Source: Chrysophaeum taylorii (lineage: Eukaryota > Sar > Pelagophyceae > Pelagomonadales > Pelagomonadaceae). From it: a DNA stretch of 64,000 nt. The stretch spans positions 409,501 through 473,500 of the forward strand of contig JAQMWT010000523.1 in the NCBI GenBank assembly GCA_029834535.1. The letters run 5' to 3'. The number at the start of each line of letters is the position of its first letter. Position 1 is the first letter of the stretch. This document shows positions 1 through 64,000 of this stretch, piece after piece. The notes beneath the pieces are model-generated. The model made no database searches, had not been told where the DNA came from, and saw only the letters and a program-made list of their open reading frames with translations. Position numbers and translations under genes: made by a program.

Positions 1-1119
1 CTCGGAGGAGGCCTTGAAGGTTGGCCTCGCCGCCCTCCGAGCCCGAGACTCGCGTCTCGCGACCGCCTGCGTCGCCGCGGCCTACGATCCCCCGCCGCGC
101 GTCGTCGTCGTCAATTTCGTCGAGGAGGAGGAGCGGCTCGACGACCTCCTCGTCACCTACACCGACGACGACCTCGACTTGTTGGCGGTCGCCTTCGCCG
201 TCACCAAGCTCGCGTACTTGCGAGGCGACGCGTCGACCGCCGCCGCGCTCGTGAACGCCGTCGAACCCTCGCGTCGCGCCTCGCGTCAGCCCCTCCACGA
301 GACCACCGTCCGCAACGAGCACGCCTACTACTGCTGCGTCGCGCACATCCTCTCGGTCGACGGCCGGCGCTCCCGCGGGTCCGACGACGCCATCGACGTC
401 TATTTTTGCGGCGATTCGCACGCGCTCGCGCCCGCCTGGAAGAGATGGAAAACTCGTACTCCGTCGGGCGCCGCCGCCGCCGCCGAGGCCCGCATCGTGC
501 CCGCCCTCGTCACCGGCCTCAAGCACTGGCACCTCCGCCCCGAATCTGAATTCTACCCGAAGCGCAACTTTTACGCCATCACGGGCGTCGACGACAGGTC
601 CGGCCCCGATGCCATCCCGCGGAACGCCCTCGTCGTCTTCGCCCTCGGCGAAATCGACTGCCGCGAGGGCATTCTCGTCGCCGTCGAGAAGCTCCGCTAC
701 CGCGACGTCGAGGAGGGTATCGACGCCACGATCTCCCATTTCGTGCGCGCGGCCGCCGCCGTCGTCCGTCAAAGGCAATTCAGGAAGGCCTTGGTCCACC
801 CCGTACCCCCCGTCCTCGACGAAACGAGGCCTATTGTCCGGGCCTACAATTCCCGCCTCAAGCACCACGTCGACAACACGCCCGAGCTCACCTGGCTCGA
901 CTTTTTCGACGGCTTCCTCACGCCCGACCACCGCACCCTCCGCGCCGATTACAAGCTCGACGGCACGTCCGTGTTTTTTTTGCCTTTCTTCTCTTTATTT
1001 CGTCTGCTTCTTTTCGCCGCAGGCATCTACACCCCCGCTACCTCGACGACCTCCTCATCCCAGCCCTCCAGCCCCACCTCCTCGGTATTACGACGACGAC
1101 GACGACGACGACGACGTAA
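1..1119 (+). CDS. SGNH/GDSL-like esterase, 5'-partial, two exons visible
   Basis: The reading frame is open to the left edge, so the gene starts outside the window. The visible N-terminal part (about 125 residues) is helical and unrecognised. A GDSH nucleophile motif follows at about 410-421, then LGEIDCR near 645-665, a block seen in SGNH-fold hydrolases. A 56 bp intron (967-1022, GT..CAG) joins exon 2, which restores a DGTHLHP motif, the catalytic Asp/His block of the fold. This is strong evidence for the splice. Exon 2 ends in a nine-codon ACG (Thr) run and TAA at 1117-1119. Without splicing the frame runs on to 1204 with no family match. The catalytic residues are seen, the fold is known for the family, and the substrate is unknown. 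Confidence 0.72.
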
Positions 1120-1245
1120 TAATGATAATAAAATCCTTTGGTTGAAAAAAAAAATTGCCCTCGATATAATCGAGAGGAGGTGTCTTCCACTACCCCCACC
1201 CTAGCCCTCTTTCAACAACCAAAGCCCCCCGAAGGGTAATTAATA

Positions 1246-2105
1246 ATGCAGTGGTACCTGGCGTGCGACCGCAACCACCAAGTCCTCGCGGCACGCCTCG
1301 AGGCGGCCCTGGAGGACGACGACTCTTCCTTGTTCGAACCGCGCGTCTTTCGCGTCGAAGACCTCCGCGGCCTGCCGGGCCGCGCCGCCGGCGGCTTGGC
1401 CGTCCAAGACTTCAAGCTCGCGTGCATCGAGTGCGATTAATCTTGTATTTTTTAAGAAAACGTTCCCGCGCAGTCGCGCCCTCGGCGAGAACCCCGAGGG
1501 TTCGTACATCGTCTGGAGCGACGCCGACGTCCAGCCGCTCGCGCCCCTTTCCGAGCTGCGGGCGGCGATCGAGCGCGAGAGTAATCGCGAAAGACGACAA
1601 ATCCGAAGACGCGCCCGAAACAGGCGCGACGCAGATGGACGTTTACGCGCAGCGCGAGTTCGAGGACGTGGGCGTGAACGTGGGGTTTCTCGTGCTCCGG
1701 GTAACCGAGACGACGCGTACGCTCTTCGCGAAGGTTCGACGAACGATGACGGAGACTCGCGCCCTCGATCAAAAGGTGCTGAACCGGATGCTCGTGGCGG
1801 GCGAGGCGACGGTCGCAAGACTCCCCTCGAGCTTCTGGGCCTCCTCGAACGCCACGGCGAGGCCAACCCTCGACTCCCTCGTCCTGCATCACGCGAACTT
1901 CGTGCCCGGGGACGCGCGAAGCGACGCGCGAGACCCGACGCCCAAGCTCGACCAGCTCGACGCCGTCGCCGCGATGCGCCGCGCCAACAACGCGCCGGTT
2001 TGGGATGCCTTCCTCGACCGCCTCGCAACCGACCCCACCCTCCACCAGTACCGCGACCGTCACTTCCCGCTTGTCGACCGACCGAGGTGGGGGGATCTAC
2101 CTTGA
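1246..2105 (+). CDS. Nucleotide-diphospho-sugar transferase-like protein (PF03407 type), three exons
   Basis: Proposed exons are 1246-1430, 1474-1580 and 1624-2105, giving 257 residues. Both introns are 43 bp with GT..AG ends, and together they keep one frame. The donor of intron 1 could instead be at 1422 in the same phase. Exon 2 encodes IVWSDADVQPL, a DxD-type metal and nucleotide-sugar site. Exon 3 encodes QREFEDVGVNVGFLVLR, then a DQKVLN segment, PSSFWASS and LVLHHANF, the order seen in this glycosyltransferase family. There is no signal peptide or membrane segment at this start, so the enzyme may be cytosolic or an upstream exon may be missing. The stop codon overlaps the end of the convergent gene at 2097-2789. 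Confidence 0.7.
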
Positions 2106-2789
2106 GAGCGCGGCGAAAAAGTCGAGGATCTGCCTGGTCGCAGGGTCCCCCCCATCAACGAGCTTGGCGACCTTGTGCGCGCGACCCTCGAGCTCCACGA
2201 AGGTCGCGCCCGGAAAGCAAGACGCGAGGTCTCGAGTGAGGGACGGTGGCACGAGGGGGTCGTCCTCGTAGGCGGTCGCGAGGACGGGAGGCGCGCTGTC
2301 GAGGTTTTGGAAGTCAGGCACGGCGGGAGGGTGTCGCGGGCGGAAGCAGCCCTGGACCCACACGAAGCGCAGAGGCTTGGTATCCGGCAGCTTGCCTTTG
2401 AGCTGCATCGCCAGGACGGTCGCCGCGAGGGAGCCGCCCTGCGAAAACCCCAACAGCCCGTCGATCGGAGGCTCCGCCCGCAGCCGTCGCGCAACGCTTT
2501 CGACGGCCTCGTCGAAATTCTCGTACACTACCGTGCCTTGGACCTTTTGGGCGTTCCACCATTCGCGATAGGGACCAAATTTCGACCTCGGAAAATACGA
2601 TTTCAGCATTGCATCCACCTTGGCCTCGTCGGCACATTCGCTCACGCCGTCGGCGAACTCAAATTCCGCGTCGGGAATCATCGTCTCGTAGTTCGCGAAC
2701 CGCAGCTGCGCCTTCAGGATCGCGCCGTTCGTCTGGAACGAGTGGAGGCAGAGGATGCGCAGCGGCGATGATTGATGAGGCATCATCAT
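2097..2789 (-). CDS. FSH1-family serine hydrolase
   Basis: A single-exon gene of 230 residues with the alpha/beta-hydrolase FSH1 layout (PF03959). RILCLHSFQTNG near the N-terminus is the typical first strand and oxyanion region. GFSQGG carries the nucleophile Ser116. YEDDPLVP supplies the acidic residue (Asp176/177) and GRAHKV the His205. The full length matches the family (about 220-270 residues). Three ATGs in a row open the frame, and any of them could be the start. The 3' end overlaps the convergent glycosyltransferase gene by nine bases. The family hydrolyses esters, but the substrate cannot be told from sequence. Confidence 0.85.
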   Translation of the reverse strand: MMMPHQSSPLRILCLHSFQTNGAILKAQLRFANYETMIPDAEFEFADGVSECADEAKVDAMLKSYFPRSKFGPYREWWNAQKVQGTVVYENFDEAVESVARRLRAEPPIDGLLGFSQGGSLAATVLAMQLKGKLPDTKPLRFVWVQGCFRPRHPPAVPDFQNLDSAPPVLATAYEDDPLVPPSLTRDLASCFPGATFVELEGRAHKVAKLVDGGDPATRQILDFFAALSR

Positions 2790-3431
2790 CGGAATGCGAC
2801 ACGATTATCATTACACTTACCCCCTCTTGACTTCTTTCTTTAAACCTCCTTTAGAAGTAGTAATAATAACCCTTATCATCCATCTCATGTCGCCCCAAAC
2901 ATATGCTTTTTCGGCTTCATGCTCCCCACACACACCCCCCCCTCTTAGCAGTCGACATTTAAAGACACAGGACATCATCACCCCAATTATTTATTTATTT
3001 ATTTATTACAACAAGGATGTTGTTGTTGTTGTTGTTGTAAAAAGCGATACTTTTTATTTTGAAAAAAGACGATTTCATTTTCGCAACTGTCATCATCATA
3101 ACAGCAGAAAAATATCGCGAACATGTTCAATATTTGCAGGAGTGATCAGCGCGGATGACGTGTAATTCAGAATTCGACCTCGCAAGAAGCGCAGCCGCTC
3201 CATGCCGCTCCTCTCACCCGCCGACGGAGAATGCCCGTGGTGCTGGCTGTAGTATACTGTACCACATTTTTTGTCTTGACTACTCGAGCCCCCCGGGTGC
3301 TTTGCCGACGGAAAGTGCCACCAAATGGACGTATTTTTTTCGCCTCCAACCGAAACACAGAACGCAAACAATATCATCGCGACGGTCGACGGCGACGCCG
3401 AAGAGAAGGGGCGGTTGGCGTCGTGGCGAGG
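2790..3431. other. Intergenic, AT-richer stretch with simple repeats
   Basis: No gene is supported here. The stretch holds one copy of the dispersed repeat (2918-2969), an (ATTT)n run at about 2990-3006 and a (TTG)n run at about 3018-3039. A minus-strand frame around 3167-3367 looks weakly protein-like but has no recognisable family. Confidence 0.5.
2918..2969 (+). repeat. Dispersed ~50 bp repeat, copy A
   Basis: CATGCTCCCC, a CA tract and a C8 run lead into the core CTCTTAGCAGTCGACATTTA, then AAGACACA. It matches copy B (8991-9042, opposite strand) at 51 of 52 positions. The core recurs at 49582-49618 and, with two changes, at 53584-53629. Confidence 0.8.
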
Positions 3432-3965
3432 TCAAAGGTCACGGAGCAAGCACCACGTCCCGGTTGCCCGCCCCCGTTCATTCTTCGAGTACCCGTCGCA
3501 GAGGAGCTCAAAGCCGCCGATACCCTCGACACGGTCCTCGCCGTCCTCGATAGTTCCGGCCAGCACCGAGATCCGAGACGCCGCTGCCCTCGCCACTTGG
3601 AGTTTCGCGTGGATGACAGCGCCGAAGCTCGGGGAACGCGGCTCTCGCGAGACGACGAGGTCCTGCCCTGCTGAGTCGACCGGTGTTCCGAGGAACTCTT
3701 CTCGCTGCTGCTGCCACTCACGCCCGATGATCTTTAAGCATCGCGTCTGCGCATTTCGAGGGTGGTGATCGTCGCGGTCATCAGGACCTCGCTCTATTCG
3801 ACGATCGTAAATAAACCAGGACAGCCTCCTCCTCCGTCGGCGCTTCCTCTCTCCTGGGCTCACGACGTGGTGAACTGCGCTCTCATCGTCGTCATTTTCA
3901 CTCTCACTAACGACGTGCTCGACCACCATGCGATCGGCCGTGGGCAAATCCACACTCGCAGACAT
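3432..3965 (-). CDS. Hypothetical protein, weak support
   Basis: An uninterrupted ATG frame of 177 residues with an acidic N-terminal patch, an Arg run and a mixed C-terminal half that looks folded (an alternating hydrophobic stretch around RISVLAGTIEDGED). I recognise no domain. It lies in a gene-poor region between repeat copy A and the NADPH oxidase-like gene. A protein-like frame continues upstream on the same strand (about 3966-4260) in another phase, so this may be one exon of a larger gene or a decayed copy. A chance frame in GC-rich DNA cannot be excluded. Confidence 0.25.
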   Translation of the reverse strand: MSASVDLPTADRMVVEHVVSESENDDDESAVHHVVSPGERKRRRRRRLSWFIYDRRIERGPDDRDDHHPRNAQTRCLKIIGREWQQQREEFLGTPVDSAGQDLVVSREPRSPSFGAVIHAKLQVARAAASRISVLAGTIEDGEDRVEGIGGFELLCDGYSKNERGRATGTWCLLRDL

Positions 3966-4960
3966 TGACGACCGGGCCGCGTCTTCGAACCACCGCGACG
4001 ACGACGAAGTCCGAGATTAGCCGGGGACGGAGCGCGGCTCGCAGCTCGACGGTGCTCGCATCAGCTATCTCGATGCCGCGCCGCCGCCGGCACACGCGTG
4101 CTCCGGCGCTACCGGTCGACGCGTGACGATTTACGCGACGCTGGGTCGCCGAGAAAACTTTCCGCGGCGAGCTTTGGACCTGCCGGACAACAACAGAATC
4201 GTTGAATGTGGGTGGTCGCGGAATTGTCTCCCTTCCATCATTCGTTATAAGTCCTGAGGAGATCACTGCAGCCTGACGCGCTATGGATGGATGGATGGAT
4301 GGATGGATCTCAGCATGTTTAGAGCAAAAGATGAGCAAGCAAGCCCACGGATGGGGCTTTGCGACAGACAACGCGAAGCACATATTGCTTGCGCGCACCG
4401 TCGAGAGGCACTACTGCCTGGCGCGTTGAAGGGTTTCTTTCTTTCTTTCCGCGGCGAGTCCCAGATATGCTGTTGAGACTGGCTGTCCAAAAAAACGAAA
4501 ATCTCGAATCGCTGAAGCGCATGCTCCCCGAAAGACGCGTCTCGTTGCAGAAGAAGAGTATCCGGTGTCTCACAAAAAATTGGGCTCACGTGGCTGCCCA
4601 TATACAACGCGTGCCTAGGATGAGTGAGTCGTGCTGTGCTTAGAACCCTTTTTATGGGCAGACTTAGTGCAATTCTGACATATTCCGTTTCTTCCTGCGA
4701 ACGGTCTACATTCCTCCTCTTAGGCCCGCCACATTCCACGCGAATTCTTCGATTTCCTCAGTGAAACCCGTAACAGACAGATTCGGGCCTTTTAACGTCA
4801 GAATTTGCAGTAGTGGGACCCCTCCCGGCGATCGGAGCGGAGCGGAGCGTCACGCCTGGGCCAAGTTGACGACGACGACAACGACAACTACGACGTTGTC
4901 CAAGCGCACCGCAAAGAACGAATAAACATTCGACGACGTAACGAAAACTAACGGAAGAAT
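3966..4960. other. Intergenic region upstream of the NADPH oxidase-like gene
   Basis: No convincing gene. An (ATGG)n microsatellite lies at 4283-4308. The last ~100 bp before 4961 contain GGAGC repeats (about 4835-4850) and probably hold the promoter and 5' leader of the downstream gene. I saw no clear TATA box. Confidence 0.4.
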
Positions 4961-7243
4961 ATGGAGCCAATCGTCCCCTCCAAGGCTATGGTCGCCTCGA
5001 AGGAACGCGAGACCGTCTACGTGCAGCTCAAGCACGTCGTCCTGACGCTGCAGGTGGTCGCAGTATTCGTCTCGTTGCTCCCGCTGTTGCCGACGTCTGC
5101 AAAGCCGGTCGGCGCGGCCGAATGGGACCTCGCGAGCATCCGAGTGTGTCCCCGCGCCGCCGTGTGTAGCGAGGGCTGGGCGGAGGTCGTGCTGCTCGCG
5201 CTCGCCCGCATCTCTGCATACTGGATGCTCCCACCCATCGCCGTGGTGTTCCTGACCAAGGTGCGCGCCGGGTCGATCTCGTGGAACAACTCGATCTTGT
5301 CGCTCATCATGCCCCTCTACGAGCTCCACGACATCCACGTTCGCATGGGCTGGCAAATTGGCGTTTGCACGATCGTGCACACCGTGTGCCACGTTTTCCG
5401 GTGGGCTCTCCGGGGAGAGTTGTGTGGCAAGTCCTCTCGCGGCGCGACGGGGACCAGCGGCCTCGTGGCCGACATCGCGCTCCTCCCCACGATCCTGCTT
5501 CAGCTCCGCTGGTTTCGCGAGCGAGTTTCGTTCGAGCCTCGAAAGATCGCGCACATCGTGGGCGGCGTCACCTTCGGCATCGCCATCGCCTTCCACACGC
5601 GGCTGTTGTTTGTCGTGGTGTGCATCGCTCTCGGGGGATACGCCCTCGATCTCGCGTGCGTCATGCTATTCTTTTCGTATCGCGTCGAGCACTCGGAATT
5701 TCACCGGCTCGGATCGGGCGTTCAGCTCACGTTCCAGGACCCCCCCGGCTGGTCGAACGACGCCGAGGGCTACGTCAACGTGCTCGTTCCCTGGATTTCG
5801 ATCGCACAATGGCACCCGTTTTCGGTCTACAAGGTCCACGATCGCCCGGGCTTCTCCCACGTATTCATGCTCGCCGCCGGCGACTGGACTCGCGTCCTGC
5901 ACGCGCTCATCGCGCGCGACACGAGACGGCCGGTTTGGATCCAGGGCCCGTTTGCCAGCCCCTTCGGCGAGATGGCGGCCTCCTTCGACAACATGATGCT
6001 CGTCGCCACGGGCATCGGCATCACCCCGGCGCTGAGTTGCATCCAGAAGTTTGGCAAGACGGGCCGGAGCGTCGCGCTCATCTGGAGCTGCCGAGACGCG
6101 GGCCTCATCGCCTTCTACGCGCAGCTCGGGATCTTCGACACGACGGTTATTACCCTCATCTTCTACACCGGCAAGACCCCGTTGAGTCTCCCGGCAAAAA
6201 CGAACGTTCGAATCATCCCGACGCGCCCCGACCTCGAGCACATCGTCCCGATCGTTATCCGCTGCGTCGAACAAAACGTGGCGCTCCCCAACGACCTCGG
6301 CACAAAGGCCGCAAACTTCCTGCTCGAGATGAACGAGTATGCCGGCGTGTACAAGACCGAAGCCGCGCGGTTGCGATTCGACGGCATCGTTCGAAGCTGC
6401 TTGAAGCGAGGCATGACCGTCGACGACCTCGTATCGCACTTTTTCCAAGACGCCCGCCTCAGTTTCGACAACAAACGCCTCAGCATCCTTAGTGGACACT
6501 GGAACACCGACCTCTCTCCCACGGAAGATGCGATCGATAGTACGGCGTTCGGCGCCGCCTTTGCCATTCTCGCCACGGACATCGTCACGCTCTCGCACGG
6601 CGAGATTCTCCAAGTGATGGCGTCCATCGACCCGAAGAGCGACCCGCGGAAACCTGGACTCGTGTCGCGAGACGCGCTCACGGTGGCCTTCGACACGCTC
6701 CATCGCCTCAACGTCTCGATAGCCGAGGCCGCATACGCCGAGGCCGCGACCCGACCCGCGGATCTCTCCTCGCGAAACGCGCGCGGCGCGGAGCCCGTCG
6801 ATGTCGTCGAGTATGCCAGTCGGGCCGACCCGCAGCCCGTCGAGGTCGAGTTTGATGCCGTCAACAATTTCGACCTCGAGCACCAACTCAATGTTCTTAT
6901 CGACGACGAGGAGCAGCAAATCGACATCGTTATCGACGGTCAACAACCGGCGCCCATCTCCTGGGAATCCATAATGAACGAATCCAAGCACGACCTCGGG
7001 GGCTTCGAATCTAAGGTCGACTCGGGTGCGGAACTCCAGCACGTCGAGTCGATCGAGGACCTCCAACACCTCGAATCGATCGAGGACCTCCAACACGACC
7101 CGACGACGACCGTCGTCGAGGAACAATACGCCAAGCGCTGGGGCATGATGTACTGTGGCGGGTCCGCTGCGGTGAAATCGACGCTCCACGCCATCAGCAA
7201 GGACCTCGGCATCCAGCTTACCGTCGAGGGCTTCGACTGGTGA
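4961..7243 (+). CDS. NADPH oxidase / ferric reductase-like transmembrane flavocytochrome
   Basis: A single exon of 760 residues. Hydrophobic helices fill residues ~25-240. Two helices carry haem-type His pairs spaced 14 apart: His in DIHVRMG with the His in TIVHTVCH, and KIAH with IAFH. HPFSVYK (FAD site), GPFASPFG, ATGIGITP (NADPH pyrophosphate site) and WSCRD follow in NOX/FRE order. The usual C-terminal Cys-Gly block appears only at the very end (RWGMMYCGG). About 290 residues are inserted between TRPDLEH (~6215-6240) and that block. The insert is acidic and includes a short tandem repeat (IEDLQH units, 7030-7100). The family moves electrons from NADPH across a membrane to oxygen or ferric iron, and which acceptor applies here is not decidable. 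Confidence 0.85.
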   Translation: MEPIVPSKAMVASKERETVYVQLKHVVLTLQVVAVFVSLLPLLPTSAKPVGAAEWDLASIRVCPRAAVCSEGWAEVVLLALARISAYWMLPPIAVVFLTKVRAGSISWNNSILSLIMPLYELHDIHVRMGWQIGVCTIVHTVCHVFRWALRGELCGKSSRGATGTSGLVADIALLPTILLQLRWFRERVSFEPRKIAHIVGGVTFGIAIAFHTRLLFVVVCIALGGYALDLACVMLFFSYRVEHSEFHRLGSGVQLTFQDPPGWSNDAEGYVNVLVPWISIAQWHPFSVYKVHDRPGFSHVFMLAAGDWTRVLHALIARDTRRPVWIQGPFASPFGEMAASFDNMMLVATGIGITPALSCIQKFGKTGRSVALIWSCRDAGLIAFYAQLGIFDTTVITLIFYTGKTPLSLPAKTNVRIIPTRPDLEHIVPIVIRCVEQNVALPNDLGTKAANFLLEMNEYAGVYKTEAARLRFDGIVRSCLKRGMTVDDLVSHFFQDARLSFDNKRLSILSGHWNTDLSPTEDAIDSTAFGAAFAILATDIVTLSHGEILQVMASIDPKSDPRKPGLVSRDALTVAFDTLHRLNVSIAEAAYAEAATRPADLSSRNARGAEPVDVVEYASRADPQPVEVEFDAVNNFDLEHQLNVLIDDEEQQIDIVIDGQQPAPISWESIMNESKHDLGGFESKVDSGAELQHVESIEDLQHLESIEDLQHDPTTTVVEEQYAKRWGMMYCGGSAAVKSTLHAISKDLGIQLTVEGFDW

Positions 7244-7433
7244 CCTTTTTTATTCTTGTTGTTGTTGTCGTTGATTCACCGTCGATCTTCAATCTCGACG
7301 AAAAAAATAACGCTCGTGCTGCATGCGCCGTTCCTAATCATGTTCTGCGACTCCTGTCGGAGCTCGACCGCGATGGTCGCGCCGCGGACTACCTTCTGCG
7401 CCCCCTCTCCACGTGCGTGCTTTGCTTCACCGG

Positions 7434-7567
7434 ACGAGACGAGACTCGAGACGAGACTCGAGTCGAGACTCGGGACGAGACTCGAGTCGAGACTCGGGAC
7501 GAGACTCGAGTCGAGACTCGGGACGAGACTCGAGTCGAGACTCGAGTCGAGACGAGTCTAGTCTCGT
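7434..7567. repeat. Self-complementary tandem array, ~24 bp unit
   Basis: Four to five copies of a unit built from GACTCGAGTCGAGACTCGGG, ending in a palindromic run (GAGACGAGTCTAGTCTCGTC). It starts about 190 bp after the stop of the NADPH oxidase-like gene. Each unit contains ACTCGAGT and can fold on itself, so the array could form strong hairpins in RNA or DNA. Frames read through it encode only Asp/Glu/Thr/Arg repeats. Confidence 0.85.
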
Positions 7568-7837
7568 CCGGTTTTTTCGTCTATCTCCCTCCCCGCACTT
7601 CGAATTGCAATCGCCAGTGGTGTTTGATTCGCCACCTTGATATATAATGTAACGGTGCAGTTTTGCCTGCGCCCGTCTCCTTGGCCAGTTCGGCGCGCGT
7701 CTTTCCGTCTATTATGGCCCTGACAAAGGGGCACAGCGGCCAAGAGAGCGGAAGAAGAGCTCCTTCATGCGTGCGTCGGTTGGGCATATGCTTTGATCTC
7801 ACTTTGCTGCAGCCATGGTCCTCGGCGATAGCGAACC

Positions 7838-8500
7838 GTGTGTTTCGTTAGGCGCCGTTTCGCGTGCGCGGCTCGTAGAAAGGAAGGAAGGAAGGAAGGA
7901 AGGAAGGAAACCCCACTTGTGAAGGGTGAGCGTCGTTGCGCCGAGGACGACGTCGATGTGCCCGCGAAAAAAAAAGCGAGCCCTATACAATGTAACTCTG
8001 GAGCCGCACGAGGCTGGGCGGAAAGACCACTAGTTCACGACGCGGGCTTTGTTGGACGAAAACAACAGTCCGTGGAAACGAGAACTGATTCGAACGGGAA
8101 CGACGCCGGGTTCCTCGTCGTGCTGAACGTGAACCGGGCATTGTTCGACGACATCCTCGCGGCCGGTTTCGAAGAGCGCTTTCATTCGACCCCGCTCCAA
8201 AATCGTCACGGCACACCGAGGCGCTGGCATCTCATTCGTCGCCATCTCGATTCCCGCGTGTTTGGCGTTGGTGCTGATGTACATCAAACGAGTATGGAAT
8301 TCATGTTCCTCGGCGTCGCCTTCGGCGTCACAGAGACAGCTGTTTGCTTTTATTTGGACTTTGGCACGTCTCTCCCCTTGTTGACGCTTGGCAGAGCGCC
8401 CGCTACCCTCGTCGAGGGGACATATCCCCCGTGCGTATGGCCGCGATCGGGCAGATGACGGCTGGTCGCGAGCCTCTTCTCCCGGACTACAGTACGTATT
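7838..8500 (+). pseudogene. PIF/Harbinger-type transposase remnant
   Basis: A protein-like frame at about 8100-8400 reads LNVNRALFDDILAAGFEE, HGTPRRW, then MEFMFLGVAFGVTETAV and LDFGTSLPLLTL. This order is typical of the helical N-terminal half of DDE_Tnp_4/Harbinger transposases. The continuation, matching the usual WPS-x-EEM-type block (RMAAIGQMTAGREPLL, about 8436-8483), lies in a different frame, so at least one frameshift is present. The catalytic DDE half is missing: a second gene in the opposite orientation begins directly after. A (GGAA)n microsatellite lies near the 5' end (7878-7910). No terminal inverted repeats were found. It looks like an inactive, internally deleted DNA transposon. 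Confidence 0.55.
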
Positions 8501-8506
8501 ACGATT

Positions 8507-8886
8507 ATGGTGGAGGAACGTGCGAGGGCGGCGGCGAACAAAGAAGCGAGAACAGAGCACTTAGATAGAAGAAGAGAACAAATGGAGAAGCAGGAGACCA
8601 TCATGCGCGCGCGGCGACGAGAGGTGCTGCTGCCAATGGCTTCGCGAGGGAGCAACTTAATCTCCCGCGCGAGACGGTTGTACCTCAAAGCGAACGCCGC
8701 CCACTCCTTTGCGCCGATTGGTATGATGTCCTTCACGATTATTTCAAAGAGAGCTATGTACTGCTCGCGCTTGTACCGTGGTACGGAACCTCGCCCGCCA
8801 CGTCCGCGCCCGCCGCCGCGTCCGCCCACGGTGTTTTGCTTGGCATTGGCGTCATCCACCTCCACGTCGTTGATGTCGTCCCTCAT
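8507..8886 (-). pseudogene. SANT/DUF6818-like DNA-binding protein, probable Harbinger companion
   Basis: From the ATG at 8886-8884 the protein opens with an acidic segment and a Gly/Arg-rich linker, then KREQYIALFEIIVKDIIPIG and AKEWAAFALRYN. This resembles the single Myb/SANT-like helix bundle of DUF6818 proteins common in oomycete and algal genomes. Past about residue 75 the sequence loses protein character, although the frame stays open to 8350. It faces the transposase remnant tail to tail. PIF/Harbinger elements usually encode a Myb-like partner beside the transposase, which supports one decayed element spanning both. Confidence 0.45.
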
Positions 8887-8990
8887 TTTTCAAATTCCAA
8901 CGGCTGCTTTTATGCGGGCTACCGGACTGCTATTAATGTGACGTCATCAAGGCCGCCCAAGTTGGACGAAACTGACGCCACTCGTGTGTG

Positions 8991-9042
8991 TGTGTCTTTA
9001 AATGTCGACTGTTAAGAGGGGGGGGTGTGTGTGGGGAGCATG
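8991..9042 (-). repeat. Dispersed ~50 bp repeat, copy B
   Basis: The reverse complement of copy A (2918-2969) with one difference in 52 bases (TTAA for TTAG before the CAGTCGAC core). It lies about 105 bp beyond the start of the SANT-like gene and is followed by a (GT)n tract. Confidence 0.8.
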
Positions 9043-10058
9043 TGTGTGTGAACACAAATCAAATTTTACAAACTTTGAAGTAGTTTGTACATTTAGAACA
9101 CAAACAAGCTGACCCACCACCACTGAGTGTGTTGTTGACATACATCTCCGTTTCCCAAAGACGTTTAGTTTGTGTTGCATCTTTGGCGATAATTACACGT
9201 CATCAAAGTCAGCGTCGTTGCAGAGTATGTATCTGACAAAATTACGTCATAATCATTAAAAGATTTGAAACGGAAGTACTAACGGATCAACGATCGGGTA
9301 GGGTACACGAATACATACTCAAGGTAACCTACCTGCACGCGCCGCTGCCCGCGGGGCGGCTCCCGCATGTGACGACGCGTCACGGACGACGTCAATCCCA
9401 TGGCGGCGAAGTAGGGGACGATGAGTCCGTCGCTCGACGAGGTTTAGCACGCCGCTCGAGAGTGGGATATACTCGTGTGTACTAATATACCACGGAAAAA
9501 CACGACGACGTTGCTAGGAGGGTAGCCGTCGGCGCGGAGGCCTATCGTGTCTCTCCCCCGGGGTCTATTTATTATTGATGGTCACTCTGACAATCGATCA
9601 ATACATCGATCGGCTGTCGTCCGTCGAAGAAAAGCAAAGAGGTTCGTCGCCGCCGCCATCAAGGAAGGACCGCCGCCGCTATCACCAAAAACCGTCGATC
9701 ACCGAGGTCGTCCGTCCGTAGATCGCCGAGGTGTGCGGTAAGAGCGTCCTAATTATTGTTTCTTCGCGTCGTTCGTATCGGCCGGGAGCCGTGTTCTTGA
9801 TGAATGGACGACTTTTCCGTTAACCCCCAATCAAACGCTTACTGTTGACGTCACTACTTTGGAGATCCACCTATATGTATTATACCGAAGAATACAATTT
9901 TAAGGTACCTGTGTGAGTGTGCTGTACTGGTTGTTGTGACAGAAATCGTCGCCGGCGTGCAAGTAAAGGGCGTGGCCCTCAAGTTTGCCTGCTTGACGTT
10001 GGCAGAGACACCGTTGTTGCACGGTCGTGCCTTGCAGCAGTGCGGTGAGGGCGCTGCA
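9043..10058. other. Intergenic region upstream of SIN3
   Basis: AT-richer, with no recognisable gene. One small plus-strand frame (9547-9741) has no family signature. The SIN3 promoter and 5' leader are expected here. I see no clear core element. Confidence 0.4.
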
Positions 10059-10659
10059 ATGGCTGGGGTTCGAAATTTTCGCGAATTGAAGGTGCGTGCC
10101 CTGCGAGGCGCGTTGCAAGCTAGGTCGAATCGGTTGTGTCGATCGTTGTGGTCGAATGCAATTGCAACGCGCAACGCGCAGGTCGAGGATGCGCTGCTGT
10201 ACCTCGACCAGGTCAAGGCCGAGTTCGGTGAGTCGAAAGGAAGGTTTTGGTGAATTGGCGTCGTCGGCAGGCGACCGACCGGAGATATACAACGAGTTCC
10301 TGGAGATCATGAAGAGCTTCAAGTCCCAGGAGATCGACACCCCGGGCGTCATCGAGCGGGTACGCAGACATTGTTATCGTGGCGACGGTGGAATTCCAGG
10401 TGTCGACGCTGTTCAAGGGCTACGGCAAGCTCATCTACGGATTCAACACGTTTTTGCCCGAGGGGTACAAAATCGACGTGCCGGTCGAGTTGCGCGAGCA
10501 GCTGCGGGGCGAGGTGGCGAGACCCCGGGCGATGATGGACGACAAGTCTCGCGAGGGGCCATCGTTCTCGGGCGTGGGCCCGCCGCGGATGGTGCGGCCC
10601 ATGCCCGGCGGGGCCAAGGGCGCGGCCAAGGTGCCCGACGTCGAGTCGGCGCGCGGGAT

Positions 10660-10697
<38 letters not shown>

Positions 10698-12375
10698 GCA
10701 AGGGCGGTCGGTACGACGAGGACGAGGCCCAGCAGCCGCAGCGGCAGCCGCCCGAGTTCGACAACGCGATCGCGTACGTGACGGCCATCAAGAAGCGGTT
10801 CGCGCGCGAACCGGAAACGTACAAGGCCTTTCTCGAGGTCGGTAATCAAGATTTTTTTTTTTTCTTCTTCTTGTTCTTCTTCGTCTGTTCGACCCGAAAA
10901 CCGCGCAGGTGTTGCACACGTACCAGCGCGAGCAGAAGGGTATCCAGGACGTGCTGCGTCGGGTGGCCGAGCTGTTCAAGGACCACGCCGATTTGCTTCG
11001 CGAGTTCACGTACTTTTTGCCGGACGCGGCGATCGAGCCGGCGCAGCGGCTGTTTCTCCAGCGGGCGGCCGAGGACGCCGACCAGCGGAATCGGCAGGCG
11101 CGTCGGGACGCGGCCGACCTCCGGCAGATCCAGCCGACGGCAAAGAAGGAATCGCGGCCGCCGATGCACTCGCGGGTGGGCGCCTCGCGCGGTCCGCCGC
11201 GGCAGGCGGCGGGCCCGGCAAAAAAGGCGCGCCAAGCGAAGGACCGCGGGGATGTGTCGTCGTCGGCGTCGTCGCTCCGGCAGGCGGCGGCCTACAACAA
11301 GCCGGCGGCGACACGGCCGAAGAAGCGCGGGGCGTCGCTCGCGTCGCTCCGGTCGGCCGCGGCCTCGGCGCGCGCGTCGGCGCGGGAGTTGATCAAGCGG
11401 CAGGAGCGCGAGCGCGCGATCGAGAACGCGCCTCGCGTGGCGGAGATGGCCGTGCTCGAGCGGCTGCGGCGCGCCCTCCTTGGCGGCCGCGGGCGCGCAT
11501 TCCCGCCCGAGGACCCGCGCAAGCCCTGGCGGCGCGCGGGCCGGCGCGCGAGGATCGCGGCCGATCCCGCCCCCGTCCCGTCGCTTCCGATCCGCCTCCT
11601 CGCGGGAGAGGCTCCGGCTCCGGCTCCGAGCAGCGAGGAGGAGGAGGACGACGCGAAAAACGATTATTCTGGCGGCGCGACGAAGACGACGACCAAAGCC
11701 GGCAGCAGAAAGCGGCGCCAGTTGGTGGTCCGGCAGCGGGCGCCGCGGCGTCGCGGGACGGCGGAGCGCGAGGCGGTGTGGCGGGACGTGCTCAAGGTGC
11801 TCGACGGCGTGAGCCGGGGCGCCCTGGACGGCGACTCGCTGGAGATCCTGCTCCGCGAGCAGATCGCGGACGCGGTCGAGTGGGGCCCGCGCGACACGGG
11901 GAGGCCGGCGGGGAGCGCTTTGATCGCGGACGTGGCCATGCTGGTCCGCGAGCCGAGTCGACTCGCGCCGACGGTCGAGTGCGCGTCGCAGTCGCTCGCT
12001 CTCGCGCGACGCGCGATGACGCCCGGCTCGGAGCCCGACGCGGCCTTGTTGCGGCTGGACCTCGAGCGCGCGCAGGCGTACGCGCGGTTCCAGGCGGGGC
12101 TCGCGGCGCAGCCAAACAACAAGTTGGTCGCGGCGGCGGCGTCGTACGACCACCACCCGAAACCTTGGACGGCTCCTTCTCCTCCTCCGGAGAAGGAGCC
12201 GGACAAGAGGCGTTTGACGCGGCGGCAGCGAGGCGTCGTCGCGACGCGGGCCTCGAGCCCTTTGCCGCCGCAGACCGGCGAGACGACGCCGAGCGACGAG
12301 GAGTGCGACGAGGAGGACGCGGCGACGCGCGGGCGATCGCGGTCGGCGGCGAAGAGTCCGCCGCGCGCGACCTCC

Positions 12376-12413
<38 letters not shown>

Positions 12414-13684
12414 CGCCAAGGGGAGCTTCGACTCGGCCCTCTCCAAGCTCCTCGCGAGTTCGACCAAGTTCCCCGGCGACTGGACCTCGCTGCCTTTGAG
12501 CGAGCTGGACTTTGTGGACGACGACGACGAGAGGCCGGATCTCCTGGCCCTCACGCCCAACAAGGGGGGGCATCACCAGAAGCACCGCACCCCCAGCTAC
12601 CGGCGGCTCCCCGAGTCGGTGCCGCGCGCCGTCTGCTCGCACCGCACGGAAACCGACGTGGCCGTGCTCAACGACGACTACGTCTCGGTCGCGACGACGA
12701 GCGACGACGCCAACTACTCCCAGCTCCAGCTCCGGCGCAACGCGCACGAGGAGGCGCTCTTCAAGGCCGAGGACGAGCACTTTGAAATCGACATGGTCGT
12801 CAACGCCAACGCGGCCGCCATCCGTGCCCTCGAGGCGATCGCTCGCCACGGAGGTGCCAAGCCCCTCGATCTCGAGGACGACGACGACGACGACGACGAC
12901 GAGGCGGCCGCGGCGGAGGACGAGGAGAATCAACAACGCTACTGGGCGTTGGCGGCCCCCGAGCGGCGGCGGCCCAAGCGCGGCGGCGGCGGCTCGTACG
13001 CCCAGCGCGGCCGGCAGGAGCCGCCGACCATCTTGAGCAAGAAGCGGTCGCGCGACGACGACGACGACGACGACGACCATCAAAGCGAGAAGAAGCGGAG
13101 CAAGGGGCTCGTCGCGGGACCCCAAAGAATGGAACGAAGGGGGCTGTCGCCGATCCACCTCGCGGCCGTGTGCCGGGTGTACGGCGACCGCGACGTCGAG
13201 GCGCTCGCCGCCCTCGAGAAGTCTCCGGCCGTCGCGGCGCGCGTGATCGCGAGCCGTCTGCGCGAGAAAGACCTCGAGTGGCGAGCGACGCGGCGCGGGC
13301 TCGCGCGCCGGTGGCGCCGGCGGTGCCGCGCGCACTTTGCCAAGTCCCTCGACCACCGCGCCCACTTCTGGAAGACCTTGGACAAGAAAAGGTGCTCGGC
13401 TAAATGGCTCGTCCAGGAAATCAAGGACATGAACGACTCGATCGAAGCCCGCCTCGCATACGACCTTTCCTCGGCCGAGATCCGCCGCGACGCCTTCAAG
13501 GTCCTGATGCTTGCCCTCGAGTCGTCCCCGACCCCTCTCTCCGAGCGCCGCGTCGTCGCGCGCTCCGTGTGGCGAGACTTCGCGGCCCACCTCCTCGCGA
13601 TCCCGACCGCCTGGCTCGCGAGACACTTGCCGGCGTCGCTCTCGCGCGTCGACGTCGAGACCAGGTTCGCCGAAATGGCCGCTC

Positions 13685-13722
<38 letters not shown>

Positions 13723-15074
13723 GACAACGCTGCTGGTGGTGGTGGTGGTGGTGCCAAGAACGACGACCTCGTCTTGGGGTCGCGCGCCCCCCGGGTCGGC
13801 GACGAGCTCCGCGTCGGGGCGCGCGTCCTCACGCCCTACGGGTACGGTCTCCTCTCGGACCGACGGCCCCCCGACATCGCCGCTCTCAGAGCGCGGCATC
13901 CCGACCAGCAGCTCCTCGTCGAGATCGACGACGCGCTCTCGGCCTCCTACGACGTCAGGTACCCCTGGGGACGCGCCCTCCTGCGGCCGCGCGACGTCTT
14001 CGCCCTCGACGACCCCTCGGACGCTCTGGCCGACTCGGAGCATTCGACGACGAAACGCGGCAGCAGGTCCCCGAGAAGTTCGGAGGACGGTCGCCGGACC
14101 CGGCGCCGCGGCAAATCATCATCCGCCGCCGCCGACAGCAACAACAACAACAAAAAGCCCGAAGACGACGACGAGCCGGCCCCCAAGTCGGCCGAGCGCG
14201 GCTGCGTGCTGGCGAACGAAAAGCTCTACGTCTTCGCCAGACTCTATCAGATGGTTTACGACCGCCTCGCCGACGCTCGACGCCTCTGCGCGGAAGCGGC
14301 GCGTCGCAAGGAGCTCCAGGCCGAGGAACCCCACGAGATCCTCGAGGCCATCGCCGCCGACGAGCAGGGCGAGCCCCCCGACTCTGACTCGGACGACGAC
14401 GCCGAAGACGGCGAGTCGGTCTGCGTCCCGACCGCCAAGCCGCCCGCCACCAACGGCAGGCTCCCGATTTCGACGCTCTCTCCGCTCCTCGACTTTGACG
14501 AAGAGATCCAGCGGTGCTGCCATAAAGGATACGGCGGCTTTTTGGAGCTCGTCTCTATGCTCCTGTGCGGCGACGTCAACAAGTCTACCTTCGACGACGC
14601 CTGCCGAGAACTCCTCGGCAACGACGGCTACCGCGTCCGCGCTATCGACAGACTCGCGCGAGCCACCGTCGACGCGATGCGCGCCCTCGCCTCGGACGAC
14701 GCCTTCAAGCACCTCCGCGACCTCGCCGTCGACGCCACTCGCGCCGACCTCGACCGTACGTTCCTGATTTGCTGCTGCTCCTCAAAACACTTGCTCGAAA
14801 CAAATAATTACCTGCCCGCAGCGCGTCGTGATCTCCAATCGGCCGCGCCACTGGTCGCCGGCGAGGACCTCTACCGCGTCTCCCTCCGCCGCGACCCCGC
14901 CGGAGACCCCCTCTTCATTACCTTTGAATTTCTCGGTGACGCGCGCGCATCTCTGGCTCCTTATTTTTTTTTCTCGCAGGAACGCTTCCGGACGCGGACG
15001 ACGACGACGACGACGACAAGAACGACGACGACAAGAACGACGACGACGACCACCACGTGATGGCCACCTCCTGA
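10059..15074 (+). CDS. SIN3: SIN3-family transcriptional corepressor, seven exons
   Basis: Exons: 10059-10091, 10182-10227, 10271-10359, 10400-10837, 10909-14755, 14822-14935 and 14980-15074, for 1553 residues. All junctions are GT..AG and keep one frame, with introns of 90, 43, 40, 71, 66 and 44 bp. PAH1 (residues ~12-75) begins [17 protein letters not shown], and PAH2 (~176-240) begins [15 protein letters not shown]. The HDAC-interacting region (~765-990) opens [19 protein letters not shown]. The C-terminal SIN3 domain (~1307 onward) opens [16 protein letters not shown]. Low-complexity tracts include Gln12 (10663), Asn13 (12376) and several Asp runs, the last in the terminal exon. SIN3 scaffolds histone deacetylase complexes in the nucleus. 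The start ATG follows from exon phasing, and an extra upstream exon remains possible. Confidence 0.9.
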
Positions 15075-15697
15075 GGCCGAGGCCGAGGGAGGAGCTTTCC
15101 GCCGCGACCAACGAACGAACGAACGAACGAATATAGCACGCGCATGCGCGCGCGCACCACTGCGACTGAGTTTTTCTTCACAACTTCGCCTTGTTTCTAC
15201 TACTTTGTACCCTCTCCAAGTGAACGGACCGGCAGCACGCTTCTCTCCTTTCACTGCGGCCTCCCCCCCCTTTCTCCCCCGCGTTAGCACCCGTGCTTCC
15301 ACTGCTGCGACACCCTCCTCCTCTCTCGTCGCACCCCACCACCATGTCCCCTCTGCCCCCCTACTTAAAATGACCTTACGTTTCCACCACCAAAGACTGA
15401 GCTTCCACCATAGGTGAGACTTCTTTTAGGGAAGAATGCCCGGAAGGCAGAGGTTTTTATACGAGTCGAGTCGACTGGTTTAGGAATGATGATTCGCCGC
15501 AGCAATGGTTGACTTCCTATATATATAGCAGCAGCAGCAGCAGCAAAGTGGTGGCTGAACTTGAACTAAGACAAAGTATCCATCTTTCTCGTGCACTTGA
15601 GTTCCTGTCATGTACTGGGAGTGCTAGAGCGGTGATATTCTTTTTTCATTGGACAGCAGAGAACCAATAGATTTTTCGGCGTATTGTGGAGGACGTT
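15075..15697. other. Intergenic with simple repeats
   Basis: Contains (GAAC)n at about 15107-15131, an alternating GC run (15140-15155), TATATATATA at about 15518-15528 and (AGC)n at 15528-15545. No gene is supported. The TATA-like run lies ~170 bp before the next start codon and could belong to its promoter. Confidence 0.4.
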
Positions 15698-16681
15698 ATG
15701 CGTTGCGAAACGTGCGGCAGCAAACGCGCTCGAAACAGGTGCACGCGGTGTCAGGCGTGTTATTTTTGCGATCGGGAGTGCCTCAAGCGCGGCTGGCCGA
15801 CGCACAAAAAAGTATGTACTGATGACCAAGAGCTGCGACCATTCGTGCCAATCGAGATGGCCATCGAACGCGTTCTCGCCCGGCTGGATCAAAATGTTCC
15901 GAGCGACGCGACCTGCTTCATATGCTTAGAGGGCGGCAGGCTCCTCAGAGGGTGCGCGTGCCGAGGCACGGCTGGCTGCGTCCACGTTGATTGCCTCGCC
16001 GAACTCGCGCAGCGCGACAAAGACGCGGCCGCGCCGAGTCGATGGACGCACTGCATTACGTGTCGCCAGGGCTATACGGGTGCTCTCCAGCTCGAAATGG
16101 CACGACGGCTATGGCGGCGGAACCGGTCAGAGTCGGACAAGTGGGTTGGTCGTTTTGATCTGATGAACCAACTGCGTTCGTACGGCGAGACGGAAGCGGT
16201 TGGTCGTCTCGATGAGGGTCGAAGCGTTGATTTGGGCGAAGCCCTGATGACCGACGCGTTTGGCAAGATACAGAGGTGCAACATCCTCGTCGGAGAGGGT
16301 CGCGGCCTCGAGGCACTCGACCTCTTGATGCCGTTGTGGGCCCAAGGCGTACGCGAAGAACCAATGATGCGCCTGGTGCTCGCCTCCTGCATCGCCGCGG
16401 CGCACCACTCGCTGGGCCACGACGACGATTCACTCCCCTTCGTGCGCGAGGAGATGGCCATCTCCCAGCGCCTCTTCGGCCCAGAGGATACCGGCACCTT
16501 CAAGGCCATGACCAACTACGCGAAAGCCTGCGCAAGAACAGGCCGCCTCGAAGAGAGCCAGTCCATCTTCGCTGACGTCCTCCGCCTCCAGACGCGCGTC
16601 TTGGGCGAGGATCACGCCGCCACGCGAGAGACTCGAGCCAATATGAACATCTACACCCACCTCGCAGAAGCGCCCGCGTGA
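15698..16681 (+). CDS. MYND finger + RING-CH-like + TPR protein
   Basis: 327 residues from the first ATG. A MYND zinc finger fills residues 3-40 (Cys3, Cys6, Cys15, Cys18, Cys24, Cys28, His36, Cys40). A second zinc-binding block follows: CFICLEGG, RGCACRGTAGCVHVDC and HCITCRQGYTG, the spacing of a RING-CH (RINGv) finger as in MARCH E3 ligases. The C-terminal half is helical, with kinesin-light-chain-like TPR repeats (AISQRLFGPEDTGTFKAMTNYAKA, then a similar RLQTRVLGEDHAATRETRANM unit). The domains suggest a ubiquitin ligase or adaptor, but the target is unknown. No introns are needed. Confidence 0.75.
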   Translation: MRCETCGSKRARNRCTRCQACYFCDRECLKRGWPTHKKVCTDDQELRPFVPIEMAIERVLARLDQNVPSDATCFICLEGGRLLRGCACRGTAGCVHVDCLAELAQRDKDAAAPSRWTHCITCRQGYTGALQLEMARRLWRRNRSESDKWVGRFDLMNQLRSYGETEAVGRLDEGRSVDLGEALMTDAFGKIQRCNILVGEGRGLEALDLLMPLWAQGVREEPMMRLVLASCIAAAHHSLGHDDDSLPFVREEMAISQRLFGPEDTGTFKAMTNYAKACARTGRLEESQSIFADVLRLQTRVLGEDHAATRETRANMNIYTHLAEAPA

Positions 16682-17293
16682 AAGCCTCCTTTCCGTATAG
16701 AAATTATTAAGTTGTGTCTGATTTCCCGTCGTCCGCGACGGGATCCAGCCGTCTTATGAAGTCTAAGTAGCTCGGGCGTGCATCATCGCCGCACAAAGAA
16801 ACATTAATTTACCAGTCCGACGCCCTCTAAGCACGCGTTTGTTCGTTTGCGAGTTCCGATGATATGCTAAGTGTAAAAAAAAAAGCAACAGCGTTGGTCT
16901 GAGCCTTCGGGTCGTCGTGGAGAATCGGGGGATCCCGGCAGTAAGAGGCCAGTTACGTCATCTTCTCCTTGACTCGGACAAAGCGCAAAAACCCACCGGC
17001 GTAATCATCATCGCTGGAGACGATGGTAGTTTCAGATTTGCAAGCGCCGCATCCTTGTCGTGGACCGTGTTGCTTGAATTCCGGTGAGTTCTTTTTTTCC
17101 CCTCGAGACCAAGAGACGAGGTTGTCCCCTCGCAAAGCAGACACCACGCCAGAGAGGATCAAACTAGGGTTTTTTGAGTGTTTTTTTTTTTTTCAGGGTA
17201 AGGGTAGTACATCGAGGATCCACGTTGCACGAGGCGGCAGTGGTGAAAGAAAGAAAGAAAGAAAGAAACCAACCAACCACCTCGAGTCTGCGC
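16682..17293. other. Intergenic / leader of the IQ-motif gene with possible 5' UTR intron
   Basis: A strong donor (CCG|GTGAGT at 17084) and a strong acceptor (T-rich run then CAG at 17195-17197) define a likely 114 bp intron. The exon before it has an ATG frame (17023) that would stop just after the splice, so it is either untranslated or a short upstream frame. A GAAA run follows at about 17247-17268. Confidence 0.35.
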
Positions 17294-18094
17294 ATGGAAG
17301 ATTCAAGCGATGTCTCGACCTGGATGACGGAGAATTACGAGCCGTACGAGAACATGGCGTCGAAATATAGCCGCGAGATCGAACGGCTCGCATTGTGCAA
17401 CGTGCTATTTAAGAGTGGGACGAGGAATTTGCGTTTGCTGGGCATCGAGATCGAAAAAACGACTATCGAGGAGTATGACGCGGTTTACCAGATTCACGAT
17501 GCCGCCGTCACTATTCAAGCAACTGCTCGTCGTTTCCTAGCAAGCAGGCACGTTTGTTCCATCAAGACGCGAGCCGCCGCCGCGACGGCGCTTCAGGGAG
17601 TCGTTCGCGGACACCGTGTGCGCCGGCCGATGTTGTTGCGCCGAGCACGAAGCTCTCGCATGCAGCGACGGCACGGCGCACTTCTCCTACGCGCGGCGCT
17701 GTGTGTACTATGTTTTGCGCTCGGCGCGTTCAGCTCGGCCTCGGGGGTTTGCGACGTCGAGCGCATCCAAGAGGAAAAGGACCTAGAAGATCGAATATCT
17801 GCCGTAGAGGTCCACATCGCACCCGCTGCGCAAATGAACCAGGATCTCGAACGTCTCATGCTCTCGCTGGAAGTTCAGATTGAGTCTTCGCGTCGTCGCG
17901 GGGACGCTATCGCTGCGGATTACCATCAGCAAATCACCGACATTCGCGAAGAGAGAAGACGAATTTCGGGGGAATACAACCGCATCATGGAGAAGATTCA
18001 CCGTTCGAGGATGTTTGGATCGCCCTTTATAACATCACACCACGCCTTAACAACAAACGGGGATACGAGGGATCTACTCCCAAATTGGCCTTGA
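17294..18094 (+). CDS. IQ-motif protein with one membrane segment
   Basis: 266 residues. Two IQ-like calmodulin-binding motifs lie at residues ~75-115 (VTIQATARRFLASR and ATALQGVVRGHRVRR). A hydrophobic segment follows (ALLLRAALCVLCFALGAF, ~131-148), then a charged coiled-coil stretch (EEKDLEDRISAVEVH to ITDIREERRRISGEYNRIMEKIH). This gives a calmodulin-binding, membrane-anchored, coiled-coil protein. I do not recognise an orthologue. The start is the first ATG after the probable 5' UTR intron, and the frame is open further upstream only through low-complexity sequence. Confidence 0.6.
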   Translation: MEDSSDVSTWMTENYEPYENMASKYSREIERLALCNVLFKSGTRNLRLLGIEIEKTTIEEYDAVYQIHDAAVTIQATARRFLASRHVCSIKTRAAAATALQGVVRGHRVRRPMLLRRARSSRMQRRHGALLLRAALCVLCFALGAFSSASGVCDVERIQEEKDLEDRISAVEVHIAPAAQMNQDLERLMLSLEVQIESSRRRGDAIAADYHQQITDIREERRRISGEYNRIMEKIHRSRMFGSPFITSHHALTTNGDTRDLLPNWP

Positions 18095-19433
18095 ATTTTG
18101 TATTTGCGCGCAGAGTGTGACGAGGCAGTGCTCGACGACACGACCCTATCAAAGATTCTGTGCAGACCCAGGTTGTCTCCTTCAGAACGAACGTTTTTGA
18201 CATTAGCTGCGAGACGTGATGATGAATGAAGTCCCTTTTGATTAAGATTTTTTTGACTCCCCCCCTTCCTGGAAATGGCAGCACGTGCAAGGAAGGGGGT
18301 GCATTGGCTCGAAGAGAGCAACGCGCGAAGCCGTCTGTCTCCCTCGATTTCCCAGACGGCGCTGCAGCAGTCAGTCAGTCAGTCAGTCAGTGGGACACTG
18401 TGCTTGTTGATCCCGTCCTGAATTCTTCGCCATTTGTTCCTTCATTCATTTTTAATTCTTCTGCCTCCACTATTCATAGACTTATACTTATAATAATTAT
18501 TATTATTACTGATAAGGATTTACAGTAAAAAAATCATATGTTTGACTAAAAAAACTGGGGTTGTGGAAAAGATTTTTAGTCATCAAATTTTCAACTTTTT
18601 ACCAGTCAAAGAGAGACGACGTGCCCAAAAGAAATTAAAGGAGCTTGGCGCAGCAACAGCGGTGCGTGGGAGGTCGAAACCTCCCTCCCGAGCGCGCCTT
18701 TCCGGAAGAAACTGACGCTTGAGTACCACAACGAACATTTCCTTGAATCGTGATCAATGACGGTTGGTGAATGAGTCTGGCGCACCTTGTCGTAATCCTC
18801 AATAGGCACTCATCTCGTATGACTCCCAACAGCCGGTAGGACGAACAAATCTCATCCAAAACAATTTTTGGCTACGGACTTGAGCGAAGAACTCGACGAT
18901 CGAGTGGTTTTCCGACGAGTACGGCCCACTGGTCGGCGCGAAATTACTTTTAGACGCCATCACCGTTTTGCAGCAAACAAACAACGCGAATGCAAAAAAG
19001 AGGCTGGACGTAGAATGCTTCGTCGCGAATATCCGAAATATGAGGAGCACTATCTCTCGTGAGCCACGTCAGTCGATCGGGCCGTTTTTTTCGTTTTTTT
19101 TTTTTTTTTTTTGTTTGTTTGTTTCTTTCTCGAGATGAAGAGTAGGTCGTCGAAATTGACACAGTTAAAAAAAAAAATACTGCTTGCTGTCCCTCGAATG
19201 CACCACCACCCCCCGTCGTGCACATCAATTTTGCAATATTATTTGCGCGCGCCTGGTCGAGGGTCGAGGGTGGTGGTGTCTCTAGTCGCAAAAGGACGAC
19301 GACACCTTTGATGCGCGCGGACATCGAGAGAGAGAGAGAGAGGGGGCATGCGTAAATTCCGTGGAACTCCCCCCCCCCCCCAATAGTAGGTGTTAAAAAT
19401 AGAATAGAAGGGTGCCCAGCCCAGCTGAGGTAG
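18095..19433. other. Intergenic, AT-richer, with one protein-like stretch
   Basis: No gene can be fixed. (CAGT)n lies at about 18369-18390, a T18-type run at about 19094-19112 and (GA)n near 19327-19341. A plus-strand stretch from 18884 to ~19060, without ATG, reads EWFSDEYGPLVGAKLLLDAI and on into an amphipathic helix pattern, followed by a GTGAGC donor-like site. It may be an orphan exon or a fragment. Confidence 0.3.
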
Positions 19434-21017
19434 TCAGAGGCTTCGTCGACGGTGCTTGGGCGAGACGACATGCGTGGCTGTGCCCTCGACTTCCTCGACG
19501 GCACTACGGTACATGATGGCGACAATGTCGCGGAGGCGCTGGTGGGGCGCGGCGGAGGAGCCCGGGAAATCCTCGAGGGTCAAGAAGAAGGGGAGGACGG
19601 GCCATTCCTTGACGCGACGGTCCTGGGGCGGGACCGGGATAGGTGCCGTCTCGGGGTATTTCATTCTGAGAATGGTCTTGACCTCGGAAACGGTAAATTT
19701 TTTGGAAGCCTCGCGGTAGCGAATGCGCTTGGCTTCTTTGGCCCAACGGTTCTGGTGTCCGCGTCTGATGCGGACGAGGAGGTCGGCGAGGAGCGCGTCG
19801 CGGACTTCGGTGGGAACGAGTGCGACCGCGCGACGCACCGAGGCTTTCTTGACCTTTTTGTACTTGACGACGTTGCGTTCGGCGAGCTTCGTTCGGACCT
19901 CGTCGAGGCGCGTGTCGATGCGGTTCCAGGCGCGATTGGTGAGCTCTTCGAACTCGGCAATTTGTTTGCGGTAAAGCTTGTCCTGTGCGACGAGCTGGAG
20001 CCTCTTGCGTCGGGCCTGCCACTCGAGATGCCGCACCTTGGCCGCGGTCGCGCCGGGCCGGCGGACGACCGAAACGCTCGGCTGCTCGTCGTCGACGACC
20101 GCCGTCATATCGGGGTTCATTTTTCGCGCGAGCGTGGGACCCGACCGCGAGTGCGTCATGATCGTGGCGTCGTCGGCGGTGCGCTCGGAAGAAACAGAGA
20201 GGTCGTCGACCGCGAGGTTCCACAACGCGAGAAGAGCCTTTCGGCGCGCCGCGTTGCAGGCCCGAAAGTCTCTGACCGCGCGCTGCAAGACGCGGATCCC
20301 GCGGCAAATTTTTCTTTTGGCGACCATGACTTGGTGGATGCGTTTCGTCTCGGAGAAGAAGTACCGAATTCTGCGTACGGCCGTCCGTCTTCGTCTAAGG
20401 TGCATCTTGACCCCAAAGGCGAGGCTCTGGATTTTCGCGAGGGCCGTGACGACCCGAAAGCGCTCGGTGATCTGTTGTCTTTTGTACCAGCGGGCGATGC
20501 GGGTCTGGGCCGCCGAGACTCGCGCCTCGCGACGTCGCGCGTACCGCTCGTCCGAGAAAACGGCGCACAGCGCGAGCGCGAAGCGGACGCAGGCGAAGGG
20601 TTCGAGGAGACTCCGACACCTCGACAATTCTGACCGGCGGCGCTCCTTGGTCGCGATTTTCTCGAGCTTTGTCCTGTGCTCGAGTTGCTCGCGCTCCCGG
20701 CGCTTGGTGCGGACCGCCTCGACGGCCGACCTTCCGAGTCGTCCAAATCGAAAGTCGAGCTTTTGGGACCGCCGGCGTACCAATCCCTCGTGCAGGAGCT
20801 TGGCCTTTTCGATCGTCCCGGAGACGTGCGACGACATCTCAGAGTCGGAGATGCTCGGGCTTCGCGCCTCGGTTCCCGGGAGCGCCTTGATCACCCTGTC
20901 GAGCCGAAGCCTGTTGTCGCGCTTGGCGATCTCCACCTTGTTGGCCTCCGTGCGCTCCGCGTTGAGGACCACGCCGGAGAGCCTCGACAAGAACACGTCC
21001 TGGAGCTGCTTGGGCAT
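19434..21017 (-). CDS. Basic IQ/coiled-coil protein, possibly axonemal
   Basis: A single exon of 527 residues from the ATG at 21017. It is very rich in Arg, Lys and Glu, with long helical charged segments. Several IQ-like spacings occur in the middle (ARWYKRQQITERFRVV, KIQSLAFGVKMHLRRRR, GIRVLQRAVRDFRACNAAR). The C-terminal part has a compact, less charged block (ILRMKYPETAPIPVPPQDRR) ending in a conserved-looking tail. IQ proteins of this kind often sit in axonemes or on microtubules. The function here is inference and no orthologue is recognised. The 3' end lies close to a C10 homopolymer (about 19371-19381). Confidence 0.6.
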   Translation of the reverse strand: MPKQLQDVFLSRLSGVVLNAERTEANKVEIAKRDNRLRLDRVIKALPGTEARSPSISDSEMSSHVSGTIEKAKLLHEGLVRRRSQKLDFRFGRLGRSAVEAVRTKRREREQLEHRTKLEKIATKERRRSELSRCRSLLEPFACVRFALALCAVFSDERYARRREARVSAAQTRIARWYKRQQITERFRVVTALAKIQSLAFGVKMHLRRRRTAVRRIRYFFSETKRIHQVMVAKRKICRGIRVLQRAVRDFRACNAARRKALLALWNLAVDDLSVSSERTADDATIMTHSRSGPTLARKMNPDMTAVVDDEQPSVSVVRRPGATAAKVRHLEWQARRKRLQLVAQDKLYRKQIAEFEELTNRAWNRIDTRLDEVRTKLAERNVVKYKKVKKASVRRAVALVPTEVRDALLADLLVRIRRGHQNRWAKEAKRIRYREASKKFTVSEVKTILRMKYPETAPIPVPPQDRRVKEWPVLPFFLTLEDFPGSSAAPHQRLRDIVAIMYRSAVEEVEGTATHVVSPKHRRRSL

Positions 21018-21434
21018 ATCGTTCGTGTTCAGGACGATGAGAAAAGAGACTTATTATTACTACTACCTTATTATTATTATAAGTACTTACAGTGGTGGTG
21101 GGTGGGTGGTGGTTCACCGGACCTTGAAAAAAAGCACCACCGGATCCGGATCGATCGATTTATATTACGAACATCACATCTAATAGTAGGAGCTAGGAGG
21201 ACTAAGGAAGGCCCTTTTTTGTTTGTTTGTTTTTTTCAACATTTTGTATGTACGACACGACTCGTACAAAATTGTAGTTGTAGAGAAAGAAAAAAAAACA
21301 ATCTTTTCGGGGTAAGGATAATAAAAGGTGCCCAAGATTGGCGAAGGTCGGGTCGTGTGATTTGTACTCGAACGCGATCCTGTGTGATCCCATTGCACAT
21401 CTTGTGCACCTTGGTGGTGCGAATCAATAAAAGG
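21018..21434. promoter_or_regulatory. Divergent intergenic region (IQ protein / SHAQKYF MYB)
   Basis: 417 bp between two divergent start codons. It contains ATT repeats (about 21050-21080), a T-rich tract and an A-rich run. It must hold both promoters. No consensus motif is clear. Confidence 0.35.
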
Positions 21435-21725
21435 ATGAGCCGGTTGCGCGGGCTTCTCGAAGCGGCGAATTTTAGTCAGACTCTGGTGGACCGGGTGGTC
21501 GAGACGGCCGAAAACCTCGACGACGTGATCGCGGCCTCGCCGGAACAGATCGAGACCGCCGTGCTGCGGTCGGAGACGACGGGGGCGATCAAAGCCTTGG
21601 AGGCGGTGAGGTTCAAGCGGTGGATTCAGGAAAAGGCGGGAAAGGATGAGCCGCGCGTCGATTTCAGCGCGTTGTCCCAGGCTCTGGGGGCGCCGGCGCC
21701 GGTCGCGCGCGCTCCTTCGGACCAA

Positions 21726-21757
<32 letters not shown>

Positions 21758-22388
21758 GCAACAGGCGGCGCCGCCGCCGAGCGGGAGTTTTGTGCCGAGC
21801 GGCGGCGGCGCGGGGATGATGCCGTCGTCCCCACCGCCCTACCTCGGGGGCTACTCGACTTCTGCCTACCCAAACTTCGCCGCCGGAAACGTGATGGCGG
21901 CCGCGCACGTGCTCGCGAACGCCGCGGGCATGCCCGCGCACCTGCCCCCGGATATCGCCGCTCGATTGACGGCGCAGCAGCTCAACCGGCGGTCGGGCCG
22001 GTGGTCTGACGAGGAGCACGAACAGTTCTTGAAGTTAATGGACCAGTACGGCCGGAGTTGGACAAAGATTTCGCAAGTGATGAAGACCCGCACGGAGCCG
22101 CAAGTTCGCTCGCACGCGCAAAAGTATTTTTTGCGCGTCAAGCGCCAAGAGCAACAGGCCCGTTCCAAGACGGACGACGAGGAGGATAGGCCTCTCAAGC
22201 GACACAAGTTCGAACCCCGCATCGACACCAACACCGCGGCCCTTATGGCCGCCGCGCTCCACGCCTCGGGGGGGAACTTGGACACCCTCGCCTCCTCTTC
22301 GGTCGAGGTGGCCCAGATCGCCGAAGCCCCCGCCTCGTACGTCGCCGCGCCCGCTTCCTCGGCCTTTCAGCAGCCTCCTTACTACTGA
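21435..22388 (+). CDS. SHAQKYF-class single-MYB transcription factor
   Basis: 317 residues, no intron. A MYB/SANT repeat spans residues ~188-236 (GRWSDEEHEQFLKLMDQYG, then WTKISQVMKTRT). It includes the diagnostic SHAQKYF (226-232) that defines this plant/stramenopile/amoebozoan class. The N-terminal ~65 residues (LRGLLEAANFSQTLVDRVVE onward) look like a small helical, SAM-like bundle. A Gln14 tract (97-110) and a Pro/Gly/Ser-rich linker separate the two. A basic stretch after MYB (RPLKRHKFEPR) may be a nuclear signal. The family binds I-box/GATA-like DNA and often acts in light, circadian or stress control. The target is unknown. Confidence 0.9.
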
Positions 22389-22930
22389 TTTTTTCTCCCG
22401 AGCACCGTCTCTTTGACTCGTCGCCGCCGCGCAAACAAATCAACGACACCAAACTTACTACTTCTGTGTCATCCATCCGTCCACATATTGCGTCTCGGCA
22501 CGCACCTATGCGATGTGGAGGAGACTCCTCCTCACGAAAACCGACCGCCTCCTCCTCTCTCCGTTTCCGCCACCCTTTATGTACACTAAAGCAAGCGCGC
22601 GCGTGATTCCTCAACGATTGAACCAACCAGCGCAGTGCTAGTCTCTATTTTCTCAAACGCCGACGACGACGTTATAAATGATATTTTATTTCCCTCCCTT
22701 AGTGCGCACTTTTCTTTTAGGTAAGGGGTCCAGGAAAATAGCTGCAAGCAAGCCGAGACGACGTGCGGGAGACGGACAAACAAACTTCGGGTGCAGCCAT
22801 TGTACGGCGGCGAGACTTCCAAAAAAAAATTGAGGGAAGCTCATGGCCTGGCACTATGCATAGAGAAAGCAGCAAAAAAAAACAAGAGGGCATTCGTTTG
22901 TTTGTTGTTGCTGTCTGTGTTCTGATGATT
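22389..22930. other. Intergenic between convergent MYB and RPS2 genes
   Basis: 542 bp with no supported gene. It should hold both 3' UTRs. Nothing else was recognised apart from short A and T runs. Confidence 0.4.
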
Positions 22931-23734
22931 TTAGTAGGAGGAGATGGGTTCCGCTGCACCAAGCTTGAGGTTGTCAGAGTCCTTCGCAAGATAGTCGGTG
23001 TGCTCTTGGAATGGCGTTTTCTGAAAGACGGTGGGCTTCCAGAGCTCGGGCGAGAGGTAGCCGTAAGACTTGGAGATGGCGAAGAAGACGGCCTTGATGA
23101 AGTTCCCCATCGTGCGGGAGTGGCCGCGAGTTGAGGTATAGCAGTCCTCGAGGCCAGCCATTGCGAGAATTTTCTTGGAGGCAGGGGCCGCGACAAGACC
23201 GGTCCCGCGTGGGGCTGGGATGAGACGGACGGCGACGCTGCCGCACTTGCCCGAGAGCTTGTTAGGGACCGTGTGAGGCAGGCCGGACATCTTCCCCCAG
23301 TAGCCGCGGCGCACGGGAATAAGGGACATCTTGGCCAAAATAAGAGCGCCACGGATGGCCGTCGCGACCTCCTTGGCACACTTGACGCCGAGTCCGATGT
23401 GGCCGTCGTAGTCGCCGACGGCGACGAACGCCTTGAAGCGCGTCCGCTGGCCAGCCGACGACTGCTTTTGCACCGGCATTATCTTCATCACCTCGTCCTT
23501 GAGCTTGCCCGATGTCGGGGGGTAGAAGTGGTCGATGATTTGGTACTCCTTGATCGACATAGAGTAGAGGTAAATCTCCTCGAGGGACTTGATTTTCCCG
23601 TCCTTCACAAGGCGGCCGAGTTTCGTGACGGGAATCCACTCCTCCTTGGCATCGTCCTTGCGCCCGCGTCCGCGCCCGCGCCCGTCGCGCCCGCGCCCGC
23701 GTCCTCGATCGCCGCGTCCACCGCCTCTATCCAT
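22931..23734 (-). CDS. RPS2: 40S ribosomal protein S2 (uS5)
   Basis: A complete single-exon gene of 267 residues. The N-terminal Arg-Gly (RGG-like) tail is typical of eukaryotic uS5. The S5 N-terminal double-stranded RNA-binding fold follows, with [20 protein letters not shown] and [15 protein letters not shown]. The S5 C-terminal domain has [21 protein letters not shown] and [16 protein letters not shown]. Length and motifs match human RPS2 closely. The protein sits at the mRNA entry tunnel of the small subunit. It is divergent from RAD1 across 105 bp. Confidence 0.97.
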
Positions 23735-23839
23735 TTATTTTTCTTAGCAGCGATATGCTCTTGTTTTGCTGGTGTTGGTTTCGGCGACGGGTCACCTTCC
23801 TAACCCTCATCATCAGTCTGTTGCGAAACCCCGACGAAA
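23735..23839. promoter_or_regulatory. Bidirectional promoter RPS2/RAD1
   Basis: Only 105 bp separate the two start codons, so the core promoters of a highly expressed ribosomal protein gene and a checkpoint gene must overlap or touch. No TATA box was seen. Confidence 0.55.
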
Positions 23840-24784
23840 ATGTCGTCGTCGTTCGCCGCGCGGTTCGACGAGCAGTGTCCTGCCGTTGGTCTCCTCGGGT
23901 GCCTCGTCGACGCGAAGCGGTCGGAACAGGCGGCGCACTGGGTGATCGACGAGGACGGGCTTCGCGTGCACGTGGTCGGGAAGAGCAAGTCGTCCTTTTC
24001 GACCCTCAACTTCCCCAAGGCCGCGTTGGGAAAGTACGTGTGCCGCGGTGATCTCCTGACCTTCTCGCTCGACGTCGCGTCGCTCGTCGACTGCCTCCAG
24101 CTGTTCGGAACCTCGCCGTCGGAGGACCGGTCGATTACTCTCACCTACGAGCCATCGGACGCCGCGCTCAAGTTGATGCTCGAAGAGCAGGGAGTGTTTA
24201 CTTGTTGCGACGTCCACGTCCTCGACGTCGTCGCCGACCTCGACAGCGCCGACGACATGCGCGCCGCGTTTTCGACTTCGGACGAGGTTTCCCGCGTGAT
24301 CGCGGACTCGGCGACCCTCCGGCAAGTCGTGGCAGAGTTCGACGACGCTTCGGGCTCTTCGATGATTCGAGTCGAAATTTCGCGGGGGCCGCCTCACTTC
24401 AGACTCTCGGCCGCGGGGGGGATCGGGGCTGTGGAGGTCGACGTCCCGCGCGCCGTCTTCGCATCCTTTTCCGCGCCGCCGGACCCGCACGTTTTTTCGT
24501 ACCACAAGGACGCCTTTCTCCGAGGCATGCGCGCCTTGGCCTACGCCGACCAGACCTCCATCGCCATCAACGAAAGGGGCATGCTCAAGGCCCAGCACAT
24601 GGTCCCGGGCGCCGGTGCCGACCATGTTCACGTCGAGTACGTCTGCTGTTCCGCGGATCTCGATGCTGTCTACCAGCAGCAACAACAGGACGATAATGAC
24701 GAGGAGGAGGAGGAGGAGGACGTCTCGCGAAGAAGACGACGACGACAACGACGAGGCGGACCCTCGATATCACCCACTTATTAA
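23840..24784 (+). CDS. RAD1: RAD1 checkpoint clamp subunit (9-1-1 complex)
   Basis: 314 residues. The PCNA-like double fold of RAD1 is recognisable: HWVIDEDGLRVHVVGKSKSS with FPKAALGKYVC in the first half, and IAINERGMLKAQHMV with VEYVCCSADLD near the C-terminus, the typical interdomain and terminal strands. The C-terminal extension is low complexity (Gln, then Glu, Arg runs). The family forms a ring with RAD9 and HUS1 that loads at DNA damage and activates ATR signalling in the nucleus. Confidence 0.82.
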   Translation: MSSSFAARFDEQCPAVGLLGCLVDAKRSEQAAHWVIDEDGLRVHVVGKSKSSFSTLNFPKAALGKYVCRGDLLTFSLDVASLVDCLQLFGTSPSEDRSITLTYEPSDAALKLMLEEQGVFTCCDVHVLDVVADLDSADDMRAAFSTSDEVSRVIADSATLRQVVAEFDDASGSSMIRVEISRGPPHFRLSAAGGIGAVEVDVPRAVFASFSAPPDPHVFSYHKDAFLRGMRALAYADQTSIAINERGMLKAQHMVPGAGADHVHVEYVCCSADLDAVYQQQQQDDNDEEEEEEDVSRRRRRRQRRGGPSISPTY

Positions 24785-24837
24785 TTGTTTTTCTTTTTTT
24801 ATCACCTCGCCGAGAAGAAGAAGAAGAAAAGGGAGCG

Positions 24838-24878
24838 CCTTCCTTCCTTCCTTCCCTCCCTCCCTCCCTCCCTCCCTC
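24838..24878. repeat. (CCTT)n/(CCCT)n microsatellite
   Basis: Perfect CCTT and CCCT tetranucleotides lie between the ends of RAD1 and KMO. The last two bases are part of the KMO stop codon region. Confidence 0.8.
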
Positions 24879-26262
24879 AGAGAAGGCGGCGGAGTCCCGC
24901 GGCTCCTCCCCCCAGTAGTCCAAGGTAGATGCGGCGCGAGGCGGTGGCGAAAGCTGCAAGGAGGGTCGCCACGGTGATGACCACGAGGCCAGCGCAGAGA
25001 GCGGTGAGGGCTGCTTCCTGGCGCGCGTGTCGGCGGAGGACCGCGTCGTAAGGGAGGCGCGAAAAGGTGACCATCGAGTAGAGGGGGTGCCAGCAGGTGA
25101 GGTAGGCGGAGACGATGCCCTCCAGCACCTTCCGGGCACGGTAGAGGGAGGAGGCGGTGTTGGAGGCCATGTCGCGATAATTCATGACCGCGAGCGTCGA
25201 GAGGCCGTCGGCCGCGGCGCGGCGCGCGGTGGACATTTCCTCGAAGGCAGCTCGGAGGTCGAGGGCACCTCCTTGGCGGTCGAAGATCTCACCCAGCACC
25301 AAGCAGTCTTCGAAGGCGGCATTCATGCCCTGGCCGTAAAAGGGGACAACAGCGTGCGAAGCGTCGCCGAGGCAGAGGACCGCGTCGCCCCTATGCCACG
25401 GGTTGAGCTGGACCTGGACGAGGGGGGCGGTGGGGTTTTGGAAGAAGTCGTCGACCGCTTCGGGCATCGCACCTAGAGCGTCGGGGAAAAAGTCCTCGAA
25501 AAAGATCCTAACGTCGTCGCGCGACGCTTTTTCTAGCGCTTCTATCCTGTCGAACGGCGCGAAGAGCGTCGCGGTGAACGAGCCGTCGTTATTCGGGAGG
25601 GCCGTAAGCATGAGGTCTCCGCGGGGCCAGATGTGGAGGTAGTTCGGGGGAAAGGCGTAGTCCCCCCCCTCTTTCGCCGGCATCCCGAGCTCCTTGTAGC
25701 CCTGAGAAGCGTACCAGACCCTCGAGTCGTGACGCCCTCGACGTTCCATCGCGCGTCGCGTCGCGCTAAACGCGCCGTCGCACCCGAAAATAGGGGCCTG
25801 GCCGCGTGCCCCCGACGCAAAAACAGCCGCGTCGTCGTCGTCGAGCCCCACTAACTTGTCGCGGCGAAACCGCACGCCACGGCGCGCGGCTTCTGCCGAT
25901 AGAATCGAGACGACCCGGCTCCTGCTCACGCTATAGATCGCGTCCCCGGGACCGCCGTAGGCCTGCGTCGCCGTCGAGCCGTCGGCGAGGTGGAGGAACC
26001 GCGAGTGCATCGCCACCGACTGCGCGAGCACGGTCTCGGCGAGCCCGACGCGCCCGAGCGCGCACAGCCCGCGGTGCGAAAGCGCCAAGTTTATCGACCG
26101 TTTCGTCGCGCTCGCTGCTTTGGCCAACCCCCCGTCGTCCTCCGGGGTCCACTCTTCGTCGTCGCGCATCTCGACGATCTCGACCTCGAACCCCGCCTCG
26201 GCCAGCACCATCGACGCGAGGCAGCCGCATGGCCCGCCCCCGACGACAGTCGCTTCCCTCAT
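24877..26262 (-). CDS. KMO: Kynurenine 3-monooxygenase
   Basis: A single exon of 461 residues. The N-terminal FAD site reads VVGGGPCGCLASMVLAEAG. RSINLALSHRG is the KMO signature that follows the first helix block. The second FAD motif is CLGDASHAVVPFYGQGMNAA with EDC after it. A C-terminal hydrophobic helix (LCAGLVVITVATLLAAFA) matches the membrane anchor that holds KMO in the mitochondrial outer membrane. The enzyme hydroxylates L-kynurenine to 3-hydroxykynurenine using NADPH and oxygen, in tryptophan breakdown and NAD synthesis. The start is the ATG immediately before the FAD motif. Confidence 0.95.
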   Translation of the reverse strand: MREATVVGGGPCGCLASMVLAEAGFEVEIVEMRDDEEWTPEDDGGLAKAASATKRSINLALSHRGLCALGRVGLAETVLAQSVAMHSRFLHLADGSTATQAYGGPGDAIYSVSRSRVVSILSAEAARRGVRFRRDKLVGLDDDDAAVFASGARGQAPIFGCDGAFSATRRAMERRGRHDSRVWYASQGYKELGMPAKEGGDYAFPPNYLHIWPRGDLMLTALPNNDGSFTATLFAPFDRIEALEKASRDDVRIFFEDFFPDALGAMPEAVDDFFQNPTAPLVQVQLNPWHRGDAVLCLGDASHAVVPFYGQGMNAAFEDCLVLGEIFDRQGGALDLRAAFEEMSTARRAAADGLSTLAVMNYRDMASNTASSLYRARKVLEGIVSAYLTCWHPLYSMVTFSRLPYDAVLRRHARQEAALTALCAGLVVITVATLLAAFATASRRIYLGLLGGGAAGLRRLL

Positions 26263-26355
26263 CCAACCAACCACGAAAAAGAAGAACCTTCGTTGGTCCG
26301 TTTGTTTTAGATACAACGGACGGAGGGAGTGGGAGTGGGAGCGCTCGCCAGCAGC
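26263..26355. promoter_or_regulatory. Bidirectional promoter KMO / Ubl-eL41
   Basis: 93 bp lie between divergent starts, including an A-rich run (GAAAAAGAAGAA) and GGGAGTGGGAGTGGGAG just before the Ubl ATG. It drives a ribosomal-type gene on one side. Confidence 0.5.
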
Positions 26356-26750
26356 ATGCAACTCCTCCTCAATGTCGTCGAGGGCGGCGATGCCCGGACG
26401 ATCGACGTCGACCCGGCCATGACGGTCGCCGGCATGAAGGAGCTCATCGAGGACGAGACCTTTGTTCCCGCCGACCTCCAGCGACTCACGACCGGCACCA
26501 AAACTCTTACCATGGGGACGCTCGAGGACAATGGCCTCAAAGAGGGCGATAACCTCCAGCTCCTTCTCGGCGTCGTCGGGGGGGGCGAGGCGAGTCGCTA
26601 CAAGAAGTCCACCTCGCGCATGCGCTGGAGTGAGTTTGTTTGTTTTTGTCTTCTTCTTCTTCGCAGTGACACGAACTCGCAGAGTGGAAGAAGAAGCGCA
26701 CGCGCCGCCTCCAGCGCAAGCGCCGCAAGATGCGCCAGCGCGCCAAGTAA
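26356..26750 (+). CDS. Ubiquitin-like protein fused to ribosomal protein eL41, two exons
   Basis: Exons 26356-26629 and 26683-26750 give 113 residues. The 53 bp intron has a GTGAGT donor and a CAG acceptor. Residues 1-76 are a ubiquitin-like fold starting MQLLLNV and ending LGVVGG, with Gly-Gly at positions 75-76 exactly as in ubiquitin. A 12-residue basic linker follows (GEASRYKKSTSR). Residues 89-113 are eL41: MRWKWKKK, then RKRRKMRQRAK at the end, 25 residues long and matching the human protein at 20 of 25. The intron cuts the eL41 part after MRW, so the ribosomal exon depends on the Ubl exon. Known Ub/Ubl ribosomal fusions involve eL40, eS31 and eS30. I know of none with eL41. Internal initiation at Met89 is a possible alternative route to free eL41. 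Confidence 0.85.
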
Positions 26751-26932
26751 GGAATGAAGGAAGGAAGGAAGGACCAACCATCCGGGCGGGGGTGGTCTCT
26801 CTTTCCGTTTTCACGCCACCGCACACACACACGCTCGCGCGGCTCGCGCGGCTCGCGCCGTGTTTGGTCGCCGTGCCGTGCCAGGGGTGTAATAGTAAAC
26901 GAACGCTTTCTTAGTATAGGCAACGACAGAGG

Positions 26933-28004
26933 TCAAGTAGCGCCGAAGGCACCACCACTACTATTGAGGGAGAGCCAGTCGTTGCGGACGGCCGCGGCGA
27001 GGAGGCGGACCTCGCGGACGGGGTCGTCGAGGGCGCGGGAGAGGGTCTCTCCTCTCGCGAGGCGGCGGCGGCGGCGGCGGCGGTCGACGGGGGGAGCGAG
27101 CTTGCGGAGGCAGCGGAGGGCGTCGACCCGCAGTCGGGGGTTTGGGTCGTCGGAAAGGACGGTTAGGAGGTCGGAGAGGGCACGGTCGAGGCGCGAGGAG
27201 TCTTCTTGGAGGGCGGCTAGGGTCGCGGCGTCGTCGAGGAGGACGTGGAGGAGAACCACGCCGTCGCGGCGGCGGCGGAGGGATAGGTCGAGGAGGCGGT
27301 CGGCATGCTGGAGGATGGCCGAGCGGGGGACGGCTCTCGCGAGAGCGAAGAGGGCGCGCGCGGCGGCGTCGGTCGCGAGTTCCAGAAGCGACGGCGCGAG
27401 GCGCGCGTAGAGTCTTTGGCGCCAGAAAATCGAAGCGGACGCGAGGTCGGGGGCAGCCAGGATGTGGTCGAGGGCGTCGGCGGCCCTCGAATCGCCGCGG
27501 CGTAGGGCCGCGGTCACGTCCGCGACAACACCGTCGAGATATTCGGCGGCGAGGTCGAGCCTCGCGACGACGGTCTTGGCGGCCGCGAGCCATCGCGGGC
27601 TGAAAGGGTCGGAAAAATCAAGGCGGAGGCGAGCCCGCGGCGCTCGCAATAAGAGCGTCGCGTCGTCGTCCGCGAGGGCCGCGGCCAGCGGGCCGTCGAG
27701 GCTGCCGCGCGGCGTGTCGAAGAAATCGTCCCCGGCTTCCGAGAGAGCGGCGTCGACGAGCTTCTCGCCGCGTCGCGTTTCGAGGTAACGGTCGACCGCG
27801 AATTTCGCGAGGTCCGAGGGGTTGCTCGACCTTCGCGCCGAGGCCCGGCAGGTCGCCAGGAATGTCTCGTCGGTGTCGAGGTAGTCGGCGAGGGCCGGCG
27901 CGAGCACGCCGCAAAACGTGTCGTCGATCGCCGAATCGACCTCCCTCGCGGCCTCGAGCGCGGTCGCGATGGCTTCGGCGATAGTAGGCGCCCCCCGAGA
28001 CGGA

Positions 28005-28042
<38 letters not shown>

Positions 28043-29636
28043 TTCGGCGACGAGCGCTGCCGCGTACTTGTCCGACCGGAACACGAGCGGCGACCCCGCG
28101 AGGGCCGATAAAGCGAAGACGTCCTCGCACCCCGCTGCCGCCTCGAGCGCGAGGCGCGGTTTCTTCGAGGCTGCTTTGGACGCGGCGCGCTGGCCGTCGG
28201 CGGGAAACCGCGACGCCCAAACTGCCGTCGCGGCGAGCGCCTCCAGAACCGTCGCGTCTTCTAGGAGATCGACGATGGCCGCGAGGCCGCGGGTCTTGAG
28301 GAGCCCGACGTCGCGCGCGTCGGCGGGCGCGAGCGCCAAGCGCCGGATCGTCGACTCGCCGAACAACGGCGGAGTGCCGCGCGTCGAGACGGCCGGGTCG
28401 CGGGCCTCGAGGAGGTCGACGAGGGCCCGGAGGGCCATCGGGTCCGGGGCTCGAGCCATCATCCGCGGCCCGAACCGCACAAACACCACTCTCCACGCGC
28501 CGTAGCCGCCGGCCTTGGCGATCGCGATCATCGCGCGCGTCGCGAATCGACCGGAGACCGTGTCGAACTCGTCGAGTTCGGCGGCGAGGTGGTCGAGAAT
28601 TCCCGCGGCAAACGCGCCAAAACAGCCCTCCGCCGCGCACCGGGACACCACGCGCTCCAGCGCATCGAAGGTCGCCTCGCGCCCGCGTCCCTTCCCGACG
28701 GCCAACGTCGTTCCCAGACGCGTCGCCGACGCGCCGAGCGACTCGGGCGACGCGCGCTCGGCCGCGCGCGCCATCAAAGCCAACGCCTCGTCGAGCTCCT
28801 CCGCGTCGTCGTCCTCTTCCTCGTCCTCGCACCGCCGGCACGCGAGGTCCACGGCGAGCACGGCGCGCCACTCGTCGGCGCAGAGAGCGCGCCGCAGCGC
28901 GAGCCGGAGTTCCGAAGGAGTCACCGCGCCGCCGTTATCCGGCGGTTCGCGGTCCGGCGCGCGGAAGTTTATCGGAAAGTACGGCGACACCGCCTCGAAT
29001 ATCACCCTCGCATCCTCCTCCTTGGGCGTCGACACCATCGCGCAGCACCGCAGAGCGCGCGCCAAGCACCGAGGGTCCTTCTCGCCCTCGACGCACGCGG
29101 CGATATCGCCAGCCGAGCACGCGAGCCGCGGAATCACAACCCGGATCAACTCCCACGCCTCCTGCCTCGTTCTCTGCGCGTGCGCCGGCACGTGCATGCC
29201 GAACACGCTCGCGGCGGCTATGGCCACCACGTCGTCGTCGTCGTCGTCCGCGGCCGCGACGATCGATCGCGCGCATCGCAGCGCGGCCCGCGCGCTCGCC
29301 GCGTCGTCGCACCTCGACGCGCAGAACTCCACGATCGGGACCCGCTCGCCCGCCGCGGTACCCTTCTCTTCGACCACCCGCGCCACCAGCTCCAGCGCGC
29401 GCCCGCGCACCTGGATCATCATCATCAAAGAATCGTCTTATTAGCAAGGCTAATAATGACAATTATTAGCGACGCACCGCCGCGTCCTCCGACTTGAGCC
29501 ACTTGCCGGCGTCGAGGAGAAAAGTGCTGGCGGACGCAACGCCGCCGCCGCGGAGGATCCGCTCCCACGCGGCCTCCTGCGCCGCCTCCTCGGCCGCGAT
29601 ATCGCAGAAGGTGGCGATGGCGGCGCTCTCAACCAT
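26933..29636 (-). CDS. MMS19: MMS19-like HEAT-repeat protein, two exons
   Basis: Exon 1 is 29636-29478 and exon 2 is 29410-26933, for 878 residues. The 67 bp intron (GTGCGT..CAG) joins KWLKSEDAA to VRGRALELVARVV, the typical first HEAT segment of MMS19. VPIVEFCASRCDD follows, corresponding to the family's F-x-SR-x-D block. The middle is HEAT-like helices. The C-terminus (RVDALRCLRKLA, then DDPVREVRLLAAAVRNDW) matches the MMS19 C-terminal repeat that binds iron-sulfur clients. The family delivers Fe-S clusters to DNA repair and replication enzymes as part of the cytosolic CIA targeting complex. It is shorter than human MMS19 (about 1030). Confidence 0.72.
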
Positions 29637-29826
29637 GAGGAAGAGCCGTATCAAGCAAGGGTTATTATTATTATTATACCTCTGGGGGGAAAGAGCACTT
29701 CACGTCAAGTGCAAGCAGCAACAACACTGTAGGCCACGTCGTATCGTTGTTGTATCAGATCGTATCTTTCTCCTTTTTCGCACCACCAGCAGCAACAAGT
29801 AGCAGCAGCAGCAGCAGCAGCGCAGG
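29637..29826. promoter_or_regulatory. Divergent promoter region MMS19 / ARM-cNBD gene
   Basis: 190 bp between divergent ATGs, with an ATT repeat (29663-29676) and a CAG repeat just before the plus-strand start. No consensus promoter element was recognised. Confidence 0.4.
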
Positions 29827-32800
29827 ATGGAGGAGCTGGATTGGCCGGGGGCGTCGTCCAAGATGGTCTGGACGACGCGCAAGCTCCAGGCTCGTACGCA
29901 ACTCCCCTCGGAACAACCGCCGGGAACCATCTGGCAGAACGATCCTCTGGTTCACAACCTTTTTTTTACCACCGCGTCGTCGTCGCAACCACAACAACAA
30001 AGCTCCTCCTCCTCCTCCGAAAAAGAAGCGTCGTCGTCGGTCAAGCTCGACCAGCCGAGCCTCGCGCTGAGCGCCTTCTCCTCCTCCTCCTCGTCCGGAA
30101 TGCTTCGCGCCAGCAAGCGGAATCACAAGGCGGTCTACCAGGTGCCTCTGGGCCGCCGACCACCGGCCGCCGTTCTCGCGCGAGCGCGCCGCAGAGAGCT
30201 CGACAGAGCGCTGGCGGGGCCAGCAGCCGCGGAATCCGAGGTCGAGCTGCTCCCGCCGCGCCATTTAAAAAAAAAAAAGAAGAAAAAGTCGTCAACCAAC
30301 GACGCCGAGGACGGGGCTCGTTCGTCCGAACCTCCCGAACTTCTTTCGTCTCCGACTTGTTGTTGTTCGCCTCCTCCTTCTTCGGAGCCTCCCGCGGCGC
30401 ATAACAACAACGCCGCCGCCGTCGTCGTCAAGGAGAGAAAGGCCGTGCCGCGGCGGCACGGCGGCGACGATGGCTTGCCGCGTAGTGCCTCGGCGGCGAT
30501 GATGGAGCGACGCGCGCGAAGCGACCTCATCGCCGCCCAAATACAACAGCGCAGGACGGATCGCATCGACATGCTCTCGAGACGACCGTTCCTGAATCCG
30601 CGACGCGTCTTCAAGGAAGCGCGGGAAGTCGCGCGCGACGCCGAGGTCGCGTCGACCGTCGCGTCGGCCGCAAAGGTCGCCGAAGAGCAGCACAAGCGTC
30701 GGGAAACCAACGTCCGACGCTCCAAGATGCGCAACTCGCTCGGCGGCCAGCAGCTGGCGATGCAGGCACAAATGCGCCAGCTCCTGGTGATGCGACGCCA
30801 AAACCAGGAACGCGACGCGAAGCGCAAATGCGCGCAGACGATCGCGCGCTGGGCGCGGTCCGACCTCAACGACGAGCGACTCCTGCGCGAGGGCGCAATC
30901 GACGCCGCCGCGAGACTCGCCCTCGAGGACGACGAAACGACGCGCAAGTTCAGCGCCGTCGCCCTCCGGACGCTCGCGAGACGCAGGTTTTTTTGGGACG
31001 CCCTGCTCCAGTCGCACGTCCTGTCGACGTTTAGGGAACTCTTCAACGAGGACGCGAGCGACGACGCCGTCTCCGGCAACCACAATCGACGACACTCGTC
31101 CTTCGTCGTCACGACGGGATCGTCGTCGTCGTCGTCGTCGGGAGTTGCCCCCCCCCGGCCCCGGCCCCGGGGGAGCACCGCTACCGCGGCAGCGAGCGTC
31201 GCGCAGCGCTCGCTGCAAGTCCACGCCGTCCCGCGCGACGCGGCGCTCGCGCTCATCCAGCTCACCACGTCGAGCGACGGGCCGACGGCCGACGCGGCGT
31301 CGTCCTGGGAAGCGCGACTCGTCGACAAGGGTATCCACTTGCTCCTGCTGCACGGCGCGGAACGCCACGTCGGCATTTCCGAGGGCGTCGCCTGCGCCCT
31401 GTTCAACCTGACGTGCATCGAGGAACCACATCCGCAAATGGATCGCGTCGCGCGCGCGCTCGTGCAGATGCCTGGCATCGGGGTGAGTGCCAGAGTCCGC
31501 GCGATTATCGCCTGCGCGTTGAGAAACATCGCCGTCCACCATTCCCTTATCCTGAGATTGATCGAGGAGGGCGTCGTCCAGCGAATCGGCCAGCTCGCGT
31601 CGGCGGCGCTGTCCGAACAGCAAACGCGCGCCGCGGCCGCCGCGATCAGTATCTCGCAGCTCAGCGACGAGGTCGACCACGACGACGACGACCTCCGAGA
31701 AGCGTGCATGTGGGTGCTGCTACGGTTTGCGCAGAGCACCGTCGTGCGAACGGACATGCTGCACGCGGGCGCCGCGAGGGCGATCTACGCGCTGCTACGT
31801 CGTCCCCGCAGCGCGCGCGCCAAGGTGGCAAAGGTCGCCGGCTGGGCGGCAATGACGCTCGCGCTGCTCGCCGAGGCGCACGGCGCCTTCGAGGTCATGC
31901 GAAGCGACAAGACGACCGACGCCGCGCGAGCGCTCGCGACGGCCGTCGACGCGAGCATGGCGACGGGGTCGTCGTCGTCGTCGGAGACGCCCGAACTGGC
32001 GTCGGTGCGCGCAGCCAGGAGCGCCTCCGTCGCGTGCGCCATGATTTCCAACAGTACTGCTGGCCGGGCGCTGCTGGCTCTTCCCTACAAGTCGAGGAAC
32101 GCGGGCGAGTCCGTCAGCCTCGTCGACGACGAAAACGGCACCTGCGCGGCGCACGACATCATGTCGTCGTGCCTCGGCGCGCACGCCGCGATCATCGCGT
32201 CCCGCTCCGTCCGTCAAAAGCCCGTCGCGCCCAAGGAGGACGGCGCCGACGACGACGACGAGGAGTACCCGACCGACAGCCCGCTCCGCTACGCGCTCAT
32301 CGCTCTCGCGCAGCTCGTTGGCGACGAGCGGCACGGTAGCAAGCTCCTGACGCTCGCGGTCAGGACCAGCTCGCTTAAGAGCGTCGCGCAGATGTGCTGC
32401 CATCGCGCGATCCAGTTTCCGACGGTCTTCATGACCTCGAGCTCCGACCTCTTCACGTCTCCCAGGGTCAATCCGATCATGCTGCTGCAGCAAGGGAGTT
32501 CTAACGACCTCAACGTGCTCTACCGCGAGTCTCTCCGCCGCCGCCGCCGCCGCGGCGACCGAGACAGCCGCAGCGAAAAGAGCGACGAAGACTCCGATAG
32601 CAGCGACGAGGCTTCGTTGGAGGACGACGACCAGCAGAGCGCGTTCGGCGGGTCGCCGACGCACCAGCGACGACGCCCGAGCCGCGGGTACGTCCCAAAG
32701 CTCCCGCTCTCGAGAGGTCTCGTCGGCGCGTGCGCCCTCGTGTACGACCGAGTGACCGTGTTCGAGTCGATTCGACGTCACGACGAGATCGCTCGCGGCT

Positions 32801-35800
32801 TGGTGCCCGGGATCGTGAGCCTTGCCAAGCGCATCCAAGAGCTCGTCGCGCGAGGGTGGACGACGCGCGCGACGGACGAAACGGACTCGACCGCGCTCGC
32901 GACGCCGTCGTGGTGCCTCGCGACTTGCGTCTGCGCGCTCGGGCGACTCGCGGTCGCCCCGCCTTTCGAGGACCCACAGCACTCCGCGCGCGTCTCCTTC
33001 GAGCCGGGCGCGCTCGAGGTTCTCGTGCATACGCTCGAGATGCTACGCGCCGGGGGACCGTCGTCGTCGTCGTCGGATCACAATAATAACTTTGGGAGCG
33101 GGCCGATGCGCGCGCTCGTTGCCTTGCGGGCAATCGCGCTCGAACCCAATGCCGTGCGCGAGGTGGCCAACGCCGTCGTCCCCGCGGCGCTCAAGTGGTA
33201 CGATACGACGGACCCCGGCACCTACGCGGCGGTCGCGTCGTTCTTCGCCGCCCTGTCCAGGCACGGCGAGTGCCGCAAGCTCCTCGTCGACAACGGCATC
33301 CTGTCGGTGCTTTTCGTGCTCAAATTTCGAGGCGGCAGCAGTAGTAGCAAGCGCAACCGACGGAGCTTATCGGAGGTCCCGCAGAAGCAGCAGCAATCGG
33401 TTAATTTCTCGAGGAGCGACGAGCTCGAAACGACGCTCGAAACGACGCTCGAAACGACGCTTCGAGACGACGACGACGACGACGCGGAAGGCGAGAGCGA
33501 CGACGCATCCAGCGAAACGACGGTCCAGGACCACGAGGGCGCGGGAAGATTATGTTGCGCGGCCACGCTCGCGAACATGTCGCTCGACCCGTCGGCGCGG
33601 CTACGCATGGTCTCCGAGCGAGCGGCGCGCTCGGTGAGCGCGCTCTCGGACGCGTCGTACAGGGAGGAAAACCAACTCGCTTGCGCGCGCGCTCTCTGCA
33701 ACTTGTGCTCGACGGTTGCCGAGCAAGGCCGTTCGCCGACGGGGCCGTCGGCGTCGGAGGTCGTCGCCGCGCTCGTGGAGCAACGCGTGGTGTCGGCGGT
33801 GGCGATGATCGGCGCGGTGCGCGCGTCGCGCGACAACACGCGCCGCTCGTGCGCGGCGGCTCTCGCCAACCTGTTGACCCCTCGCGGCGGCGCCGCGCGC
33901 GACCCGTCCATCCTAAGCGAAGCGAACAACCAGGGCCTCCTCCCGACGCTCGTCCGGCTGTGTCGAGCCGGGGACGTTCCGACGAGGGCGTACGCCGCTT
34001 GCGCCTTCGCCCGCATCTCCGAATCCGAGGCCGGGCGGCTCTTCCTCGCGTCGCGGCCGCTCTGCCTGCGCGTGCTCTTCTCCGGCGGCGTCCTCGACGC
34101 GCGGCTCTCGGATGTGTTGGCAACCCACTCCAAGACGATGAGTATCGATGCGCTGACGACCGGCGCTTCGAGCCATCGCGAGACGTACGTTAACGTCGCG
34201 AACGACCTCGACGGCTCCGGCGACGCCCATCCCGGCGACGCGCTCGTCCTCCGGCAACGAGCGCTCGTGCGCGTAGCGTGCCGACTCGTGGCCTCGACCG
34301 GGCAGTGCCGGTCGGCGGCGATCGAGACTGGGGGGCTGACGCATCTCGTCGACATGTTAACGCTTCCGCAACCCAACCGGATGCCCGAGCTCGTCTCGTG
34401 CGTCCTGGCGATCGAGACGACGTCTCGGTTCGAGCGGTCGCGGGCGTTTCTCGCGTCCGATTCCCGCGTCCTCGAGTGCCTGGCCCTCCTGGTCCAGAGC
34501 GATACCCAAATCATTAGCGAGGCGGCGCAGAACGCTATCGGGTTCCTCGCTTTCGATCCCGAGACGCGCCCCGCCGTCGCCGCGTCCGCGGCCGTCGTCG
34601 GCAACTTGGTCAAAGTAGCCGTCCGACACGACTCGACCGCCGAGCGAGCGCTGGTCGTCGCGCGGAGCTTGTTGTGCATAATTCTCGCCGCCGACTCGCC
34701 GGCCAAACTCAGCCTCGCGATCAAGATGGGCGTCGTGACGGCGCTCGTCTCGCTCGAGACGAGACGCCGCGAGTCGTCGTACGCCGACGATGCCGCGTCT
34801 CTCGAGATCGCCGCCATCGTGATGAGCGCGTTGCGGGAGATCGCCGAGCGAGGGGCGGGTTCCTACGACATGTCGCTCAAGCTACGGAACGAGGGCGCCT
34901 TCGATATCGTCGCCGAGTTGACGTCGGAGAGCTTCGCCAAGCGCGTCGACGAGAAGAATACGTCCAAGACGACGACGCCGTGGGCGTACTCGGCTCTCGT
35001 GCGCGCGCACGCGGCAATCTACGCGTTCGCGCGATATCACGAGAGCCTCCGGGTGAAACTAGACGACGTGTTCGTTCGCGCCGTGCGCGCCGTCGTTTCC
35101 GTGAGGCGCCCGGCGACTGCCAGAACCTTGCGCGGCTGGACCGTCGCGACGCTTTCGCTCATGCTCGCCGACACCGTGCAGCGCAACATCCTCGCCGGCC
35201 ACGTCTCGTTGGTCGTCGACCTTATCTATCTCGCGCGCCAAGAGCTCCTCGAACGACAGGAACCCGCCGCAAATTCGTCGTCTTCTTCTTCTTCTTCTTC
35301 TTCTTCTTCCGGGCGGCAGCCGCGGCTCGACGGGGTGGTGGAGATCGAGCCGGAGGCCGGATCGACGCTGAAAAACCTCGCGTGGTGCTTCTACCAGGTC
35401 GCGCGCGTGAGCCGCAAGCGGACGCGGACGGCGCTCCAGGAGTCGATCGGGCTCATCTCCGAGCTCGCTACGCGGCCTTCGGTCGCCGAGGCGGCTTGGC
35501 TGGTCGCGGCGACCAAGGAGGGCACGCGGCAGCTCTCGAGGGAGCAGTACGAGCAGCCGGTCATGACCCGGGACGGGACCCTCGAGCACCTGGTGCGGAC
35601 TTCGTTCCGCGGTTCGCCCGACGAGTCCGAGACCGAGCAGACGGCGTTGCTGCGGCAGTACGAGGAATTCGAACTCGTGGCGGCCGCGCTCGAGCCGACC
35701 CCCGGTGGCGTCGCGAGCGCGGCGCACGCGCCCGACGACGGGCTCCTCGAGCGGACGCCAACAACAACAATCGCGGCGGCGGCGGCGCCCGCGGCGCCCG

Positions 35801-38682
35801 CGGAGACGAACGACGCATTTTTGTGCGACGGCGCAGGGGTCGGGCCCTCCGTCGTCGCGCCGCCTTCGCTCGAGAACGTCGAGTACTCGCACATCGCACC
35901 GTTAGGAGGAGGAGGAGCAGCAGCAGATGCCAGCGAGGATTATTCTTCGGAGGACGAGCTCTTATGTCTCGCGACGGAGCGCGCGCGCAGAAGATCGAGC
36001 CCGCTCGAGTTCGCGGCCCGAGGCACCAACCAGACGTCGTCGTCGTCGTCGGTTAGGGACCCGTGGCTCCAGAAGGTGTGCATCCCTCCACGACTCGTCG
36101 AGGCGAGCGAGCTGGAAGAGAAGGGTCTCGCCGGCGAGACGCGCAACGAGGAGGACGAGGAGGTCGGGAACGACGCCGACGACGCGTCGAACGAGTCGCC
36201 CTCGGAATTCGCGGCGAGCTCGCAGACGACGGCTCGAAGCGACGACGAAGGGTCGGACGACGCGGACTACGCGGGGTTCAAATTCGCCGTGGCGATGCGA
36301 GAAAAGAAAAGGGAGACGATGATGTCGGAGAAAGTGACCATCGAGGACGACTGGGAGCCGCCGGTCTTCGAGAAAACCGAGGCGCAGCGGTCCTTCCTCG
36401 CCTCGGAAATCGCGCAGGTCTTCTTCCTGCGACACCTCGCGCGCAAAGTGCAGCGGTGTCTGGTTGACGCCATGGAGCGGCGCGACGCGAGCGAAAACGG
36501 AGAGTTTGGCGACGAGAACACGTTCTACGTCGTGGAAGAGGGCGCGTGCGACCTCGCGCGGGACGGCGAGCGCGTCGGCAAGGTCCCCGACGCCAACGGG
36601 AACCGCCGCGTCGGGGCGTTGTCTCTGTTGTACGGGCGGACGTGCGCTCTGACGGTCGTGGCCAAGACCAAAGTCGTCGCGTGGGCGCTCGACCGCAAGA
36701 CCTTCAAGCTCGTCGTGCAGAACTCGGGAATGAAGCAGCGCGCGTTGTACGCGCGATTTTTGGAAAACGTGCCACTCTTCGACAAGCTCGATCTCGACCA
36801 AAAAAACATTATCTGCGACGCGTTGCACGCGGAAGATTACGCGGCCGGAGACGTGCTCATCCGGCAAGGCGACCGGGGCGACGAGTTCTTCATAATCGAA
36901 GAGGGCAGCGTCGAGTGCGCGGTCGCGGGGGCCGACGGCGAGGATATCGTCGTGGAACGAAAGCTCGAGAGGGGGGCCTTTTTCGGGGAACTCGCGCTCC
37001 TGCGGGACGCTCCGCGGTCGGCGACCGTTCGGGCGTTGGACGATGTCTCGGTGTTGAAGATCGACCGCCAGACGTTTTCCCGCACCGTCGGGACGTTAGA
37101 CGCCGTCCACAAGGACTACGCGGTGGGGGTCGACAAGAAGAAATTGCTCAAAAGGAGGCGGTCGCGGTCGTTCAAGCGGAACAACATCGCCTCTCTCCAA
37201 AACCAGCAGCAGCACCGGCAGAAACGCCTCCTCGAAGAAGGTTTTCGAGAAGAAGAAGCAGAAGAAGAAAAAGAAGAAGAAGAAGATTACTCGAGCGAAG
37301 AGGACGACGACGACGACGACGACGAGTACGACGACTTCCGACCAAAGCCGAGATATCATCAGCAGATGCGGACGACGGTCGCGGCCGAGCCGATCGTCGT
37401 GAGCAAGAATTGGGTTCCGCCGCGGTTCGACAAGACCGACGAGGAGGCCGCATTCCTCGAAACCAACCTGAGTCGGTTATTCTTTCTCCAGGTGCTGGAC
37501 CACCGCGATATCCGCGTCCTCGTCGACGCGATGCGCCGAGTTACCTTCCAGCAAAACGACACGTTTATCCGCCAAGGCGAAAAGGGCGACCACCTCTACA
37601 TCATCCAGTCGGGATACTGCCGCGTGACGATCAAGGGCGTCGGCATGATCTGCGACATTCCGGACGATCAGGGGGCAAAGCTTGGCCTCGAACCGCGGCG
37701 ACACGTCGGCGAGCTCGCGCTCTTGTACAACAAGCCGCGCGGCGCCAACGTCTTCGCGCTCTCCGAGGTTGAGGCGTGGTGCCTCGACCGACGCACCTTC
37801 AAGTCGATCCTCCAGAACACGGCGCACAAGCAGCGCTCCTTGTACTGGGGATTCATCGCCAACGTCCCGCTCTTCAAGGACCTCAACGACGCCCAGAGGG
37901 CCATCGTCTGCGACGCGCTCAAGCCCGAGTTTTACGAACACGGCCAAGTTTTAATTCGCGAGGGCGACAAGGGCGACGAGTTTTTCGTCGTCGAGGAAGG
38001 CACCGTCGTCGTGACGCGGCTGATCAAGGGGACGCAAGTCAAGCTTGGTCAACCGCTCGGTCCGGGCTGCTTCCTCGGCGAACGCGCGCTCCTTCGCGAC
38101 GAGCCGCGCCGCGCGACCATCACCGCGCTCGGGCTCGTTCGCGTCATCAAAATTGGCCGCGAGACCTTCCACCGCGTCATCGGTCACCTCGACTCCCTCG
38201 ACGTCGTCTACGAGGACGACCACCCCGGCTGGCTCGACAACAAGCTGCAGCTCAAGCCCGGCGGCGCTAACAACAACAACTACTATAAAGTAACGACGAG
38301 CGACGACCGCGCCGGCGACGACGACGCCGCGAGCAACTCCCTGGCTACTACTGCTGCTGCTGGTGGTGGTGCTGGTTCTGCTTCCGAATCGTCTCCGCCG
38401 ACTCGGGAAATGGCGCTGCTCGGCCCCAAACTCCGCACCGGCAACCCCGCCGCCGCCGCCGCCGCCGCCGCCGCTCGAAGAACCACCAAGCTCGTCGGCG
38501 ACTGCCGCGCGAACAAAATCCGGCCAGGGTCGTTGCTGACCAGGACGGGTCAAAACGCCCTCGCCCACCGCGCCTTGCTCGAGAAAATCGCCCACGACAA
38601 GCAACGCCACGCCGTCGCCTTTCCACCGCGCAAGAAAGCGGCGGCAGCTCCAAACATGCTGAGCCTGCGGCGGCGACCTTAA
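29827..38682 (+). CDS. Giant armadillo-repeat protein with four cyclic-nucleotide-binding domains
   Basis: One uninterrupted frame of 2951 residues. Residues ~1-330 are low-complexity and basic. Residues ~330-1850 are armadillo-like repeats (for example AAISISQLSDEV, ACALRNIAVHHSLILRLIEEG). From ~2170 there are two copies of a cassette, each opening W-x-PP-x-F-x-KT and holding two cNBDs. The phosphate-binding cassette is canonical in cNBD2 (FFGELALLRDAPRSATV), cNBD3 (VGELALLYNKPRGANV) and cNBD4 (FLGERALLRDEPRRATI). It is atypical in cNBD1 (VGALSLLYGRTCALTVV), which lacks the usual Glu and Arg. The cassettes resemble PKA regulatory subunits. Acidic and Ser/Asp runs separate the domains. Probably a cAMP/cGMP-responsive scaffold. 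No kinase or channel part is present. Confidence 0.85.
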   Translation: MEELDWPGASSKMVWTTRKLQARTQLPSEQPPGTIWQNDPLVHNLFFTTASSSQPQQQSSSSSSEKEASSSVKLDQPSLALSAFSSSSSSGMLRASKRNHKAVYQVPLGRRPPAAVLARARRRELDRALAGPAAAESEVELLPPRHLKKKKKKKSSTNDAEDGARSSEPPELLSSPTCCCSPPPSSEPPAAHNNNAAAVVVKERKAVPRRHGGDDGLPRSASAAMMERRARSDLIAAQIQQRRTDRIDMLSRRPFLNPRRVFKEAREVARDAEVASTVASAAKVAEEQHKRRETNVRRSKMRNSLGGQQLAMQAQMRQLLVMRRQNQERDAKRKCAQTIARWARSDLNDERLLREGAIDAAARLALEDDETTRKFSAVALRTLARRRFFWDALLQSHVLSTFRELFNEDASDDAVSGNHNRRHSSFVVTTGSSSSSSSGVAPPRPRPRGSTATAAASVAQRSLQVHAVPRDAALALIQLTTSSDGPTADAASSWEARLVDKGIHLLLLHGAERHVGISEGVACALFNLTCIEEPHPQMDRVARALVQMPGIGVSARVRAIIACALRNIAVHHSLILRLIEEGVVQRIGQLASAALSEQQTRAAAAAISISQLSDEVDHDDDDLREACMWVLLRFAQSTVVRTDMLHAGAARAIYALLRRPRSARAKVAKVAGWAAMTLALLAEAHGAFEVMRSDKTTDAARALATAVDASMATGSSSSSETPELASVRAARSASVACAMISNSTAGRALLALPYKSRNAGESVSLVDDENGTCAAHDIMSSCLGAHAAIIASRSVRQKPVAPKEDGADDDDEEYPTDSPLRYALIALAQLVGDERHGSKLLTLAVRTSSLKSVAQMCCHRAIQFPTVFMTSSSDLFTSPRVNPIMLLQQGSSNDLNVLYRESLRRRRRRGDRDSRSEKSDEDSDSSDEASLEDDDQQSAFGGSPTHQRRRPSRGYVPKLPLSRGLVGACALVYDRVTVFESIRRHDEIARGLVPGIVSLAKRIQELVARGWTTRATDETDSTALATPSWCLATCVCALGRLAVAPPFEDPQHSARVSFEPGALEVLVHTLEMLRAGGPSSSSSDHNNNFGSGPMRALVALRAIALEPNAVREVANAVVPAALKWYDTTDPGTYAAVASFFAALSRHGECRKLLVDNGILSVLFVLKFRGGSSSSKRNRRSLSEVPQKQQQSVNFSRSDELETTLETTLETTLRDDDDDDAEGESDDASSETTVQDHEGAGRLCCAATLANMSLDPSARLRMVSERAARSVSALSDASYREENQLACARALCNLCSTVAEQGRSPTGPSASEVVAALVEQRVVSAVAMIGAVRASRDNTRRSCAAALANLLTPRGGAARDPSILSEANNQGLLPTLVRLCRAGDVPTRAYAACAFARISESEAGRLFLASRPLCLRVLFSGGVLDARLSDVLATHSKTMSIDALTTGASSHRETYVNVANDLDGSGDAHPGDALVLRQRALVRVACRLVASTGQCRSAAIETGGLTHLVDMLTLPQPNRMPELVSCVLAIETTSRFERSRAFLASDSRVLECLALLVQSDTQIISEAAQNAIGFLAFDPETRPAVAASAAVVGNLVKVAVRHDSTAERALVVARSLLCIILAADSPAKLSLAIKMGVVTALVSLETRRRESSYADDAASLEIAAIVMSALREIAERGAGSYDMSLKLRNEGAFDIVAELTSESFAKRVDEKNTSKTTTPWAYSALVRAHAAIYAFARYHESLRVKLDDVFVRAVRAVVSVRRPATARTLRGWTVATLSLMLADTVQRNILAGHVSLVVDLIYLARQELLERQEPAANSSSSSSSSSSSSGRQPRLDGVVEIEPEAGSTLKNLAWCFYQVARVSRKRTRTALQESIGLISELATRPSVAEAAWLVAATKEGTRQLSREQYEQPVMTRDGTLEHLVRTSFRGSPDESETEQTALLRQYEEFELVAAALEPTPGGVASAAHAPDDGLLERTPTTTIAAAAAPAAPAETNDAFLCDGAGVGPSVVAPPSLENVEYSHIAPLGGGGAAADASEDYSSEDELLCLATERARRRSSPLEFAARGTNQTSSSSSVRDPWLQKVCIPPRLVEASELEEKGLAGETRNEEDEEVGNDADDASNESPSEFAASSQTTARSDDEGSDDADYAGFKFAVAMREKKRETMMSEKVTIEDDWEPPVFEKTEAQRSFLASEIAQVFFLRHLARKVQRCLVDAMERRDASENGEFGDENTFYVVEEGACDLARDGERVGKVPDANGNRRVGALSLLYGRTCALTVVAKTKVVAWALDRKTFKLVVQNSGMKQRALYARFLENVPLFDKLDLDQKNIICDALHAEDYAAGDVLIRQGDRGDEFFIIEEGSVECAVAGADGEDIVVERKLERGAFFGELALLRDAPRSATVRALDDVSVLKIDRQTFSRTVGTLDAVHKDYAVGVDKKKLLKRRRSRSFKRNNIASLQNQQQHRQKRLLEEGFREEEAEEEKEEEEDYSSEEDDDDDDDEYDDFRPKPRYHQQMRTTVAAEPIVVSKNWVPPRFDKTDEEAAFLETNLSRLFFLQVLDHRDIRVLVDAMRRVTFQQNDTFIRQGEKGDHLYIIQSGYCRVTIKGVGMICDIPDDQGAKLGLEPRRHVGELALLYNKPRGANVFALSEVEAWCLDRRTFKSILQNTAHKQRSLYWGFIANVPLFKDLNDAQRAIVCDALKPEFYEHGQVLIREGDKGDEFFVVEEGTVVVTRLIKGTQVKLGQPLGPGCFLGERALLRDEPRRATITALGLVRVIKIGRETFHRVIGHLDSLDVVYEDDHPGWLDNKLQLKPGGANNNNYYKVTTSDDRAGDDDAASNSLATTAAAGGGAGSASESSPPTREMALLGPKLRTGNPAAAAAAAAARRTTKLVGDCRANKIRPGSLLTRTGQNALAHRALLEKIAHDKQRHAVAFPPRKKAAAAPNMLSLRRRP

Positions 38683-38739
38683 TATCATCAGAGTTCTTCG
38701 TATTCTATACAAAGAGGGTTACTCTCATTATTCAGCAAT

Positions 38740-39927
38740 ATGGGCGGCGGCGGCGGGTTGGCTTGGGTGGTGGTGTCATTCGCGCGCGGGGAGCCGTGCG
38801 GCGGGTCGCGGGCGTCGAAGGATGCGATCGTGTGGTTGGGACAGAAGCAGCACTCGAGCTACGACAAAACGCACGCCAACACGCTCAACGCGTCCATGAG
38901 CAGCGTCGCATTTATGTACGACATGGTGCGCGACGCAGACGTGCTGGTGTGGCACGAGGGTGACCTGTCGCGGCGCGACGCCGACGCCCTCGAGGGGAAA
39001 ACGAACGTTCGGTGGTGCAGGCTTTCGGGCGAGAGCTGGGGTCCGCCCGCCACGCAAAAAGGCATCTCGCCGGCGCGGGACGGCCGGTGGTCGCTCGGCT
39101 ACTTAAGCATGATACGTTGGTACGCGATCACGTGCTGGGACGTCCTATCGCGAATGGGGTACGAGTGGGTGATGCGGTTCGACGACGACTCCTTTCTTTT
39201 GTCGAGAATCGAGTACAACGTATTCGGAAGAATGCGCGAGGTCGGCGCCGAATACGGTTTCCGAACGATCGCGCGCGAGTGCGACCGGACTTTTGGGGAG
39301 TTTGTGGACCGGTACGTCGAAGGATTCGCCGTCCTCCAGGACCAACTCTTGGACGACGGCACGATCTTCTGCGACCGGTTTCCGAAGCATTGCGAAAACA
39401 GTCGACGACCTCGCAATATCGTCCAACCAAAGCGGTACTGCGACGGCCCCGGCCGGCTCGGATTCTACAACAACTGGTTCGTCACGAGGATTAACTTTTG
39501 GACGTCGCCCGCCCTCCGCCGGTTCCGGGACCACTTCGACCAGTCAGCCCTCGTATTCACGCACCGGGCGAACGACCTCATCTTCCAGACGGCTGCCGCG
39601 CGCCTCCACCTCGATCGCGGCAAGTGGTTGAGGTTTGCCGACTGGACCTACCAGCACCACACCATCCGCGACGGCGCCGTCGTCTGGGGGGGCATCGAGA
39701 CCGGTTACGACGATCTCGACGCGCTAAAAACTCTCGACGCCTACCTCCGTCGCTGGCATCCCCCGGAATCGCTCTCCACGTCAGACCGCGTCCGCGTCTG
39801 CCGCGTCCAGCTCTCCCGCAACGACTCCCGCTTCCATCGCATTCACTTCATCCCCCACGGCCGAACAAGATGGAACTGGCTTGCGGCCCCCTACTGCAAC
39901 AAGAATGGCCGCGTCCCGATCTGGTGA
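38740..39927 (+). CDS. GT15-family alpha-1,2-mannosyltransferase-like protein
   Basis: 395 residues, no intron. YEWVMRFDDDSFL carries the metal-binding acidic motif. YGFRTIARE, then GFYNNWFVTRINFW and HRANDLIFQTAAARL, follow the order of KRE2/MNT1-type enzymes (PF01793). These add mannose from GDP-mannose in the Golgi. The N-terminus (MGGGGGLAWVVVSFARG) is only weakly hydrophobic and lacks a clear signal anchor, so a short upstream exon may be missing. It starts only 57 bp after the stop of the giant ARM-cNBD gene on the same strand. Confidence 0.82.
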   Translation: MGGGGGLAWVVVSFARGEPCGGSRASKDAIVWLGQKQHSSYDKTHANTLNASMSSVAFMYDMVRDADVLVWHEGDLSRRDADALEGKTNVRWCRLSGESWGPPATQKGISPARDGRWSLGYLSMIRWYAITCWDVLSRMGYEWVMRFDDDSFLLSRIEYNVFGRMREVGAEYGFRTIARECDRTFGEFVDRYVEGFAVLQDQLLDDGTIFCDRFPKHCENSRRPRNIVQPKRYCDGPGRLGFYNNWFVTRINFWTSPALRRFRDHFDQSALVFTHRANDLIFQTAAARLHLDRGKWLRFADWTYQHHTIRDGAVVWGGIETGYDDLDALKTLDAYLRRWHPPESLSTSDRVRVCRVQLSRNDSRFHRIHFIPHGRTRWNWLAAPYCNKNGRVPIW

Positions 39928-40046
39928 TAATATCTAGACCTAGCCTAGGGGGGTAGTCTTAGTCTTCGTCGAGTCTAGTCTAGATGATGTTAAAAAAAAC
40001 CCTAGTTGCTCTTGCCGTTGCAGATTCATTGGCACCAAGAACAAAA

Positions 40047-40361
40047 ATGAAGAAAGCGCTCTTCGTCGTCCTTCTCCCCGCCGCTCTCGGGCTTCAGCTC
40101 GCACCACCTCCCAACAAGGCGCTCTCCTTCGAGATGCCCAGCTTTGAAGAATGCGAAATCGTTTTTGACAGCGAGGGCTTTCACTGCAAGGACGACAGCA
40201 TTTATTTGTCCAAGATAGACCAGATGAACTGCTTCCTGACCGGCGAATGCCCCGTCGACACGACCCAAGCCAAAAGCCGCTTCGGAAAAACGACGCAAAT
40301 CTTCGACGCCGAAGGCGACTACGAAGTGATCAACGAAATTCGCGACATGCACTCGCTCTAA
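40047..40361 (+). CDS. Small secreted or organelle-targeted protein, unknown
   Basis: 104 residues from ATG 40047. An in-frame ATG at 39984 would add 21 residues. The N-terminus (MKKALFVVLLPAALGLQLAP) is a clear signal peptide with likely cleavage after AALG. The mature part is acidic, with four Cys (36, 47, 62, 68) in a compact block ending GECPVDTTQ. I do not recognise the family. The signal could be the first part of a bipartite plastid signal if this is a secondary-plastid alga. Confidence 0.6.
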   Translation: MKKALFVVLLPAALGLQLAPPPNKALSFEMPSFEECEIVFDSEGFHCKDDSIYLSKIDQMNCFLTGECPVDTTQAKSRFGKTTQIFDAEGDYEVINEIRDMHSL

Positions 40362-40880
40362 GCGCTTTGTCCCGCGTTGTTGGGGCAACAAAATTCCCGC
40401 GCCTCGTTCAACACCACGCCGCCGCCGCCTCCGCAAGAGCGCGGCGGCGAAAATGCCGACCCAAGACGTCAGATGCCCGAGCTTGCGCGCTTCCCTCTTG
40501 GCGCCGACGTCTGCTGCTGCTGCCCGTGTTTCTAAGGACTCTTCTTCGTGCCAGATGGAGGACCTTCGCACTTTGTTCCTGCGCGCGCAATATAATTATA
40601 AGCACCACCGCTTTCTCACCTTCTGGGTGGAGTTGGTCGCTCGATGATGTATTTCGTTGTAGTAAACGACAACCTCGATGGTATGGTATGGTATGGTATG
40701 GTATGGTATGGTATGGTATGGTATGGTATGGTATGGTATGGTATGGTATGGTATGGTATGGTGTGGTGTCGTATGGTATGGTGGCCAAAAAAACGGCCAT
40801 CCGTCCATCGCGAGGCCCAGAAGAAAGGTAGAGGTCGGATTATCTACTAACAAACGGCGGCCAACGAAAGGAGACGTCGA
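40362..40880. other. Intergenic with a large pentanucleotide array
   Basis: No gene beyond the 3' UTRs of the flanking convergent genes. It holds the (GGTAT)n array described separately and an alternative-frame stretch without family signal. Confidence 0.5.
40680..40782. repeat. (GGTAT)n pentanucleotide satellite
   Basis: About sixteen perfect GGTAT units, then a few degenerate ones (GGTGTGGTGTC). It reads open in all three plus frames because 5 is not a multiple of 3, giving a repeated Met-Val-Trp-Tyr-Gly peptide that is not evidence of coding. Confidence 0.95.
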
Positions 40881-41429
40881 CTACAAGTCTCGTCGTACGG
40901 GGATTGCGGCGAGCTGGGGCTTGCGGTGGAGGATGTCCAATGGAAAGTCGCGCTGGTAGGTGGTCTTCCAGTCGGTGCCGTACAAGGAGGGTCCGGTGCG
41001 TGGGAACTCGGTTGCGGTGCCCGTCCACGGGGTGGCGGTCTTCGTGACGTACTCCTCTGCGTACTCGGTTGGCCTCCACGGAACGAGGACCGCGGGGACG
41101 GGCTCCGGCCGCGGTCGGTTCTCGCCGCGTGCTTGCAATCGGTGAGGTGGTGGGTCGTTGTAGTGCGCGCGATAGGTCGTCCTGTAGTCGTGGGGCCACG
41201 GCTTAACCGGGGGTGCTTCTTCTTCTCGGTTATGAGAAGCCGGCGGTGTTGTTATTAGTGGTTTCTGGAAATGTGATTGGTAGGTCGTCGCACCCGTTGC
41301 GGGACTCGTCGTGGTCTCTTTCGCCGCCGGCGGCGGCGGGGTGTCGACGCGGCCCGGAAGGAGGCCTTTGAACTGGAAGTCCGCCGCGTAGGTGGTCTTG
41401 AAGGCCAGCGACGAGAAGATCTCATCCAT
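40881..41429 (-). CDS. SAXO-like microtubule-stabilising / axonemal protein
   Basis: 182 residues. Five spaced copies of a short aromatic motif appear: TTYAADF, TTYQSHF, TTYRAHY, PTEYAEEY and TTYQRDF, separated by Pro-rich linkers with a repeated PW or PP turn. This is the Mn-type pattern of SAXO/FAM154 and related STOP-like proteins that bind the lumen or wall of axonemal doublet microtubules. Suggests the organism makes or made flagella. Divergent from the WW-like gene across 50 bp. Confidence 0.68.
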   Translation of the reverse strand: MDEIFSSLAFKTTYAADFQFKGLLPGRVDTPPPPAAKETTTSPATGATTYQSHFQKPLITTPPASHNREEEAPPVKPWPHDYRTTYRAHYNDPPPHRLQARGENRPRPEPVPAVLVPWRPTEYAEEYVTKTATPWTGTATEFPRTGPSLYGTDWKTTYQRDFPLDILHRKPQLAAIPVRRDL

Positions 41430-41479
41430 ATGGCGTTATTATTATTATCGAAAGAAGATTTGTTGAATAATAATATCCT

Positions 41480-42106
41480 ATGATGTTGCCACCTATCTCC
41501 TCCTCGGGGAGGGGCGGGTGGCTGTCGGACGAGACTTTGGCCCGCGACATGAAGCGATTCAACTACGGCATGCGGTTCCAATATATTCAGGCGTGTCCCC
41601 CGATCTACGCCCGAAAGGTCGAGGGCATCTACACGATGAAGACGCCCAAGTTGTTTTTGACGCGACAGCAAGCGCGCTTTTGCGCCTCGAGGCGGCGACC
41701 GACCGAGTACCAGGCCGGGAAGCCCAAGGCGACGCTGATGACCAAGCTGATCCAGCCAAAGGTTGCTCTCCAGGAGACGACGGAGGCGCTGCGAAGCAAC
41801 AACAACAACAACAACAACGAAAACAACAACAACGGGGTAATAATAAAAACGTCGAGGACGGACGAGTCCCCCGAGTGGATCCGGGGGTTTCAGGCGGGCG
41901 TCTGGTTCTGGACGAATTCGCTCACGGGCGAGACGACGGTTTCGACTCCTCCGGGGCACGTGCGTCGACGAGAGTCGTCCCGCCGGAAAGACGACGACGA
42001 GGGCGAGGAAAACGCCGCCGGGACCGGGGCGCTCGTCTACGACTCTACAATGTACAATGACTTTACGCGCCTCATCGGCGGCGGCGGCGGCGGCGGCGGC
42101 GGCTAG
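41480..42106 (+). CDS. WW-like-domain protein, unknown
   Basis: 208 residues. A block at residues ~131-155 (WIRGFQAGVWFWTNSLTGET, then PPG) resembles a WW domain with its two aromatic anchors and terminal Pro. The N-terminal half is basic and unrecognised (FNYGMRFQYIQACPPIYARK). An Asn run (codons AAC) lies at about 41799-41832 and a Gly9 tail at the end. Sharing a 50 bp promoter with the SAXO-like gene hints at joint expression, perhaps flagellar, but this is inference. Confidence 0.6.
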   Translation: MMLPPISSSGRGGWLSDETLARDMKRFNYGMRFQYIQACPPIYARKVEGIYTMKTPKLFLTRQQARFCASRRRPTEYQAGKPKATLMTKLIQPKVALQETTEALRSNNNNNNNENNNNGVIIKTSRTDESPEWIRGFQAGVWFWTNSLTGETTVSTPPGHVRRRESSRRKDDDEGEENAAGTGALVYDSTMYNDFTRLIGGGGGGGGG

Positions 42107-42123
42107 GCGACGAGACTAGAGAA

Positions 42124-43836
42124 TTATGACCGACCGGGGTGGTGGCGGTCGTCGAGCCAGCGGGGGAAGTGGCGGCCCGCGAGGCCGAAGAAGAGGAGGT
42201 TGTGGGGCTTGAAGAAGGCGAGGAGCTCGGCTCGGAGGGTCGGGTCGAGGGGGGCTTGGTAGGTGGTGGTGAGTTGCCAGCCGCTGTTTTCGAAGGTGGG
42301 GTACTTGTCTCGGATGGCCCGTTGGAGGTTGTCGGTTTGGAAGATGCGGGGGTCGTAAGAAAAGGGGCGAATGCCGAGGGCCTTGGCGACGCGATCGAGC
42401 TCGCGCTGCGGGGTGTTGCGGAGGTCGTCGGACTCGATGACGACGAGATTATTTTTGTCGACAGAGCGCGCGCACCTCGCAATTTGGGCGGCGTAGAGGC
42501 CTCTGTAGACGTACTGGATAGTGATGCCGGTGTGGACTTTGACGCAGGTGTCGACGAGGGTCGCCGCGTGGTCGGGGGTCTCGGGGACGACCCCCCACTC
42601 AAAGTTTCGAGACGCGCACGCGTTGAGCTGCGAAATCTCCCTTCGCATAACGTCGCCGAACTCGCCCGAGAGGCGCTCGCGAACGCCCTCGGGGAAGCAG
42701 GCGCGAATGCGGAAGCGCGTCGAGTATGGTGGTGGATTATTGCCTTGGAAGACGCGGCTCGCCACGCCGACGTCGAGCTTGGAACCGTCGTCGAGGGGCT
42801 CGAAGCACTCTCGGAGGAAATCTTCGAAAAACAGTTTTCTGTCGTCGGCGCGCGCAGCCCTGAGCTGTTTCATGACGCTCGCGCGGAAGAGGGGGAACTT
42901 GGTTGACTCGCGGAGGGACCTCGGGGCGCAGCCCGCGAGGCCGCGCGAGGTGTTCCGCGGGCCGGCACTAACCAAACACTCGAGGAGTCGCGCGCTCGTC
43001 TCGGTCGTCGCGAGGGCCGTCGCGAAATCTCCTTGCGCGTCGACCCTCCGGTTTTTCATCGCGTACTCCGACCGTGCCCGCGATATGGGCTCGCGCACAA
43101 CCACGACCAGCTTGGCCCACGGTAACTGGGCATGGATGCGCGCGCAGGCCCGCGGGTCGGCGAGGTAGAAAGGAGTCGCCTCGGCGGTAAGAAACTCGCC
43201 TCGAGCCGGAAACTGCGCGAGGTAAAACAAGGACCCCAGACACAACGACTCGTTCTTGTCAAAGTAGTGCAGCTCCTTGTGCCGCGCGAACCGAATTCCC
43301 GGGTGGTGCAGCAGATACCCCGTCAGAGCCGTCGATCCGCACTTCTGCGCGCCCGCGATTATCAAAGACGGAAAACACCGGAAGGAGCCCGGCTCGTAGT
43401 CCATGAACCGCGAGAGCATCTTCCAGTAGGCGGGGTGCTCGGTGGAGACCATGGAGATGGTCGACGCCAGCGGTCGACAGCACACGACGCCGCGATCCGA
43501 TCGTTCGCATTCCATGCCCGCGACGCTCGCCCGACCCTCGACGTACTCCAGCACGCCGCTGCGCGGGAACGCGCGCTTGATCCCCGCGCGGCTCCGGCTC
43601 CCACACAACAATCCCGACCGAATGCCCTCGCGCTCCTGTTGACTCAGCTGCTCGTGCCCCAGTGGCCGCTTCTTGCTCCCGTCTCGCAGCCGCCGGTCCA
43701 GCGGCTCCCGGATCGCCTGCAGCCGCCGCACAACGCGCTCGCGCAACCCGGACACGATCTCGTCCTGCTGCGACGCGGAGGACGCCCCAAGACACACCAC
43801 CACCACCACCACCGCCACCACCAGCGCCTTCGACAT
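42124..43836 (-). CDS. Secretory-pathway sulfotransferase
   Basis: 570 residues from the ATG at 43836. A signal peptide or anchor leads (MSKALVVAVVVVVVCLGASS). The 5'-phosphosulfate loop of PAPS-binding enzymes is AGAQKCGSTALTGYLLHHPG, followed by HKELHYFDKN. The 3'-phosphate site is VVVVREPISRARSEY. A carbohydrate sulfotransferase fold is therefore likely, similar to heparan/chondroitin or NDST-type enzymes acting on glycans in the Golgi. The C-terminal region (FFKPHNLLFFGLAGRHFPRW) resembles the end of these enzymes. The acceptor is unknown. Confidence 0.85.
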   Translation of the reverse strand: MSKALVVAVVVVVVCLGASSASQQDEIVSGLRERVVRRLQAIREPLDRRLRDGSKKRPLGHEQLSQQEREGIRSGLLCGSRSRAGIKRAFPRSGVLEYVEGRASVAGMECERSDRGVVCCRPLASTISMVSTEHPAYWKMLSRFMDYEPGSFRCFPSLIIAGAQKCGSTALTGYLLHHPGIRFARHKELHYFDKNESLCLGSLFYLAQFPARGEFLTAEATPFYLADPRACARIHAQLPWAKLVVVVREPISRARSEYAMKNRRVDAQGDFATALATTETSARLLECLVSAGPRNTSRGLAGCAPRSLRESTKFPLFRASVMKQLRAARADDRKLFFEDFLRECFEPLDDGSKLDVGVASRVFQGNNPPPYSTRFRIRACFPEGVRERLSGEFGDVMRREISQLNACASRNFEWGVVPETPDHAATLVDTCVKVHTGITIQYVYRGLYAAQIARCARSVDKNNLVVIESDDLRNTPQRELDRVAKALGIRPFSYDPRIFQTDNLQRAIRDKYPTFENSGWQLTTTYQAPLDPTLRAELLAFFKPHNLLFFGLAGRHFPRWLDDRHHPGRS

Positions 43837-43875
43837 CAACGCCCCATCGACGCGCTTCGCACGCCCCCCTGCCCC

Positions 43876-43877
43876 AT

Positions 43878-43920
<43 letters not shown>
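43876..43920. repeat. (ATTT)n microsatellite
   Basis: Eleven ATTT units lie 40 bp upstream of the sulfotransferase start. Similar ATTT runs occur at about 2990, 47661 and 49697, all intergenic. Confidence 0.9.
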
Positions 43921-43990
43921 CCCCCCAATATGTATGTATTGGGCAGTCCCGGCCACGTCCGTCGTGTGTTCATAAAAAAAAAAGAAATAA

Positions 43991-44055
43991 ACTCGTACTT
44001 GTGGCCCTGAGTCGGGCGTCGGCGCAGGAGTCAGGCTCATCAAGCAGGTAATCTT

Positions 44056-44111
<56 letters not shown>

Positions 44112-44302
44112 TGGCAAAGTTTCGGTTCGATGGCAAAAAAAAAATCACGGGTGAAGATGATCATGGCGTTCGGCAAAATACTGGACGTCCGTCGTGCGCA
44201 AGCTTGAAAGAGTACACTCGAGATCTCGATAAGGGGTTGAAGAAGGACAGCTACACCCTCAAAATCGTGGCGCTCTTCGTGACCGCCATCCGGCAACTTT
44301 AA
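43991..44302 (+). other. Open protein-like stretch without a start codon
   Basis: 104 codons from 43991 to TAA at 44300-44302 with no in-frame ATG. A run of GAC codons (Asp) at 44057-44107 is followed by ALAKFRFDGKKKITGEDDHG and then SLKEYTRDLDKGLKKDSY with a helical tail (LKIVALFVTAIRQL). The 3' half looks like real protein. A CAG before the Asp run (44045-44047) could be an acceptor, so this may be the last exon of an unrecognised gene. Confidence 0.25.
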
Positions 44303-44333
44303 TTAATACCCTCCGCCAAAATCAAGGAAAAGA

Positions 44334-44537
44334 ATGATCGACGATGAAAAGAATGAATTTTTTTTGAGCTTCGTCGCGGCTTTCGAAGACGCTAGCCACG
44401 TCGACTTTGTTTACCCTGGCGACGAGACCGTCGGAATGCTCATCAAAAAGCGAAGCGAAGCTGGATCGAGGTGGCAACGAGGTCAAATCAAAGTGGTAGA
44501 CAATTTTCGTAGCGCGCTGGCGGTTTTTCTCGAGTAG
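44334..44537 (+). CDS. Small hypothetical protein
   Basis: 67 residues starting MIDDEKNEFFLSFVAAFED, with balanced composition and no repeats. It follows the stretch ending at 44302 in another frame. No family is recognised. The antisense frame here is slightly longer, so support is weak. Confidence 0.3.
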   Translation: MIDDEKNEFFLSFVAAFEDASHVDFVYPGDETVGMLIKKRSEAGSRWQRGQIKVVDNFRSALAVFLE

Positions 44538-44739
44538 CAAATGACATACCACCCTAATCGTGGTGCGGCTCCGAGGCCGCCGCATCCCCCTTTCCAAACC
44601 CCCAACGGCGAAGACAGGCCCGTGCGCCCTATTTAAAGGTTGATATGTAGATATATAGATTTCCCGAGCGACCCATCATCTTCACACCGATGTTACAATA
44701 AACAACGACAGCTCCCACCCCTTGATGCAAAAATAATAA

Positions 44740-45342
44740 TCAATATACTGGCTCTTCGCCGCCGGAATCGTCGTCGTTAGACTCGTAGTGGTTTTTGATG
44801 TAATCATCAGGCTCCTCGTCATCCTGTTCTTCTTCAACCATGTCGTCGTCGTCGTCGGCGGCGGCGGCGGCCTCTTTTTTGTGTTCGGGCTGTTCCCTGC
44901 TCTCCTCGGTCGCGAGCTGGGCGAGGCGCGCCTCGCCAGCTGGTTGACTCGCGGAGGAGTCGGCCCGCTTGCGCTTGGCGGCGGGCTTCTGAGGCGTTCC
45001 GGTCTTGCGAAAGAGTTCGTCCGGGACGAACCTCGCGAGATCCGGTTTGGCGAGCGGAGGGAGGAGTTTCCTGACATCGGCCATATCCTTGGTAGGCGGG
45101 TCGATGGTGGTGCGCATGCGACGCGTGAGGCGGCGCCAATTCCGAATTAATTCTCGATCTTCGTCGTTGATCGGTCGCGCGTTCGGCAGCAACATCGGTG
45201 GCCATCGCGGGGGTGGTTCGTCCTCGGGCTGCAGGAAAGCATCGCCGAGGTCCTCGCCCACGTCGCGGAGGATCTCGGCCGACGCGGAACTGCCGCGGCC
45301 ACCGCGGCCACCACGGCCACCGCGGCCGCGACCCCGGGACAT
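44740..45342 (-). CDS. RNA polymerase III subunit RPC7 / Rpc31-like
   Basis: 200 residues. The N-terminus is RGG-rich (MSRGRGRGGRGG), as in Rpc31/POLR3G. The middle holds a short Pro-rich motif region (PPPRWPPMLLPNARPI). The C-terminus is strongly acidic and ends in DDYIKNHYESNDDDSGGE, close to the D-Y-x3-Y-F-x-NGE tail that defines the family. The subunit belongs to the RPC3/RPC6/RPC7 heterotrimer used for initiation on tRNA and 5S genes. Divergent from a MYND protein gene across 114 bp. Confidence 0.72.
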   Translation of the reverse strand: MSRGRGRGGRGGRGGRGSSASAEILRDVGEDLGDAFLQPEDEPPPRWPPMLLPNARPINDEDRELIRNWRRLTRRMRTTIDPPTKDMADVRKLLPPLAKPDLARFVPDELFRKTGTPQKPAAKRKRADSSASQPAGEARLAQLATEESREQPEHKKEAAAAADDDDDMVEEEQDDEEPDDYIKNHYESNDDDSGGEEPVY

Positions 45343-45456
45343 GAGGCCTGAGGGTTTTTAGGTTTAAACTCTAAGGTTAAAGGGTATTATGGTTGTTAAA
45401 ATTGGCTGGGTCGGCTAGAAAGAAGAGCGGAGAAAAAATAGTGATGAGGGTTAGCG

Positions 45457-46170
45457 ATGTGGCGGTTTGCGGCGTTGGTGGCCGTCGCAGCAACAGCAGC
45501 AGCAGCAGCAGTGTGGGCTGTGCGATGGCGGCGGCGGCGGGTCGCCGCCTTGTCGGTACCCGAGGCGCTGCACGTGCTGACGCACTCGGCCTCGGCCGAG
45601 CTCCGGGGCCTCGCCGCGCGGGCATTGTGCGCGATCCTCTTCGGCGAGGTCGCCGTCCTGGAGGAACTCCTCGACGAAGTCCGGCGCACGCATCCCGAGT
45701 TCGGCGCGCCGCGGTCCGATGGCCGCCACTTGCTCGACGTCGCTATCGACGACATGGCAAACGGCTCGCAGGACGCGGCGATGTTACTGTTGGCGGCGAC
45801 CGAGACGGACCCCGAATGGGACGACCGAGACGAGTGGAACAAGCTCACAGCCGAGGCGGCGGCCTTGGTCGACGCCGACCGACTTCCCATTACGGGGGGG
45901 CTCGCGCAAGCCGCCGCCGTCCTCGTCGCGAGGAAGCGCAACGCACGGGCGCCCACGCCGCGCGGCCTCTCGCTCCACGACGCCTGCGCCCCGCGGATCG
46001 CGAGAATCCCCGACGTCCTCCCCTTCAACACGCGCGTCGCTTGCGCCGAGTGTGGCGCCTCCCTCCTCGCCACGCGCTGTCCCGCGTGCAACAACGTGGG
46101 CTATTGCTGCGAAAGTCACGCGACCAAAGACGCCGCGCGCCACGCTCTCTGGTGCCCCCCCTTCCAATAA
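45457..46170 (+). CDS. Membrane-anchored MYND-finger protein
   Basis: 237 residues. An N-terminal hydrophobic segment (FAALVAVAATAAAAAVWAV) is followed by Arg residues, a signal-anchor pattern. The middle is helical (ELRGLAARALCAILFGEVAV, like armadillo or ankyrin-type helices). The C-terminus is a MYND-like zinc finger with CAECGASLL, CPACNNVGYCCESH and a final HALWC. The 3' end is two bases from the end of the convergent ARL2BP-like gene. Function unknown. Confidence 0.65.
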   Translation: MWRFAALVAVAATAAAAAVWAVRWRRRRVAALSVPEALHVLTHSASAELRGLAARALCAILFGEVAVLEELLDEVRRTHPEFGAPRSDGRHLLDVAIDDMANGSQDAAMLLLAATETDPEWDDRDEWNKLTAEAAALVDADRLPITGGLAQAAAVLVARKRNARAPTPRGLSLHDACAPRIARIPDVLPFNTRVACAECGASLLATRCPACNNVGYCCESHATKDAARHALWCPPFQ

Positions 46171-46172
46171 CT

Positions 46173-46583
46173 TCACTTCTTGCGACCACATGCCGCGGCG
46201 GCCATGCGGGCGTAGAAATGGTCGTAGCTGACGGCGGCGAGTGCGCTGTCGACCCACCCGTGGTGCGGGTGCTCCTCGAACAGCGCCGTGTACCGGTCGT
46301 TCAACGCATCGTACATCTGCGCCTCGAGCTCGGGCAGCGCGATGCCCTCGCGCCGACAGAATGTCTCCATTTCGCGCTCCCACAGCGCCAAGTACTCTTT
46401 GTGGAGCGCCGTGTACTCCAACGAGTGCTCTGCCTGCTCAAAGTCGCCGCCGTCGAAGGCCCCCGCGTTCTCCGCGACGAACCTCGCGAGCGCCGCCGAC
46501 TCGTCGCACCCCTCGCCGAACTGCCGTCGGACCTTGAGGATCACGTCTACCCACGACGACGACGACGACTCTTCCTCTTTCAT
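46173..46583 (-). CDS. ARL2BP: ARL2-binding (BART-domain) protein
   Basis: 136 residues from the ATG at 46583. The BART fold is visible: ILKVRRQFGEGCDESAALAR for the first helices, then SLEYTALHKEYLALWEREME and FCRREGIALPELEAQMYDAL, the block that contacts ARL2/ARL3-GTP. The length is close to human ARL2BP (163). The protein acts at mitochondria, centrosome and cilium base with ARL2/ARL3. CFAP36 shares the domain and is the main alternative. Confidence 0.75.
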   Translation of the reverse strand: MKEEESSSSSWVDVILKVRRQFGEGCDESAALARFVAENAGAFDGGDFEQAEHSLEYTALHKEYLALWEREMETFCRREGIALPELEAQMYDALNDRYTALFEEHPHHGWVDSALAAVSYDHFYARMAAAACGRKK

Positions 46584-46649
46584 CACCGTGGTAACGCCAA
46601 CCACGCGTATATCCGTCCGTTGAGATAAGAGGTCTCCCTCGCCAAGGGT

Positions 46650-46725
46650 AAATATAATATAATATAATATAATATAATATAATATAATATAATATAATAT
46701 AATATAATATAATATAATATAATAT
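46650..46725. repeat. (AATAT)n pentanucleotide satellite
   Basis: About fifteen AATAT units, strongly AT-rich against a GC-rich background, lie between the ARL2BP-like gene and the PH-SNARE gene. Confidence 0.95.
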
Positions 46726-46830
46726 CTGGGGGCGCTAAATCAAAACTTCAAGTGCCTATGAAATCTGCCATTCTAAACCTCACATTCATGTGCATATTTT
46801 CGAAGTATTATATATATCCCCTCGGTCGGT

Positions 46831-47580
46831 CTAGCGAAGGTAGTTTTCGTTGAATTTGGCGCGCTGGTTGACCTTGTCGAGGCCCGTGGTGGCGACGTCC
46901 ATGTTGTGCGCCATGGTGTGGAGCTTGGCGTTGTGGTCTCGACACTTGTCACCCAACGCACGCGCGGCGTCGTCGAGGGAGTCGAGGAGGTCGTCGACTT
47001 CGAGGCCGGTCGAGGCGCGGGGCTCGTGGGCGGCGATCGTCTGCGGCGAAACGTCCTCCACCTTGGTCTCGTGGCGGGCCGCCTTGACGCCATCCGACTT
47101 GCCCCCCCAGAAGCGCCACCGCTCCAGCTTGTCCAAATTCTTGTCGGCCTTGTGGATGTTCGCCGACAATTCCTCGAGATCGCGGTTGATCGCGTCCATG
47201 TGCTCGCCCTGCTGGTCCATCGTCGCGGCCGTCGCGCTCGCCACGTCGCGCGTCGATCGCAGCATCGCCGCGACGCGACTCATCGCCTCGGTCTCTCTCT
47301 CGTCTACCTGCGTCACCATCCGCAGCGCGTCGATCCACTTGGACATTTCGTCCTCGGTCTTGGCCGCGAGCCGCACTTCGCCGGCGATCTCGAAGCAGTA
47401 CCTCTTGCCGTCGACCAAACCGAGCGACGAAATGCGCTGTGTCGCGAGCACGACCTCGCCCTTGAGCGTTCCGTGCGCGTAGTACCGCAGCGTCTTCTCC
47501 TCCAGCACGAACTCGCGCTCCTGCCACATCGCCCCCAGCACCCGCTTCTCCCGAGGCTGCTTCCACAACATGCCCCGCAT
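46831..47580 (-). CDS. PH-domain Qbc-SNARE (SNAP-25-like)
   Basis: 249 residues from the ATG at 47580. Residues ~1-92 form a PH domain (GMLWKQP, WQEREFVLEEKTLRYY, KGEVVL, ending KTEDEMSKWIDALRMV). Residues ~105-160 are a Qb SNARE helix containing TMDQQGEHMDAINRDLEEL, with the zero-layer Gln in QQG. Residues ~200-245 are a Qc SNARE helix ending LDKVNQRAKFNEN, as in SNAP-25. At the Qc zero-layer position (Gln174 of SNAP-25) the residue here is His (CRDHNAKL). No Cys cluster for palmitoylation is seen, so the PH domain probably provides membrane binding. The family drives vesicle fusion at the plasma membrane and cytokinetic membranes. Confidence 0.8.
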   Translation of the reverse strand: MRGMLWKQPREKRVLGAMWQEREFVLEEKTLRYYAHGTLKGEVVLATQRISSLGLVDGKRYCFEIAGEVRLAAKTEDEMSKWIDALRMVTQVDERETEAMSRVAAMLRSTRDVASATAATMDQQGEHMDAINRDLEELSANIHKADKNLDKLERWRFWGGKSDGVKAARHETKVEDVSPQTIAAHEPRASTGLEVDDLLDSLDDAARALGDKCRDHNAKLHTMAHNMDVATTGLDKVNQRAKFNENYLR

Positions 47581-47678
47581 CGGCGGCGGCGGCGGCAGCG
47601 GCTGACAGGTTTGTGGCAAACACGTAGTAGTCCTACCGATCCGTTACAAGCTTTTACCGAATTTATTTATTTATTTAT

Positions 47679-49430
47679 TTATTTATTTTGAGATGAAAGC
47701 TTTGGGGTTGTTTTGGCGCGAGTGGTGGGTGTTCGGCCGCGGCACATGGGAGGAACGAAGGCGCGTTTGTTGACGAGTGGGTCCGCGTTTCGTTCCCCGT
47801 CGGGAACGTCGTATTTCTGGAGAATAGTGGAGGGCTGGGGTCCTGTGTGGCGCGCGATGAAGGCGTCGAGAGACTTGAGCCAGGCGTTGTCGAACTCGAG
47901 GCCGTCGAGGGTCGAGGTCGTCCCCGGTCCAACGGGCGGCTCGGAGGACTTTGCCGCGGGGTTGCCCCGTCGCTGTCGTCGTCTCGGAGCGTCGTTCCTC
48001 GCGACCTCTCTGTCGCGTCTGTGCTGGCGGAGGGCCGTCGAGAGCTCGATGGCGTCGATGGTGCCGTCGCCCGAGTCGTCTATGAAGGCGACGAGGGCGT
48101 CGACCTCGCCGCGGTCGAGATGGAGGCCGCTCGCGGCGAGGGCGGCCCGAAGCTCGGTCGCGTCGAGTCTACCGTCGCCAGACTCGTCGAAGCCCGCGCG
48201 AGACGAGAAGAGATCGATCAATCGGAGATCCTGTTTTTTGAGAAGCTCGTCGAGCCTCGAGAGGGCGCGGGGCGCCCCCGCGGCCTCCGCCCGGAGGATG
48301 CGGCGCGCTCTCGCTTTCGCCAGAGCCGAGACCCGTCTCGTCTCAGCTATTTTCCTGCCCTCGATGTCTTGTTCGCGTTTGCGTCGCGCCCTCTCCTTGG
48401 CCGAGGGCCCGCAGATCCGGTCGAGCGTCGCGCGGAGCTCGGCAACCGATATTGACCCGCTTCCGTCCTCGTCCATCGATCGAAAGACTTCGGATATGCG
48501 AAGACCGGAAGATTTCATTTCTTCTTGGAAGGTCTCCATGAGACCAAAGACGATGATCTCCACGCGCTGGTTGGCGTCCGAGGACTGGGGGCGGAGCGCG
48601 GCCTCGACGCCCGCGCGGAGCTCGTGAACGCTCAGGTCGCCGTCCGCGTCGGGGTCCAGAAATCGAATCAAATCGGTCAAATCCGTGTCGGAAAACGAGA
48701 GGTGACCTTTCATGTTCTGGACGCTCGCGGTTGTTTCGACGTAGGCGGCGGCTTTGGTCTCGGCGGCGGCGTCGACTTCGCGACTCCGTAACATCTCGGC
48801 GTCCTTGCGGTCGCGGCGCTTCATATCTAGGGCGTGCTTCTTCGCCGACAGGCACGTCGGCAAGTTGTAGTCCGCCGTGGCTGTCGTATCGAAGAATAAT
48901 TTGTGGTCGGCATCGGTGAGACGGTCGATCGCCGTCCGCACCTCCATCCGGCTCAGTTTCCCGTCTTGCGACCGGTCGAATTCGCGAACCAGGTCGTCGA
49001 GCGTCAGCTCCCGGCGCTCCAACAGCACCACGAGACGCCGGACGAGTGCGCGCCCTCGTTCGCGTTGAACTCGCTCGGCGTGGTCGCGCCGCATCACTCG
49101 CATGACGCGTTCCAGCTCTTCCTGAGAGATCTCGCCGTCGCCGTTTCCAAACCGCTCGTCGATGTAGGTGCACGCCGCTTGGATCTGGGCCTCGAACGAG
49201 TCAAGTTTTACGGAGACTTCCTCCCCGCAGGCTATTTGCGCAACGTCCGAGGAAGAGTCCTCCTTCCGAGGAAGGTTGTCGAGCCTTGAGGCGACGCTGA
49301 CCCATCTCCGCTTCCGCACCGCATCGCTCATGTTCCGGTACTTGAGTTCGGCCCGGCTGATGTGGGTGTCCACCTGCGGCATCGCCGGGGGCGCGCCGAT
49401 TGCGGGCGCATGTGTGCTGACGCCCATCAT
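47679..49430 (-). CDS. Calcium-binding protein with six EF-hands
   Basis: 583 residues. Six EF-hand loops can be seen: FGNGDGEISQEEL, FDRSQDGKLSRMEV, LDPDADGDLSVHEL, MDEDGSGSISVAEL, FDESGDGRLDATEL and IDDSGDGTIDAIEL. Long charged helices link them. The C-terminal tail is basic, with SLDAFIARHTGPQPSTILQKYD. No kinase or enzymatic domain is present, so it is a calcium sensor or structural protein, possibly flagellar given its neighbours, which is inference. An (ATTT)n run lies just beyond its 3' end. Confidence 0.8.
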   Translation of the reverse strand: MMGVSTHAPAIGAPPAMPQVDTHISRAELKYRNMSDAVRKRRWVSVASRLDNLPRKEDSSSDVAQIACGEEVSVKLDSFEAQIQAACTYIDERFGNGDGEISQEELERVMRVMRRDHAERVQRERGRALVRRLVVLLERRELTLDDLVREFDRSQDGKLSRMEVRTAIDRLTDADHKLFFDTTATADYNLPTCLSAKKHALDMKRRDRKDAEMLRSREVDAAAETKAAAYVETTASVQNMKGHLSFSDTDLTDLIRFLDPDADGDLSVHELRAGVEAALRPQSSDANQRVEIIVFGLMETFQEEMKSSGLRISEVFRSMDEDGSGSISVAELRATLDRICGPSAKERARRKREQDIEGRKIAETRRVSALAKARARRILRAEAAGAPRALSRLDELLKKQDLRLIDLFSSRAGFDESGDGRLDATELRAALAASGLHLDRGEVDALVAFIDDSGDGTIDAIELSTALRQHRRDREVARNDAPRRRQRRGNPAAKSSEPPVGPGTTSTLDGLEFDNAWLKSLDAFIARHTGPQPSTILQKYDVPDGERNADPLVNKRAFVPPMCRGRTPTTRAKTTPKLSSQNK

Positions 49431-49901
49431 ATCATCATCATATGTATGTGGTGGCGCTAGTATCGCAAGAATTTCGCCGCCAGGATATATAAGTCCGTTG
49501 AGGTTTAGGACTTGTTCTTATGTTGTTGTTGAGCCATGTGTGCACTACTTACTGTGCCCAAGAAGACAGTCAGACAGACAACACCCCCCCCCTCTTAGCA
49601 GTCGACATTTAAAGACAGACAGACAGACAACAACAATGAGGAATCACTGGTGGGTGGGCTGGGCCGGGCCGGGCCGGGCCGGGCGGCGACGAGGGGTTTT
49701 GTTTATTTATTTATTTATTGCGCCACGATACGAGAGAGTTCGATTCTGCGACCACGCACGGACGGACGGAGTGATGGAGGACGCGGGTCACCCACCCCGT
49801 CGAAAAAAAGAAGCGCAGGGGGTGGATATATTTTCGTAAGATGAAGTTCATCCCATAGTCAAAAGCAGCTGTTCGGATGAAGTGCTTGTATAGGTGGCAG
49901 A
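49431..49901. promoter_or_regulatory. Divergent spacer EF-hand / SET genes with dispersed repeat copy C
   Basis: Contains dispersed repeat copy C (49582-49618) between GACAGAC tracts on both sides, a GGCCGGGCC run (about 49660-49684) and an (ATTT)n run (49697-49720). No gene is seen. Both promoters should lie here. Confidence 0.5.
49582..49618 (+). repeat. Dispersed repeat, copy C (short)
   Basis: ACACC plus a C-run, then the exact core CTCTTAGCAGTCGACATTTA and AAGACA. The CTCCCC lead seen in copies A, B and D is absent. GACAGACAACA-like sequence occurs on both sides. Confidence 0.8.
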
Positions 49902-51137
49902 ATGTGGGTGCAAGTCGTCGTCGTCCTGACGGTCACGGTGACGGGGTTCGTGGTCGTGCCGCAGAGGGGCCCGAGGAGCGTGGTTCGCGGGAGGTACGAT
50001 GAGTGGGTCGCCGACGTGGAAGCGTTCGAAGCGTCGCGGAAGGAGCCTTGGGTTTTCGTCGGCGAATCGCCGGGGCGCGGGTTGGGTGTGTTCGCGAGCC
50101 GAGAGATTCCCGCGGGGACGACCGTGACCGAGTGGGTTGGACGGCTCGCGCCGACCCCGACCACGAGCTGCGAGGAGCTCGAGCTGCAGCAGGCGTACTA
50201 CGGGCCGCAGTGGCGCGAGTACAGCCAGCGATACGAGATCGGGCTGAGCGGGTCGAGGGTCGTGCGTGCCGCCGGCGCCGCGCTCGGCTCGACGCTCCCC
50301 GAGGAGGACGAGATCGAGAGCTGCGACGCCGAGGACTACGAGGGGTGCGTGGTGCGCGCGGGCGAGGGCGAGTTCTTGTTGCTCGGCAAGGTGCCGTCGC
50401 AAGGCGCCGTCCCTAGCGAAGGCGTGGCGCAGCTCATCAATGACCACACGGCGCTCAAGGCCCCCGCCGTGTCGCCGCTGCGGTCCTCGGCGAGCATCAA
50501 GGCGGCGGCGACATCGGGGGATGGCGCGAAAAAGCCCTCGGACGTCGACGGGTTGTTGGCGTCGGCCTCGAACGACGTTCCGGTCGCGGCCGACCTCGAC
50601 GCCCTCGAGAGAGTCGTCGACGAGTACATTGCGAACATCGTCCCCAAAAACAACATCGCCCTCGTGCAGGCCAAGTTGGACCTCGACGTGGAGATCGCGG
50701 CGCCGCGAATTTTCGCGGTAGCCACGCGACCCATCCCTCGCGGCGCCGAATTGTTTTACACCTACGGCGTGGAGTGGTGGCTCGCGCAGCTCCGCCGCGC
50801 AGCCCTTGCCCAGCTCGTCTCGTGCCAGCCCTCCCCCGCGCGCGCCTCGGCCCTCGCGGGCCTCGTCCGCGCCTGCGAGGACATCTCCGCCGATCGCGCG
50901 CGCGCCCAGGCGCGCGCCATCGCGAACGCGGGCTCGATGCCCCGGCGGTATGTCGTGCCCCTCGACCCCCTCCCCCCCCTCGACGACCTGGTATCCGGCG
51001 ACGTTTCCTCCAACTGGCAGAAGGCCCTCCTTCTGGAGGAGCTTGCCGTCGCGACCGAGTGCCCCGTCGAGGCTTCCCCCCGCGCGGCGTCCTTTCGGAC
51101 CCCCGCCGCCGAATTGAGTTCCGTTGGTGGTGACTAA
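49902..51137 (+). CDS. SET-domain protein with N-terminal signal
   Basis: 411 residues. A hydrophobic N-terminus (VQVVVVLTVTVTGFVVV) suggests ER or plastid targeting. The SET domain is split by an insert: GRGLGVFASREIPAGTTV at the start, VAQLINDHTA as the counterpart of the N-H-S/C pseudoknot motif, and PRIFAVATRPIPRGAELFYTYG at the end. This resembles protein lysine methyltransferases of the non-histone type. The motif LINDHT is atypical (Asp between Asn and His), so activity is uncertain. The C-terminal ~120 residues are helical and Ala-rich. Confidence 0.75.
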   Translation: MWVQVVVVLTVTVTGFVVVPQRGPRSVVRGRYDEWVADVEAFEASRKEPWVFVGESPGRGLGVFASREIPAGTTVTEWVGRLAPTPTTSCEELELQQAYYGPQWREYSQRYEIGLSGSRVVRAAGAALGSTLPEEDEIESCDAEDYEGCVVRAGEGEFLLLGKVPSQGAVPSEGVAQLINDHTALKAPAVSPLRSSASIKAAATSGDGAKKPSDVDGLLASASNDVPVAADLDALERVVDEYIANIVPKNNIALVQAKLDLDVEIAAPRIFAVATRPIPRGAELFYTYGVEWWLAQLRRAALAQLVSCQPSPARASALAGLVRACEDISADRARAQARAIANAGSMPRRYVVPLDPLPPLDDLVSGDVSSNWQKALLLEELAVATECPVEASPRAASFRTPAAELSSVGGD

Positions 51138-51150
51138 ATCATCATCAACG

Positions 51151-52101
51151 ATGGAGGAGCTCTTCGAGGAAGAGGAAGAAGAGGAGGCGAGGGACGACGA
51201 CGATACGGGCGCCGCCGCCGCCGCCGAGATACCGGTGGTCTCGCTGGCGGCGATGGGCCAGCCCACGAGCGACGACGAGTGGGCGAGCCTCGAGCGCGAG
51301 CGCGACGACCTCGCGCGGGAGAACGCGCAGCTCAAGGCGGCAGTCCGGGGAGTCGCCGAGTTCGCGCGCGAGGCGCGGGCGATGCTGGCCGCAGTACGCC
51401 GAGACGTCGAGACCCACCAGATCGACACCGAACGCACGGCGGCCGCGGCGGTGGCGGCCGCGCGGGCGCGCGATGCTCTCGTCGACGACGCGCGCCGCGC
51501 CGACGCCGCTCGCGCCGTCGCGGCCTGCGCGCTCGCGGCAGCGAGCTGCGAGCGATGGCGCGCCTCGGCCGAAATCGAGCGCGTTCGCCGCCGCGAGGCC
51601 GTCGAGCTCGCCCGACGCGAGACGGCCCGCGTCGAGCTAGCCGCCGACGCGCGACGAGCTTCCGACGTCGCCTGCACCGCCGCCCTTGCCGAGCTCGCCG
51701 CCTCGAAATCAAAGCTCGAAACCCTCGAAACAAGTTGCGACGAGCGCTCCTGGCTCGCCTCGGCCGAGGCCGAAAAATACCTCGAAGCCCTCGTCCAGAC
51801 CAAACTCGACCTCGCCGCGAAGGAGTACGAGCTCCTCACCACTAAACATCTCGCCTCTCCGAGGTGCCTCGAGAACGTCTCCGCAAAATCCCGCCGCCTT
51901 GCCTCCTCCTTTGATGCAGCGTCCCACAAATATTCCGATGCCAAGACACCCCGCTCCTCCTCCTCGACCTCCTCCGGCGCGACGCCCAGCCCCCCGCCGT
52001 CCTCCTCTCCCTGGCGCAAAGAGCGTGCCGGTGCCAATGCGTCCCGCTTCTACTTCTCCGCCAACAGCAGGGACGACAGCTTCGACTTTGCGGACGACTG
52101 A
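51151..52101 (+). CDS. Coiled-coil protein, unknown
   Basis: 316 residues. An acidic N-terminus (EELFEEEEEEEARDDDD) precedes a long Ala/Arg/Glu-rich coiled coil (residues ~45-235, with heptads such as LERERDDLARENAQLKAAV). A Ser/Pro-rich tail ends in SFDFADD. It starts 13 bp after the stop of the SET gene on the same strand, a spacing tight enough to question separate promoters. No family is recognised. Confidence 0.6.
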   Translation: MEELFEEEEEEEARDDDDTGAAAAAEIPVVSLAAMGQPTSDDEWASLERERDDLARENAQLKAAVRGVAEFAREARAMLAAVRRDVETHQIDTERTAAAAVAAARARDALVDDARRADAARAVAACALAAASCERWRASAEIERVRRREAVELARRETARVELAADARRASDVACTAALAELAASKSKLETLETSCDERSWLASAEAEKYLEALVQTKLDLAAKEYELLTTKHLASPRCLENVSAKSRRLASSFDAASHKYSDAKTPRSSSSTSSGATPSPPPSSSPWRKERAGANASRFYFSANSRDDSFDFADD

Positions 52102-53413
52102 CCCCCGTGCTGCTTGTAACCGAGCCGAGTCGCCGGACGACGCTCCGACGATTTTTTTGGACGAACGAACGAGGCGCGCTGCGCTGTGCGTTCTGAGGTT
52201 TTTTTGGACAACAACACCTTTTTTGTTTTTATGTGTGCTCGTGACGACGGCGGTGCCGGGTCTGTTTTTCTTGTGCGCGCGGGCAGACTTGGAGCATCCA
52301 GTTTTTTCGAACGACGCGGATCCCGCGCCGCCGAGAAAAATCGTGCACGCACTAACGTGGTCATGTGTGTAGTTTACCGACCAATTCCTACCTCCCCTGC
52401 TCCACGTCGACCTGGCCGAACCGACGCACAAGGCCTTTGTGTCATGTCTGCCGACATCTTGATAACCATCAACAAAGACCAGCCGCAACGCCCGATAGCC
52501 CCCCCGGCGTCTACCTTTCAGCCCGCTTCTCGTAGGCTCGCCTTTGCCCCAAAAAAAAAGTCGGTTTCTGACGACGAGTTGCGAGAAAGAGAGTGTGAGC
52601 GCGGTGCTTGATGTACCCCTGTGCTCCCACGCCTCGGTGGAACGTACAGCTGGGGCGAGTTTAGCTATAGGAGTGGGGACCAACAAGCCCCTTGCGCGTA
52701 CAAGAACAAAAAACACCACAAGAACCACCTCGGTCTTGAAGTATGTCTGCTATCACAAAGGAAAAAACGTCATGCATCGCTACAGCCACATCAGTGTGCT
52801 GCGCATAGAGAGCTGTGATGTGTGGTAGATGATATGGGTACGAGACCGTATGTGCACGGCCGTCCACCTAATTTTGGTAGAAAACGAGTCCGCGGCAAGC
52901 ATAGGGGCTACACAGACGGGGTACCCCTCCTCGGATTAGTTTGTCGGACGCAGTGATATTGCGGATTCATACGCGGTGCCTATCCCGAAAGAGCATCCCA
53001 GGGCCCATACATACATAACCGGGAGGGCCTCTCTCCCATTCGGGGAGGCCTCCCTCCCCCTGAGCCTGAGCGAAACAAATCTTCCGGCTCCTGTCGCACT
53101 ATTTCCTGCTGCTCTCTTCGCTTCCCTTCCGCTCCGCTTGGCGGGCAGGCACCAGGTCCCTCCCTGACACCGTCCTGCTCGCGTCACTCGTCACATCCTC
53201 CGTCCCTTTAAATTTGAGAGGCGGCAATATCAAGTACAACGGCCCGAAGAAGAAGCGATACCCCCGGGTCGACCTGAGCGAAAAAAAGACGGTGGATTTG
53301 TTCTTTCGTCACTTCCGGTAGGCAGCCACGGACTCTCCGGCGGCAATAGAATAGAGCCTAAATTACGATTAAATTAGTAGAGCGAAGTGCTGTGGGCACA
53401 GGGCTGCACCTGG
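52102..53413. other. Gene-poor region before the retrotransposon
   Basis: No complete gene. An imperfect inverted repeat lies at about 53020-53062 (GGGAGGGCCTC facing GAGGCCTCCCTCCC). A 39-codon open stretch, 53202-53321, reads GPKKKRYPRVDLSEKKTVDL and ends RHFR-stop. It looks like the last exon or a fragment of an unrecognised gene, cut off 90 bp before the LTR. Confidence 0.4.
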
Positions 53414-53489
53414 TGTGGCGGCAACTTCTGACCGCTAAGGCTTACCCCCCCTCCCTCGAGGCTTGATTCCCGTTCAACGGGACACCTTT

Positions 53490-53625
53490 GCCCCCACGAC
53501 TCGGCGATGACCCCGACTAGGTCCCGCGTACTTATCTCCGCCCGTCAGGCACATCCCTCCTACCCCACAAACCATCCTTCATCCTCCCCACACACACACA
53601 CCCCTCTTAGCACTGGACATTTAAA
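53490..53625 (+). mobile_element. 136 bp non-autonomous insertion ending in dispersed repeat copy D
   Basis: The 3' LTR reads straight across this point, while the 5' LTR has GACACCTTT at 53481-53489 and again at 53626-53634. That gives a clean 9 bp target-site duplication around 136 bp. The right end of the insert is the dispersed repeat core (53584-53629 region, two changes from copies A-C), ending CATTTAAA. No terminal inverted repeats and no poly(A) tail are seen. The family is unknown. Confidence 0.7.
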
Positions 53626-53629
53626 GACA
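53584..53629 (+). repeat. Dispersed repeat, copy D
   Basis: CTCCCC, a CA tract, CCCCTCTTAGCACTGGACAT and TTAAAGACAC. It differs from copies A-C at two core positions. It forms the right end of the insertion in the 5' LTR. Confidence 0.8.
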
Positions 53630-54323
53630 CCTTTCCTATCTTCATAGTGACATCATACCTCTCTCTTGTGAGAGGTATTCTTGCTGTGTATTCTTGTAGC
53701 ATTCTTGCTATCATATACCATCTCTCCATCTTGTTGAGAGGCTTGGTGAGCGTGAGCAAGGTGTGTGGCGAGCATACCCGACCCCGAGTCCGTGTGTTCC
53801 TCGTTCAGTGAGGTCTAGGACGAGTCGGTGAGTACCCCCTTTGTCTGTCACCCAGGGGTCGGGAAGGTTTTTATTTCTGTGCCGCCATACGCGGTGGAAT
53901 ACACGTGATCGTGCGACTACATCGGTCGCCGACGAGCGAGTGCTGCCGTACGTGTTGTATTCCGTGGTCCGGATTTGTACGTGCGCCCTGATCAAGCACA
54001 CGGAGTTCCAGTGGACCGGTTTGCGTTGAGAATATACGCGAACGTTGTTTGTGTTCGTGGTGTGACCCGAGTGACGACGAACACGCGTGCGAGTTGGAAA
54101 TCGCAGCGCACTCTCCCGGGAATTGATTTTGGTAGAGCTGAACGGTGGAAGCTGTTTGGCGAGTGGGATCGCCACCCACGGGCATTTTTGAATTGCCAGC
54201 GGATTGGAATTCCGCGAGTGCTGTTTTTACAGCGACAGATAGCGTTGTTGGAATCAACGTGAATTACATCGAGTGATCGGATCCGGACGTGTTTCGAGAT
54301 TCTTGATCGACATTTGATACAGC

Positions 54324-56473
54324 ATGGAGATAAACGCAGACGCGCGTGAGAAAGAATCTCCTCCAGTTCTTCCCGCCGCCCCTGAGATAGGCCGCGAGGA
54401 AGGTGAATTAAGAGAGGCCGAGGCAGTCGACGTTGCTGACGTGCCCCCTGACGTGCCTCCGGATACTGCCATTTTTTCGCCGTTGAGTCCAACGACTCCG
54501 GACCGTGGCGAGCGTGTTATACTATTGAGCGCGAATCTGCAGCCCAAAGTCGACTTCGTGAAGACCTCAAGCGGAGACGCCGCGAAAATGAACGATTAGC
54601 TGAGCTTTTTGCTCGTGAAAGGGCTGAAGCGAAAGAGGAAGCGGCTCGACGAGAAGTTGATATGCTCAATGATGATGCATTACAGCAAGAGATTGAGACC
54701 TCGAAGACCCTACGTGAAGAGGTTGAACGATTTCGTCGTGAACGAGATGAAATGTTAGCCGAACGTGCGCGTCGGGAGAGTAGCCGCGAACGACCCGTGA
54801 GTCGACCCGAACCGGAAAGGCCCGTGAGGCTGCCTGAACCGGAAAGGAACACTGAAACGGGGAATGAACCTCCGCCCCGAGTCGATACGGAGACTGAGGG
54901 TAGGGCGGAAGTTGAGAATGAAGGTACGAAAATTATACGGGAATTATCGCGGGGAATATCACAGACTGCTGCGAACGCCTTCGAAAAGGGCAACTTGAGC
55001 CGATCCCTTCGACCCACCTCCAGTTTGAAGCCTGACAACTTCAAACTCGTCATCGACGGCCGAGACCAACGGCAATTCAATTTGGATTTGGCGGCGATGA
55101 TGCACACTTTAGCAGATGACCATTACTCGGTCGAGAAATTACGTTACCTACTACCTGTGCATCTGCGGGACACCGTTGCACCGATTTTTGAGGAACACTC
55201 GCAGAAATACGAGGAGCTCTGCGATGAGCTACCGCACGGTTCGTCGTTTTACTTGAAATTAGATACTGACGATGAAGAGCATGGAGCCTCGGTTCGTCGT
55301 ATCCGTCGTCTTAACAAGACGTATTGCGACAAGATTTTGGATTATTTTAGATCGACTTGCCGACCTCCGCGCACGCAGCAGGAGCTGCTCGACAAGCTCC
55401 GGAAGGTCACCCAGACTTCAGTTCCGAAGAAGTCTGGGGAGCGGCACGTCCAGACGTATTGTACCAGATTCCAATCGGAAGCCTTGGAGTTTTGTTCCGT
55501 GTCCAGCCGCACGATGGATGATGTCGATATCCTCGACCAGCTTATCAGTGGATTGACGTCCACGGAGTTGAGGACCCGTGTGCGGACTATGAGGAGCGGA
55601 CATCCTGATAGTTCCGTGACTTTTAAGTCGATGGTAGCGCTTATTACGCGGCTCGAGAACGACTTACGAAAGTTGATGGAGGAGGAGAAGGACCAAGGCC
55701 CTCCTAATCCGAAATCGAATAAAACGCCGCGAGGGCGGGGAGGTCGAGCTATGGCCTCCGATCAACAAGCCAAGCAAGATGCGGATAAACCGCCTGGGGA
55801 TACGGATCCGCTGATCTTACGAGATCCTTTTTTGTGGGGCAAGAGAACGTGCCCGCACTGTGGGTTCTTCTGGACCACCCATGATGAAGATGAACACGGA
55901 AATCGCGTAGTTTGCAACCGCGATCCGGATCGTTACTACTGTGCGATGTGGAAGCGAATTCGTAAGCAGAAGAAGCAGCCCATATCGCGGTCCGATTGGG
56001 CGAAGCGTGATGATGCATCTCATGCGAACGCCACGCGCGGATCGGAGCCTTCTAATGAAATTCAAACGGCCCTCACCGATCTTGGAACCACAATGGCGAC
56101 CACGGTGAGCGAGGTCAGAGGCATCAAGGATATACTACGTCGCTTTCTACACGACAGCGAGACGGACGATCACCTTCTAGACGATCGTCGCGCCGACATC
56201 GAAGCCAGAGCCCTGATCGAAAAGCCCATACTCCTCAGAGCAGCCCGAGTCCTCGCCGTCACCGGAGCTCTAGTCGCAATTCGCGCCGGCGCCGACGTCA
56301 TCGACATTACGATGACGAGTATGACGGAGGCAGATATCAGGATAGGTCGGGACATTCGAGCGCAACTTTCGCGTTCCAATCTTTATGCGACGCGCCGCCA
56401 TTTTCGGGGGTTGTCTTTTACCCGACGGCGCGCCCCGCCCGAGTCTCCGATGATGTTGCCGATGTCGCTGTGA
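54324..56473 (+). mobile_element. Retrotransposon gag-like region
   Basis: A charged coiled-coil leader precedes a gag-like block (NLDLAAMMHTLADDHYSVEK and a later VQTYCTRFQSEALEFC), with a Cys/His cluster (CPHCGFFW and following Cys). Part of the fossil element at 53414-63614. Confidence 0.65.
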
Positions 56474-57099
56474 CGAGGAGCCATCGTTTGCAACAGGAGC
56501 AAAATACCACCAACGCTCGGACCGTTCGGTGGCCTTCTACATCGTACGTGGAAGCAATGTCAGATGCTACTTGGGATTCTCCGCACTACTGGGAAGACTC
56601 AGATTCGGAGACCGACGAACCTATGCCGCAGGTTCCAGTGTCCCCCCATTCGTCAATGTGCATGTCTTGCAGGGCAGTTCACGATGATGACGTTAGACGT
56701 TTTGAGTTGACGTCGGGGACGACTTCTTCTTTTCCAACGGGCCCCCCCGAGACCGTTTTAGCCGAGACCGTTTTAGCCGATGTTTTAGCCGATACAGTTT
56801 TAGTCGCAGCAGAGCAGACCACAGCGGCGCCGATGGAGGAGAAGTTGACGGGAATGTCCGATTTGATGGACGAGAAACGACGATTGCCAGAAGAGATAAA
56901 GGAGGAGATATATGTGCCTCCGATTGAGAAGTGTCAGAATTTGTCGTCAGCGAAACTGGGGAATGAGGAAGCAGCCGAAGCGGCGAGCGCCAATATAGAT
57001 TCAGTGGCGAGATGTAGAACGTCAGATATAGCAGCGGTGACGATGCAGATGCCGGGCGATGCGAAACCGGAGATACGATGTCATCACACTGCACTGTCG

Positions 57100-57560
57100 C
57101 CGAGCGATGGGGAAAAGATCGAGCAAGACCTCATCACCATCGGCTGCCTGGACCCTGGTACCCCTACGTTTATAGTTGGTCATATTTATAGACGACGAGA
57201 CGGGCCGAAGTTTGCAACGACTTTAGGCGTGGATGGAATGGCTGATGTCTCTTATATTTGTCGTGGGATGGTTGAAAAACTGGAAAAGGATAGCATCATC
57301 CTTGACCGGGGCGATCTTCCAGTCGAGCGCACCTTGTACGGGTCAGGATTGAACAAGACTATCCACAAATGGGTCGCATTGCGGATTGCGCTAGCAGACG
57401 ACGTGGCCGTTCCAGTTGTTACTATTGTGGCCGATACTAATCATCTATTTTTGCTGGGAGCGCGCGATATTCGGGTGTTTGGAGCCATAGTGGACTACCC
57501 GCGAAATCGCATTGCGTTTCTACGCACACAAGTCGCTTGCGGGCGCAAGAAGTTAAAGGT
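57100..57560 (+). mobile_element. Retropepsin-like (protease) region
   Basis: A beta-rich segment with TLGVDGMADVSYICRGMVEK and, ~100 residues later, LLGARDIRVFGAIVDYPRNR. The spacing and the ILG-D-type end resemble retroviral-type aspartic proteases. Part of the fossil element. Confidence 0.5.
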
Positions 57561-58399
57561 GCAGGATCGACGAGTAGATTCTCCGATTTTTACGTTCAGA
57601 ACAACTTATGACGAGAGCAATCCCGTGGTAGTTCAGGTTTATGGGCAACAGCACCATGCGATGCAACAAAGCCTGAGCACAGTTGAGAACCGAGTCTACG
57701 CTCGCTTGTGCAAGATTGAAGACCTCCAGCGTCCACCGCCGAAACGAGCGGGAGCTTCGACGACTTGGGGAGTCCCTCCAGTTACGCCTTCTCAAAGTTC
57801 GAACAGCGATGCCTATGAAGTGATAGCCTATGCTGCGCGCACGATGAAGGTCGAGCCTGGGCGCACCTACTGCGTGCCAGTCGTTCTTTCAGAACCCGTG
57901 GAAACTGCGCAAGTTTTCGTTGCTACGTCTTCTAGCTACGAGCAACTCGGGGTAGTCGGCGGAATGTGTTCTTCTCCTGAGGATCATGATAAGTTCGCAG
58001 CTCGAGTGGCGATATCCTCTACCCAGGATGTGCCGACCGTGATCACTCAAGGTGATGTCCTTGCTTTGGGCGATATTGTTCGTTTTGATGACGAGCTGAA
58101 TGCTGAGACGGTCGACGATTTAACGAAGGATGGTGAAGCCGAATCTAACAAGGCTAACCTATCATTCACTGTTTCGGTCGCAAGCCACCTTACTCAAGGG
58201 AATGCGGCTCCCGAACCGATGCTTTTGAGCTCAGTGCAGAAGGCGTCTCCTTCTGCCGATAAGAAGAAGAATTCTCGTCAAGAATCGCTCGGTAACGACG
58301 ATTTCGACCGACGAACTGACGAGGAGGAAAAGAAATGCCGAGAAGTTACAGAAGGCGAGATTCGCCGAAGGTTTGAAAAGGTCCACTGGGCGCCGATCA

Positions 58400-58960
58400 C
58401 GTATCGCATGGTTGTGATGCTCTACAGCGGCGCCGAAGGAAGTACTTTAAGACTGCAACGAGCGAACGAGCTGTGCGGGACGTCGTTTCGAGTCGTCCTT
58501 GCTCTTGGCTGTCAACAGCTGCCAACAAGGTTCATCAGAAGAATTTTCCGATGATACTTGTGGTCCAGCACACGCTCTGCGGACGATATGACTCGACGCT
58601 CCGGTTGATCAAGGCTTATTTGCCTGAAGCGGAATGGTCATCGTCGATGTGTATAGCGTCTCCACCCTGCGTTCATTCAGCACTCTGCAACTTGACATCC
58701 AGAGATGTTGGCAAGGGTGTTACGGCCACTAACTGGACGATGAAGCTGTGCAAAATGGCTGGCTTCATGATGTGGCTGATTGAACAGGAGGCGTCCATTA
58801 TTTCGTATATAGCGCGCTTACACCCTTACGTGTATGTCGTCAATTTTCATGATATCACACCCACTCTGATGAGCTCTCGCGTGCGATTGTTGGTTTCCAG
58901 TCACCCACTGCACTTGCAAGAGGCTCCGACGACATGTGTGAACATGCAACAAAAATTTGC
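58400..58960 (+). mobile_element. Methyltransferase-like segment inside the retrotransposon
   Basis: LYSGAEGSTLRL (about 58420) resembles a SAM-binding first motif. CIASPPCVHSALC (about 58650-58680) resembles the Pro-Cys motif of cytosine-5 DNA methyltransferases, and SSRVRLLVSS follows further on. It lies between the protease-like and reverse-transcriptase parts. The assignment rests on short motifs only. Confidence 0.4.
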
Positions 58961-59889
58961 TGCAGCTTTAGGTTATGCTCATGAACGCCACCTTCTCCAG
59001 CTGAATAATCTTGGCTCGTCCCGAGAAGCAACAGATACGGCTTACACCGTTACGCGGGTTCCTCTTCGTTTGGGACCGCATCGCTCGGACACTCAGCCTT
59101 TGACTCTCGAGATGACGGCCGAGTTGCTCACGATGCCGGTGGATCATGATTGGGCTAGCTTGTCTAAGACAGATTCGTTCAAACATTTAGCGTCTGTCGT
59201 CCCTCCAGATACTCTTGCGATTTTAGCAGTCGATCTGCACAACTCCGTGACCAGAGGTTTCCGCCAAAGTGGCGAAGTCCTGCCGACCGCGTTGAGCCCG
59301 ACAGATCGATCCTTTGAGCAGTATTTGCGAATCTCCGACACCACCTTTCGTCACGTAGAGATTCCGCTGTTAAATACGCGTACTCGTGTCGTTAAGTGGG
59401 TGTCGAAAGATGATCTCCAGGATCCCACTAAATGGGAACCGCCAGAAGTTCCTATGCTCCCGCTTCCAACAGATGCACCGGGGACGGCTCGTGCTTCTTC
59501 TGCTGGGCTCCCCCGACAATCAAAAGTGGACGTTCCGCCGGATCCTGAACCTGAACAGGAGCCGAAAGTAAGGAGCGAGCCGAATGTGCGCGTCAAAGGT
59601 GAAAAGATCAATAAGAGCCACCCTGAGGTGAGGTTCAAATACGAAGAAAAGTTCGATGTGCCATGGAAGGATGCGCCGCGCGATGCGGACGGTGTACCGT
59701 TACCGCAGACTCCCGAGCACGTCAAGGACAATGATGCGATGAAAGTCGTAATTCCGACGAAGGAAGAAGTTGAAAAGGTTGTTCGAGATCTAGGAATTCC
59801 CGACAACCCGCATCTGGATGATGATGCGAAGATGATGTTGAGCCATTGCGTGCAATACGCGTGGGCTTTTTTGATCCGATTATGAGACC

Positions 59890-61240
59890 CGTGGACTCGC
59901 CACCGGTTTCTCTACGCTTTAAAGACGCAAACCCACGACCGATCAAGATGGCGCCTTATAGGTTGACGCCAGCAAAGCTCGAGTGTCTCAGAAAGCAGAT
60001 CACTGAGTGGTGTCGCGATGGAGTCATCCGACCGGCGAACTCTCCGTGGGGATTCCCTGTACTGATACTGCCTAAGAAGGGAGCAGAGGCCGGGACGTCG
60101 AATGCTTTTCGTGCTGCAGTTGACTTGCGTCAGCTCAATGAGCCATGCGCCGTTGGCGGACGTGCATTGATATTCGATGGGGTTATCATAACTTACGTTT
60201 GGACGCCGCGGCTCAGGACGCTGTTACGATGGTTAGTCCACTTGGAGCCCATAGTTTCTTGCGCTTGCCTCTAGGAGCAAAAACAGCAGAAGCTCTCTTT
60301 TGTAAGCAGATGGCTAGCGATTTGTCCACATGGATGTATAAGGACTTGGTCGCGTTTGTCGACGATATTATGATGGGATCGGATGAACTCCATCGACATT
60401 TACAAGTTTTGATTGAAGTGTTGTGCCATCTAGCACAGCAAGGATATAGTGGACGAACTTCGAAGTTCCACCTCGATATAGTGGACGAACTTCGAAGTTC
60501 CACCTCCTCAAGGATGAAATCGAGTTTTTGGGACATATTTCGACTCCGGAAGGCTTGAAGCCGAATCCCAAGACGTTAGAAGCGTTGCAGCAGATGCCGA
60601 TTCCCGGTACGTTGCCCAATACGTCCCCGAAGACCCATATTCGATCTTTCATTGTTATGAGCAACTATTGCCGCCGATATATGAAGAATTATTCGAAGAT
60701 TGTGGAGCCGCTTAGGCGATTGTGTCTTGAAGGCGTTAAGTTTGAGTGGACGCCTGAGTGCCAAAAGGCATGGGACACGATCATCGAAGCTTTGGTGGAC
60801 TCTCGCGGAGTTTATCATCCTGACTACGATCTTCCTTTTCAGATCCGCTCGGATGCTTCCAAGGATGGTCTGGGTGCGTATCTTTTTCAGCTCGTGGAAA
60901 TCAAGGACGAAACCGGCAAGGTGACACGAGAGGAAGGAGTAGTTGAGTATTGGAGCCGAGCTGTGCCAAAAGAGATGCGGAACTATGAGCCTCGCCGGCT
61001 AGAGCTACTGGCAGTTGTTCTGTCTCTTGAGCATTTCCGCTCTTATATCGAAGGTCACAAGACGGTCCTTGAAACAGATCATCGCAACTTGACGTTTTTA
61101 CGAAAGGCGAAGCACTCGTCTGGGCAGTTGGCTCGATGGGCGATGCGGCTCGCCAATTTTGATCCTGAATTGGGTTACAAGCCAGGGAAGTCGCCGGGAA
61201 TGAGCATCCCTGACTGTCTCTCTCGCAATCCTATAGATCA
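59890..61240 (+). mobile_element. Reverse transcriptase and RNase H regions
   Basis: RT signatures include RLTPAKLECLRKQITEW with GVIRPANSPWGFPVLILPKK, and the catalytic FVDDI (about 60355). The connection block has FLGHISTPEGLKPNP. RNase H reads IRSDASKDGLGAYL to LETDHRNLTFL. All are typical of Ty3/gypsy pol. Part of the fossil element. Confidence 0.88.
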
Positions 61241-61699
61241 TGTCATCGAGACGGACGAGTTTGGTGAACCCTTGAACCGTGCGTATCTAGTGTGCCAAGA
61301 ACTCCCTCGTTCTGTTGATGATGACGGAGTACCTTAACCTGGGTGCCATGTCATTCTGTCGTTTGTTACGACTGAGTTGCCTGTGGAGGAAGAGGAAGAA
61401 GACCTCGATGATCCGATGCAATTGGTCACGTCTCATGTCTCTACGAAACAACGTCAGAAGCAACGACTGCAGACCCAGTCTAGTATTTTCCGTGATGCCG
61501 ATGATTACCAAGAGTACATCGACAAGATTCCGGATAATTTGACTTTGGAAGAGATAGCCAAAGAGCAGATCACTGATGCTACTTGCGAGGACATTCGTTA
61601 TCGCATGGCTCAGGGCCATTCTCTTCGTCGGTACGGAGCCAATTATCGCTATCAAGTGGTGAAAGGAGTTCTCTACCGTGCCGCACCCGACTTGCACCC

Positions 61700-63258
61700 G
61701 ATGATAGTCGCACCCCGAACTTTACGGACGCGCATCATCCGATTGTACCATGACACACCTCTCAATGGTGGTCACATGGGTCGTCAAAGTACAGTGCAAT
61801 CGATACTTGAACGTTTTTGGTGGCCACATGTCTAATGAGGTGGGTGCTTACATTGCTGGTTGCATAGTGTGCAAGAAAGCTCGTACGTCTGAACCAATGA
61901 GAGCAGGTCTGCTTCAGCAACCGGTGTATGATGGTGATTGTGTCGTCCTTTGTATGGATTTGTTTGGACCTTTGCCCAGTGCTGGTCCCGAGACATATCT
62001 CATCGTCTCTTTTGATCCATTTTCTCATTTCTTGATTCTTGACGTACTACACCTTAAGACTGCTGAGTCAATCCTCGAGTCTTTTGTCGCGAATATATTA
62101 CTCAAAGGTCATCTACCTCAGAGGATTCGTACTGACAATGGGAAAGAGTTCGTCAACAAGTTGATGGAAGAGTTTTGTCATCTTTTCAATGTTCGGTATA
62201 GTACCACGATTCCGTATCATGCTCAGGCTAATCCTGCGGAAAGGGTCAACCGCTTTATCAAGGCTTTCCTCCGTGCGTGCCTTCAAAACCGCAAGATCAC
62301 GGAATGGCCCGAATTCGCGGAGTACATTGCTTTCTGTTACAATCATAAATTTATTCCGGGGACTCAGATCTCACCGTTCATGCTTCGTCTTAACCGGCAG
62401 CCTTTATTGCCGACCGATTACACGATCATGGATCTTGATGTCCGCCGCCTACCGAAAACTCGCTCCGATGTTGTGGCAGAGACTCGCGAGAGGCTGAAGT
62501 TCTATACCGCTACGGTGAACGAAGCTCGCGAGAAGGCTCTTCGTAAACAACGTCTCGCCTATAATGCGGACCATGTTGATGTGGAGTATGAAGAAGGTTC
62601 ACATGTTCTGCTCTACATCCCTTTTCTTCAGAACAAGCTTCGACCGGAATGGCGCGGTCCATTCGTTATTTTGGAACGCTTGTCCCCGGTCACTTACAGG
62701 ATTGAGTCTCTTGATTCTCCTCCCGAACGCCGTTGTGTTCATGTTAGCCAGATCACCCCTGTGATGGTTTCTCCAGTGGTCGATCGAGCTGTGCCCAAGC
62801 CCAAGGAGACCTTTCGGGATGATTACAAGCATGGTAAGTTCGTTATCTTTCGGATTCCGGATAATAAACGGTCCGATTGGCGAAAGAAGATTTACGTCGC
62901 TGAAGTTTATGAACCCTATGATTTTGTGAATGATCGAGTCGCTCTGCATTTCTATGCTGATCTCGGTCCCCATGACAAGGTTTCTTATTACAAGCCTACT
63001 TCACATCTCTCTACTCGCAAACTTAAGCCGGAATACAAGGACGTGGACGGTCGCAGTTTCACCGACAAGACCAAGGTCAACAACAGTACCACTCCTTGTG
63101 TCACCGACTTCGCCCTGCATGAGATCGATGTGTTGATTCCCAAGTTCACTTTGCGTGGTGGACGCGTTCCTGAACCTGTCGTTGAACGTGCCTACAAGAA
63201 GATTCGTTCTCGAGATGCTCATTCAGCCAAGGCTCGTGCTTCTCGCCGGACTCGCTGA
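61700..63258 (+). mobile_element. Integrase region
   Basis: A zinc-binding His-His/Cys-Cys head (HDTPLNGGHMGR, then CIVCKKA), the catalytic core with MDLFGPLP, RTDNGKEF and HAQANPAERVNRF, and an SH3-like tail (RPEWRGPFVILERLSPVTYR). About 160 further residues follow to 63258 with no chromodomain that I can recognise. Part of the fossil element. Confidence 0.88.
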
Positions 63259-63288
63259 GGGCAGCTCGTGTTCTCACCAGGGGAGTCC

Positions 63289-63614
63289 TGTGGCGGCAAC
63301 TCCTGACCGCTAAGGCTTACCCCCCCTCTCTCGAGGCTTGATACCCGTTCAACGGGACACCTTTCCCTATCTTCTTAGTGACATCATACCTCTCTCTTGT
63401 GAGAAGCATTCTTGCTGTATTCTTGTAGCATTCTTGCTATCATATACCATCTCTCCATCTTGTTGAGAGGCTTGGTGAGCGTGAGCAAGGTGTGTGGCGA
63501 GCATATCCGACCCCGAGTCCGTGTTTTCCTCGTTCAGTGAGGTCTAGGACGAGTCGGTGAGTACCCTCTTTGTCACCCGGGGGTCGGGAAGGTTTTTTTT
63601 TTTGTGCCGCCATA
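63289..63614 (+). repeat. 3' LTR
   Basis: 326 bp, TGTGGCGGCA to GCCGCCATA, preceded by AGGGGAG. It lacks the insertion present in the 5' LTR and so shows the ancestral LTR layout. Confidence 0.88.
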
Positions 63615-64000
63615 CTTGGTATGGTCAAAAATTTGAATTGCCGTTTAACATGGACCTTCACGTGACCAATTTCGGCGAGTAGGCCAAGGTAAAGGGATTT
63701 GACTTGGCCTCGGCGGCGATGGCAGAAGCGGCTCCAATGCCTGTACACCAGCTCGTGTTTGATGAGGATGTCAGCGGGTCACGGAGGATGTGGAATACGC
63801 CGCGAGGCCGCACATGCCACCGGAGCAGTATCGAGACAACACGGCCGGGAAAACAGGGAAGAGAACGGCGGCTCCAGGGGTAGTATTGAAGCACGCCAGG
63901 CGACTGACAATGGATCGCCCAGAGTGTGCGAAGGAAGAGACGGGGAATAGTAAAAAGACGCACTGCTGCATTTATTTATACCACAATCCGAAGAGGAAGA
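63615..64000. other. 3' flank of the retrotransposon
   Basis: No gene supported. Short open stretches exist on both strands (for example a plus-strand MAEAAPMPVHQLVFDEDV at about 63719) without a recognised family. An (ATTT)n run lies near 63970. Confidence 0.4.

Follow-up and report, generated by a model that had tools for sequence, protein, structure and literature searches.

Gene structure and genomic setting

The gene examined here lies on the forward strand of a 64,000-nucleotide stretch of the Chrysophaeum taylorii genome (the window), within contig C523 of the assembly, and is composed of two exons. Exon 1 (26356..26629) encodes a ubiquitin-like (Ubl) domain, a short extension and the residues MRW, together with the first base of codon 92. 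The Ubl domain (residues 1-76; 26356..26583) ends in LGVVGG, has a net charge of -8, and was assigned based on a sub-cut-off match to PF00240, matches to ubiquitins in the PDB, an AF2 model and Foldseek. The codons for Gly75-Gly76 (26578..26583), which sit within a run of eight G, mark the putative scissile junction (cut after Gly76), as suggested by the conservation of GG in relatives. They are followed by the 12 residues GEASRYKKSTSR (26584..26619) and by the first part of ribosomal protein eL41, which comprises MRW and the first base of a Lys codon (26620..26629). A GT-AG intron of 53 nt (26630..26682; GTGAGT...CGCAG) then interrupts codon 4 of eL41 in phase 1, and exon 2 (26683..26750) completes MRWKWKKKRTRRLQRKRRKMRQRAK before a TAA stop. 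The spliced coding sequence of 342 nt specifies a protein of 113 amino acids that is identical throughout to the NCBI record CTAYLR_001476 of C. taylorii; the view in the initial annotation that eL41 is usually skipped by annotation does not apply in this case, given that the public record contains it.

When 17 AG acceptors were tried with the donor at 26629/26630, only one restored the eL41 frame, the same one that is implied by the annotated protein. The gene is probably spliced in this manner in vivo, which is backed by the RNA-seq-guided annotation of C. taylorii, described as having combined RNA-seq with homology (PMC10366177). A second AG, preceded by a strong pyrimidine tract, is present at 26665-26666 (+), 16 nt ahead of the acceptor that is used; its use would cause a frameshift and destroy eL41, and alternative splicing is possible.

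The eL41 portion was identified both in the assembly and in the product. A profile search of the assembly matched PF05162 at C523:436179-436247 (window 26679-26747; 32.3 bits), and Pfam placed Ribosomal_L41 (PF05162) at residues 89-113 of the fused protein (E=3.7e-6; 27.2 bits versus a cut-off of 22.3), spanning positions 1-25 of the profile, that is, its full length. Of its 25 residues, 20 are identical to human eL41. Taken with the junction alignment and the identity to the annotated protein, these matches bear out the original description of a Ubl ending in Gly75-Gly76, 12 further residues and a full 25-residue eL41, with a splice site after the first three residues of the latter. The ribosomal exon was also correctly described as having no leader of its own: in the frame of exon 2 there is a stop in the intron just upstream, and no Met occurs from there to the eL41 body (locus L033).

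Upstream of Met1, no ATG was found on the + strand in 26263..26355, the 93-bp intergenic stretch that extends back to a divergently oriented neighbor. That neighbor (24877-26262, -) encodes a flavin-dependent monooxygenase (PF01494; NCBIfam matches all below cut-off), presumably resembling kynurenine 3-monooxygenase, and the same 93 bp separates the start codons of the two genes. On the other side, an 831-aa ORF with an MMS19 N-terminal domain (PF14500; 26933-29428, -) is convergent with the eL41 gene. In addition, the sequence ATGAGNGCNAARTGG had 118 matches in the assembly (58 + 60), versus 1 + 1 for the reversed control (L001-L008 at 1501-1515); it sits in a longer shared repeat at all five loci viewed, and no Rfam match for the repeat was found in the four loci tried.

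Copies of eL41 and other ribosomal precursors in the assembly

The family search for eL41 across the assembly (70.8 Mb, 697 contigs) returned a single match, the Ubl-fused gene. A degenerate eL41 pattern identified six sites, of which, upon reading each of them, only the Ubl-fused gene read as eL41; an earlier version of the pattern matched a repeat family unrelated to eL41. No second eL41 gene was therefore found in the 70.8-Mb assembly by either approach, although a separate intact copy, which would have spoken against the fused gene as the ribosomal source, was specifically looked for. As the assembly is reported to be ~81.5% BUSCO-complete (PMC10366177), a second gene could be absent from it, and the search could overlook an eL41 gene interrupted by a further intron, so that the fused gene is likely, but not proven, to be the only copy in the genome.

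Other ribosomal proteins of the ubiquitin-fusion type were also located. In C. taylorii, eS31 is made as a fusion to true ubiquitin from a gene with short introns. The same is true of eS30 (junction GGGKVHGSLARAG...; L036 1000-1690, contig C185), unlike the animal FUBI-eS30. The two eL40 copies (L038 and L039, on contigs C341 and C523) begin MVYDPSLAALAKTFNC with their own ATG, unlike those of most eukaryotes, and none of ten ubiquitin words turned up in any of three frames in the 1,200 bases that precede each copy. The assembly has 41 ubiquitin-family matches, none of them on the contigs of the eL40 copies, and by eye the regions upstream of the two copies are almost the same for several hundred bases.

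Relatives, extension and character of the ubiquitin-like domain

Three protein searches, started from the fused query or its tail, provided 162 distinct homologues, taken as 90% cluster representatives; the total is at least 162, since 17 of the 137 matches of one search fall outside the list. The length window used excludes bare eL41s of 25-39 residues, and ratios of fused to unfused proteins are consequently meaningless. A strict eL41 motif was present in 128 of the 162, and the other 34, being truncated, unspliced or variant, were dropped. An alignable ubiquitin-like part (≥60 positions) was found in 80 of the 128 and was lacking in 48. The 80 fusions listed fell into two groups by identity to the C. 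taylorii ubiquitin: 19 near-true fusions at 62-97% and 61 divergent ones at 18-43%, with none between 43% and 62%. For the counts of GG, Arg72, Arg74 and Met a cleaned set of 58 divergent fusions was used, from which P0051 (a fragment) and P0098 and P0107 (a true ubiquitin end on unrelated upstream translation) were removed.

Named divergent members include C. taylorii itself and Pelagophyceae sp. CCMP2097 (P0008), and a near-true fusion was identified in the haptophyte Prymnesium parvum (P0065). Aureoumbra lagunensis (P0020) also has the divergent form but stands outside the count because its model breaks off at MRWK, which may reflect an intron left unspliced. The MMETSP entries P0005 and P0017 both contain a divergent fused ORF classed as 'complete'. 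The existence of these fused homologues rules out chance as the source of the arrangement, which, judging from sequence comparison, appears to be common to related marine protists. Scans of viral contigs with P0002 and with alignment A1 identified no relatives.

From ASRYKK onward, the 37-residue tail behind Gly76 can be aligned with the apicomplexan eL41 chains of Toxoplasma and Plasmodium (ASRYKKSRAKMRWKWKKKRTRRLQ...; best E=1.5e-11). The segment ASRYKKSRAK of these chains is homologous to the 12 residues that were initially described as a linker. These residues are therefore, as read from the alignment, an N-terminal extension of a long form of eL41 and no spacer, and they would be expected to remain on the mature protein; of the two fates originally offered for them, retention is favored, and trimming of a plain linker is not. 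Most long eL41s without a Ubl start with M-[AGST]-H...KK (MSHGASRYKK in Theileria; MAHKSNPYKK in Perkinsus and dinoflagellates), and the fused junctions read GG|GHKSNPWKK, GG|MGHKSNPWKK, GG|AHKNNPWKK, GG|GADSRYKK and GG|GEASRYKK, so that cleavage after GG would leave an N-terminus very close to that of the unfused proteins once their Met is removed. In one metagenomic sequence, P0089, a divergent Ubl is joined straight to a short eL41 (GG|MRAKWKKKRTRR..., GG|MRAKW...), but this derives from a 503-base contig and needs confirmation. The second Gly is missing in P0036, P0053 and P0055 (of the 58), in P0052 and P0054 (of the 19) and, outside the count, in P0141-P0143 and P0150; the junctions of these relatives are GAG, GSG, AAG or similar, and they are perhaps uncleaved.

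The Ubl domain of C. taylorii scored just below the PF00240 cut-off of 25.4 bits (24.1 for exon 1 and 23.3 for the fusion), and many of its relatives carry a precomputed PF00240 assignment; NCBIfam yielded no match. An AF2 model of the fusion, based on the 46-row alignment A1 (mean pLDDT 85.2, pTM 0.58), predicts a ubiquitin fold, an eL41 helix at residues 90-112 and, between them, a stretch of low confidence at residues 71-90 (block means 63 and 66) that would be a weak hinge. The best Foldseek matches to this model were ubiquitins (top TM-score 0.90 by target length; 28-36% identity among the best 50 matches), and the predicted beta-grasp domain is accordingly placed in the ubiquitin fold. 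It is not a canonical ubiquitin, being without near-identity (27/75 residues identical to the ubiquitin of the same genome), the LRLRGG tail and the Ile44 patch. Across the 61 divergent members listed, positions 43, 50, 56, 67 and 69 stay hydrophobic, and a loose motif, [IVL][EH][DNE]xx[FM][IVLF][PS], is found in 47 of the 61 versus 1 of the 19 near-true members. Derivation from ubiquitin or a close relative is the best reading of the domain. In a tree of the Ubl parts (64 rows and 76 columns, with 40 of the 61 divergent members, nine of the 19 near-true members, P0089 and 14 Ubls of the C. taylorii genome), the 40 divergent members and P0089 were separated from the others by a branch with an SH-aLRT of 89. 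As the columns are too few and some branches long (that of P0089 among them), this tree is compatible with a single origin of the divergent family but does not establish it.

The divergent domains are acidic. Their median net charge is -8.5 (n=60, the 61 minus P0051 only), versus 0 in the 19 near-true domains listed. For 20 further Ubl segments of the C. taylorii genome, profile-matched stretches of 47-74 residues drawn from the 23 ubiquitin-family matches that are not top-scoring, the median is also 0 (range -4 to +6). Three of the 60 divergent domains are non-negative: P0036 (0), P0098 (+9) and P0107 (+1). The net charge of the extension and eL41 averages about +19. The acidity may stem from common ancestry and not from selection.

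A proposed eL41 precursor and its place among known fusions

Based on these analyses we propose that the gene product is a precursor of eL41 (also known as eS32) that is probably cut after Gly76 to give a 37-residue eL41, with the Ubl serving as a cis-acting, chaperone-like partner. The acidic ubiquitin-fold domain would be made first and would fold while the very basic eL41 tail emerges, shielding this short, extremely basic tail and holding it soluble. A deubiquitinase-type protease would then cleave after Gly76 and free the Ubl and the 37-residue eL41 (GEASRYKKSTSR plus 25 residues) for entry into the ribosome. That the Ubl folds first and is then cut off is suggested by analogy to the precedents of yeast Ub-eL40 and Ub-eS31 and of FUBI-eS30. 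Cleavage itself is predicted from the conservation of the GG and of the N-terminus that it would create; the protease and the chaperone role are our inference. In the divergent family the modifier surface is largely lost, the fold and the GG are kept and acidity is gained, which suggests that the Ubl has become a dedicated partner in cis and is probably not conjugated to targets as a modifier. The original proposal of a Ubl precursor processed after Gly-Gly accordingly stands with regard to the fused precursor, the conserved GG and the lack of a separate eL41 in our searches, and its processing step remains a prediction from sequence.

Counting against a cleaved precursor are the five counted relatives without GG and the further ones outside the count, and it is conceivable, but unlikely, that the fusion stays uncleaved, with the Ubl retained on eL41 or the fusion serving a separate role. 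In Giardia, a Ub-eS31 whose junction is altered has been reported to stay uncleaved (PMC8122580). Set against this, GG is found at the junction in 55 of the 58 cleaned divergent fusions, despite an identity of only 18-43% to the C. taylorii ubiquitin and drift elsewhere in the domain, and in 17 of the 19 near-true fusions among the homologues listed. G75 and G76 are likewise invariant in the 46 rows of alignment A1, from which non-GG rows had been excluded beforehand. Moreover, an attached bulky domain should clash, given that eL41 is located at the subunit interface.

We consider it quite improbable that the Ubl is instead a true modifier, released and conjugated, for which eL41 is the carrier in the way that ubiquitin is released from Ub-eL40. 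The Gly-Gly end, the near-true versions of the same fusion, such as that of P. parvum, and the frequent retention of Lys27 (48/61) and Arg42 (39/61) are in its favor. However, Arg72, which sets the choice of E1, is found in only 3 of the 58 cleaned divergent fusions and Arg74 in none (0/58), and among the 61 listed Leu8 is kept in 6, Lys48 in 12, Ile44 in 4 (replaced by Val in 15) and Val70 in 5 (replaced by Leu in 28); the genome also already has 18 top-scoring ubiquitin copies. The poor retention of the Ile44 patch and of Arg72/Arg74 places the choice of cutting protease in doubt for the cleaved precursor as well, USP enzymes being described as generally recognizing ubiquitin and FUBI via the Ile44 patch (PMC10611586).

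There is very little to recommend a third explanation, in which eL41 is made unfused, from a start at Met89 or a transcript from inside exon 1, and the Ubl is bystander coding sequence. Met89 is in frame and is the first eL41 residue in C. taylorii, but it is only the eighth ATG of the spliced coding sequence, and the upstream extension is conserved and matches apicomplexan eL41. Furthermore, 29 of the 58 divergent rows have a residue other than Met at the first position of eL41; 23 of them also lack Met in the extension, so that translation from an AUG at eL41 or shortly before it is excluded in those relatives. An artefact of the gene model or assembly, for which a misreading of the eight-G run could be invoked, is scarcely credible given that the same fused frame recurs in many homologues, whether they come from genomes, transcriptomes or metagenomes.

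Returning to the cleaved precursor, a broader and more speculative proposal, which we advance with less than even confidence, is that pelagophytes and other protists have a ubiquitin-derived family, perhaps of single origin, whose sole job would be that of a disposable, acidic, charge-matching cis-chaperone of eL41. Such a family would have lost the signalling surface and the E1 arginines and kept the fold and the cut site, the latter having since decayed in some lineages.

With an N-terminal Ubl, Gly-Gly at 75-76 and a ribosomal tail, the C. taylorii product has the organization of the known Ub/Ubl-ribosomal precursors and can be regarded as a little-studied counterpart to them. The initial annotation knew of no fusion to eL41, which does not hold for canonical ubiquitin, as Ub-eL41 fusions have been mentioned in print (PMC8122580, PMC11354881). 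The survey in the first of these, which is described as calling such fusions 'anecdotic', kept ubiquitin domains ≥80% identical to yeast ubiquitin over 80% of the length, and that threshold would leave out a domain of the C. taylorii type; the fusions share ubiquitin joined to eL41 and differ in that the C. taylorii domain is divergent (27/75). No description of the divergent Ubl-eL41 form was found among the titles and beginnings of abstracts of the papers listed, and no word beginning 'L41' was found in PMC6332867 on algal ubiquitin fusions.

Ub-eL40 (UBA52/UBI1) and Ub-eS31 (RPS27A/UBI3) likewise have an N-terminal ubiquitin, a Gly-Gly junction and a ribosomal tail, but their ubiquitin is canonical, and no ubiquitin was found upstream of the eL40 copies of C. 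taylorii. In yeast the ubiquitin moiety is reported to aid eL40 and eS31 production (PMC8122580). The Plasmodium RPS27a and RPL40 fusions are similar in that their ubiquitin moiety is described as free of the usual conservation (PMC10457151), and differ in their ribosomal proteins. The long-form eL41 of Toxoplasma, Plasmodium, Theileria, dinoflagellates and Perkinsus has the same extension and eL41 body, but no Ubl and its own Met start.

A parallel in design is FUBI-eS30 (FAU), in which a divergent Ubl with a C-terminal Gly-Gly precedes a small basic ribosomal protein and is cleaved off, reportedly by USP36, as is needed for 40S maturation (PMC8354635). The C. taylorii fusion differs in its ribosomal protein and Ubl sequence and is not a FUBI-eS30, since its tail is eL41 and eS30 sits behind true ubiquitin on contig C185. 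Precursors of the ubiquitin-ribosomal type now reach the smallest ribosomal protein. They also offer a natural experiment, in that some protists have near-true ubiquitin in the carrier position where others have a domain without an evident modifier surface; what is constant across the swap (the fold and Gly-Gly) and what is gained (acidity) hint at the purpose of such fusions, a question posed as 'chance or necessity' in the title of the review PMC8122580. If the proposed cis-chaperone family is real, it would represent a FUBI-like invention for another ribosomal protein.
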